Shown piece by piece: positions 1-41,501 of a stretch of DNA of 41,501 nucleotides. Numbering within the stretch: the first letter of the stretch is position 1; every line of letters starts with the position of its first letter. This DNA is from Dehalococcoidia bacterium (GTDB lineage Bacteria > Chloroflexota > Dehalococcoidia > Lucifugimonadales > Lucifugimonadaceae). The notes beneath the pieces are model-generated. The model saw only the letters and a program-made list of their open reading frames with translations, was not told the DNA's origin and searched no databases. Position numbers and translations under genes: made by a program. The stretch lies in NCBI GenBank assembly GCA_026421185.1, contig JAPKCH010000012.1:1-41501 (forward strand). Reading direction: 5' to 3'.

Positions 1-36
1 AAAGACCTCTACAAGAGCGTGGAGGATGATTCCTAA
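1..36 (+). CDS. C-terminal end of an upstream gene cut by the window edge
   Basis: The first 11 codons read KDLYKSVEDDS and end in TAA at 34-36. That stop shares its last A with the ATG of the next gene (TAATG), so the two genes are translationally coupled. A GGAGG ribosome binding site for the next gene (21-25) lies inside this coding end. Because HdrB/SdhE-like subunits are normally encoded beside a ferredoxin-like 4Fe-4S partner (HdrC or SdhB type), this may be the end of such a subunit. Nothing in the 11 visible residues identifies it. Confidence 0.6.
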   Translation, partial: KDLYKSVEDDS

Positions 37-932
37 TGAAGTACGCTTTTTATCCTGGATGTGTCGCCCGTGGCGGTGCTCCTGAACTTTATGATTCCGC
101 ACTTGCCGTAATGGAACGGCTGGGAATTGAGCATGTTGAACTGACAAAAGCTGCTTGCACCGGAGCCGGTGTATTACAGGAAAAGAACCTCAAGATGGGT
201 GACATCTTGAATGTTCGAACATTCGCGATGGCCGAGCAGATGGGGCTGCCGATCATGGTGTTATGTTCAACTTGTCAGGGTGTGATGAGTCAGGCTAACC
301 ATCGTGTTAAGCGTGACCCTGAGTACCTTGCCGAGGTCAACAAACACCTCGCTGCTGAAGGTCTCGAGTACAAGGGAACGACTTCGATCAAGCACCTATT
401 GTGGGCGTTGATTGAGGATATCGGACTCGAGAAGCTCAAAGAGACGTTCACGCGAGAGCTCACAGGCGTGGCTATGGCTCCGTTCTACGGCTGCTACATG
501 GTTCGACCTACTGATGCGCTTGAGTTCAAAGCCAACCCAACTCGTGAGACTTCGATTGAAGATCTGATCGAGGCTGTAGGGGGCACAGTTACTGACTTTG
601 CTGGCAAGACCGCTTGCTGTGGATTCCCAATTCTGTTCATCAATCAGGCTAACTCGATGAAGATGGTTTCGAACCACACTGGAACAGCCAAGGATCTTGG
701 GGCAGATGCGATGGTCACTCCGTGTCCGTTGTGTCATCTGAACCTTGATGGTTACCAGCCAAAGGCTCGTAAGCAGGTTCGTGGCGATAAGGCAGATTTA
801 CCAATTATCCACGTGCCACAGCTAATCGGTTTGGCGATGGGTATGAGCGAGAAGGCCCTGGGACTCCAGAAGCACATCGTTTCTACGAAGGAACTCGTAC
901 GGAAAACCGAGGCTTTACCGACGCAGGTTTAG
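36..932 (+). CDS. CCG-domain iron-sulfur protein, HdrB / SdhE-like
   Basis: This 298-residue protein has the two-domain architecture of the CCG (cysteine-rich) family, which includes heterodisulfide reductase subunit B and the SdhE-type succinate dehydrogenase subunit. These proteins carry non-cubane [4Fe-4S] clusters and pass electrons to a disulfide, a quinone or a partner protein. The second domain is complete: C153, the pair C194-C195 followed by Gly (CCG), and C230-x-x-C233. The first domain has C9, C41 and C77-x-x-C80, but the first Cys of its CC pair is replaced by Ala40. The ATG overlaps the stop of the preceding gene and has GGAGG 10 bases upstream, so the start is secure. No membrane segment is seen. 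The family is clear; whether the partner is succinate dehydrogenase, a thiol-disulfide enzyme or a flavin oxidoreductase cannot be decided because the operon runs off the window. Confidence 0.8.
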   Translation: MKYAFYPGCVARGGAPELYDSALAVMERLGIEHVELTKAACTGAGVLQEKNLKMGDILNVRTFAMAEQMGLPIMVLCSTCQGVMSQANHRVKRDPEYLAEVNKHLAAEGLEYKGTTSIKHLLWALIEDIGLEKLKETFTRELTGVAMAPFYGCYMVRPTDALEFKANPTRETSIEDLIEAVGGTVTDFAGKTACCGFPILFINQANSMKMVSNHTGTAKDLGADAMVTPCPLCHLNLDGYQPKARKQVRGDKADLPIIHVPQLIGLAMGMSEKALGLQKHIVSTKELVRKTEALPTQV

Positions 933-964
933 TTCGGCACTTCGTTCATAAATACGGAATGTGA

Positions 965-995
965 AACGACCCAGGAATTTCCCGGGTCGTTTTCT
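965..995 (+). terminator. Rho-independent terminator after the HdrB-like gene
   Basis: AACGACCC (965-972) pairs with GGGTCGTT (984-991). The loop contains a further short GGAA/TTCC pairing, and the stem runs into TTTTCTTTT. It lies about 30 bases past the stop and closes the operon that enters from the left edge. Confidence 0.85.
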
Positions 996-1087
996 TTTAA
1001 CTTCTTTATGATTGACGCTTCGACGCTTTTGGGTGAGGCATAGACTGTAGTTCATCACGCTGTATTCGTATATCTCAGGATAAAAAA

Positions 1088-2257
1088 TTGAAAATCACCG
1101 CTGTTCGAGCGATTCCCATGTCGGATCCGATTCCAGTTGAACGACAATTCCGTTCCGATCTTGGAACAAGGGTGAAGTCAGACAACGTCATGGTGTTCGT
1201 CGAGACCGATGAGGGGCTTACTGGTATTGGCGCTTCACTTGGTAACCCTGCTGTCGTTACAGCAGCGATCAATTCGGAACTAGGACCTGAGATCATCGGA
1301 GAAAACCCGATGTTCTCTGAACGCATCTACGAGAAGATGTACAACGGATCGCGGTGGGCTCCGGCTATCGAGACCGGCATCTCCCAGCCCGATCCGAGTC
1401 GACGCCGCGGAATCATAATGGAAGCGATCTCCGGAATCGACATTGCCGTATGGGATGTGAAATCTCAGGCACTGGGCATTCCGATGTATCAGGCTATTGG
1501 TGCAGTGCGTGATTCTATTCGAGGTTACGCAAGCGGTGGCTGGGCTCCCGGTGAAGAAGCTGAAGTCGAGCTGGGTGGATACGCTGCTAAAGGCTTCAGC
1601 GCCGTGAAGATGCGGGTTGTTGGGCACGACGGTTTCAAGGTCGACAACACGGTTACTCGGGTGGCTGCCGCACGGCGCGGCATCGGGCCAGATGTTGAAC
1701 TGATGGTCGATGCGCACGGTTCGTTGGATGTCGCTTCGGCTATCAAAGTGGCCAGCGCTATCGAGGAGTACGACATCTCGTGGTTCGAGGAGCCGGTTTC
1801 TCCCGATGATCATGCGGGTCATGCTCGGGTTAGAAATTCAACTTCGATTCCTATTGCGACAGGCGAACGAGAGTTCACTCGTTTTGATTTCCAGAGCTTG
1901 CTCGATCACGAGGCGATTGATGTTGCCCAGCCGGATGTTGCGAGGGCAGGGGGCATAACCGAGATTCGGCGTATTGCAGCACTGGCTTCGGCACGGGGTG
2001 TGAAGGTTGCACCGCACGCTTGGGGTTCAGGCGTGTTGTTTGCTGCTTCGATTCATCTGTCAATGGCGTTACCGAACACTCATATTCTTGAGGTATCGCA
2101 GGGCTACATGCCGATGATGAACGAACTGTTCAATGAGGAATACGATATTCGAGAAGGTCGAGTGCACGCTCCGACTCAGCCGGGTATCGGTTTTACGCTG
2201 CGTGACGACGCAATGGAGCGGTTCAAGTACGTTGAAGGCCCTGAGTACGTCTTTTAG
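1088..2257 (+). CDS. Enolase-superfamily (mandelate racemase-like) dehydratase/racemase 1
   Basis: This 389-residue protein has the two-domain fold of the mandelate racemase/muconate lactonizing group: an N-terminal capping domain (about 1-125), then a TIM barrel. These enzymes abstract the alpha proton of a carboxylate bound to Mg2+, usually racemizing or dehydrating sugar acids. Visible ligands are D208 (in VDAHG, with H210), E234/E235 (FEEP) and E260 (TGERE). Catalytic candidates are K174-x-R176 on strand 2 and the D283/H310 dyad (QPD and PHAWGSG). KxR instead of KxK points to an acid-sugar dehydratase rather than a mandelate-type racemase. The start is TTG at 1088, supported by AGGA at 1077-1080 and by the family-typical MKIT opening. 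It is monocistronic after a terminator and convergent with the next gene. The substrate is unknown. Confidence 0.88.
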   Translation: MKITAVRAIPMSDPIPVERQFRSDLGTRVKSDNVMVFVETDEGLTGIGASLGNPAVVTAAINSELGPEIIGENPMFSERIYEKMYNGSRWAPAIETGISQPDPSRRRGIIMEAISGIDIAVWDVKSQALGIPMYQAIGAVRDSIRGYASGGWAPGEEAEVELGGYAAKGFSAVKMRVVGHDGFKVDNTVTRVAAARRGIGPDVELMVDAHGSLDVASAIKVASAIEEYDISWFEEPVSPDDHAGHARVRNSTSIPIATGEREFTRFDFQSLLDHEAIDVAQPDVARAGGITEIRRIAALASARGVKVAPHAWGSGVLFAASIHLSMALPNTHILEVSQGYMPMMNELFNEEYDIREGRVHAPTQPGIGFTLRDDAMERFKYVEGPEYVF

Positions 2258-2293
2258 GGCGTCAGGTCACTGGCTGGCATCTTCGTGCCGGTT

Positions 2294-2917
2294 TTATATT
2301 CGACCGTAAAAGGGCGAGTTGTCCCAGTCGTTGAGCATGATGCTGCTCTCAATGACAATCTCTCGTATTCGGTCGTCGTTCCATCCGCGTGCGCCCATCC
2401 AGCGAAGGACAATTCGCACGTCGGGGGCGTTCACAACTTCAGGATAATTGAGCAGTTCTGTCTTAAGATCAGCTGATTTTGCTACGTAATCGGGAATGGG
2501 GCATCGATCTTCGATCAGTGTTCGTGATGCGACCATGTCACCGCCATTGATCCTGAGAATTCGTTCTAGCCATGTATCGAACTCCCATGCAACGGCGATG
2601 GTCCATAGTTCACGACCTTCTGTGCCGCGCTTTGTGCCAGGGAATAGTCCGGTGAATCTTTTGAATAGTACGGGCTTATTACCGTATTGCTCTGGAAATC
2701 TTAGATTGCCCACGACATCGAGAACTGCTGCATATGCGGCTGAAACAAAGTCGACGTACATTGGTGCGAAATCGGCTTTAGGCAGCTCGATTTCATATTC
2801 ATAATCGGGAGTTTCGAGTTCGAAATCCCAAGCGAGTAGTGCGAACTCAAGCGTTGCCGGATTCGGCGGGCTTGGTCGCCAATTCAAGGCTGCTAGTAAT
2901 TCTGCTTCTTGTGCCAT
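2294..2917 (-). CDS. Hypothetical protein, 207 aa
   Basis: I do not recognise this family. The protein is soluble, acidic and rich in aromatic residues (repeated W, Y and F), with no signal peptide, membrane segment or cysteine motif. The long open frame, the ATG start and the absence of a better frame on the other strand argue that it is expressed. Its C-terminal half (RIVLRWMGARGWNDDRIREI and following residues) looks helical. It is convergent with the enolase-superfamily gene (36-base gap) and stands alone. No Shine-Dalgarno sequence is obvious upstream of the ATG. Confidence 0.6.
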   Translation of the reverse strand: MAQEAELLAALNWRPSPPNPATLEFALLAWDFELETPDYEYEIELPKADFAPMYVDFVSAAYAAVLDVVGNLRFPEQYGNKPVLFKRFTGLFPGTKRGTEGRELWTIAVAWEFDTWLERILRINGGDMVASRTLIEDRCPIPDYVAKSADLKTELLNYPEVVNAPDVRIVLRWMGARGWNDDRIREIVIESSIMLNDWDNSPFYGRI

Positions 2918-2981
2918 GGTTTAGTCTGTCTCGGCTTTTTTCTACATCTCGCAAAGTAGCTTATTTATTTGGTTCGAAGAT

Positions 2982-3169
2982 TGTCATCCTGAACACATGT
3001 ACACAATAGACCAGTTTAGATTCGTGCTGGATCTGTCACTTTAACGAGTTGATAGAGCTAACAACGAAAAACTGGTTTTTTTCGTCGGAGCGGCCGGTCA
3101 TGTTTTTTCTCTTTAGTGAGCGATAGCGGGGTTTAGACGTTTGACTCTGAAAATGAGTTCAGGATGACA
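2982..3169. repeat. MITE-like element bounded by 13-bp perfect inverted repeats
   Basis: TGTCATCCTGAAC at 2982-2994 is exactly the reverse complement of GTTCAGGATGACA at 3157-3169, giving a 188-base segment with matched ends. Inside it a second, smaller inverted pair occurs (ACCAGTTT 3010-3017 and AAACTGGT 3069-3076). There is no reading frame. I see no clear target-site duplication, so mobility is an inference. The alternative is a large imperfect RNA hairpin at the end of the convergent transcripts. Confidence 0.45.
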
Positions 3170-3177
3170 TTGAATAA

Positions 3178-3219
3178 AAAATAAGTGCGGCGACCATATA
3201 TGGTCGCCGCACTTATTTT
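3178..3219 (-). terminator. Perfect 21-bp palindromic terminator after mdh
   Basis: The sequence is perfectly self-complementary around the centre at 3198/3199 for 21 base pairs, with a GC-rich middle (GTGCGGCGACC) and A/T tracts at both ends. Read on the minus strand it ends in a T-rich run, so it would terminate the carboxyltransferase-MazG-mdh transcript. The symmetry makes it usable in both directions. Confidence 0.85.
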
Positions 3220-3298
3220 GTGATAGGTATTTCCAGAAGAACGATCGCAGCTTTTCAGCCCACAATTACCGATCTCTAAGAAAACGTGCCTTTGGCAC

Positions 3299-4228
3299 CT
3301 ACGCTTTTGCCATGATGTCTACTAGTTCCTGCACTGAGTCGGCTGATGCCTTGAGTGCTGCCGATTCTTTGTCGGTAAGTTCTACTTCGATGATCTCTTC
3401 GATTCCCTTTGCGCCGAGTTTTACTGGCACACCGGCGTAAAGACCATCGATGCCGTATTCACCTTCAAGAAATGCTGCACAAGGAAGGATTTCCTTGCGG
3501 TCGAGCAATACAGCTTCAACCATCTGTGCAACAGCTGCTGAAGGTGCGTAGTACGCAGAACCGGTCTTCAAAAGACCAACGATCTCGGCTCCACCATCAC
3601 GGGTTCGTTGAACGATCTCTTCGAGTCGTTTGGCTTCTATTAGCTTAGCTACAGGCACTCCGCCGACGGTTGTTGAACCGATTAGCGGAACCATCGTGTC
3701 GCCATGTCCGCCAAGAACGTAGGCCGAAACGTTGGTAACTGAAGCGTCGAGTTCCTGAGAAAGGAAAGTTCGGAATCGAGCTGTGTCGAGAATACCAGCC
3801 ATGCCGATGACTCGTTCCTTCGGGAATCCGCTGACCTTGTATGCGTGTTGAACCATGGCGTCGAGTGGGTTCGACACAACGATCAAGATTGCATTCGGTG
3901 AATATTTTGCGACTTCAGCAGTTACAGAGCCAACGATTTTCATGTTGGTCATCAGCAGATCGTCACGGCTCATACCGGGCTTTCGTGGTATGCCTGCAGT
4001 TACGACTACGACGTCGGAGTCGGCGGTGTCTTCGTATGTGTTTGCGCCCGTGATCTGAGCATCTGTTCCGATTACTGGGCCTGACTCGAGCATGTCGAGG
4101 GCGATGCCCTGTGGCTTGCCTTCAACAATGTCGACCAAAACTACGTCAGCGTAACCCGTTTCGAAAACGCGCTGTGCTGTTGTTGCGCCAACAAATCCGG
4201 CACCAACGACTGTCACTTTGAACTTCAT
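3299..4228 (-). CDS. mdh: Malate dehydrogenase, NAD-dependent
   Basis: This is a 309-residue LDH-type malate dehydrogenase that interconverts malate and oxaloacetate in the TCA cycle. The nucleotide-binding GAGFVG is at 9-14, with D33 at the end of strand 2 (NAD rather than NADP). Substrate-binding arginines are R82 and R88 in [11 protein letters not shown]. Arg rather than Gln at the first position marks malate instead of lactate specificity. R151 binds the carboxylate, N120 lies in VSNPLD, and D148/H175 (GGHGD) form the proton relay. Length and the [11 protein letters not shown] motif match the tetrameric Chloroflexus/Bacillus type. It is the last gene of a minus-strand run after the carboxyltransferase and MazG-like genes (77-base gap) and is followed by a strong terminator. 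Confidence 0.95.
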
Positions 4229-4305
4229 AACTTTTTCTTTCTCAGCTTGTAAAGCTTCTCACCAAATAGACCTGTATTTAAGTCAAACTCGAAACGATCG
4301 AGTTG

Positions 4306-4752
4306 TTACTGCCACTTGTGAGGTTTTCCTTTTTTCGGTAGAACTTTGCCTGTGTCGGGTCTTATCGCGTGGGTTTCGTTGGTTTTCGCCGCAGCCTTGG
4401 TAGTTACGCGATCCATCCCTTTGATTCCCGGCGAGCCCATCGCCTCTGCGTGACCTAGTGCCACGAAGATTATGTCTGCGGTTTCATCGGCGACAGCGTA
4501 GTCGCCTTCTTTCTCAGATATTGCTTGCGCCAATTCATTGAACTCCTCGTCGAGTATGCTCGTTCTATTGGCGACTATTTCAGTTGCGCTCTGTCCTTTA
4601 AACTGCCCTGAACCAACTTCGAATCGATTATGGAAATCCCATACTTCGCGTGCCATTCCAGCGACGGAATCGACGAACTCTTGGCGCCCAACAGTGTTGG
4701 GTGCGTACGTTCTTTTTGTGGAATCCTGATTACTTTGTTCGTTGTCTGACAT
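4306..4752 (-). CDS. MazG-like all-alpha NTP pyrophosphohydrolase
   Basis: This 148-residue protein carries the metal-binding signature of the all-alpha NTP pyrophosphatase superfamily: E69-E70-x-x-E73 on one helix and D89-E90-x-x-D93 on the next. The family hydrolyses nucleoside triphosphates to monophosphate and pyrophosphate (house-cleaning of non-canonical nucleotides) or acts as phosphoribosyl-ATP pyrophosphohydrolase. The C-terminal tail (TGKVLPKKGKPHKW) resembles the Lys/Pro-rich end of MazG-like and HisE-like members. The first 20 residues look disordered. It starts only 10 bases after the carboxyltransferase stop, so the two are co-transcribed. No his gene is nearby, so the house-cleaning role is more likely than histidine synthesis. 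Confidence 0.75.
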   Translation of the reverse strand: MSDNEQSNQDSTKRTYAPNTVGRQEFVDSVAGMAREVWDFHNRFEVGSGQFKGQSATEIVANRTSILDEEFNELAQAISEKEGDYAVADETADIIFVALGHAEAMGSPGIKGMDRVTTKAAAKTNETHAIRPDTGKVLPKKGKPHKWQ

Positions 4753-4762
4753 GATTGGTGAA

Positions 4763-6295
4763 CTAGAGCGGGATGTTTCCGTGTTTTTTAGCTGGTAGGC
4801 TATCGACTTTCGATTCCAGCATTCGAAGTGCTTTTACGAGTTCAGGTCGAGTCTGAGCTGGGTCGATAACGTCATCAAGGTAGCCACGGTTTGCTGCTAC
4901 GTATGGGTTAGCGAACTTATCTCGGTAGTCGGAGACCATCTCGGCGCGCTTGGCTTCTGCATCATCAGCCGCTGCGATTTCTCGTCGACCGATTACGTTG
5001 ATAGCACCCTCGGGACCCATCACCGCGATTTCAGATCCAGGCCAAGCCAAATTCACGTCGGTCCGCATCTCTTTTGAACCCATGACGATGTACGCGCCAC
5101 CGTAGGCCTTGCGCAGGATGACGGTGATCTTGGGTACGGTCGCTTCGACGTAGGCGTAGAGGAGCTTCGCACCATGACGAATCAGTCCGCCGTACTCCTG
5201 CTGAGTTCCAGGCATGAATCCGGGAACGTCGACGAGAGTAACGATAGGAATATTGAAGGCATCACAAAAACGGACGAATCGGGCCGCTTTGTCAGAGGCG
5301 TCGATGTCGAGCATTCCGGCCATTTGATTCGCCTGATTGGCTACGATACCGATGCTTTTTCCGTCGAGTCGTGCGAGTCCGACTACAATGTTTGGAGCAA
5401 AGTTGTGGTGCACCGAAAGAAATTCGCCGTTGTCGACCACTTTCGTAATTACGTCCATCACGTCGTAAGGCTGGTTGGCAGCATCAGGGACAATGTCTCG
5501 TAGCGAGTTGTCAGAGCGATCAGCAGCGTCCGATGACTCAACAGATGGAGCCGATTCAGCGTTATTCGACGGAAGGTATGAGAGAAGCTGGCGAACGTGG
5601 GCGAAGCAGGCTTCTTCCGATTCGGCTGTAAAGTGTGCAACTCCGCTTCGAGAAGCGTGTGTAGCTGCTCCACCAAGGTCTTCATGGGAAACCTCTTCAC
5701 CAGTTACTGCCTTCACGACATCAGGACCGGTGATGTACATCTGCCCAATGCCTTCGACCATGTAAATGAAGTCTGTAAGTGCAGGAGAGTAGACGGCTCC
5801 ACCGGCAGCAGGACCAGCGATGATGGTGATTTGTGGAACTACTCCTGAGGCGAGAGTGTTGCGTTTGAATATTTCGCCATACCCGGCAAGGGAGTCGATT
5901 CCTTCTTGGATTCTGGCTCCACCGGAGTCGTTGATACCCAGGATCGGTGCTCCCATGCGCATTGCATGGTCCATCACCTTTGAAATCTTTTGTGCTGCTA
6001 CCTGAGAAAGCGATCCACCGAGGACGGTGAAGTCTTGGGCGTAAGCGAATACCTGACGACCCTCGACTAGTCCGTGGCCTGTGACTACAGCATCGCCTTC
6101 GAACAGTTGTTTTTCAAGACCGAGATCGGTTGATCTATGAGTTACGAATGTATCTAGTTCGGTGAAGCTGCCATCGTCGAAGAAGCTAAAAAGTCGTTCA
6201 CGAGCGGTGAGCTTGCCTCGTTTGTGTTGAGATTCGACTCGCTTTTCGCCACCGCCAAGATGGGCAGTCTTTCGTCGAGCTTCGAGTTGTTCCAA
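4763..6295 (-). CDS. Acyl-CoA carboxylase carboxyltransferase (beta) subunit
   Basis: The 510 residues match the length and order of PccB/MmdA-type biotin-dependent carboxyltransferases, which move CO2 between carboxybiotin and acyl-CoA. The N-terminal crotonase-like domain has the oxyanion motif GGAR at 125-128; the C-terminal domain has GGAY at 399-402. Residue 403 is Ile. In Streptomyces PccB the equivalent Asp favours propionyl-CoA, and Ile is found in acetyl-CoA-accepting and methylmalonyl-CoA decarboxylase-type subunits, so the label propionyl-CoA carboxylase is uncertain. A stretch at about 243-268 is Ser/Asp/Glu-rich and looks like a linker. The start used is TTG at 6295, because MEQLEARRK fits the family, but it has no clear Shine-Dalgarno; the frame stays open about 35 codons further upstream without a better start. 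No biotin carboxylase or BCCP gene is adjacent. Confidence 0.88.
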   Translation of the reverse strand: MEQLEARRKTAHLGGGEKRVESQHKRGKLTARERLFSFFDDGSFTELDTFVTHRSTDLGLEKQLFEGDAVVTGHGLVEGRQVFAYAQDFTVLGGSLSQVAAQKISKVMDHAMRMGAPILGINDSGGARIQEGIDSLAGYGEIFKRNTLASGVVPQITIIAGPAAGGAVYSPALTDFIYMVEGIGQMYITGPDVVKAVTGEEVSHEDLGGAATHASRSGVAHFTAESEEACFAHVRQLLSYLPSNNAESAPSVESSDAADRSDNSLRDIVPDAANQPYDVMDVITKVVDNGEFLSVHHNFAPNIVVGLARLDGKSIGIVANQANQMAGMLDIDASDKAARFVRFCDAFNIPIVTLVDVPGFMPGTQQEYGGLIRHGAKLLYAYVEATVPKITVILRKAYGGAYIVMGSKEMRTDVNLAWPGSEIAVMGPEGAINVIGRREIAAADDAEAKRAEMVSDYRDKFANPYVAANRGYLDDVIDPAQTRPELVKALRMLESKVDSLPAKKHGNIPL

Positions 6296-6580
6296 CTTGG
6301 TTAGCTGAACTTGTTGGTCGTCGGATACAGATTCGGTAGCTATCTTGATGACTCGCAGGCTAAGGTTTCGGCGTGGATCTTTGGGCTAATTTTTTGCCAA
6401 ATTGCATTATGCTGTTCGGCTGGGCGCGGAGCGCCAGTAAATCTTAACTTACGTCTAGTTGTGCGGCAACTAGGCAAATAGAGGTGATAAGTCTCTGTCG
6501 AGTGTTAAAATTAGGCTCAGTTTAGTCAAAGCAATACTTTTTACTTAGCGTGTGAATTTCGACTCTAAATAGTCAGGTCT
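6296..6580. promoter_or_regulatory. Divergent promoter region with two hairpins
   Basis: This spacer separates the minus-strand carboxyltransferase operon from the plus-strand folP operon and must hold both promoters. GGCGC-GGA-GCGCC (6423-6435) and CTAGTTG-TGCGG-CAACTAG (6455-6473) form adjacent perfect hairpins without a T tract, so they do not look like terminators. They could be protein-binding palindromes or leader structure. I could not choose a convincing -35/-10 pair for either direction. Confidence 0.4.
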
Positions 6581-7468
6581 ATGTCGACGAACTCCCAACA
6601 ATCCAAATATTCTCTAGTTATCGGCGACTCAAAATTTGTTTGGGGCGAGCGCACTTACATCATGGGAATCGTGAACGCTACTCCAGATTCGTTCTCAGGC
6701 GACGGAGTTTTGCCGGCCACGGGCGACATTCAAAATGCCGTCGATCAGGCGTTGCGTATGGAGGACGAGGGCGCCGACATTATCGATGTGGGCGGCGAAT
6801 CGACTCGTCCACCTAGTCTCTATCCAGATGCTAAACCTGTTGATTCAGATGATGAGATTCGTCGGGTCGTTCCTATCATTGAAGCCTTGGCAGGACGATT
6901 AGATGTACCAATATCGATCGACACTCGGAAGGCGAGCGTAGTGGTGGCCGCTGTTGATGTCGGTGCGGCGATAGCGAACGATGTGTCGATGCTGGGTGAT
7001 CCCGAGATGGTTGGCATAGTAGCGAGTACTCAAGTGCCTGTGATAGTGAGTCACATCAGGCAGGGTGGACATAAGGGCTATATTGTTCAGGACGTATTGA
7101 GTGATCTTGAAGGTTCGATCGATCAGTTGATAGCGGTAAGAGTCGGACGATCAAAGATCATCATTGATCCTGGGCTCGGCTTCGCTAAGACTACCGAGCA
7201 GTCGTTAGATCTGATGCGAAGTATCGATCGAATTCGAGACGATCTGAAGTTGCCGGTGCTTATCGGAAGCTCTCGAAAATCGTTTATCGGTTCCGTTACT
7301 GGCGAGCCGCTAGAAGATCGACTATTTGGTACCGCTGCAACGATTGCGCTTGCAATACAGTCTGGTGCGGACATTGTTCGGGTTCACGATGTGAAGGAAA
7401 TGGTGAGTGTGGTGAAGATGAGCGACGAACTAGTGCGTGTCGTAGAAAGTGGTGCACAAAATGGCTAG
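6581..7468 (+). CDS. folP: Dihydropteroate synthase
   Basis: This 295-residue TIM-barrel enzyme condenses p-aminobenzoate with 6-hydroxymethyl-dihydropterin pyrophosphate in folate synthesis. The pterin/Mg2+ loop MGIVNATPDSFSGDG is at 28-42 (N32) and the second signature GGESTRPPS at 71-79. SIDTRKA and GSSRKSFIG carry the conserved pABA- and pterin-binding residues. The ATG at 6581 gives about 20 extra residues before the barrel, which is common. The gene overlaps folK by 8 bases and is the first of the pair. No sulfonamide-resistance-type insertion is evident. Confidence 0.95.
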   Translation: MSTNSQQSKYSLVIGDSKFVWGERTYIMGIVNATPDSFSGDGVLPATGDIQNAVDQALRMEDEGADIIDVGGESTRPPSLYPDAKPVDSDDEIRRVVPIIEALAGRLDVPISIDTRKASVVVAAVDVGAAIANDVSMLGDPEMVGIVASTQVPVIVSHIRQGGHKGYIVQDVLSDLEGSIDQLIAVRVGRSKIIIDPGLGFAKTTEQSLDLMRSIDRIRDDLKLPVLIGSSRKSFIGSVTGEPLEDRLFGTAATIALAIQSGADIVRVHDVKEMVSVVKMSDELVRVVESGAQNG

Positions 7469-7952
7469 TGGGCTGGTGACTGCTTACATCGGGCTCGGCA
7501 GCAACTTAGGCGATCGTCATAAGAACCTTGAAGGGGCAGTGGAACGCTTGTCGAGCGTCGGTTCTCTTACGGCACTTAGTTCGGTTTACGAAACTAAGCC
7601 ATGGGGCGTCGATGGGTATCAGCCGAGGTATTTGAACCAAGTGGCGGCAGTAAATACGATTCTTAATCCGCTCGACGTAGTTACAGAACTCCTGTCGATC
7701 GAGTATGTGCTAGGCCGAGCACGGGAAGCGAAGAACGTATCTCGCACTTTAGATATGGATCTGCTTTTGCACGGCGACACTGTAGTGGAAGCTAGCGGGG
7801 TTACTGTTCCGCACCCACGTCTGCATGAACGAGCATTCGTACTAGTGCCATTGGCACAGATAGCAGCAGATTTAGTTCATCCAGTGTTTGGTAAGTCGAT
7901 TGCTGAACTAACCGCTGAGTCAGATCGCTCTGGAATCACTGGGATCGCCTAG
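7461..7952 (+). CDS. folK: 2-amino-4-hydroxy-6-hydroxymethyldihydropteridine pyrophosphokinase
   Basis: HPPK transfers pyrophosphate from ATP to the pterin, supplying the substrate of the folP product next door. Family marks are the N-terminal YIGLGSNLGDR, the RTLDMDLLLHG motif with the two Mg2+-binding aspartates, and PHPRLHERAFVLVPL. I chose ATG at 7461 (MASGLVTAYIG), whose ATGGCTAG overlaps the folP stop. A GTG at 7449 would add four residues (MVHK) that the family does not need. The 163 residues match single-domain HPPK length. It ends shortly before a convergent membrane-protein gene. Confidence 0.93.
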   Translation: MASGLVTAYIGLGSNLGDRHKNLEGAVERLSSVGSLTALSSVYETKPWGVDGYQPRYLNQVAAVNTILNPLDVVTELLSIEYVLGRAREAKNVSRTLDMDLLLHGDTVVEASGVTVPHPRLHERAFVLVPLAQIAADLVHPVFGKSIAELTAESDRSGITGIA

Positions 7953-7998
7953 CTAGGTGGATCGGTCCCGAGAATGACCGAGCACCAAATCTTGCGAA

Positions 7999-8490
7999 TT
8001 AGCTGGATATCGAGTTCTCGAAAAGAACTCTGAGCACGGAAGCGAGCAGAAATACGATCATCCCAAAGAAGACCATAGCGTTGTATCCGATGAGCCAGGA
8101 GAGTCGTGCGCTAAGACCCGTTGGCTGTTCAGTGGGGTCGAAATCTGATTGCCGAAAGTGCCAGACTAAGTAGAACATCCAGATCGCTAACGCCAATTTT
8201 ACGCCAAGCACGATGAACCATGTGGCGGTAGCGTCGTTGCCAGTGAGGCGGTCGAACATCAGAATGATGCCCGTCACAATGATCGCAATTACCGATATGT
8301 CGACAAGTTCACGGTAAACCGAGCCAAGTGGTCGAAGCACTGGGCGAACGAGATCAGGGTTGGCACGTTCTACGGGGCGAAGCACGAAAGCGAAAAACGC
8401 GCTGCCACCAATCCACGCTACTGCGCCGATGGCATGTGCCCATCGAACTATCAGCATGATCCAGTCGCCTGCGGTTATATCTCCAAACAT
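7999..8490 (-). CDS. CopD-like four-helix membrane protein
   Basis: The 163 residues hold four hydrophobic segments. The first contains RWAHAIGAVAWIGGSAFFAF, the His-Ala/Gly-Trp-Gly-Gly signature of the CopD/DUF2269-like integral membrane family, whose members are linked to copper handling or haem binding. His18 in the first helix is a metal or haem ligand candidate. Further helices lie around 60-80, 90-110 and 135-155. It is 56 bases downstream of the TlpA-like gene on the same strand, so a shared role in redox or metal handling at the membrane is plausible but unproven. Confidence 0.65.
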   Translation of the reverse strand: MFGDITAGDWIMLIVRWAHAIGAVAWIGGSAFFAFVLRPVERANPDLVRPVLRPLGSVYRELVDISVIAIIVTGIILMFDRLTGNDATATWFIVLGVKLALAIWMFYLVWHFRQSDFDPTEQPTGLSARLSWLIGYNAMVFFGMIVFLLASVLRVLFENSISS

Positions 8491-8546
8491 GGAGCGATTA
8501 TGCCATTAGCCCGAGCGGAATTGTCTGGTAAATGCGCACAAGTTTC

Positions 8547-9137
8547 TTAGCCAGCGAGAAGAGCCTCGAGTTGTTCGGCGAGTTGCTCTTCACCGATGAT
8601 TCCAGTCCAAGTTCGAGCAATGTTGTGATCCTTGTCAAGAAATATAGTGGTCGGGAACGAGAAGACTTCGTATCCGAATTGAACTTTCGATTCGACATCA
8701 GGCATCGACGGGTAGGTGAGACCGAGATCTCGAATGAAAGCTTGGCCGTTTGCCGCTGAATCGAGTCCTAGCTGTTGAACTCCGATAAAAGCCACTTGTT
8801 CGCCGTACTTTTCATACGAAGCTTGAAGATCGGGCATTTCTGCTCGGCAAGGTGGGCATGAAGGGAACCAGAAGTTCACGAGCACTGGTTTGCCTTTGTG
8901 TAAATCTAGACTGAACTCACCGTGCTCAAAAGTGTCGCCAACAATTGTTGGAGCAGTTCCAAATTCAGCACTAGAGCCGCCCGCTGCGACTTCTGCCACT
9001 GTTTTGTCACCGGATGAATCGCTTCCGCATCCGACTGCAACTACTGCCACTAATGCGACAAGTGCGAATAGCAGGGCACGGTTGAATTTGCGCTTTTTTA
9101 TTACCGTCGTGGTGAAAATGGGGTCAGTTCGTTCCAT
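8547..9137 (-). CDS. TlpA-like membrane-anchored thioredoxin (thiol-disulfide oxidoreductase)
   Basis: This 196-residue protein begins with a basic stretch and a hydrophobic segment (about 20-36) ending VAVGC, so C37 may be a lipoprotein acylation site; otherwise the segment is a membrane anchor. A Ser/Gly linker follows, then an AhpC/TSA-Redoxin (TlpA/ResA) domain. Its active site is C94-P-P-C97 in NFWFPSCPPCRAE, and the cis-Pro loop is FPTTIF. Such proteins act outside the membrane, reducing cytochrome c apoprotein or copper-site thiols. The CopD-like gene follows on the same strand. No cytochrome c maturation gene lies in the window to refine the role. Confidence 0.85.
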   Translation of the reverse strand: MERTDPIFTTTVIKKRKFNRALLFALVALVAVVAVGCGSDSSGDKTVAEVAAGGSSAEFGTAPTIVGDTFEHGEFSLDLHKGKPVLVNFWFPSCPPCRAEMPDLQASYEKYGEQVAFIGVQQLGLDSAANGQAFIRDLGLTYPSMPDVESKVQFGYEVFSFPTTIFLDKDHNIARTWTGIIGEEQLAEQLEALLAG

Positions 9138-9327
9138 ATTGGGCGATTGCTCCGAAATTGACGAGTATTTAGCGGGTTACTGATAGTTTGATGTCGTTTG
9201 CAGTGTCAACGGCCCGGTCAGTTTGTATTTGACTGACCGGCGACTGATTAGAAACAGCGAGGTTCGCCGTGAGATGCACATAGAGTTATACGCACATCTC
9301 ACATCGTTGAATTTTGGGGATTTTGTG
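9138..9327. other. Spacer with a stem-loop between glyS and the TlpA-like gene
   Basis: CCGGTCAGT (9214-9222) pairs with ACTGACCGG (9232-9240) around a 9-base loop. Neither side is followed by a T run, so it is not a canonical terminator for glyS. It may be a processing or regulatory element, or a weak terminator. No gene is seen. Confidence 0.4.
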
Positions 9328-10665
9328 TTATCCCTGTGAGTCGGCTCGCATTTCGTTAAGTTGATTCCGAATTGCAGCTTCGAGGTTCTCAATAGGAACT
9401 CGAACTTGTTCCATCGTGTCGCGATTACGAATGGTTACGGCATCGTCGTCGAGAGTGTCGAAGTCGACAGTTACGCATAATGGCGTGCCGATTTCGTCCT
9501 GTCGACGGTAGCGTCGACCAATGCTTTGAGTGTCGTCGTACTGGGTGTTGAAGTGTGGACGTAGAAGGTCGTGTACGCGTTGAGCTGTAGAATTCAGGGT
9601 GTCTTTCTTAGAAAGAGGAAGCACAGCAACCTGGAACGGAGCGATATCCGGGTGGAAACGCAGAACGACTCGCATTTCCTTTCCTTCGCCTTCTTCATCG
9701 TAGGCATCGAGGAGGAACGCGAGGGCCGAACGGTCGGCACCCATCGCGGGTTCGACTACAAACGGAACGTAGCGTTCTTTCTTCTGATCGTCGAAATATG
9801 AGAGATCTTTACCGCTTTTTGCAGAGTGAGCTTTCAGGTCGAAATCAGTTCGGTTAGAGATCGTTTCTAGCTCGCCCCATCCCCAAGGAAATTTGTATTC
9901 AATATCGGCAGATGCCTTCGAGTAATGCGGTAGTTCGTCCGCTTCGTGAACTCGTAACAGTAACTTGTCGCCGCGGATGCCGTACTTTTTGAACCACTCC
10001 ATCGAGAAGTTCATCCAGTACTCGTGCCACTTATCGTCAGTACCAGGTTCGCAGAAGAATTCCATCTCCATCTGTTCAAATTCTCGAGTTCGGAACGTGA
10101 AGTTACCGGGAGTGATTTCGTTTCGAAACGACTTGCCAATTTGGGCGATACCGAACGGAATCTTCTTTCGAGAAGTGGTCTGGACGTTCTCGAAATTCAC
10201 AAACATCGCCTGCGCAGTTTCAGGACGCAAGTAGACAGTCGCAGCATCATCTTCGACAGGACCCATGAATGTCTTGAACATGAGATTGAACTGGCGGGGT
10301 TCGCCGAACGCCCCCCCACAATTCGGGCATACTTCGCCTTCGAGCTGGTCCTGACGGAAGCGTTTGTTGCAATCCTTACACTCAACCAGTGGATCGGTGA
10401 AATTGTCGAGGTGACCTGAGGCAACCCATACATCAGGGTGCATAAGGATCGATGCTTCTATACCGACGACGTCGTCTCGTTCACGCACCATCGACTTCCA
10501 CCAAGCGTCTTTTACGTTGCGTTTGAGTTCGGCTCCAACGGGTCCGTAGTCCCAAACACTGGAGAGTCCGCCGTAGATTTCGGAACTCTGAAATACGAAT
10601 CCACGTCGCTTTGCGAGTGAAACTATTGTGTCGAGAGTAGTACCTGTAAGTGTGCGCTTGGCCAA
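9328..10665 (-). CDS. glyS: Glycyl-tRNA synthetase, single-chain class II type
   Basis: This is the alpha2-dimer type (eukaryote/archaea/Gram-positive style), not the alpha2beta2 GlyQ-GlyS type. The 445 residues include the N-terminal catalytic domain with [14 protein letters not shown], and a CxxC...CxxC insertion (C96, C99, C113, C116) expected to bind zinc. Motif 2 is [19 protein letters not shown]; motif 3 contains [11 protein letters not shown]. The C-terminal anticodon-binding domain starts near FQVAVLPL. It charges tRNA-Gly. Upstream (10666-10877) lies a 6-bp hairpin (CACGTC/GACGTG, 10685-10701) but no T-box-like structure. It is divergent from the SDR gene. Confidence 0.95.
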
Positions 10666-10877
10666 TTGAATTGCTCCTGCAGTCCACGTCGGGCTGACGT
10701 GTCCACATAAAAAATGCGCCCGCAGACTGTGGACGCTATGGGTAAATTCTACATTCGGATAGTAAGAATGCCAGCCTAAATTGGCAGCAAGCGATTATCG
10801 AGTGATCTATTATTCGCCCATCAGACACGAGTGCCGTATTCATTAGTACACACAGAGAATCAGGGAGTTCACAAATT

Positions 10878-11720
10878 ATGACTAGCGCGATGGCAGGACA
10901 GCTTCAAGACAAGGTTGCTTTGATTACAGGAGCGGGACGTGGCATCGGTGTTGGAATCGCCAATGTATTGGTCGAACGAGGAGCTGCGGTCGCCGTATGC
11001 GATCTCGATGGTGCAGCTGCACAAGCGACCGCCGACGCGATAAACGTAGCTGGAGGAAAAGCTATCGGTGGTGCAGTTGATGTAACCGACCCCGACTCGC
11101 TCGATCACTTTGCGGGTCAGACCATCTCCGAACTCGGCGGAATCGATATCTGTGTTCCAAACGCAGGGGTTATCGGCGGGCGTGGGTTCAATGATCGAAT
11201 TGATTTCACTAAAGAAGACTGGGACATTACTTTTGCGGTGAACGTGCAGGGAATGACCAACACCACGGACGCTGTAAAAGAGCACATGAAGGATCGTGAG
11301 TCCGGCAAGATCGTGATTATCGCCTCTCACGGAGGTCGTAAGCCACGTGGAATTGGCGACAAAGGACGAGGTAACGCTCAGCATCCTTATTTGGTGTCAA
11401 AGGCAGCGGCGATTCAGTACACGCACCTGCTCGCAATGGAACTCGGCCGCTACAATATCAACGTGAATGCTGTGTGTCCGGGCCGGCTGTGGACTGCCAT
11501 GTGGGAAGCTATTGCGCTCAATCATAAAGAGCTAAACCCTGCGTACGCCGAGATGACTCCGTACGAGATTTTCATCGATCAGATCAAAGCAACTATGCCG
11601 TTGGGTCGAGAGCAGACTCCCAAGGATATCGGAAAGTGTGTGGCGTTCCTGTCTTCCGGTGACGCTGCTGAGATTACGGGACAGGCAATAAACGTGAACG
11701 GCGGCGCTGCGTTTGATTAA
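10878..11720 (+). CDS. Short-chain dehydrogenase/reductase (classical SDR)
   Basis: The 280 residues form one Rossmann domain. Cofactor motif TGAGRGIG is at 17-24 and D42 at the end of strand 2 suggests NAD(H). NAG is at 95-97, and the catalytic tetrad is N122, S150, Y171 and K175. An insertion rich in Gly/Arg/Lys lies between S150 and Y171 (about 152-169), longer than usual, and may shape substrate specificity. GGGAG at 10863-10867 precedes the ATG. The substrate is probably a hydroxy acid, sugar or alcohol, consistent with the amidase and dehydratase neighbours; the family is too broad to say more. Confidence 0.88.
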   Translation: MTSAMAGQLQDKVALITGAGRGIGVGIANVLVERGAAVAVCDLDGAAAQATADAINVAGGKAIGGAVDVTDPDSLDHFAGQTISELGGIDICVPNAGVIGGRGFNDRIDFTKEDWDITFAVNVQGMTNTTDAVKEHMKDRESGKIVIIASHGGRKPRGIGDKGRGNAQHPYLVSKAAAIQYTHLLAMELGRYNINVNAVCPGRLWTAMWEAIALNHKELNPAYAEMTPYEIFIDQIKATMPLGREQTPKDIGKCVAFLSSGDAAEITGQAINVNGGAAFD

Positions 11721-11740
11721 TGTGCAAAAGGCACATTTTC
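11719..11740 (+). terminator. Short hairpin with T run after the SDR gene
   Basis: AATGTGC (11719-11725) pairs with GCACATT (11731-11737) around AAAAG, followed by TTTTC. It overlaps the SDR stop. The stem is short and AT-containing, so termination would be partial. Confidence 0.5.
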
Positions 11741-11803
11741 TGAGAATTTGAGTGCGGTTGGCTTCGTTAATGAGATGAAGCTTAGGGAAACGGGGCTGCT
11801 TAA

Positions 11804-12190
11804 ATGAACATAGTTGGCGAAGCGGAGATTTAGACTAATCGATCCTATGACACCATTTGGGACTGGGTGATTGATCCGGCGAATATGAATCTGTGGGTGC
11901 ATGATGTGGATGAGCCTGGGAACTGGATCAACGATGGTTCGGCTGCTGATCGTGCTAAATCTTTAATTGTCGACACTGTTCAAGGACCGTATCCAATCCT
12001 GATCACATACGAGTTTGCTCCGATTCGTGATGGATCGGCAACCGAACTAGCGATCAACATGAACGCTAGATCGGACAGTTCATTTACTGCTGTCTTGTTC
12101 GTACTCACTGGGTGGTTTGCCAAATGGTTTATGAAACGATGTCTTCGAAGTGAACTTGAAGACGTAAAACGAGAGATTGAGAAATTATGA
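11804..12190 (+). pseudogene. SRPBCC (polyketide cyclase/START-like) gene interrupted by an in-frame TAG
   Basis: From ATG 11804, after GGGG at 11792-11795, the frame reads MNIVGEAEI, then TAG at 11831-11833, then TNRSYDTIWDWVIDPANMN and on for about 100 more residues to TGA. The two sides together make a normal SRPBCC N-terminus (strand 1, then the IWDWVIDP helix), so the TAG replaces a sense codon one base away. A restart at GTG 11867 would give 107 residues lacking strand 1. The fold usually binds hydrophobic ligands. The last helix is basic (KRCLRSELEDVKREIEKL). The TGA overlaps the amidase ATG (ATGA), so reduced translation here could lower amidase expression. A sequencing error or natural amber suppression is possible but less likely than a recent nonsense mutation. 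Confidence 0.7.
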
Positions 12191-13623
12191 ACGATCGAGA
12201 TTTGATGTTTTTACCGGCGCACAATCAGCGTCAGATGATTGTCGATGGCGAGATATCATCCGTTGAGATGATCGGGGCTTCACTGCGCCGAATAGCTGAG
12301 CTTGAGCCTCAGTTGAACGCGTTTATTACTCTCGATGAAGAAGGTGCACTGGCAGCAGCGGGTGAAGCCGATGCTCGATTGGCAGCGGGTGATGAAGCTG
12401 GTTCACTGCATGGCGTTCCAATTGCAGTGAAGGATCTTGAAGTTACTAAGGGTTTGAGAACTACTCTCGGAAGTACCTTTTTTGAGGATTGGATCCCCGA
12501 TTACGATTCAGTAGCTATTGAGCGTTTACGTGCCGCTGGCGCGGTAATTCTTGGGAAAACCAATACGCCTGAATTCGGAAATCGTGAAGAGACGTTCACT
12601 AACGTTGCTCCTACATGTAACAACCCTTGGGATCCTAGCCGAATGCCAGGCGGATCAAGCGGTGGAACAGCCGCGGCCATTGCCTCCGGTATGTGTTCGA
12701 TCGGCACGGGTTCAGACGGTGGCGGATCGGTTCGACTTCCTGCTTCGTTCTGCGGAATATTTGGGCACAAACCAACACACGGTCGTATTCCTCGGTTTGG
12801 TGGACAGGCAAAGTCTGCCTACAACTCAGCTGGTACGAGTGGTCCGATGTCTAACGACGTTCGTGATTCAGCGATTCTGAATCAGGCGCTAGCCGGATTC
12901 GACGTAAGAGATCCCGGATCGGTAAAAACAGAGGTTCCTAACTATTTGGCTAATATCGAAGATGGTGTTGCTGGAATGCGTATCGGCACGACTATGACGC
13001 TTGGCATTGCTGATGTGAACCCAGATATAGCGGCTGCGGTTGAAGAATCGTGGTTGGCTTTCTCCGAGCTGGGCGCTAACGTTGAACCGCTTGATATCAA
13101 GTTTGATCCCATCCCGCGTGACGCTTGGTGGACGCTTTGGACGGCAGGTCAGGTTGCGATGTATGGTCATCTCGCCGAAGAGCGACCAGAAGATTTGATG
13201 CCTTATACCCTCGACATGATTAATCACGGCAAAACTCTGTCGGGCGCTGACGTATCGGCGGCTTTGCGAGACGTACAAAATCTTCAACTGAAGATACACC
13301 AGCTATTCGAAGAATTCGACCTTATGCTTGCTCCGACGAATGCGGCAGTTGCTTGGCCACACCTCGACCCACCGAGCAAGATTGGGTCTAGCATGAACGA
13401 TGATGATATGGCCGGCATTAACTACGGAGCGATTCCGTTCACGATGATCTTCAATTCCTCATTTAACCCGGCATCTTCGGTACCTGTTGGTTTTGGAGAA
13501 GGCGGCATGCCCGTAGGAATGCAGATCATCGGAGCATATGACGATGATGCGGCCGTTTACCGAGGTAGTCGAGCGTTCGAGATAGCCCGACCGTGGACGG
13601 GCACGAGGCCAACCGTTTCATAA
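12187..13623 (+). CDS. Amidase (amidase-signature family)
   Basis: The 478 residues belong to the amidase-signature family, which hydrolyses amides by a Ser-cisSer-Lys triad. K82 lies in GVPIAVKD, the cis-Ser in GGSSGG (S157/S158), and the nucleophile is S181 in GSDGGGSVRLPA. No GatB or GatC gene is near and the C-terminal half lacks clear GatA features, so a catabolic amidase is more likely than the tRNA amidotransferase subunit. Its ATG overlaps the stop of the SRPBCC frame (ATGA), indicating coupled translation. It is convergent with the AKR gene 11 bases away. The substrate is unknown. Confidence 0.9.
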   Translation: MNDRDLMFLPAHNQRQMIVDGEISSVEMIGASLRRIAELEPQLNAFITLDEEGALAAAGEADARLAAGDEAGSLHGVPIAVKDLEVTKGLRTTLGSTFFEDWIPDYDSVAIERLRAAGAVILGKTNTPEFGNREETFTNVAPTCNNPWDPSRMPGGSSGGTAAAIASGMCSIGTGSDGGGSVRLPASFCGIFGHKPTHGRIPRFGGQAKSAYNSAGTSGPMSNDVRDSAILNQALAGFDVRDPGSVKTEVPNYLANIEDGVAGMRIGTTMTLGIADVNPDIAAAVEESWLAFSELGANVEPLDIKFDPIPRDAWWTLWTAGQVAMYGHLAEERPEDLMPYTLDMINHGKTLSGADVSAALRDVQNLQLKIHQLFEEFDLMLAPTNAAVAWPHLDPPSKIGSSMNDDDMAGINYGAIPFTMIFNSSFNPASSVPVGFGEGGMPVGMQIIGAYDDDAAVYRGSRAFEIARPWTGTRPTVS

Positions 13624-13634
13624 ATGACTACGAG

Positions 13635-14732
13635 CTAAACCTTCGAGCCTTGCTTCGACCATATATCGAGCATATCTTTCATATTTGGTGACATGGTTCT
13701 GAGCATAGACACGATAGGTAGGCCGTAAGGGCAGCGTGACTCGCACTGCATGCACGAATCACAGGCTGCGTGATCGTCGATCTTGGCGATCGTCGATTCT
13801 CGATCTTTCCATTCGTCGTCAACCCGGGATTGCTCCCACGGGAACTCCGCAAATTTTGCTGGACCCATCGTGCGGTAGTGGTTGTACATGACGTCGGTTC
13901 CAAGCGTACCCGGAATTTCGATATTAGACGGGCAGGGGAGGCATTCCATGCAAATGCGGCAGCGGTCGGTTGCTAGGTCGAGCGCCCATTTGGCTACTTC
14001 TACTTCTTCAGCCGTAGTGAGCGTGTGATCGTCAAGCGCACCAAGCATGGCGTTTTGTTCCATCTCGGCTACGGTAGTTGCACCGGGGACTGCAACTGAA
14101 ATCGGCTGATTCATCAACCACTTCAGAGCAAGTGATGCTGGTAATAGACCTGTCGCTATAGGCTTCATTATCGTTACGCCAAGCTTCATTTCGAGTGCTA
14201 GCGGAATGAGTTCAGCAAGCGGTTCACGTTCGACAATGTTCAATGGAACAAGAAATGTGTCGAATTTGAATCGTTTGAGTGCGGCGACAAGAACAGACGG
14301 GAACGTGTGACCAGTTACACCAATGTGCCTGATCTTTCCTACTTCTCTAGCTTCCACTAGTGCTTCGAGTGGTCCACCTAGTCGAACGTCTACGTCGTCG
14401 AGGTTCGCAAGAGCGTGAAGATGGTAGTTGTCGATGTAATCGGTCTGCAGCCGTTGGAGAGATTCTTCAATGTGCTGAGCCGCTTCTTCCTTGGTCTTAC
14501 CCGTGGTCTTAGAAGAAACGATTACGTTTTCGCGTTCACCCTTTAGCGCCTTACCAAGTTTGATCTCACTGTCCCAGTACCCGCGTGCGGTGTCGAAGTA
14601 ATTCACTCCGAGATCGAGCGCTTTAAAGATGATGTCTTTGGCGTGATCGTACCCTGAAGAACCAAGTTGGGCGGCTCCCAGGCCAATAGGAGCCACGTTG
14701 AGTCCAGTTGATCCTAGAGGGCGCATTTTCAC
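13635..14732 (-). CDS. Aldo/keto reductase with C-terminal ferredoxin-like cysteine clusters
   Basis: Residues 1 to about 240 form an AKR TIM barrel with the catalytic tetrad D47, Y52, K75 and H106. The C-terminal 120 residues carry two four-cysteine groups, C258-x2-C261-x2-C264-x2-C267 and C324-x2-C327-x2-C330-x3-C334 followed by Pro, the pattern of two [4Fe-4S] clusters. This matches the branch of predicted AKRs fused to a ferredoxin-like domain, in which NAD(P)H chemistry may be linked to a one-electron carrier. It lies 136 bases after the galactonate-dehydratase-like gene on the same strand, so sugar-acid metabolism is a reasonable guess. Confidence 0.87.
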   Translation of the reverse strand: MKMRPLGSTGLNVAPIGLGAAQLGSSGYDHAKDIIFKALDLGVNYFDTARGYWDSEIKLGKALKGERENVIVSSKTTGKTKEEAAQHIEESLQRLQTDYIDNYHLHALANLDDVDVRLGGPLEALVEAREVGKIRHIGVTGHTFPSVLVAALKRFKFDTFLVPLNIVEREPLAELIPLALEMKLGVTIMKPIATGLLPASLALKWLMNQPISVAVPGATTVAEMEQNAMLGALDDHTLTTAEEVEVAKWALDLATDRCRICMECLPCPSNIEIPGTLGTDVMYNHYRTMGPAKFAEFPWEQSRVDDEWKDRESTIAKIDDHAACDSCMQCESRCPYGLPIVSMLRTMSPNMKDMLDIWSKQGSKV

Positions 14733-14868
14733 TTTAGAATCTCCGTAGGACGAGTCAATGATTACAACATAGTACGACGTAATTCAATTCAACAGCTGCT
14801 AAAAGGGTCGAGCCCATCACAAAAATGATCAGCTCCACCCAAAATTAAATTAATAAAACATGAACGAC

Positions 14869-16023
14869 TTACCAGTCGGCTACCGATCCGTCGTTTTCGT
14901 AGTAGTACTCGCCGCCAAGTTCCTTGTGGTAGCCATAGGCATCACCATCGTAGACCTTCGTGGCTTCCTTTTCATCGAGTTCAACACCAAGGCCTGGAGT
15001 GTCCCATAGGTCGATGTGACCATCTTTGACTTCCCACGGCTTATTGAGCAGTCCTTCACCAAGACCAGCGTCGACCTGTTCCTGAATCAGGAAGTTAGGC
15101 ACAACAGCGTCGACGAGCATGCAAGCAGCTAGAGCCAACGGGCCGATGGCGCAGTGGGGCATTATGTGTTGGTAGTAGACCTCAGCGTAGTTTGCGATTC
15201 GCTTCAGCTCGGAAGGCCCGCCACAGTGGGCGACGTCCGGCTGCAGCAATGAAACTGCTTGCTTCTCGATTACTTCACGGAATTCCCAGCGAGACAGAAG
15301 GCGTTCGCCTGTTGCGAGTGGGAACGAAACCTGTTCTTGGATTCGTTTGAGTGCATCCGGATTTTCCTGTGGTACAGGTTCCTCAACGAACATCGGACGC
15401 ATGCCCTTGATTTCGTTGCAGATTTCGACTGCTAGGCCAGGAGTCATCTTGCCGTGGAAGTCAAAACATAGTTCGACGTCGTCGCCAACCCACTCACGCA
15501 TTGTGTAAGCAGCTTTGACAAACTCATCGATTCGTGATGGTGGCTCGTGGCCGCGCCATGTTCCCACAGGTCCGGATTTATAACCGGTGTATCCGCTCTT
15601 CTGGAGCATAGTGAGACGATCGCGTGATTCCTCCAGGCCTTCGTCTGAGAGGTCGTTGATTCCCCAGTGAGCGTAGACGCGGATCTTGTCGCGTACGTTT
15701 CCTCCCATAAGCATGTAGCTAGGCACACCGTAGTGCTTGCCTGAGATGTCCCACAGTGCAGCGTCGATGGCCGCGATTGCCGTCATGTTGTGTGCGCCAC
15801 CTCGGAAGAACGAGGATCGGTACATCTGCTGCCAGTGGTGTTCAATCCTGAGAGGATCTTTACCGATCAGGTATTCGGCGAACTCATCGATTGTCGCAGG
15901 AACACTCTGGGGTTTGCCCTCAAGGGTGCTCTCCGCCCAGCCTTCGATTCCACTATCGGTTGCTATTCGAATCAGTCGCGTGCGCTGTCGCGGTGCGAAC
16001 TGATCAATTCGTGTAATTTTCAT
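14869..16023 (-). CDS. Enolase-superfamily dehydratase 2, galactonate dehydratase-like
   Basis: This 384-residue protein has the capping domain (1 to about 110) and barrel of the mandelate racemase subgroup. Metal-ligand positions are D188 (DFHGK, with H190), E214/E215 (VEEP) and E240 (TGER). D263 (QPD) and H290 (MPHCAIGPLALAAC) form the His-Asp dyad. The DFHG and HCxxGPLALAA motifs are those of D-galactonate dehydratase and relatives, which use His in DxH as the acid and lack a KxK base; only K149-S is found at that strand. The family dehydrates aldonic acids to 2-keto-3-deoxy acids. ATG at 16023 fits the MKIT opening. The AKR gene follows in the same direction. D-galactonate itself is not proven. 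Confidence 0.9.
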   Translation of the reverse strand: MKITRIDQFAPRQRTRLIRIATDSGIEGWAESTLEGKPQSVPATIDEFAEYLIGKDPLRIEHHWQQMYRSSFFRGGAHNMTAIAAIDAALWDISGKHYGVPSYMLMGGNVRDKIRVYAHWGINDLSDEGLEESRDRLTMLQKSGYTGYKSGPVGTWRGHEPPSRIDEFVKAAYTMREWVGDDVELCFDFHGKMTPGLAVEICNEIKGMRPMFVEEPVPQENPDALKRIQEQVSFPLATGERLLSRWEFREVIEKQAVSLLQPDVAHCGGPSELKRIANYAEVYYQHIMPHCAIGPLALAACMLVDAVVPNFLIQEQVDAGLGEGLLNKPWEVKDGHIDLWDTPGLGVELDEKEATKVYDGDAYGYHKELGGEYYYENDGSVADW

Positions 16024-16209
16024 GTTTTTTTAGGGTTTAGCTGATATTTCAGGTTGAGTTTTGGGCAAGTGATTCAGCGTATTGCTGGGTTTTGGCTCGG
16101 TGCATTTGCCGAATCGGCTGGAATATTAGCCGTGTCTGGGCTTAAATGTGGTTAAGAACGGAGCTGTTTTGAGTTTGACCCTAGATATTCCAAAAACTAA
16201 GATGCACTT

Positions 16210-17010
16210 ATGTCCACAGAGATAACAGTTCCACAAACCGGTGCCGAAGTACGACAACTCATTCGTGAAGGTCGATTTAATCAACCGACTTCTGGTGTAG
16301 CCCCTCACCACGTGCAGGCAAATATTGCGATTATTCCTAAGGATGTGGCATTCGAATTCTTGCTGTTTTGCCAACGAAATCCGAAGCCATGCCCCGTTGT
16401 TGAAGTGATTGAGTCCGGGGAGGTAGAGGCTGCTATTACAGCTCCTGGGTCAGATATTCGTACTGATGTACCGCTATACCGGGTTTACAAAAACGGTGAG
16501 ATGGTCGACGAGCCACTGACCTTGGAATCGCACTGGCGCGAAGATCTGGTTACGTTCTTGCTGGGGTGTAGTTTCTCGTTTGAACATGCTCTGATGGCGA
16601 ACGGAATTGATCTCCCGTACTACGGCACTGATCGCAATGTTCCGATGTTCATTACTGATATTGAAACTACTCCGTCTGGTCCATTCTCGGGACCTACAGT
16701 GGTCTCCCATCGCTGGATTCATCAGGACAAAGTAGTGCGTGCTGTCCAGGCAACTTCACGCTTTCCCGGCACGCACGGTGCTCCGATTCATATTGGTGAT
16801 CCTGCCAAGATAGGAATCACCGATATCACCAAGCCAGACTTCGGTGAGGTTTGGGAGCAGAGCGATGAAGATCAAGTGCCAGTGTTCTGGGCATGCGGAG
16901 TGACGCCGCAATCGGTAGCAATGGCGTCGAAGCCTGAACTGATGATTACTCACTCACCGGGTCACATGTTTGTGACCGATCTTATGGACGAAGACTTGGC
17001 TGTACTTTAG
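16210..17010 (+). CDS. DUF1445 / YcsI-type protein, N-terminal half of D-glutamate cyclase
   Basis: The 266 residues match the DUF1445 (YcsI, putative hydro-lyase) family. Marks are an N-terminal VRxxIREGR helix, the segment APHHVQANIAIIPKDVAFEF, RNPKPCPVVEV, the central SFSFEHAL and the C-terminal SPGHMFVTD. In vertebrate mitochondrial D-glutamate cyclase (DGLUCY), which converts D-glutamate to 5-oxo-D-proline, this domain is fused to a DUF4392 domain. Here DUF4392 is encoded by the next gene, so the two products probably work together. It is divergent from dehydratase 2 across a 186-base spacer. No signal peptide or membrane helix is present. The reaction is inferred from the fused homologue. 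Confidence 0.85.
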   Translation: MSTEITVPQTGAEVRQLIREGRFNQPTSGVAPHHVQANIAIIPKDVAFEFLLFCQRNPKPCPVVEVIESGEVEAAITAPGSDIRTDVPLYRVYKNGEMVDEPLTLESHWREDLVTFLLGCSFSFEHALMANGIDLPYYGTDRNVPMFITDIETTPSGPFSGPTVVSHRWIHQDKVVRAVQATSRFPGTHGAPIHIGDPAKIGITDITKPDFGEVWEQSDEDQVPVFWACGVTPQSVAMASKPELMITHSPGHMFVTDLMDEDLAVL

Positions 17011-17067
17011 CCGGGTGAATTGCAACGCAATGTTGGATGCGAAGTATTTCTGACACATGGGAATCTA

Positions 17068-17934
17068 ATGCCTAACTCATCTGTATTTACCAAAATCGAA
17101 GACATCATTCTGCAAGACGATATTCGCGGGATGAAGGCGCTTAGACAGCACATGCCAAAAAAGTGGCTTGAATCGTCGGCGCAATTGCTGCTCGATCACC
17201 CTGGCAAAATTCTAATTGCCACAGGCTTTTACATCCTGAAATCAGGAGAGCCTGAGACTGACGGACCTCCTGGTGCAGTGGCAATTGGGGAAGCTTTGAA
17301 GGTACTTGGAAACACAGTTGCCTACGTAACCGATGAGAAATGTTCAGTCGCCGTACGTGCGATTGCTGGCGATGACGAAGTGGTTGAATTTCCAATCACT
17401 ACTCATCACCAATCGAGTATATTTGCGCACAAATTGTTAGTTGAACATGCCCCGTCGGCGCTCGTGTCAATCGAAAGAGCAGGGCTGTTGGGAGACGGTA
17501 CGTATCGAAACTGGCGTGGAGTCGATTTCTCGAAGCACAATGCGAAGATCGACCACATGTTTGAAGAACACCCGTACTCGGTCGGCATCGGTGATGGTGG
17601 AAACGAGATCGGTATGGGAAACATGCGCCACGTGATCCCGAATATAGAAAATCTGCCTGACGACCCCTGCATCACAACCACCACCGAGTTAATTACCGCC
17701 AGTGTTTCGAACTGGGGCGGTTACGGTTTGATCGCAGCATTATCGTTGAAGACTGGCAAGAACCTGTTGCCGTCAGTCGAACAAGGCTACAAATGGGTGA
17801 AAGAAATCGTAGCTGTAGGTGCGGTTGAGGGAATGTCGGGCGAGTCGAAGGACTGGGTCGACGCACGCGCACCCGGCGATGACGCAATGTGCTTACGTGA
17901 CTTGCATATACTGCTGGCAGCAGAAGGGCTTTAG
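17068..17934 (+). CDS. DUF4392 protein, C-terminal half of D-glutamate cyclase
   Basis: I place the start at ATG 17068 (MPNSSVFTKIEDIILQD), preceded by GGGA. A TTG at 17020 in the same frame would add 16 residues (QRNVGCEVF and following) unlike the family. The 288 residues show the DUF4392 hallmarks: KIEDIILQDDIRGM, ILIATGFYI, ETDGPPGAVAIGEAL, YVTDEKC, SIERAG, GTYRNWRGVDFS and VGIGDGGNEIGMGN. The glycine-rich loops suggest nucleotide or phosphate binding, with acidic residues for metal. It follows the DUF1445 gene by 57 bases and presumably forms D-glutamate cyclase with it. Its last four bases overlap the convergent MFS gene. Confidence 0.87.
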   Translation: MPNSSVFTKIEDIILQDDIRGMKALRQHMPKKWLESSAQLLLDHPGKILIATGFYILKSGEPETDGPPGAVAIGEALKVLGNTVAYVTDEKCSVAVRAIAGDDEVVEFPITTHHQSSIFAHKLLVEHAPSALVSIERAGLLGDGTYRNWRGVDFSKHNAKIDHMFEEHPYSVGIGDGGNEIGMGNMRHVIPNIENLPDDPCITTTTELITASVSNWGGYGLIAALSLKTGKNLLPSVEQGYKWVKEIVAVGAVEGMSGESKDWVDARAPGDDAMCLRDLHILLAAEGL

Positions 17935-19214
17935 TTCTTTTTACGCGACGGCTGTGTAACCACACGTTTGGAAGTACGGGTTATTGTTTCCCGTACAACG
18001 AAGATGAGCATTAGCGTGCCGAATACGCCTACTCCGGCTGTTGCTAGGGACGCGACGCCGAGCGTAACAACCTGAGCGATTCCGCCGATTGCGATAGGTC
18101 CGCTTGCACCACCAGTGTCTGAGATAAGTCGCCACACGCCAAGGAATTCACCTGGATTCTCTTTCGGAGACAGGTCGGTTCCCATTATCAGAACAAAGCC
18201 GCTAGAGAGACCGTTTCCTAATCCCGCAAGCAGCCCTACAGCTAGCAATGCGCCGAACGAGCCTGTGAGCGGAATTAGGGCGATTGCTAACGATAGAACG
18301 ATAAACGCAGGAATCCCAGTAGACTTACGCCCCCATTTGTCCATGGAGTAGCCAACGATTGGGAAAAGCATTGAATCTATGGCGAATGATGCGGTGGCGA
18401 TGTAACCAATCTTGGCTTCACCGAGACCGAGCTCACCACCCCAAACCGGAATTATGAATTCACGTCCTGCCCTGATGAACTGAAGAGTAACTGCTGCTAC
18501 GCCAGCTGTTGCAAAATCTCTGCGATGTCGATTCATAACGGTTCCAAGCTCTGCAAATACGTTGTTATGCGCTTTTGAACGAGCGGGTTCGACCATATCT
18601 TTGGTGGTCGAAAGAACTACCGTCAAAGTGAGTACTGCGACAATTGCCTGTGCGAAGAATGGGACTTTAATACCAACGTACTCAGCCAAGATTCCACCAA
18701 GTAATGGACCAAGAATTGTCGCTATTCTAGAAATACCACCAAACAACGATAATGTCCGACCTCGAACCTCGATTGGAACGACCGCTGCGATGTAGGTGTG
18801 CCTAGAAATGCTCCACAGAGCGAAACTGACTCCTGTGAGTAATCTGGCTATGATCAACGACGTTATGTTCGGAGATAGCCCTGCCCAGATAGCAGCGACT
18901 CCGAAGAGGACTACACCGGCCAGCATTGTTCGACGAAGTCCGAGCCGGGTAACCAGAATTCCTGCGGGCACATCGAAGATCAACATGCCGATGTGTCGTG
19001 CGGCGATTACGACACCGATCATTCCTATCGCCGCAGCCATTTCCTGCTTCGCAAAACCTGGAAGAACCGGTATCAGGATGCCTTGTCCCACTGACAGTAG
19101 GAAGGATGGAACGTAAACGGGCCACACGAGTGCACGTATGGTTGAACTAACTGAGTTGTGACCTCTATTGGTCTTTGGCGCTTGAGGTGTGCCTGGAGCC
19201 TCTGACGATGACAT
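17931..19214 (-). CDS. MFS transporter 1
   Basis: This 427-residue protein has 12 predicted membrane helices and major facilitator marks. The loop 2-3 motif is weak (DVPAGILVTRLGLRRTM), with RLLTGVSFALWSISRHTYIA in helix 4 to 5 and the second-half loop GYSMDKWGRKSTG. The closest type is the multidrug/drug:H+ antiporter group (DHA1-like). Both termini are hydrophilic and cytoplasmic; the last 15 residues are basic. It is convergent with and overlaps the DUF4392 gene by four bases. Whether it exports a compound or imports pyroglutamate-like acids is unknown. Confidence 0.85.
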   Translation of the reverse strand: MSSSEAPGTPQAPKTNRGHNSVSSTIRALVWPVYVPSFLLSVGQGILIPVLPGFAKQEMAAAIGMIGVVIAARHIGMLIFDVPAGILVTRLGLRRTMLAGVVLFGVAAIWAGLSPNITSLIIARLLTGVSFALWSISRHTYIAAVVPIEVRGRTLSLFGGISRIATILGPLLGGILAEYVGIKVPFFAQAIVAVLTLTVVLSTTKDMVEPARSKAHNNVFAELGTVMNRHRRDFATAGVAAVTLQFIRAGREFIIPVWGGELGLGEAKIGYIATASFAIDSMLFPIVGYSMDKWGRKSTGIPAFIVLSLAIALIPLTGSFGALLAVGLLAGLGNGLSSGFVLIMGTDLSPKENPGEFLGVWRLISDTGGASGPIAIGGIAQVVTLGVASLATAGVGVFGTLMLIFVVRETITRTSKRVVTQPSRKKN

Positions 19215-19332
19215 ATTTAGTAATCCTATGCCCGAGGAGGATGCTTCGACGTGCTCATTCGGATTGAATTGAACTACTTCTACGGCTATCGTCGTTATGA
19301 CTCAATAATTATCCGCTCGAAAGGTTTCACGT

Positions 19333-19776
19333 TTGGATTTCGTTTACGACAGAGTAGTTGTCGCTTTGACTACGACAGTTTGGGATGTTCTGACAAATTC
19401 AGAAGCGATGGAACCGTATCTGCCAGGAACTGCGAAAGTAGCCTCTACCGGCGCCGACAGCTATCGAGTGTCGATGAAAATATCGGTGGGATTTCTACGT
19501 CCGACGGTCAACACTAATGTTCAGCTCTCGGAGGTGAATGAACTTGAATCGTTTGTTATTGAACTCTCTGGAAAGTCGATGGGTGCGGGTGTAAAAGGCA
19601 ACGCTGAAGTTGTACTTTCAGCGCTTGAAGATTCCACCCGGATACAGATGACCGGGACCGTCGAAACTTCAGGATTGCTGAAAAAGGTTCCAGAATCCAA
19701 AATTGAAGCTGCAGCAATAGGTTTCCTAGAATCGTATTTTGCGAGTGTCGAGAAAGCTTTTGCTCGATCGTTGTAA
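19333..19776 (+). CDS. CoxG-like SRPBCC protein
   Basis: The 147 residues match the carbon monoxide dehydrogenase subunit G (CoxG) family of SRPBCC domains: VWDVLTNSEAMEPYLPGTAKV at 17-37, YRVSMKISVG, then GNAEVVLSALEDSTRIQMTG and a C-terminal amphipathic helix. CoxG proteins help recruit or mature molybdenum hydroxylases at the membrane, though many members sit away from cox genes. Here no coxLMS gene is near. The start is TTG at 19333 with AAAGG at 19320-19324. It is monocistronic and convergent with the VOC gene. Confidence 0.75.
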   Translation: MDFVYDRVVVALTTTVWDVLTNSEAMEPYLPGTAKVASTGADSYRVSMKISVGFLRPTVNTNVQLSEVNELESFVIELSGKSMGAGVKGNAEVVLSALEDSTRIQMTGTVETSGLLKKVPESKIEAAAIGFLESYFASVEKAFARSL

Positions 19777-19819
19777 TGCGCGGGGTCGATAACAACTTCC
19801 CCGAACGCTATAGGTTCAA

Positions 19820-20710
19820 CTAAAGCAACGCACCGTTTTCGCTGGTGTAACCGTTCTCATCTGCTGTACGACGTGTGCTCGAATGATCACCACGCGTAGC
19901 AAGTTCAATACGGTTGCCATCAGGATCATAGATGAACAGGAACTGCTGTCCGTCGTGACGTGTTCCGATTCCCTCTACGATTTCGATATCAGCTTCGATT
20001 AACGCTTCTGCTGCAGCTTCAATATCTTCGACTTCAAATGCAACATGTTGTCGTCCATCAGCACGGGATCCAAGCGACTTAGGCGGATCGATTACGTGAA
20101 CCATGGATCCATCGTGTAACTCGGTCCATGCCAGAGTGTTTCCGTCGATCTGGTGAGGTATCACGTTGATGTTCAGAAGGTCACGATACATTCTCATGCA
20201 TTCGGCTCGATCATTAACCGCCAAGCCAATGTGATTGATCGTGAGAATTTTGATCTTGGCATGCGAGCTGACCACTTCATTTTTACCGGATTCTGTGGTG
20301 TAGCCTAGGGAATCAGCCACCCGTGAAGATGAGTGCAAACCGCTGGCAGTCGCAAACTCAAGACGGTTACCATCGTTGTCATTGATGAAGATGCACTTTT
20401 GACCATCATGACGCTCGCTGGTATCGCTGATCTCTGGGTAACCAGAAGCCCTAAGCTCCTCAACAGTGCCATCAAAATCTTCAACCTCAAATGCCGAGTG
20501 CGGGTCGACAAGATTTTCACCGTCTGATGGTTCGATCAGATGAACCATTGTGCCGTCGATCGTCTTGGTCCAAACAATGTTTGGAGAATCGACCATAGAA
20601 GGAATCACCTGAAGCCCGAGAATATCTCGGTAGAACTTCAGCGAAACTCGTCGGTCCCATACAGGGATTCCAACGTGGTTGATTGTTTTGATGCTGATAG
20701 TGCCTGGCAT
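19820..20710 (-). CDS. Tandem VOC (glyoxalase/dioxygenase-like) protein
   Basis: Two vicinal-oxygen-chelate domains are joined in one 296-residue chain. Each opens with INHVG or INHIG and a FYRDILG or MYRDLLN helix, continues with a HLIEP or HVIDP strand, and ends in DGNRLEFAT or DGNRIELAT. The His and Glu of these motifs are typical metal ligands. Each domain is followed by a similar tail (HSSSRVADSLGYTTESG and HSSTRRTADENGYTSENG), so the duplication included the tail. Possible activities are extradiol dioxygenase, epimerase or lyase. It is co-directional with RidA (58-base gap). Confidence 0.85.
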   Translation of the reverse strand: MPGTISIKTINHVGIPVWDRRVSLKFYRDILGLQVIPSMVDSPNIVWTKTIDGTMVHLIEPSDGENLVDPHSAFEVEDFDGTVEELRASGYPEISDTSERHDGQKCIFINDNDGNRLEFATASGLHSSSRVADSLGYTTESGKNEVVSSHAKIKILTINHIGLAVNDRAECMRMYRDLLNINVIPHQIDGNTLAWTELHDGSMVHVIDPPKSLGSRADGRQHVAFEVEDIEAAAEALIEADIEIVEGIGTRHDGQQFLFIYDPDGNRIELATRGDHSSTRRTADENGYTSENGALL

Positions 20711-20768
20711 CTTAGGACTAGATCCTTCTATATTCTGGTTAGAGATTCTGGCAGTTGGATAAACATCG

Positions 20769-21230
20769 CTAGTTGATTTCGACGATCATTTCAATTTCGA
20801 CAGGAATTTGACCGGGCAGACTGCCCATTCCAACTGCGGATCGAGCGTGCTTGCCGTTTTCGCCAAATACGGAAACAAGTAAATCTGAACAACCGTTTAT
20901 CACTTTAGGTTGATCACCGAAGTCAGGTTCGCAGTTGACCATTCCAAGAAGTTTTACGACGCGATTGACGCTGTCGAGACTACCGCCGAGATGCTCTCGA
21001 AGAGCAGCAAGCAGTTGTATCCCTACTAGCCGAGCTGCTTCGTAGCCTTGATCGACATCGAGATCAGAACCTATTTTGCCGACCATCAGAGAACCGTCAT
21101 CTTGAATCGGGCCTTTGCCAGATAGAAAGACGAGTTTGCCTGTGGTTACAGCAGGAACATAATTCGCAATTGGGCCAGCTGGATGAGTTAGATCAAGCCC
21201 TAGTTCGGTTACTTTAGCGTCGGCGATCAT
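20769..21230 (-). CDS. RidA/YjgF family protein
   Basis: This 153-residue RidA-family protein shows VFLSGKGPIQDDG near the N-terminus and ARSAVGMGSLPGQIPVEIEMI at the C-terminus. The conserved Arg (HARSAVG) binds the carboxylate of 2-imino acids, so deaminase activity on enamine/imine intermediates is plausible. It is longer than RidA itself (about 128 residues) and has the atypical PAGPIANYVPAV opening seen in uncharacterised subfamilies. It lies between the fumarase terminator and the VOC gene and probably shares a transcript with the latter. Confidence 0.87.
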   Translation of the reverse strand: MIADAKVTELGLDLTHPAGPIANYVPAVTTGKLVFLSGKGPIQDDGSLMVGKIGSDLDVDQGYEAARLVGIQLLAALREHLGGSLDSVNRVVKLLGMVNCEPDFGDQPKVINGCSDLLVSVFGENGKHARSAVGMGSLPGQIPVEIEMIVEIN

Positions 21231-21259
21231 TCAGGGATTCTCCCAGTTCTGCAGGTTAG

Positions 21260-21298
21260 TTAAATACAAAGAGACCGGCGACAGTATGCACCGGTCTC
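21260..21298 (-). terminator. Terminator after fumC
   Basis: GAGACCGG (21271-21278) pairs with CCGGTCTC (21291-21298). On the minus strand the stem is followed by TTTGTATTTA. It separates fumC from the downstream RidA-VOC pair. Confidence 0.8.
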
Positions 21299-21336
21299 GC
21301 GTTATTTTCTATTCGATTAGCGTCGAATCGAAGTGT

Positions 21337-22734
21337 CTAAACCTTCGGTTCGGTCATTGAGAGAGGCTCAAGAACCTTTTCTAGTTCCTCACCAGTCAGC
21401 TTGGTTTCTCGTTGCGCAACTTGCTTGATCGTCTCACCGCTTTCAGAAGCAATGTGAGCGAGCCGTGCAGCTTCATCGTAACCAATGATTGGTGCAAGGG
21501 CTGTGCAAATCGCAAGACCCTGCATAACCATCTCAGGACCCTTGCTGGTGGCTACGAGTCCATTGATGCACTGTCGGGCGAAATTTCTAGCCGCCGCTGC
21601 GAGTAGATCAATCGATTCCAGCAAATTATGCGCAGCCACCGGCATCATCACGTTCAGTTCGAAGTTACCCGACTGACCAGCGATTGCTATCGTCGCGTCA
21701 TTTCCGATTACCTGTGCGGAAACCATTGCTACTGATTCAGCAATAACCGGGTTTACCTTACCGGGCATGATCGATGATCCAGGTTGTACTTCTGGAATTA
21801 GAATTTCGCCGATACCAGCACGTGGACCAGACCCGAGCCATCGAATGTCATTAGCAATTTTCAGCATGCCAACAGCTATAGATTTAAGTTGACCTGATGC
21901 TGAAACTGCGGCATCTAGAGTGCTCTGAGCTTGGAAGTGATTTGTGGTTTCTGAGAGATCGAGACCTGTAAGTTCTCGTAATCGAGAAATTACTCGTGAT
22001 GCGAACTCAGGGTGCATACCAATACCAGTTCCAACCGCCGTGCCACCGAGCGCCAATACCGATAATTCAGCGAGAGCTGTTTCTCCTCGCTTGCCGGCAA
22101 ATTCAAGCTGACCTGCGTATCCAAAGAATTCTTGGCCGAGTCGAATCGGTGTAGCGTCCTGCAGGTGAGTTCGGCCTGTCTTCACAACTCCCCAGAATTC
22201 TTTCGACTTCGCTCGAAGAGAATCTTCGAGTTCCTTCAGGGCCGGCAGGAGGTTGTCCTTGATCGCACCGGCTGCTGCTAGGTGAATCGTCGATGGGAAC
22301 ACATCGTTAGACGACTGACCTTTGTTGACATGGTCGTTGGGGTGAACAGGCGTTCGTGAGCCAAGTTCACCGCCGAGAGATTCGATCGCTACATTGGAAA
22401 TCACTTCATTAGCGTTCATATTCGTTGAAGTTCCAGAACCTGTCTGGAAAATATCGACAACGAATTGATCATCGAACTCACCGTCGATCACTCGTTGTGC
22501 AGAAGCTATGATTGCTTTTGCAATATCTTCGTCGATCGAGTCGAGATCAAGATTGACCACGGCGGCCGACTGCTTGATCTGACCAATAGCTTTGATGAAC
22601 GAACGTCCTAATCGAAGGTTACTGATCGGGAAATTGAGCTCTGCTCGGCGTGCGTTACCGCCGTAGTAGGCATTTACTGGAACTTCCAACTCACCCATTG
22701 AATCGCGTTCAAGCCGCATGTCCTGCGAGGCCAT
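21337..22734 (-). CDS. fumC: Fumarate hydratase class II
   Basis: Fumarase of the aspartase/fumarase superfamily, interconverting fumarate and malate. Signature loop GSSIMPGKVNP carries the catalytic Ser, with TGSGTSTNMNANEV, KGQSSNDVFPS and GRTHLQDATP for substrate binding. I set the start at ATG 22734 (MASQDMRLERDSMGELEVP), preceded by AGGAG with six bases spacing; an in-frame ATG 21 codons upstream lacks support and would add an unrelated basic stretch. The resulting 465 residues fit class II length. Together with the mdh at 3299 it covers fumarate to oxaloacetate. It lies 111 bases downstream of MFS 2, same strand. Confidence 0.95.
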   Translation of the reverse strand: MASQDMRLERDSMGELEVPVNAYYGGNARRAELNFPISNLRLGRSFIKAIGQIKQSAAVVNLDLDSIDEDIAKAIIASAQRVIDGEFDDQFVVDIFQTGSGTSTNMNANEVISNVAIESLGGELGSRTPVHPNDHVNKGQSSNDVFPSTIHLAAAGAIKDNLLPALKELEDSLRAKSKEFWGVVKTGRTHLQDATPIRLGQEFFGYAGQLEFAGKRGETALAELSVLALGGTAVGTGIGMHPEFASRVISRLRELTGLDLSETTNHFQAQSTLDAAVSASGQLKSIAVGMLKIANDIRWLGSGPRAGIGEILIPEVQPGSSIMPGKVNPVIAESVAMVSAQVIGNDATIAIAGQSGNFELNVMMPVAAHNLLESIDLLAAAARNFARQCINGLVATSKGPEMVMQGLAICTALAPIIGYDEAARLAHIASESGETIKQVAQRETKLTGEELEKVLEPLSMTEPKV

Positions 22735-22845
22735 CGTTAACTCCTGTTTTAGTGGATATCTAGTTCGAATATATAAATCATGTTCTGTATTTCCCAAAAG
22801 GGACGAGAGAAAACAATGATAATCCCGAGACGACCCGGTGAACCG

Positions 22846-24042
22846 TTATCGCGGAAGCGGTTTTGCTAGAGCGAATGCTCCACCGAGTACTGTTGCAGCT
22901 GCAGCTGTCCAGAAAACCATCTCTATTCCAAACGCCGCAGCGATTGGACCGGATGCCGCTGGACCAAGCAACATTCCTATTGCGTAGAGCGCTTGGTACG
23001 AGCCCATAGCAGTCGCACGAATCGCAACCGGTGCGGAAGCTAAGGCCATACCGATGAGCACTGTGTTCATCATTCCGCGTCCAAGCCCGTTGAAAGCTTG
23101 GAGCGTACCTAGGGTGACAAGGTCTGTCGTGATAGTCATGACGACTAATGAGAACAGCGTCGCCACTGAAGCGACGATCACGGCAGTGGTAGGTCCCCAA
23201 CGTTTAGCAACCCATGCTGACGCGGCAGTGCCTACCACTGCTGCCAAAAGCCCAGCAGTTGTGATGTAACCGATTTCAGATTTAGAAGCACCGAGGTTTT
23301 CTGCGTGAATTGGTAAAAAACCGAAATTCACGCTAAATGTCACGAACTGAAGAGTGATAGCAATTGCTGAAACTCTAAGCAATAGCGGCGTTCTAAGAAC
23401 GTTTACTACCGTACTGAACGAATAGCGAGTGGCCGCTTTAATACGTGGTTCAGGTGCTGAGAGGAGCAAAAGTGCGCCGGCTAATCCGATACCTGCTGCC
23501 CCGTAAAACGTACTCGAATTTCCGAAGTAATCAGCAACAATTCCGCCGAAAAATGTGGCTGTAACGAGTGAAAGCATATTCACCGACATGATGATCGCCA
23601 TTGCACGTGATGTATTGGAAGCCGGGTAGTATGAGGCAAATAAAACGCTAATTGCTACCCATCCAGCAGCAGCAACACCAGTAAGCGTGCGTGCAGCGAA
23701 TAGAGACCATGGATCGGGTGACAGTGCTAGCCATATTGCTCCGGCGGCGCTGAGTATGAGCGCTCCGACGGCGAATGGCTTTCTACCGATTATGTCGGAG
23801 CCAACCCCTATCGGTATGCGAAGGAGTAGCTGACCGATTGCATAGGACGCAATAATGATTCCAACCATTTGAAGGTTGGCGCCAAGGTCCTGCGCGTGGA
23901 GAGGAAGGACAGGAACGTACAGGTACAGCGAAATCCAGAAGAAGTACGTTGCCAGAGCGACTGTAACTATGTAGCGAGTCTGGGACTTTCCGGACGGAGC
24001 ATCGTCTTGATTCGGAAGTGATTCATTCGACGTGTTGGTCAA
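22846..24042 (-). CDS. MFS transporter 2
   Basis: The 398-residue protein has 12 membrane helices. The loop 2-3 motif is RIPIGVGSDIIGRKPF (the canonical GxxxDxxGRK), followed by AARTLTGVAAAGWVAISVLFASYY. The second half includes AFNGLGRGMMNTVLIGMAL and ends in KPLPR. The start is TTG at 24042 with GGAG upstream; no ATG fits better. It belongs to the drug:H+/sugar-type DHA1-like carriers. Being directly upstream of fumC on the same strand suggests, weakly, carboxylate transport. Confidence 0.85.
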   Translation of the reverse strand: MTNTSNESLPNQDDAPSGKSQTRYIVTVALATYFFWISLYLYVPVLPLHAQDLGANLQMVGIIIASYAIGQLLLRIPIGVGSDIIGRKPFAVGALILSAAGAIWLALSPDPWSLFAARTLTGVAAAGWVAISVLFASYYPASNTSRAMAIIMSVNMLSLVTATFFGGIVADYFGNSSTFYGAAGIGLAGALLLLSAPEPRIKAATRYSFSTVVNVLRTPLLLRVSAIAITLQFVTFSVNFGFLPIHAENLGASKSEIGYITTAGLLAAVVGTAASAWVAKRWGPTTAVIVASVATLFSLVVMTITTDLVTLGTLQAFNGLGRGMMNTVLIGMALASAPVAIRATAMGSYQALYAIGMLLGPAASGPIAAAFGIEMVFWTAAAATVLGGAFALAKPLPR

Positions 24043-24778
24043 CGGAGTATTGCTCCGGAAACATTACCTCTTCTTTTTGAGAATCTCATGCGTTTAAGTC
24101 GTTCATCACGTCGAATCTGGCTAACTTTAGCGTGGTAAGAATACCGCTAACGCATGGCTGGCTGGGGAATAGGCATTAACTTTCAGTATTTTGGATATTC
24201 GTAAAGGAATCTAGATCGCTAAACGTGATCCGATTGTTGTGTGACGAACCTGCTCCTGGTGATGACCTCGGGTACGGCGAGAAGGGGATCAAGCACGGAA
24301 TGAGATTTGCCTCGGTTCGCCAGCGACCTATCGTTGTTTAGAACATTATCCATACTTGCAATATTCACTGCGTACACTGCGCGGTTGAGGTCTGACGGTC
24401 GTGAGCTTTCGTCTATAAGTTCCGACGAAATCAAAACTTCCTGACCCGGTCGGTCAACGAATGACGGCCGAGGAATTTTCTTCATCTCTCATCAGGGATA
24501 GATATACCCGGGCAGATTTTTCCCACTATGAGCTTGGAACGCACGTAGAGACTCAGTCTTTGACTGTTTATCGTAATTCTGAGACGTTTACTACGATACG
24601 AGACCGAAAGCAGTTGCAAGATAAGTGCTGAGAGTGTCCGTTCAACGTGATCTGTCGTGGCTCTTGATCAAGAACGTACCCAATGATTGGCGAAATGACA
24701 GCCGCAGATCCATTGGGTCGATTCGTACCACCGCCTGGGCAAATAAAGCCAGCTAAACCAAGCGATTACAAAGCCAGC
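24043..24778. other. Gene-poor region with one doubtful small ORF
   Basis: This 736-base stretch lies between DinB and MFS 2. Apart from the minus-strand ORF listed separately, no frame resembles a known family. On the minus strand 24570-24780 one frame stays open for about 60 codons (containing ICPGGGTNRPNGSAAVISP) without a start codon, so a decayed gene is possible. ACCCAATG/CATTGGGT at about 24678-24720 is an 8-bp inverted repeat. No tRNA or other RNA gene was recognised. Confidence 0.45.
24219..24485 (-). CDS. Small hypothetical protein, 88 aa (doubtful)
   Basis: An ATG-started frame encodes 88 hydrophilic residues (MKKIPRPSFVDRPGQEVLIS at the start) with no membrane segment or known motif. 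Codon choice looks like the neighbours, and a weak GAGAG precedes the ATG, which is why it is listed. It could equally be a fragment of a decayed gene, because the whole spacer is unusually gene-poor. No function is proposed. Confidence 0.3.
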   Translation of the reverse strand: MKKIPRPSFVDRPGQEVLISSELIDESSRPSDLNRAVYAVNIASMDNVLNNDRSLANRGKSHSVLDPLLAVPEVITRSRFVTQQSDHV

Positions 24779-25336
24779 CTAAACGGTTACTGAACCGTCT
24801 TTACCCAGTACACCGATTATTGCTTCGAGCATGCCTAAGTGACGATTGGCGTGGGCGATGTATCCCACCATAGCGTCTCCAACATTTGTGTCGTTTTCGT
24901 GCCAGTCGGTGAATGGTGCGTTGAACGATTCATCGTCGAGTTTAGCGACTCGTTTTTCAAGTAGATCAAACGCTTCTTTAGTGTATGACCTGACTTTGGC
25001 AACACTGGGTAGCGGGAGTGATTGTCCTGATTCATTTCCTAAACCAGAACCAACGCCCCACATGCCGAGGTTAACACCTTTGAAGCCCCATTCATCGGCA
25101 ACTCCAGCGAACTCCCATAGTTCAGGCGTTTTCACATCGACTACAGGCGACAGTAATCCCTGTACGTAGTCTGCCCAACGAGCCATGTGCCAAAGATGCC
25201 ACTTGCAAGATGGCGCGGTCGCGGCTGGCCATTTGGAAGCCTCGTCTTCGGTAAGATCATCGACCGTATGGATGATCTGAGAATCGAGCTTGTTGAGGCG
25301 GGAAGAAATGATTTCAGATGGAGTTGGTAATGGCAT
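24779..25336 (-). CDS. DinB/DUF664-like four-helix protein
   Basis: The 185 residues show the helical DinB-superfamily layout with a probable metal triad: H47 and/or H50 in SCKWHLWHMARWADYVQ, and the two His of YIAHANRHLGMLEAIIG near the C-terminus. Family members include thiol-dependent transferases (mycothiol/bacillithiol) and proteins of unknown activity. The Trp-rich segment LWEFAGVADEWGFKG lies in the middle. It is 42 bases downstream of dehydratase 3 on the same strand and probably co-transcribed. Confidence 0.75.
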   Translation of the reverse strand: MPLPTPSEIISSRLNKLDSQIIHTVDDLTEDEASKWPAATAPSCKWHLWHMARWADYVQGLLSPVVDVKTPELWEFAGVADEWGFKGVNLGMWGVGSGLGNESGQSLPLPSVAKVRSYTKEAFDLLEKRVAKLDDESFNAPFTDWHENDTNVGDAMVGYIAHANRHLGMLEAIIGVLGKDGSVTV

Positions 25337-25378
25337 TGGTTGTCTGTGTGATTGTTGAAAAGGGTAGCTACGTAAAGT

Positions 25379-26554
25379 TTAAGCGTGAAGTCGTGCCCAC
25401 TCGGGATCGGGATGTGATGCAATAAAATCGTGATCTAATTCGTAACCGAGACCAGGCTTATCGGGAAGATGCAAATGGCCATCCCGAACGTCCAATGGCT
25501 CGGTAATTACTGAATTGTAGTTTTTCAGCGAGTGGTCCGACATCTCAAGACGGTAGATATTAGGAACATTCATGAGAACGTGTGCACCAGTGATTACGTT
25601 GAACGCTCCAGAAGCGTCGTGCGGACTGATTGGTACATAGTAGGTTTCTGCTAGAACTGCGATTCGTTTCATTTCTGAAATTCCTCCAGTCCAACAGATG
25701 TCGGGCATGATGTAGTTGACCAGTCCTTCCTGTAAATATGGAGCGAAGTCCCAGCGAGTGTATTTTCGTTCGCCAATGCAGAGATTGATATCGGTGTTTT
25801 GTCGAAGTTGGCGGTGCGCATCGATGCTCTCGGGCTGCAATGGCTCTTCGAACCATGTGAGATTGTGTTTCATCATTCGATTACATAGTTCAGTGGCGGT
25901 CGAAACGTCGAAATTACCGTGTGCATCGATCATGAGTTCGATATTCGGTCCGATTGCTTCTCTGAGTGCAGTCATTAGGTGGTCAGCATATTCGGCACCG
26001 GAAGGAGAGATTTTGCCATCGATGTACCGACGATGGTGCTTGCCCATCTCTGGTTGGAATGGGTCGAGTTTGAGTGCTTGGTAGCCAAGTGCGATCTGTC
26101 GCTTGGCGTCGGCTACACACGCATCGATATCGTCGAGATACGAAACGTGTGAGTACACAGGTACTGATTCACGCATCTTGCCACCGAGTAGATCCCAAAC
26201 GGGGCGACCTAGAGCTTTACCCTTGATATCCCAAAGTGCCATATCGATACCACTGACGAGTGTCGTTCCAAAGCCTCGTGAACCTAGTGTGCCAAAACGA
26301 CGATAGATCCGATGCCAGATAGCGTCGATGTCGGCGGGATCTTGTCCGACCAAACCTTCTGAAAAATCCTGACCTTCAAGATCGTTCTTAAGCATTTCGT
26401 ACGTACGCCCTACGACCAATGCGCCGCCACCACCTGAATTGGTCGATTCGCCAACTCCTGTTATTCCCTCATCTGTATCGACTTCAACGAACAGCCATGA
26501 ACGGTTACTGCCTTCAGGTCGAGTTAGGTACACGCGTAGGTCGGTGATTTTCAT
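25379..26554 (-). CDS. Enolase-superfamily dehydratase 3
   Basis: I set the start at ATG 26554 (MKITDLRVYLTRPEG), preceded by GAGAG; an upstream in-frame start would add 13 residues not seen in the family. The 391-residue protein has metal ligands D210 (IDAHG, with H212), E236/E237 (FEEP) and E262 (GERK), the dyad D285/H312 (MPD and SPHDASG), and a strand-2 motif K162-L-D164. KxD instead of KxK or KxR sets it apart from the other two paralogues here. A Gly-rich 20s/40s capping loop (STNSGGGGALV) may cover the active site. It likely dehydrates or racemizes a sugar acid. The divergent neighbour is a sugar-isomerase-like TIM barrel. Confidence 0.9.
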   Translation of the reverse strand: MKITDLRVYLTRPEGSNRSWLFVEVDTDEGITGVGESTNSGGGGALVVGRTYEMLKNDLEGQDFSEGLVGQDPADIDAIWHRIYRRFGTLGSRGFGTTLVSGIDMALWDIKGKALGRPVWDLLGGKMRESVPVYSHVSYLDDIDACVADAKRQIALGYQALKLDPFQPEMGKHHRRYIDGKISPSGAEYADHLMTALREAIGPNIELMIDAHGNFDVSTATELCNRMMKHNLTWFEEPLQPESIDAHRQLRQNTDINLCIGERKYTRWDFAPYLQEGLVNYIMPDICWTGGISEMKRIAVLAETYYVPISPHDASGAFNVITGAHVLMNVPNIYRLEMSDHSLKNYNSVITEPLDVRDGHLHLPDKPGLGYELDHDFIASHPDPEWARLHA

Positions 26555-26754
26555 GATAAAGCTCTCTCTGTGTTCGACTGGAAGGCGATTCAACTGCTGT
26601 TGTTGAAAAAGCTCTAGACCGATTCATCGTTGGAACAAAGCGACCAGATAGTACACCCCTGACAGTGGTAAACTCCGCCCGATCATCAGAACTCGTCGGA
26701 TATACCGACGAGCTGCAAACGTTTACTGCCACGTATTACAGGAACTAAACCAAC

Positions 26755-27684
26755 ATGAGATTTTGTTATGCTCATCGTCGATTTGCCCTCTACCCACAAT
26801 CTGTGGATAGCTGGAATTTAGTAGCTAATAACTACACTGACGACTTTCTTACGAAGACCAAAGAACTTGGTTTCGACGCATTGGAAGTAGGACTCGAGGT
26901 TCTGGATGGACTCGGAAGTGAACAAAAGGCAAAAGATTTTGCATCGCGTTTGCACGACTTCGGACTAGATGTCGGTTGTATCCGAGCCGGTGGCACACTG
27001 CACACCGCCAAAACAGGCCCGCAGAATCAGGTTCGCCTAAACGAAGCGATCGATTACGCCGGTTTGACCGGAGCTGAAGTCGTGAACGGCGCCATGAGCG
27101 CTCCCGCACGATTGCCTGGTCACCCTGCAGGCTCAGCTCCTGGCAGTCAGTCTGGTTGGGAAATCTCACAGGATGCTTCCCGTGACGCCATGCTCAACAC
27201 TTACGACGAGCTCGCCGTGATCTTCCAAACCGCTTGCGCTAAAGCTGCTGATGCAAACGTAAACATTGCTGTTGAGGTTCACCAAAACTCTCCGGTTGAT
27301 AACTCTTGGTCGGCATTACTGCTTCACGGCAAGGTTGATCGACCGAACTTTGGAATCAATCCAGATATTGGAAACATTCTTTGGACATATGACGTTCCAG
27401 AGGAAGATTTTGATGCAGCAATCGATGCTATTGCTCCGGTTGCGAAGTACTGGCACAGCAAGAACTTACACCGTGTTTACCACCCAGAGAACAATCGTTC
27501 AGTGTTTCTGCGAGTTCCGTTGCCAGATGGCGAAATAGACTATCGCTACGCTATTTCTGCGATGCATAAAGCCGGTTACTCGGGTTACATGACCATCGAG
27601 GGCGCTTCGGCCGGTGATCAGTGGCACAACGACGGCAAGTCGCTACGCTACGCCAAGGCAATCTGGGACGAATTAGAGGGCTAG
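26755..27684 (+). CDS. Sugar phosphate isomerase/epimerase-like TIM barrel
   Basis: This is a 309-residue member of the xylose isomerase-like (AP endonuclease 2) family. Likely metal ligands are the Glu of IAVEVHQNS, the Asp of NPDIGN, the His of YWHSKNLH and the Glu of MTIEGASAG, in the usual order along the barrel. Substrates in this family are sugars, inositols and hydroxypyruvate. ATG 26755 starts immediately with the first barrel strand (MRFCYAHRRFAL). It is divergent from dehydratase 3, which is often the case for co-regulated sugar-acid genes, and is followed by a terminator. Confidence 0.87.
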   Translation: MRFCYAHRRFALYPQSVDSWNLVANNYTDDFLTKTKELGFDALEVGLEVLDGLGSEQKAKDFASRLHDFGLDVGCIRAGGTLHTAKTGPQNQVRLNEAIDYAGLTGAEVVNGAMSAPARLPGHPAGSAPGSQSGWEISQDASRDAMLNTYDELAVIFQTACAKAADANVNIAVEVHQNSPVDNSWSALLLHGKVDRPNFGINPDIGNILWTYDVPEEDFDAAIDAIAPVAKYWHSKNLHRVYHPENNRSVFLRVPLPDGEIDYRYAISAMHKAGYSGYMTIEGASAGDQWHNDGKSLRYAKAIWDELEG

Positions 27685-27705
27685 TCGATATATGATTTCA
27701 ATGAA

Positions 27706-27741
27706 GAAAAAGCTCTGGTTGTTTGATCGAGGCTTTTTTAT
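27706..27741 (+). terminator. Terminator after the isomerase-like gene
   Basis: AAAAAGCTC pairs with GAGGCTTTTTT with one bulged G, giving a stem closed by an A/T tract. It ends in T6 at about 27733-27739. Confidence 0.65.
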
Positions 27742-27787
27742 TGGACAAAATAGGTAAGGTTTGCCCGAAGGTCTAGTTGTTTAGGGG

Positions 27788-27822
27788 ATCCTACACACGA
27801 CATTTCGCCGTGTGGGTAGGAT
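27788..27822 (+). other. Stem-loop upstream of a small frame
   Basis: ATCCTACACACG pairs with CGTGT-GG-GTAGGAT, 12 pairs with a GG bulge and a 9-base loop. No T run follows, so it is not a classic terminator. It sits 45 bases upstream of the small frame at 27867 and could be its leader or a small RNA element. Nothing matches a riboswitch I know. Confidence 0.4.
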
Positions 27823-27866
27823 GATGGATTAAAGGCAGCCATTTCAACTCAGTAGGGACAACTGAA

Positions 27867-27998
27867 ATGAACAACCGCCACACACGTATGAATATCGAAA
27901 CGAAGGTTCGAGCCGCTTCGCACTCAACTTCGTCATCTGTCTTTTTTTAGATCGCCCTTTTCGCTGCACTTGTTACAACAACAGCGCTTATCGGCTAA
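27867..27998 (+). pseudogene. Small putative membrane peptide gene with internal TAG
   Basis: ATG 27867 is preceded by TAGGGA (27853-27858) with good spacing. The frame codes 27 residues (MNNRHTRMNIETKVRAASHS and on), meets TAG at 27948, then continues IALFAALVTTTALIG to TAA at 27996. If read through, the product would be a basic N-terminus plus one membrane helix, about 43 residues. The combination is suggestive of a broken small membrane protein but is short and may be chance. The frame end overlaps the convergent MFS stop. Confidence 0.3.
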
Positions 27999-29266
27999 AC
28001 GTTAGCTTTGTTATCGGCAGCGATGACGTCAAACTCCTCAGCTTTGACCGGACGCGCTAGCGCTAGTGCCACTATGCCTAGTATGAATACCGCAACGACG
28101 ATCAAGAAGGAATTGTCGAACGAATCCGTAGAGTCGTGAATAGCTCCGGCTATCAGCGGTGCACCGGTTCCTGAAGCGATCATACCGACCTGCATCAGTC
28201 CCATTATTCCGCCGAATTCTTTCATTCCGAAGGCTTCTTGAACGACCAGCACGATCAGAGCGCCTAGCCCTCCGAAACCAGTCCCGAATATAAAGATGCC
28301 GACCCATAGAACGAAAGTCGTGTCTGTCGTAGCGATTATGAATACGCCTAAAGCTTGAAATGACACAGAGATAATCGTCGCGATTCTTGCTGTGATTTTC
28401 TCGCTCGCTCGTCCGAATGCTAGCTTTGAAGCGATACCCATACCGGCAACGATGCTGACTGCTGTGGTTGCTACTGCTGGAGCGAAACCACTTTCTTCGA
28501 AGTGTTGTCGAAGCTGTGTCAGTACGCCTTGGTAAGTGAATGTTGCGGCGACGAGTCCGAGCATGATGAGCCAGAAATTACGATTGGCAAGAGCCTGTTT
28601 TACCGTAAGACCAGCGCGAGCTGCTGCTCGCGCAACATGGGCTTGATCTGATCGGCCTGTTCGATTCATTTCAGATTCGACCTTGCTTTCATCTTCGACT
28701 ATTACGAGTAGAGCGACGATTCCGAGCACCGCCATGAGTAATCCGAACGTTACGTACGCCATTTCCCAACTTACAGCAGCGATGATTCCTGCGGCAAGCG
28801 GAGGCATTGTCACGCCTCCAAAGTTGTTTCCTGCAACTACTGCTCCCATCACTCTGCCACGAGTTTTTGGGAACCAGAGGCCAACCATTTTGCCGGCAGG
28901 CATGATCGTTGCTCCGGGGAATCCGGCGTATACGAGAGAACTAAACAGATACCAGTGCCACAGTTCGCTGATGAGCGGTCGAAGTAGGAAGCCTGAAGCG
29001 ATAAGCAACAAGGACCCAAACATGACAGGTCGAATACCGATTCTGTCGCTCAAATTTCCGATAAATGGAGCGAGCAAGCCGGATATGAATGAAAACGCCA
29101 GTGACAGATTAAGCTGTGTTTGTGACCAGCCGAATTCCTCTTTCAATGGCGTCGCGAATTCACCGAACGCGTACTGAGCCATGCCTACTGATAACCCTGT
29201 CGATAGAAAAACAACTAACGCGATTGGGTAGCCGCGGTAAATCCGACCTATCAGAGGAATTGCCAT
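27995..29266 (-). CDS. MFS transporter 3, MCT/oxalate-formate-antiporter type
   Basis: This 423-residue protein has 12 membrane helices. The N-terminal part (YAFGEFATPLKEEFGWSQTQL) and loop SDRIGIRPVMFGS match the monocarboxylate/oxalate-formate antiporter (MCT/OFA) branch, as does GLWFPKTRGRVMGAVVAGNNFG. A cytoplasmic loop rich in charged residues (about 190-215) separates the halves. Carboxylic or keto acids are the likely cargo. It is divergent from the HpcH/HpaI aldolase gene, so uptake of an acid cleaved by that aldolase is plausible. Confidence 0.88.
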   Translation of the reverse strand: MAIPLIGRIYRGYPIALVVFLSTGLSVGMAQYAFGEFATPLKEEFGWSQTQLNLSLAFSFISGLLAPFIGNLSDRIGIRPVMFGSLLLIASGFLLRPLISELWHWYLFSSLVYAGFPGATIMPAGKMVGLWFPKTRGRVMGAVVAGNNFGGVTMPPLAAGIIAAVSWEMAYVTFGLLMAVLGIVALLVIVEDESKVESEMNRTGRSDQAHVARAAARAGLTVKQALANRNFWLIMLGLVAATFTYQGVLTQLRQHFEESGFAPAVATTAVSIVAGMGIASKLAFGRASEKITARIATIISVSFQALGVFIIATTDTTFVLWVGIFIFGTGFGGLGALIVLVVQEAFGMKEFGGIMGLMQVGMIASGTGAPLIAGAIHDSTDSFDNSFLIVVAVFILGIVALALARPVKAEEFDVIAADNKANV

Positions 29267-29476
29267 TACTTGATAGTCCGTGCCGAAAAAGAATTCGTCG
29301 ACACCTCTTTTTGGAAGATAAACGACAGGTTCTCTATATTGTTCAAGATGGCTGTATACTCCGCCGGATTCATATCTGAATGGGACGCTAGTTCGATTTA
29401 GAGTGAGTCACGGTAGCACTTGATGGTGCACTGTGGGCTTGTGACTTGACGTGTCTCGTCATTGATGGAGATTATT

Positions 29477-30199
29477 TTGAGACCCAGTAATGTTCGTTCT
29501 GCTATCAACAACAAGACTATTTCGCACAATCTCACTCTGACGTTTCCAGAACCTACGATTGCTGAATGGGCTGGATATGCCGGTTTCGACGTCCTTCATC
29601 TCGACATGGAGCACGGTGTTTTCGATTGGGAATCAACAGAAATGATGTGTCGAGTTGCAGACATGCATGGCATGACCTGCACGGCGCGTATTCCCAACAC
29701 GGAAAAGGACACTATTCTGCGAGCATTTGATCGAGGATTAATGGGTATCTTGTGCCCTCACGTCGACAATGCAGAGCAAGCGCAACGAATAGCTAACGCT
29801 GCACGGTTCGGACCTGATGGCGACCGGTCGTTTGGGACGTCGCGTGGCCGTGATTACGGCATGCACCATATGACTGCAGCCGAATATATGGCTTCTTTCA
29901 ATCGTGAAGTAACTGTCGCTATTCAAATCGAGACCAAAAACGCAGTCGATACGATCGAAGACATTCTCGATGTTGAAGGTATAGATATGATCGCCTTTGG
30001 GCCTCAGGATCTAGCGCAATCGCTAGGTCACCCGGGATATCCTGAACACGCGGAAGTGGTTGAGGCGATGGATTCAGTTGTTGCAGCTGTTCACGCTCGC
30101 GGCAGGTTGATGTCTTCGGACGTAGAAAGAGGAATAAATCTTGTTCAGTGGCTTCCAGATCAGTTTAAGAGTTGGATCGTAGACTCACGATCAAGCTAG
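29477..30199 (+). CDS. HpcH/HpaI family aldolase
   Basis: I place the start at TTG 29477 (MRPSNVRSAINNKT), with TGGAG at 29466-29470; the longer frame from 29462 adds MMEII without family support. The 240-residue protein is a class II (metal-dependent) HpcH/HpaI aldolase, cleaving 4-hydroxy-2-keto acids to pyruvate or a related keto acid and an aldehyde. Marks are FDVLHLDMEHGVFDW (Asp/Glu for metal and base), PHVDNAEQA, QIETKNAVDTIEDI and AFGPQDLAQSLG. It could take 2-keto-3-deoxy acids made by the window's dehydratases. NHL genes follow on the same strand. Confidence 0.88.
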   Translation: MRPSNVRSAINNKTISHNLTLTFPEPTIAEWAGYAGFDVLHLDMEHGVFDWESTEMMCRVADMHGMTCTARIPNTEKDTILRAFDRGLMGILCPHVDNAEQAQRIANAARFGPDGDRSFGTSRGRDYGMHHMTAAEYMASFNREVTVAIQIETKNAVDTIEDILDVEGIDMIAFGPQDLAQSLGHPGYPEHAEVVEAMDSVVAAVHARGRLMSSDVERGINLVQWLPDQFKSWIVDSRSS

Positions 30200-30262
30200 T
30201 AACCCAGTTCATCATCGATTGCCGAATCAAGTTCACTAATTTTGACACGATAAAGAAGAAAT

Positions 30263-31225
30263 ATGACTACAACTACTTCAGAGACTAAATTCGAACCAGT
30301 TGCAGGTTGGGCAAAGCTTCCTACCGGTGTGACTTTTCGAGGGGATGCGACTTCGATAGCGGTTGATTCGAAAGACAATGTCTACGTTTTCAACAGGGGA
30401 ACCGAGCCGATAGCTGTCTTCGATATCGATGGTAATTTCCTTCGGGGAATGGGACACGGTGAATTCGTCCGCCCTCATGGAATTGAAATCGACTCTGACG
30501 ACAATTTGTATTTGGTAGATGACAACGGTCACTTCGTTCAGAAACGAACTAACGATGGTGAAGTGCTCTTCACACTCGGAGATAAAGGTGAGCCTGCTGA
30601 TTGGCAGGGCGGAGGCATGTTCAACCGTCCGACTGATATTGCTATCAACTCCAGCACTGGAGAGTTTTTTGTTTCGGATGGGTATGGGAACTCACGGATC
30701 CACAAGTTCGATTCCAATGGCAAACATATTTTGTCTTGGGGCGAACCTGGTACTGATCCTGGGCAATTCAGCCTGCCTCACAATGTGAGCATGCTCGGTA
30801 CTGACAAAGTTATCGTTGCTGATCGAGAGAATTTTCGACTACAAATCTTTACAACCACTGGTGAATTTGTGAAACAGATACATATTCACCACCCCATGTC
30901 AGTGACTCAGGGTAAGGGCGATGACGCTGCGTTGTACGTCGGAGAGATGATTCCGCCTCCAGTTCAGCAAGGTGTTCCTAATCTTGGAGCGATGATCGCT
31001 GTCCTATCTCCTGAAGGAGAGTTTTTGCAGCACTTGGGCGGACCACTACCCGGCGATGGAGTAGATCAGTTCACTGCCCCTCACGGTGTATCGACAGATT
31101 CTCAAGGCTCGGTTTACGCCGCAGAAGTTGCTTGGACTAACTATTTCTCTAACCCCGAAAATTCGGGAACCGAAGAAATCCCACTTGGCGAGGTTGTGAG
31201 CCTTCGTAAGTGGGAGCGAGTTTAG
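30263..31225 (+). CDS. NHL-repeat beta-propeller protein A
   Basis: The 320 residues are mostly NHL repeats forming a predicted six-bladed propeller. Repeats start at about 27 (TSIAVDSKDNVYVFNRG), 72 (RPHGIEIDSDDNLYLVDDNG), 122 (RPTDIAINSSTGEFFVSDGYG), 172 (LPHNVSMLGTDKVIVADREN) and near 275 (APHGVSTDSQGSVYAAEV). The pattern resembles the lyase domain of peptidylglycine alpha-amidating enzymes, whose calcium- and zinc-dependent activity cannot be assumed here. There is no signal peptide, so it is likely cytoplasmic. It is 77 bases upstream of its close paralogue B. Function unknown. Confidence 0.85.
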   Translation: MTTTTSETKFEPVAGWAKLPTGVTFRGDATSIAVDSKDNVYVFNRGTEPIAVFDIDGNFLRGMGHGEFVRPHGIEIDSDDNLYLVDDNGHFVQKRTNDGEVLFTLGDKGEPADWQGGGMFNRPTDIAINSSTGEFFVSDGYGNSRIHKFDSNGKHILSWGEPGTDPGQFSLPHNVSMLGTDKVIVADRENFRLQIFTTTGEFVKQIHIHHPMSVTQGKGDDAALYVGEMIPPPVQQGVPNLGAMIAVLSPEGEFLQHLGGPLPGDGVDQFTAPHGVSTDSQGSVYAAEVAWTNYFSNPENSGTEEIPLGEVVSLRKWERV

Positions 31226-31302
31226 ATGCTCCAAAGAGCACTTGGTAGCTCTCATTAACCGCCGTAACTACTTTCAAGCTTCGAACAAATTAGGAACTAA
31301 TC

Positions 31303-32250
31303 ATGGTCAACGCCGCAACATCAACAACCGTCTACGAGCCCGTTCCATACTGGGCCAAGCTTCCTCACCCAATGCTTTTTAAGGAAGCAACATCGGTAGC
31401 AGTCGACTCTAACGACAACGTGTACGTTTTCAACCGGGGAAATCACCCTGTCATCATTTTCGACAAAGACGGTAATTTCCTAGAGACATGGGGCGCGGGC
31501 GAGTTTGTTAGACCTCACGGAATCACAATCGATGCCGACGATAACTTGTATCTCGCCGATGACGATGCCCACGTAGTAGAGAAACGTACAAAAGAAGGGA
31601 AGCTCATTTTCCGTATCGGTGAAAAAGGCAAGGCTGCAGCATGGCAGGAGGGAGATCCGTTTAATCGCCCAACACACGTCGCAGTTCACCCTGATTCTGG
31701 TGATCTATTCATTTCAGATGGTTACGGCAACTCTCGTGTCCACAAGTTTGATTCCGACGGGAAACACATCACATCTTGGGGTGAGCCTGGATCACGGGAG
31801 GGGCAATTTTCGCTGCCACACAACATAGCGATGAATGGCACGGATAAAGTTACGGTGGCAGATCGCGAAAACTTCAGGCTTCAGACGTTTACCACCGAGG
31901 GCGAATTCGTCAAGCAGATTCATTCACACCGTCCCATCGCTATAACCAACGGGAAGGGTGCCGATACGAACCTGTATGTCGCAGAGGCTGGCCCTCCACC
32001 AGTTCAAGAAGGTGTTCGAAGGCTTGGACTTCGGGTAGTGGTTATGGATCTAGAAGGCAACGAAGTAACTCGTTTCGGAAACGAACATGGTGGAGAAGGT
32101 CACGATCAATTCATCGCACCGCACGCTATGGCTGTCGATTCAGAAGGCTCTGTCTACATTGCAGAAGTATCGTATACAGCGTTCGGATCACATCAAACCC
32201 CAGTGCGAGAAGTAGCGAGTCTTCGCAAGTGGAAACGCGTAAGTGGGTAG
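31303..32250 (+). CDS. NHL-repeat beta-propeller protein B
   Basis: This 315-residue paralogue of protein A shares its whole length, including the start (YEPVPYWAKLPHPMLFKEATS against FEPVAGWAKLP) and the end (REVASLRKWKRVSG against GEVVSLRKWERV). Conserved blade motifs are SVAVDSNDNVYVFNRGN, RPHGITIDADDNLYLADDD, VHPDSGDLFISDGYGNSRVH and VADRENFRLQTF. A tandem duplication is the simplest origin. No signal peptide is seen. A degraded PPOX gene lies just downstream. Confidence 0.85.
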   Translation: MVNAATSTTVYEPVPYWAKLPHPMLFKEATSVAVDSNDNVYVFNRGNHPVIIFDKDGNFLETWGAGEFVRPHGITIDADDNLYLADDDAHVVEKRTKEGKLIFRIGEKGKAAAWQEGDPFNRPTHVAVHPDSGDLFISDGYGNSRVHKFDSDGKHITSWGEPGSREGQFSLPHNIAMNGTDKVTVADRENFRLQTFTTEGEFVKQIHSHRPIAITNGKGADTNLYVAEAGPPPVQEGVRRLGLRVVVMDLEGNEVTRFGNEHGGEGHDQFIAPHAMAVDSEGSVYIAEVSYTAFGSHQTPVREVASLRKWKRVSG

Positions 32251-32273
32251 TTAGTCTTCTTTAGGAGAGAAGG

Positions 32274-32678
32274 ATGAGTCCTGCAGGGGGAAACTTTCGA
32301 CTGATGAGGTCAGTGAATTCATAGTACTACCAATAATTGCTCGCATCGGCGCGGTCAGATCCGATCGGTCACGCCACGTGACTGCAATGTGGTAGCAGTG
32401 GGATGGTGAGGTGCTGTGGGTTATCCCTTGCAGTAAATCCACCTAGTACGAAAATGTAAATCAGGAACCTCGTGTCTGCATATGATGTGAATCCCGATCA
32501 CACTCCCGTCACCGTCGAAGGTCCCGTCGCTCTGCTAGGGCGTACGAAAGAAATCGCCGACTAGATGGCCATTCGTTATATGGGTCAGACGGACCAACTT
32601 ACGCAGCGAAAACGGCGTGGAGAATGGCACCCTTGTTACATTGTTACGGTTGATGAACCTGACAAAGCGAAGAGTTAA
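32274..32678 (+). pseudogene. Decayed PPOX (pyridoxamine phosphate oxidase-like, FMN/F420-binding) gene
   Basis: A good AGGAG (32263-32267) and ATG (32274) open the frame MSPAGG. One base appears lost in the G5 run near 32286-32290, after which the frame reads LSTDEVSEFIVLPIIARIGA, RSDRSRHVTAMW, TAG (32393), QWDGEVLWVIPCSKST, TAG (32444), YENVNQEPRV. A two-base (GT) loss near 32472-32476 shifts to SAYDVNPDHTPVTVEGPVAL, then TAG (32562), MAIRYMGQTDQL and on to TAA at 32676. Reassembled, this is a typical roughly 135-residue split-barrel PPOX protein (WDGE..W.I and the VTVEGPA strand). Two frameshifts and three nonsense codons make it non-functional. It sits between NHL B and NHL C. Confidence 0.8.
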
Positions 32679-33154
32679 GAGTCTGGAAGAGTGTGGGAGT
32701 TTTTGGCACCCAGATTAGGATCTGCGTGCCGTGTTCTTGATAGTGAAGCACGGTGTACGAATTTATTAATTCGCTGAATGGGTCTGACGGCTAAAAGTAC
32801 ACACTTGGCTCGTTTACAAGATGATCAAGCAACGACCGGTGAAACTGATACATGTTTTCGCTGATCAATCGGTCTAATGATCCCGGAACTGACGCCAGTT
32901 GTTATCTATTGCTGCCAGCACCGCGTTCTTTCGATCTTTCAATGTGATTGACTCCAAACGTGCAGCGCTGCACTTCCTAGATTGACCATCTGAGCGATTG
33001 TCGGTCCAAGTCATTTCGTTCCAGAAATGCTCGAGTAACTGCATCGAGACGAATTTCAAATTTATAGCGTTGACAGCTTACGTTCGGAGGGCTAGCGTGG
33101 CGACCCGCGTAGATTTGCGCAATAAGAACTCGATAATCCGATGGTGGCGAAGAT
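32679..33154. other. Non-coding or decayed region before NHL C
   Basis: No convincing gene is seen in these 476 bases. A minus-strand frame of 61 codons (32874-33059, TTG start, MQLLEHFWNEMTWTDNRSDG in its middle) has amphipathic, protein-like composition but no recognisable family and a stop shortly upstream. It may be a remnant like the PPOX gene beside it. AACTG-ACGC-CAGTT type small hairpins are present but unremarkable. The promoter of NHL C probably lies in the last 100 bases. Confidence 0.45.
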
Positions 33155-34048
33155 ATGACAACAGTTGGCGAAGGTAAATTTCAGTATGAAGTGGATCGGG
33201 ACTGGTTGCGCCATAAACCGGCATTCTGGGAACTGGGACAGTGTGCCGACGTCGGCGTCGACTCTCAGGATCGTGTATGGCTGTTCAGCCGTTCTAAGCA
33301 CCCTGTTACCTGCTGGACGTCAGACGGCAAGTTCATAGGCTCTTGGGGCGACCTGGGGCAAGATAAAGGTGAATTCAGAGTCCCGCACGGAGTATTCATC
33401 GACCAAGACGATCACATTTGGCTAGCCGATCACCAAACGCACCAACTTACTAAGCACAACGAAAACGGCGACGTGCTTATGGAGTTAGGTACACATGGTT
33501 ACGCCAACATCACCGTTACGAGCACTAATGAACAAGGAGCGCCGTTCAATATGCCAACCGGACTCGCAACAGCAACTGACGGAAGATTGTTTGTTACAGA
33601 CGGGTACGCCAATCGACGAGTCCACCGCTTCAGCGCTGGTGGTCAGCTTGAACACTCATGGGGAGAGGCAGGCAAAGGACCTGGACAATTTTCGATTTTG
33701 CACAAAGTTGGTGTCGACAAAAACAACAAGGTGTACATTTGTGATCGAGAGAACAATCGAATTCAAATTTTCGATGAGAATGGTAATTATTTGACCGAGT
33801 GGACCGATGTCGTTGGTCCTGGTGATATTTTCTTCAACGATGAAATTGTTTATGTCGTCGAGCAGGGCGGTGGCAATGGCGTATCGATCTGGACACTCGA
33901 TGGCGAGTTGATTACACGATGGCGCGGTAACCCTGATGCTTGCCAGGCTGCTCATGGTGGATGGTTCGACTCTACAGGCAACATATACGTCGCTGAGATT
34001 GGCGAACTCGGACAAGGGCAGCGAGTTACTAAGTTCAGCTTAATTTAA
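33155..34048 (+). CDS. NHL-repeat beta-propeller protein C
   Basis: The 297 residues are a third NHL propeller, more divergent than A and B. Repeats include DVGVDSQDRVWLFSRSKHP, VPHGVFIDQDDHIWLADHQ, LATATDGRLFVTDGYANRRV, KVGVDKNNKVYICDRENNRI and GGWFDSTGNIYVAEIGELG. The blade around 225-250 (DVVGPGDIFFNDEIVYVVEQ) is irregular. There is no signal peptide. Its last bases overlap the convergent Fur-family gene. The role is unknown; NHL proteins often act as scaffolds or carbohydrate-linked lyases. Confidence 0.85.
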   Translation: MTTVGEGKFQYEVDRDWLRHKPAFWELGQCADVGVDSQDRVWLFSRSKHPVTCWTSDGKFIGSWGDLGQDKGEFRVPHGVFIDQDDHIWLADHQTHQLTKHNENGDVLMELGTHGYANITVTSTNEQGAPFNMPTGLATATDGRLFVTDGYANRRVHRFSAGGQLEHSWGEAGKGPGQFSILHKVGVDKNNKVYICDRENNRIQIFDENGNYLTEWTDVVGPGDIFFNDEIVYVVEQGGGNGVSIWTLDGELITRWRGNPDACQAAHGGWFDSTGNIYVAEIGELGQGQRVTKFSLI

Positions 34049-34485
34049 TCCGAGTGGTCGGTTGCTGGACAGTCGTGCTCGATTCCAGACAGGACAAGAT
34101 GCGTAGCGTTAACGTGGAATCCATGGCGTTCATGCACTCGAGAAATGAACTGCTGAACTAACTCGTCATCGAGTGGAAGCGTGCGTCCGCAACTTGTGCA
34201 TTGAATATGGTGATGATTCGACTGGCTGATCCATTCGAATACGGTGTCGCCGGGGCTCAATCGAGACTCGGCGACTAGTCCCACACCACCTAAGTCACTG
34301 AGTACGCGGTAGACCGTCGATTGATCAAATCTTGATCCGCTTAGTGCCAATGCATCGATCACTTCGATAACTGTCATGTGATTACGCGACTCGCGGAGCA
34401 CGTCGATTACTGCGCGGCGTGCGGGTGTAGCTCTAAGGCCTGAACCTCTGAGCACATCATTGGGGGAATCATTCGACTCGGGCAT
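34045..34485 (-). CDS. Fur-family metalloregulator
   Basis: This 146-residue Fur superfamily repressor has a winged helix (TPARRAVIDVL, then DQSTVYRVLSDL as recognition helix, 54-65), the metal-sensing H91-H92-H93 and C96-x-x-C99 (CTSCG), and a C-terminal dimerisation part. The second structural CxxC near the C-terminus is missing; only C139 remains. It could sense iron, zinc or peroxide; the subtype is uncertain. No siderophore or zinc-uptake gene is near. It is divergent from the SRPBCC-PIG-L pair, whose promoter it could control. The ATG has no clear Shine-Dalgarno. Confidence 0.9.
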   Translation of the reverse strand: MPESNDSPNDVLRGSGLRATPARRAVIDVLRESRNHMTVIEVIDALALSGSRFDQSTVYRVLSDLGGVGLVAESRLSPGDTVFEWISQSNHHHIQCTSCGRTLPLDDELVQQFISRVHERHGFHVNATHLVLSGIEHDCPATDHSD

Positions 34486-34619
34486 TGCTATCGTTGTCTA
34501 ACACTAAATTGTTAATCGCAGCCGTCAATATAATTGCTACAAATGTTCAGTTTGACCAAGTGTGCCACGAACGCAAGCCATTCAACTTCACTTTGTTTCC
34601 AAGAATATTTAGTTTTCGT

Positions 34620-35048
34620 ATGTCTTCAAGCATCGATATTGATGCGGCAGGGGAACGCGTTTGGCACTTAGTTGAACACCCCGCTAGATGGGCAGAATGG
34701 TCAAAAGTTTGCACCGAAGTTTGGGGTGTACCTGACGACGGTGTGCTGATTGAAGGGACGGAGTTTGGTTTCAAGCTTCGGATGGTTTCAATGGAAGTTC
34801 CGTTCAATGTTTCTGTTACTCGGATCGATAGTGGACTCTCGATAGAGTGGCGGTCTACGAAATTTTCGATCACTGCCGTACGTACTATTTTCATTGAACC
34901 TTACTACGAAGGCTGTCGTGTCACTGACCAAAAGAAATTTTCGAGCCCAGTCCTTCCTGTAGGACTTATTTATCCAAGAGGATTTATCCGCAGAATGACC
35001 GAGTCGTGGTTGGTAGATATGAGGATTAGGTCAGAGTCGAACGAATGA
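34620..35048 (+). CDS. SRPBCC-family protein
   Basis: I start at ATG 34620 (MSSSIDIDAAGERVW), where the family begins; the frame is open 45 codons upstream but that part is unlike the fold. The 142 residues contain the helix-grip hallmarks: strand 1 SSIDIDA, helix ERVWHLVEHPARWAEWS, GTEFGFKL, and a long C-terminal helix from about 120. Ligands are unknown, typically small hydrophobic molecules. The stop overlaps the next ATG (ATGA at 35045), so it is coupled to the PIG-L deacetylase. Confidence 0.75.
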   Translation: MSSSIDIDAAGERVWHLVEHPARWAEWSKVCTEVWGVPDDGVLIEGTEFGFKLRMVSMEVPFNVSVTRIDSGLSIEWRSTKFSITAVRTIFIEPYYEGCRVTDQKKFSSPVLPVGLIYPRGFIRRMTESWLVDMRIRSESNE

Positions 35049-35866
35049 ATCAACAATACTCCGCTTCAGCTAGAGCCTTGATGGTGTTCGCCCATGCGGA
35101 TGATGAAACCCTGCTCGCAGGTGCACTCATTTCAAAGTTGGTATCTGCCGGATATTTGGTAAAAGTACTGTGTTTGGCGCCGGGAAGTGATGAGCGAACT
35201 GAACGACTGCGCAAAGCATGCGATGTTCTTGGAGTTAGTGCTGTCGAGACGCTTCGATACTCAGAAGGTTCTATGTGGCCTGAAGAAGCCGAAGAGAGGA
35301 CTAATCATGAATCGGTATCTGGCAAGGAGCTTGGCGCCTCTCTGTCGACTGCACCAATAAATGATCTAGTAGCACGAATAAACGGACGGATGATCGAATT
35401 TGATCCCGAAATCGTGATCACTCACTCGCGTTATGGTGACTATGGTCACGCCGATCACGCTGCTGTGAATAGTGCCACAGCAGCGGCGGTAAAGCAGGTG
35501 ATTGAATCGTCGGGAAGTAAAATTCGGCTGTACGAGCTTGAGTGGCCAAGATGGGTAGTTCATCTAAACGCTCGTATGTTGAATATGTGTGGGCGCGACA
35601 TTCGTCGAATGGGCGCAGACGGAACGTTCAGTCTTCCAGATGCGTTGAAACTTTCAAGTAGTCATACGTTTTCGATTGATGTCTCAAGTGAGCTTCACAT
35701 TCGACGTAATGCATCAGCTTGGTATGCGCCGGAGATTACTAAAGGACCGTTGCCTATGCGAATTCTAGAACGCCTACCTCTGTGTATTCAACGCACTTTT
35801 CTGGGACAAGCACTATTGAATCTTGTAGCAGCTCCGCAAGACTTCGATCTTTCAATTGGTTTGTAA
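35045..35866 (+). CDS. PIG-L (LmbE-like) deacetylase
   Basis: A 273-residue zinc-dependent N-acetylglucosaminyl deacetylase family protein. The N-terminal motif is A16-H17-A18-D19-D20-E21 (usual form PHPDDE), with H17, D20 and the later HADH (in SRYGDYGHADHAA) as zinc ligands and D19 as the base. The family removes acetyl from GlcNAc of GPI precursors, mycothiol or bacillithiol precursors and antibiotics. A thiol-cofactor role would fit the DinB-like protein at 24779 but is conjecture. It is the second gene of a coupled pair and ends in a strong terminator. Confidence 0.88.
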   Translation: MNQQYSASARALMVFAHADDETLLAGALISKLVSAGYLVKVLCLAPGSDERTERLRKACDVLGVSAVETLRYSEGSMWPEEAEERTNHESVSGKELGASLSTAPINDLVARINGRMIEFDPEIVITHSRYGDYGHADHAAVNSATAAAVKQVIESSGSKIRLYELEWPRWVVHLNARMLNMCGRDIRRMGADGTFSLPDALKLSSSHTFSIDVSSELHIRRNASAWYAPEITKGPLPMRILERLPLCIQRTFLGQALLNLVAAPQDFDLSIGL

Positions 35867-35897
35867 TTGGTGAACGACTAGAACGAAGCGGTATTAA

Positions 35898-35936
35898 CAA
35901 AAAGCCCCGAACTAGTGATTAGTTCGGGGCTTTTTG
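35898..35936. terminator. Bidirectional terminator between the PIG-L gene and rpoD
   Basis: CAAAAAGCCCCGAACTA (35898-35914) pairs perfectly with TAGTTCGGGGCTTTTTG (35920-35936) around GTGAT, a 17-bp stem. A and T tracts on the two sides let it stop transcription from both convergent genes. Confidence 0.92.
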
Positions 35937-35956
35937 TATTTCTGGTTTATCAGATT

Positions 35957-37477
35957 TTAGGCGAGGAGCTCACGTAGCTCAGCAACATGTGCGTCACCAC
36001 GTAGTCTACCTAGAGCCTTACGTTCGATCTGTCGAATACGTTCTCGAGTCAGGTTCAATTCTCCGCCGATCTCTTCAAGAGTTCTAGGTCGGCCATCGAA
36101 TAATCCGAATCGAAGTTCGAGTACTCGACGTTCTCGATCTTGTAGATGACTGAGTACACGGTCAACCTGTTCACGCATGGAAGATTGTGCAGCCACATCA
36201 GCAGGAGCGGGGGCTGAGCTGTCCTGAATCAGGTCGCCAAGCTCGTTCTCTGCGTCTTCACCAATAGGTGTTTCGAGAGATACAGGCTCCTGCGACATCT
36301 GAAGGATTTCAGATACACGCTCGACTGAGAGTTCAACCCGTTCAGCTAACTCTTCTACCTTAGGTTCTCGGTTGAGCTGCTGACCAAGTTCACGACGTGC
36401 TCGCATGATCTTGTTCAATGTCTCAACAACGTGAACAGGAATACGAATAGTTCGGGCCTGGTCTGCGATAGCTCGAGTGATTCCTTGTCGGATCCACCAT
36501 GTTGCATATGTTGAGAACTTGAATCCTTTGCGGAAGTCGAATTTCTCGATCGCACGCATCAGGCCAATGTTGCCTTCTTGGATGAGATCCAACATCGAAA
36601 GTCCACGGTTCAAATGCTTCTTGGCGACACTGACCACAAGTCGAAGGTTTGCTTCGCCCAAGTGACGTCGTGCTTTTTCGCCTTCTTCTCGTACTCGCAT
36701 TAGATGTGCGTTTAGTACAGGAGTGAGAGGCTGTAGTGATTCGAGAAATTCCGGCTCGACAACCAAGTCAGGAAGCTCGGATAGAACAGGGTCTAGTCCG
36801 AGGATGTCTCCCATGTCGGCTGAAAGTAAACGAGAGATAACTGATAGTTCAACTACGAGCTTGTGAGCTTCGTCTGGCTCAACACCGAGTGCGTCAGAGA
36901 GATAGTTGATCAACTCGTCTTCGCGCTTGCCATCGACAAGTGCACGAAGGTTTGGGTCAGCCAATGCTCGCTTGAGAGTAACTGGAGTTTCAAGACCGAG
37001 ATACTTGGCCACTGCTGAAGCAGTGTCGCCAACCGGGCCGAGTTTCGACAGCACATCTGTTATGACAGTGAAAGGGTCAGGCGTCCCGTCTTCAATTTCG
37101 CCCTGAATTTCTTTCTCGATTGCTTCGAGTCTCTGAGCAAGCTCAACTGCTCGTGCAAGCACAACTTCGTCTGCTGCAGTGAGAAGAGCTACTCGCCCAA
37201 TCTCTCGAAGATACATCCTGACGGTGTCTTCGGTGAGTTCTGACTCCTGAACTTCATTCTGTAGGGCATTAGTGATGCTGGTAGATGAATCGGATGCTCG
37301 GGCTGCTTCCCACATATCCAGTTCAGATCGGGTTACGGCGGTTGCGCCGTTTTCCGTCACCTGATTAGCTTCATCTTCAGTGCCTTCCATACGGGTGAAG
37401 GCGGGTTTGTACTCGTCTTCGCCCTCTAGAGCTGATGTAACGTCATTGACGCCGGATGTTCGTCGCTTTTGGACCAA
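35957..37477 (-). CDS. rpoD: Primary RNA polymerase sigma factor (sigma-70 / SigA)
   Basis: The 506 residues contain all regions of a primary sigma factor: region 1.2 ([22 protein letters not shown]), an extended non-conserved segment (about 125-265), region 2 ([12 protein letters not shown] through [22 protein letters not shown]) for -10 recognition, region 3 and region 4 ([19 protein letters not shown] and [18 protein letters not shown]) for -35 recognition. The N-terminal 70 residues are acidic and variable instead of a clear region 1.1. The start is TTG at 37477 with AAAGGAA upstream. A good promoter lies about 260 bases upstream, giving a long leader. It is convergent with PIG-L at a shared terminator. 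Confidence 0.97.
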
Positions 37478-37866
37478 CGGTTGTTCCTTTCGGGCGTTAC
37501 TCGCCCGTTCCTGTACTTATCAAATTTCGTGATAGAAATTTAATCTCAGGTTATTCGTACTAGTGCCTTCTACAAGAAACGTCCCATTAATCTACGGGGC
37601 GAGCCTTCGATTGAGAATGGCGGTCTACACTCAAGTTCTAGATGGAACTTTAACTAAGTGATTTGCGGCATGAACTCGTTCAGGAATACCCGAACTTGGG
37701 CGGACGCATCTCTACCAACTCAACTCAGATTGTATTATACCGTATTTGCCACGCATTCTAAAAGGGGTCTATAGCAAATTCAATTACGAATAAGAGATGC
37801 AACTCCCCTAAATTGTGGATGGAAACATCTCTTGAATTTCGGCAAGTTTCGAGTTCATACCAGCGT
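37478..37866. other. Leader and promoter region of rpoD
   Basis: These 389 bases hold no gene. The minus-strand promoter (37734-37762) leaves a leader of roughly 250 bases before the rpoD TTG. The rest, toward the alcohol dehydrogenase stop, shows no clear terminator for that gene. Confidence 0.5.
37734..37762 (-). promoter_or_regulatory. Sigma-70 type promoter for rpoD
   Basis: On the minus strand TTTAGA (37757-37762) is followed after 17 bases by a perfect TATAAT (37734-37739). The -10 is consensus and the -35 matches four of six positions. It points toward rpoD. Confidence 0.65.
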
Positions 37867-38898
37867 TTAATCCCAGTTGATAACGAATTTTCCGGGTGCT
37901 CCTGAAGAGAAGTCTTCATACGCTTTTGGAGCGTCCTCGATTATCGATCGTGAAGTGATGACTGAGCCTAACGGGACGTTTCTTTCGGCAGTGAAACGAG
38001 CAGCTTCGGCAAGTCCGAACGTTGAAAATGTCCAAGACCCTATCAATGTCAGGTGCCTGTGAATGATGTGTGGAGTCGGCTGATAAGTAACCTCACCACC
38101 TTCACCTACAAGACAGGTTCGTCCAAAGATTCGAGTGGATTCGACAGCCGCCACTCGAGTGACTGCTAATCCTGCGGCTTCAAGACTGGCGTCTGCTCCA
38201 TCGCCGTGCGTTAAGTCTCTGATTTGCTCTGGCGCATCATCGTTCGATGCATCGACAGTGGCCCATGCGCCTGAATCTGCTGCCATTTTGAGTCGGTCTG
38301 GCGAAACGTCTACGGCGATTATTCTCGCACCCATTTCGGCGCCGAACATCGTCGCTGCAAGTCCAACGGGTCCTTGTCCGAACACGGCAAGTACATCTCG
38401 TCCTGAGACATCTAGTTTTTTAAGTGCTTGAAAAGCAGTACTAGCTCCGCAAGCTAGATATGCACCGACTTCGAAGGCGACTTCGTCAGGTAGAGGAACG
38501 CACGTAGATTGGTGAGCAACCATGTAATCACCATGTCCACCGTGCATCGAGCCACCGTAGTAAAGCTTCTTATCTGTAACTTCGCAAAGCTGCTGCCAGC
38601 CGGTGAGGCAATAGTCACAGACTCGGCACCCTTCGTAGTGATGCTGGATAATCCGGTCGCCAACTTTAAGACCCTTAACATTTGGTCCAAGAGCGACAAC
38701 TTCGCCGCAAGGCTCGTGACCCGGTCGGATGAGTTGACCGTTATGTTCGTTAGGAGAATCATCTCGGTAACGTGCGAAGTCTGATCCACAGAGTCCCGAT
38801 GATCGTAATCTAATTAGGACTTGCTCAGGACCGGGGTTTATGTCCGGGAAATCGACAACTTCTGCGATGCTGTTTCCGCGAAATGCGACTCCACGCAT
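37867..38898 (-). CDS. Zinc-dependent alcohol dehydrogenase (MDR family)
   Basis: The 343-residue protein is a medium-chain dehydrogenase/reductase. Catalytic zinc ligands are C37, H61 and E62 (GHEPCGEVV), with D40. Structural zinc is bound by C91, C94, C97 and C105. The Rossmann motif GQGPVG is at about 174-179 and the following VDVSPDRL has Asp for NAD(H). It resembles the threonine/sorbitol dehydrogenase-like branch, so the substrate is likely a polyol or hydroxy acid. It stands between rpoD and a divergent aminotransferase. Confidence 0.92.
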   Translation of the reverse strand: MRGVAFRGNSIAEVVDFPDINPGPEQVLIRLRSSGLCGSDFARYRDDSPNEHNGQLIRPGHEPCGEVVALGPNVKGLKVGDRIIQHHYEGCRVCDYCLTGWQQLCEVTDKKLYYGGSMHGGHGDYMVAHQSTCVPLPDEVAFEVGAYLACGASTAFQALKKLDVSGRDVLAVFGQGPVGLAATMFGAEMGARIIAVDVSPDRLKMAADSGAWATVDASNDDAPEQIRDLTHGDGADASLEAAGLAVTRVAAVESTRIFGRTCLVGEGGEVTYQPTPHIIHRHLTLIGSWTFSTFGLAEAARFTAERNVPLGSVITSRSIIEDAPKAYEDFSSGAPGKFVINWD

Positions 38899-39076
38899 AA
38901 TTTAATCTCCTGATCAACTTGAGTTAGCTGAGAGTGCCCAATATCGAAACTTGGCGCAAGGTATATCAGCTAATCAGTGCGTTAAGGCTTTGCGGTTGAG
39001 CGTTACCGGCAGTAAGCTTCATCCGCCTGACTTATATGACATGAATACGGCAGAGCCGTGATTGGGATCTTCAAAT

Positions 39077-40288
39077 ATGGTGGATACGTTTAGTTACGAC
39101 GCTCTTTACTCGGAGAAATCTGTCGATACTCCTTTGAATCTAGGTTTGCACGCAAAGTATGACTTTGCGGTTGCATATCCTGCTCCCGAGACTCTTCCGC
39201 TCGATGGACTGATTCAGTCGCTTCAAACTGCTGTCGATGCTGATAGCACTAAAGTGCTTGCCGAACTGGCTTACTATCCTCATCAGCTAGGTGCGCTTGA
39301 ACTTCGTGAATACACAGCCGAAAAGCTACGTACCGATCGAGGATTTTCAGTTACTCCCGACGAAATCGCACTGACCAATGGTTCGAGTGAAGCCTTGGGT
39401 CTAGTCATCCAAGCTTTAACCAATCCTGGTGATGTGGTTCTTGCCGAAGAATTTGTTTACATGGGAACAACTGCGCAGCTTCGACGTTTTGGTGCCGACA
39501 TTCGTGGTGTTGCTATCGACGAAGGCGGCATTATTCCTGAGGCTCTCGATAAACAGGTGACGGCGCTAATCGCAGCCGGCGAGAAGCCGAAGTATTTGTA
39601 CACGATCCCTGAACATCAGAATCCAACCGGATCATCCCTTTCCGTTGAGCGTCGCAAAGCGATTCTTGAGATTGCTCACAGGCACGGAATGCCGATTCTT
39701 GAGGATGACTGTTACGTTGACCTTCGCTACAAAGGTGAAGTGCAGCCTGCTTTCCGAGCACTCGATGAATCCGGGATTGTTGTTTACGTTGCTTCCTACT
39801 CGAAGCTTCTCGCACCAGGACTTCGCCTTGGGTACTTCACTGCTTCACCAGAACTAATGCGCAGGGCGCTCAGTTTCAAACTCGGTAGTGGTCCCAACCA
39901 ATTCGCAGCTGTAGCTATCGAGGGATACCTTCGAAACAATCTTGATGCTCACCGAGATAATTTCAATCCAATGCTCCAAGCCAAGTGCAACGCAATGACA
40001 GCGGCTCTTGAAAAGCACTTCGGCGACTCTGGCGCGACATGGTCAACACCTGAGGGTGGCTGTTACGTCTGGTTGACGATGCCAGAAAGCTCCGACATCG
40101 CTAGCATTCGTGATGAAGTGTTTGAACAGGGCGTCGGTTACGTCGCTGGTTCTAACTTCGAAGCTGATGCTTCCGGTCGAGTTGGTAAGAACATGGCACG
40201 ATTGTGCTTTGCGTTCGAATCTCTTGAAAAGAACAGTGAAGGGATTGCATTACTAGCTCAGCTGTTCAAGCAGCATGGAGCTATGTAG
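39077..40288 (+). CDS. PLP-dependent aminotransferase, class I/II (2-aminoadipate-type)
   Basis: I start at ATG 39077 (MVDTFSYDALYS), with GGGA upstream; a TTG five codons earlier is less likely. The 403 residues belong to fold-type I. Marks are YYPHQLGALELREYTAEKL, LTNGSSEALGLVIQAL, IPEHQNPTGSSLS, EDDCYVDLRY and the PLP lysine in YVASYSKLLAPGLRLGY. This set is typical of the 2-aminoadipate/valine-type aminotransferases and MocR-related stand-alone enzymes. The amino donor cannot be read from sequence. It is followed by a terminator. Confidence 0.9.
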   Translation: MVDTFSYDALYSEKSVDTPLNLGLHAKYDFAVAYPAPETLPLDGLIQSLQTAVDADSTKVLAELAYYPHQLGALELREYTAEKLRTDRGFSVTPDEIALTNGSSEALGLVIQALTNPGDVVLAEEFVYMGTTAQLRRFGADIRGVAIDEGGIIPEALDKQVTALIAAGEKPKYLYTIPEHQNPTGSSLSVERRKAILEIAHRHGMPILEDDCYVDLRYKGEVQPAFRALDESGIVVYVASYSKLLAPGLRLGYFTASPELMRRALSFKLGSGPNQFAAVAIEGYLRNNLDAHRDNFNPMLQAKCNAMTAALEKHFGDSGATWSTPEGGCYVWLTMPESSDIASIRDEVFEQGVGYVAGSNFEADASGRVGKNMARLCFAFESLEKNSEGIALLAQLFKQHGAM

Positions 40289-40316
40289 TCGAAACGTAAT
40301 TCGATTTGTGATGGGG

Positions 40317-40345
40317 AAGATCGACTTTAGCGAGTCGGTCTTTCT
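40317..40345 (+). terminator. Terminator after the aminotransferase
   Basis: AAGATCGACT (40317-40326) pairs with AGTCGGTCTT (40333-40342) with one T-G wobble, followed by TTCTCCTT. The loop is TTAGCG. Confidence 0.65.
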
Positions 40346-40469
40346 CCTTAAAATCGGATTATCATGATCGGATTACAGAGAGTTAACTGAATTTCGTTGC
40401 TGATTCGCGACTTCGGAAGTAAATTCAATTAAGACTCTTGTTCGAATTGAAATATAAGGAACGCTGTTC

Positions 40470-41480
40470 ATGGCCTCTGCTGAACTGAACTCAATTGCAC
40501 TAAAGATGGTTGCCCGGAAGAAGGGTATTCTCGCTGCTGACGAAAGCAACGGAACAATGACCAAGCGACTCGACAGCATTAATGTCGAGTCAACATCTGA
40601 ATCACGACGGCAGTGGCGACAGCTTCTGTTTCTGACGCCAGATATCAGTGATTACATCTCTGGCGTAATCATGTACGACGAGACTATTCGTCAGTCAGAT
40701 GACTCAGGTCAGAGTTTCATAGAACTTCTTGCTAGCAAAGATGTGCTTTCTGGAATCAAGGTCGATAACTCGACTCACGATCTCGCTGGTGTACCCGGCG
40801 AATTCATCACTGAAGGCTTAGACGGCCTCCGTGGTCGTCTCGCTGAGTACTACGGCATGGGCGCACGGTTCACGAAGTGGCGTGCACTGATAACCGTTGG
40901 TGAAGGTCGGCCTTCTGACTACGCCATTCGAACGAACATGCACGCCCTCGCCCGTTATTCGGCTCTTTGTCAGGAACAGGGCTTGGTTCCAATAGTTGAG
41001 CCAGAAATCCTTATGGATGGATCGCACAGCATCGATGACTGCCGATCTGCAACGACTCGATCGCTGATTAGAGTATTTGAAGAACTCGACGCCCAGAATG
41101 TCGACATTAAGGGCATTGTCCTCAAGCCAAACATGGTTATCTCTGGCTCCGATGCTTCTAACCGAGCATCGGCAACGGATGTTGCACGCCAGACCATTGA
41201 CTGCTTCCTCGATACCGTTCCTGCGAACGTGCCAGGAATTGCATTCCTTTCGGGCGGTCAGGGTGATGAAGAGTCGGTTGTAAACCTCGACGAGATCAAC
41301 AAGATCGCTAACACCGAAGACCTGCCTTGGGAACTGACCTACTCATATGGTCGTGGTCTTCAGGCTGCCCCGCTTGCTGCGTGGTTGGGCAAAGCCGAGA
41401 ACATTCCTGCTGCTCAGGCTGCGTTCCAGAAGCGTGGACTCGACTCGAGCGCTGCTCGTGAAGGCGTTTACGCTTCATAA
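40470..41480 (+). CDS. Fructose-bisphosphate aldolase class I
   Basis: A 336-residue Schiff-base aldolase of the eukaryote-type class I family, splitting fructose-1,6-bisphosphate to dihydroxyacetone phosphate and glyceraldehyde-3-phosphate. Marks are GILAADES (D24), K97 in GIKVD, K136 in FTKWRA, E177/E179 in VEPEIL, the Schiff-base lysine K219 in GIVLKPNMV and FLSGGQ near 262. It lacks the C-terminal Tyr of vertebrate aldolases, ending GVYAS. ATG 40470 has AAGGA nine bases upstream. It appears monocistronic and runs almost to the window end. Confidence 0.95.
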   Translation: MASAELNSIALKMVARKKGILAADESNGTMTKRLDSINVESTSESRRQWRQLLFLTPDISDYISGVIMYDETIRQSDDSGQSFIELLASKDVLSGIKVDNSTHDLAGVPGEFITEGLDGLRGRLAEYYGMGARFTKWRALITVGEGRPSDYAIRTNMHALARYSALCQEQGLVPIVEPEILMDGSHSIDDCRSATTRSLIRVFEELDAQNVDIKGIVLKPNMVISGSDASNRASATDVARQTIDCFLDTVPANVPGIAFLSGGQGDEESVVNLDEINKIANTEDLPWELTYSYGRGLQAAPLAAWLGKAENIPAAQAAFQKRGLDSSAAREGVYAS

Positions 41481-41501
41481 TCGGGTTCGAAGTGATGTGA
41501 T

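Follow-up and report, generated by a model that had tools for sequence, protein, structure and literature searches.

A DUF1445-DUF4392 gene pair in a SAR202 genome, predicted to encode a split D-glutamate cyclase

Gene content of the locus

The source genome belongs to SAR202, genus Candidatus Lucifugimonas (Chloroflexota). The window (the whole stretch of DNA analysed, 41,501 nucleotides) contains a DUF1445 gene followed by a DUF4392 gene on the same strand, each the only copy in the 2.13 Mb genome (Table 1). The two domains are not on one polypeptide; a stop codon and a short gap separate their ORFs. The gene order, PF07286 then PF14336, corresponds to the N- to C-terminal domain order of the vertebrate protein. 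The initial annotation had described adjacent DUF1445 and DUF4392 genes, 57 bases apart, in the domain order of the fused vertebrate protein, and the ORFs, their spacing and their order all agree with this description.

Table 1. Positions of the features of the window mentioned in the text.
Feature	Position	Strand	Description
Enolase-superfamily-like gene	1088-2257		Judged by eye
Enolase-superfamily-like gene (MR/enolase)	14869-16023	-	Matches galactonate dehydratase and MR_MLE
DUF1445 (PF07286) gene	16210-17010	+	266 aa, putative hydro-lyase; profile matches and phmmer match to 3db9_A
Intergenic gap	17011-17067	+	57 bp
DUF4392 (PF14336) gene	17068-17934	+	288 aa, GLUCM-like C-terminal domain; profile match and phmmer match to TON_0340
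MFS transporter gene	17931-19214	-	Convergent with the pair
Enolase-superfamily-like gene	25379-26593		Judged by eye
Beta-propeller-like genes	30263-34048	+	Three similar genes in a row; NHL-type by eye

The domain assignments, made by motif in the initial annotation, are confirmed by profile searches in which both proteins match far above the curated cut-offs. The DUF1445 protein matches the whole PF07286 (D-Glu_cyclase) profile (positions 1-143, 200.7 bits, E 1.2e-59, cut-off 25 bits) as well as the NCBIfam model NF003969, annotated as "putative hydro-lyase" (383.8 bits, cut-off 324). Its solved relatives are 3db9 (phmmer E 5.6e-78 for 3db9_A) and 2pif. The DUF4392 protein matches PF14336 (GLUCM-like_C) over profile positions 1-287 of 291 (218.1 bits, E 2.3e-64, cut-off 27.9 bits) and has no matching model in NCBIfam; TON_0340 is the sole solved relative found (phmmer E about 6e-27). 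The mechanical ORF of this gene opens at a TTG at 17020, and relatives align from the ATG at 17068.

The metal ligands of the DUF4392 protein are E63, D65, E136, D176, E180, and D265. The equivalents of TON_0340 E59, D61, E115, D157, and E161 do not vary in an alignment of 24 DUF4392 sequences. The sixth ligand, D265, corresponds to TON_0340 D246 by an ungapped offset, the TON_0340 sequence used ending at residue 240, and is invariant in the 23 sequences that reach this position. Many residues are also invariant among 25 aligned DUF1445 sequences; we know of no assigned active site in this family. Single-chain models of the two proteins, built from shallow alignments (10 close homologues), had mean pLDDT values of 42.9 and 31.8 and were unusable.

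The initial annotation had noted an MFS carrier beside the pair. This gene is a neighbour kept across the family and overlaps the 3′ end of the DUF4392 gene by 4 bp, yet it is encoded on the opposite strand, and because of this convergent orientation we rejected it as an operon member and place it outside the transcription unit of the pair. The MR/enolase gene at the other side was rejected as a partner; it matches galactonate dehydratase and faces away, though it is kept in the genus. There are three enolase-superfamily-like genes in the 41 kb of the window, and expansion of this superfamily is known in SAR202. A promoter and terminator scan gave nothing above the shuffled background, and the sole promoter-like match was no better than shuffled sequence.

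Conservation and gene order in relatives

The DUF4392 protein is found at 83-91% identity at 17 public-genome loci, all from Chloroflexota/Dehalococcoidia MAGs or Ca. Lucifugimonas marina JH1073, which carries the pair at about 90% identity. A DUF1445 gene lies just upstream on the same strand at 15 of these loci, and the remaining two are cut by contig ends. In most relatives within the genus, about 48-57 bp separate the genes, with longer gaps of about 660 bp and about 320 bp at one locus each; the length of the gap is kept and its sequence is not.

Among 245 genomes of the class, 22 encode DUF1445 and 19 encode DUF4392, and all 19 of the latter have both (Fisher p 1.5e-25, across 10 families and with no correction for common descent). 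The two genes are adjacent on one strand, DUF1445 first, in 12 of the 19 pair genomes, and are split over different contigs in two. Apparent one-base overlaps of the two genes occur in three genomes. Five of the 19 have the order DUF1445-pxpA-pxpB-pxpC-DUF4392, including one for which the DUF1445 position was taken from the class survey, the gene being absent from the ORF table. The genes in between form one cluster and encode LamB_YcsF, CT_C_D, and CT_A_B proteins. Two tandem DUF4392 genes are present at one of the loci listed for the other four genomes. Overall, 14 pair genomes encode pxpA and five lack it; among the 226 other genomes of the class, it is found in 6.

Given the co-occurrence in 19 of 19 genomes, the adjacency in 12, and the bracketing of pxpABC in five, the link between DUF1445 and DUF4392 is functional and not due to chance. 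The link that the initial annotation had drawn from the adjacency of the two genes is thus borne out. Its tie to 5-oxoproline metabolism also stands, as the bracketing of pxpABC in relatives connects both families to this metabolism.

In a survey of 400 genomes of the phylum, DUF4392 is present in 40. The examples read from one family beyond the class have the two genes side by side on the same strand with DUF4392 first. In several other families DUF4392, often longer or multicopy, has no DUF1445 in the few kilobases around it, the range covered here. Three loci lie in genomes with multiple copies of DUF4392, among them longer ones, and DUF1445 is not close by. A Pseudoalteromonas plasmid has the order DUF1445-pxpA-DUF4392-aminotransferase IV.

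Predicted function and alternatives

We predict, from sequence, that the pair is a small operon for a split D-glutamate cyclase (EC 4.2.1.48 type) that uses an externally derived or damage-derived substrate, and put the probability of this reading at roughly 0.6. The cyclase assignment is our best guess for the predicted bacterial pair, by analogy with the fused animal protein. To our knowledge, the mouse protein alone among members with both domains has been tested, and we are aware of no D-glutamate cyclase assay of the split bacterial proteins. The mouse protein degrades D-glutamate to 5-oxo-D-proline, and the knockout accumulates D-glutamate (PMC5339696).

The DUF1445 protein and the di-metal DUF4392 protein would act jointly, either bound to each other or one after the other, and D-glutamate would be dehydrated and cyclised to 5-oxo-D-proline. 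The product may join the 5-oxoproline pool, served by separate pxpABC 5-oxoprolinase or hydantoinase/oxoprolinase genes; the source genome encodes pxpABC on another contig than the pair and also has a hydantoinase A/B cluster. A stereochemical step may be missing from this scheme, since growth work on PxpABC concerns 5-oxo-L-proline (PMC13274462). The substrate may be peptidoglycan-derived D-glutamate in seawater organic matter or may arise by stray racemisation.

The initial annotation had proposed recycling of peptidoglycan-derived D-amino acids, which is not supported for the cell's own wall. Family searches of the source genome, which is 96.6% complete so that single absences are not proof, found a single Mur_ligase_M match that reads as FolC by sequence inspection and no other Mur ligase, no Asp_Glu_race (PF01177) match and hence no glutamate racemase family, no DUF1611/DgcN-type (PF07755) match, and only weak ATP-grasp matches to Dala_Dala_lig_C. 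We take DgcN to belong to the DUF1611 Pfam family. SAR202 bacteria have been reported to lack peptidoglycan (PMC10444878; PMC11994032). Because these searches gave neither a peptidoglycan pathway nor a glutamate racemase or DgcN, we rejected recycling of the own wall; the cell more likely uses D-glutamate or 5-oxoproline from outside. The most specific form of this idea is that a wall-less SAR202 cell without glutamate racemase or DgcN assimilates bacterial-wall D-glutamate from ocean organic matter via the split cyclase and PxpABC or oxoprolinase. We regard this full route as rather unlikely. If true, marine surveys of D-amino-acid genes would lack a D-glutamate assimilation pathway; a Mariana Trench survey makes no mention of a cyclase in its main text.

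Loci with one of the two genes argue against a joint cyclase. DUF1445 is found with pxp genes and without an adjacent DUF4392 in the pxp/Nramp/biotin-carboxylase operons of Paracoccus, Lactiplantibacillus, and Klebsiella. Other DUF4392 genes, with no DUF1445 nearby and named "glutamate cyclase domain-containing protein", adjoin alanine racemase, RidA, an Asp/Glu racemase family gene, or amino-acid transporters, and invertebrates have DUF4392 without DUF1445 according to Ariyoshi et al. (PMC5339696). Because each occurs without the other nearby, each may have its own role. The two proteins could be sequential enzymes and not subunits. In this case DUF4392 would by itself be the D-glutamate cyclase, or a different D-amino-acid enzyme, and DUF1445 would work at the 5-oxoproline end, for instance by interconverting 5-oxoproline or preparing it for PxpABC; "sequentially linked" functions were suggested by Sohn et al. 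(PMC5132392). The reported product of the fused vertebrate protein is, however, 5-oxo-D-proline, with no second conversion evident (PMC5339696), and we consider this arrangement possible, if doubtful.

It is improbable that the pair does not cyclise D-glutamate at all, with DUF4392 a small-molecule Mn2+ phosphatase, DUF1445 a hydro-lyase for some other substrate, perhaps serving metabolite repair, and the cyclase name carried over from one mammalian study. The archaeal DUF4392 protein TON_0340 is reported as a weak Mn2+-dependent phosphatase, its six-acid metal site has ligands conserved in the window protein, and the RefSeq label for DUF1445 is only "putative hydro-lyase", but the TON_0340 activity is low and directed towards many different compounds (PMC5132392), and the recurrent 5-oxoprolinase linkage fits glutamate/5-oxoproline chemistry.

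Comparison with known systems

The vertebrate mitochondrial D-glutamate cyclase (mouse 9030617O03Rik, human GLUCM/C14orf159) has the same two domains in the same order as the window pair. The vertebrate enzyme is fused and mitochondrial, and activity was tested for the fused mouse protein only, whereas the window has two separate genes. Closer in form are the split GLUCM_HUMAN homologues of gut genomes, adjacent genes that between them span the human protein, for which counts of 0 and 6 are given that we read as full-length and split (PMC11580864); this tabulation covers gut species and not SAR202.

TON_0340 of Thermococcus onnurineus (PDB 4fc5, 4dwz, 5gl2-5gl4, 5gkx) is of the same family as the window DUF4392 protein and shares all six acidic ligands. 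It was studied alone, whereas the window DUF4392 is paired with DUF1445; homologues of the latter are reported to be absent from archaea (PMC5132392). The DUF1445 genes of pxpABC operons (Paracoccus, Lactiplantibacillus, and Klebsiella plasmids) are PF07286 members like the window gene, as is B. subtilis ycsI, located in the pxpA/ycsG/kipIA operon. Those DUF1445 pxp operons lack DUF4392, whereas in the window genome pxpABC is apart from the pair.

The idea of a split cyclase is not new, because split homologues have been tabulated (PMC11580864) and the DUF1445-DUF4392 fusion was discussed in 2016 (PMC5132392). RefSeq also names such genes, and the pair represents a known enzyme family in a form that is usual in bacteria. 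New here are the count of genomes with both genes, the flanking of pxpABC by the pair in relatives, and the setting in a bacterium without a wall. SAR202 is an abundant ocean group with cultured strains, and if the assignment holds, the pair is testable for D-glutamate use in this group. Because the halves of the animal enzyme are separate proteins in bacteria, the pair would in that case also help to assign a role to each half.
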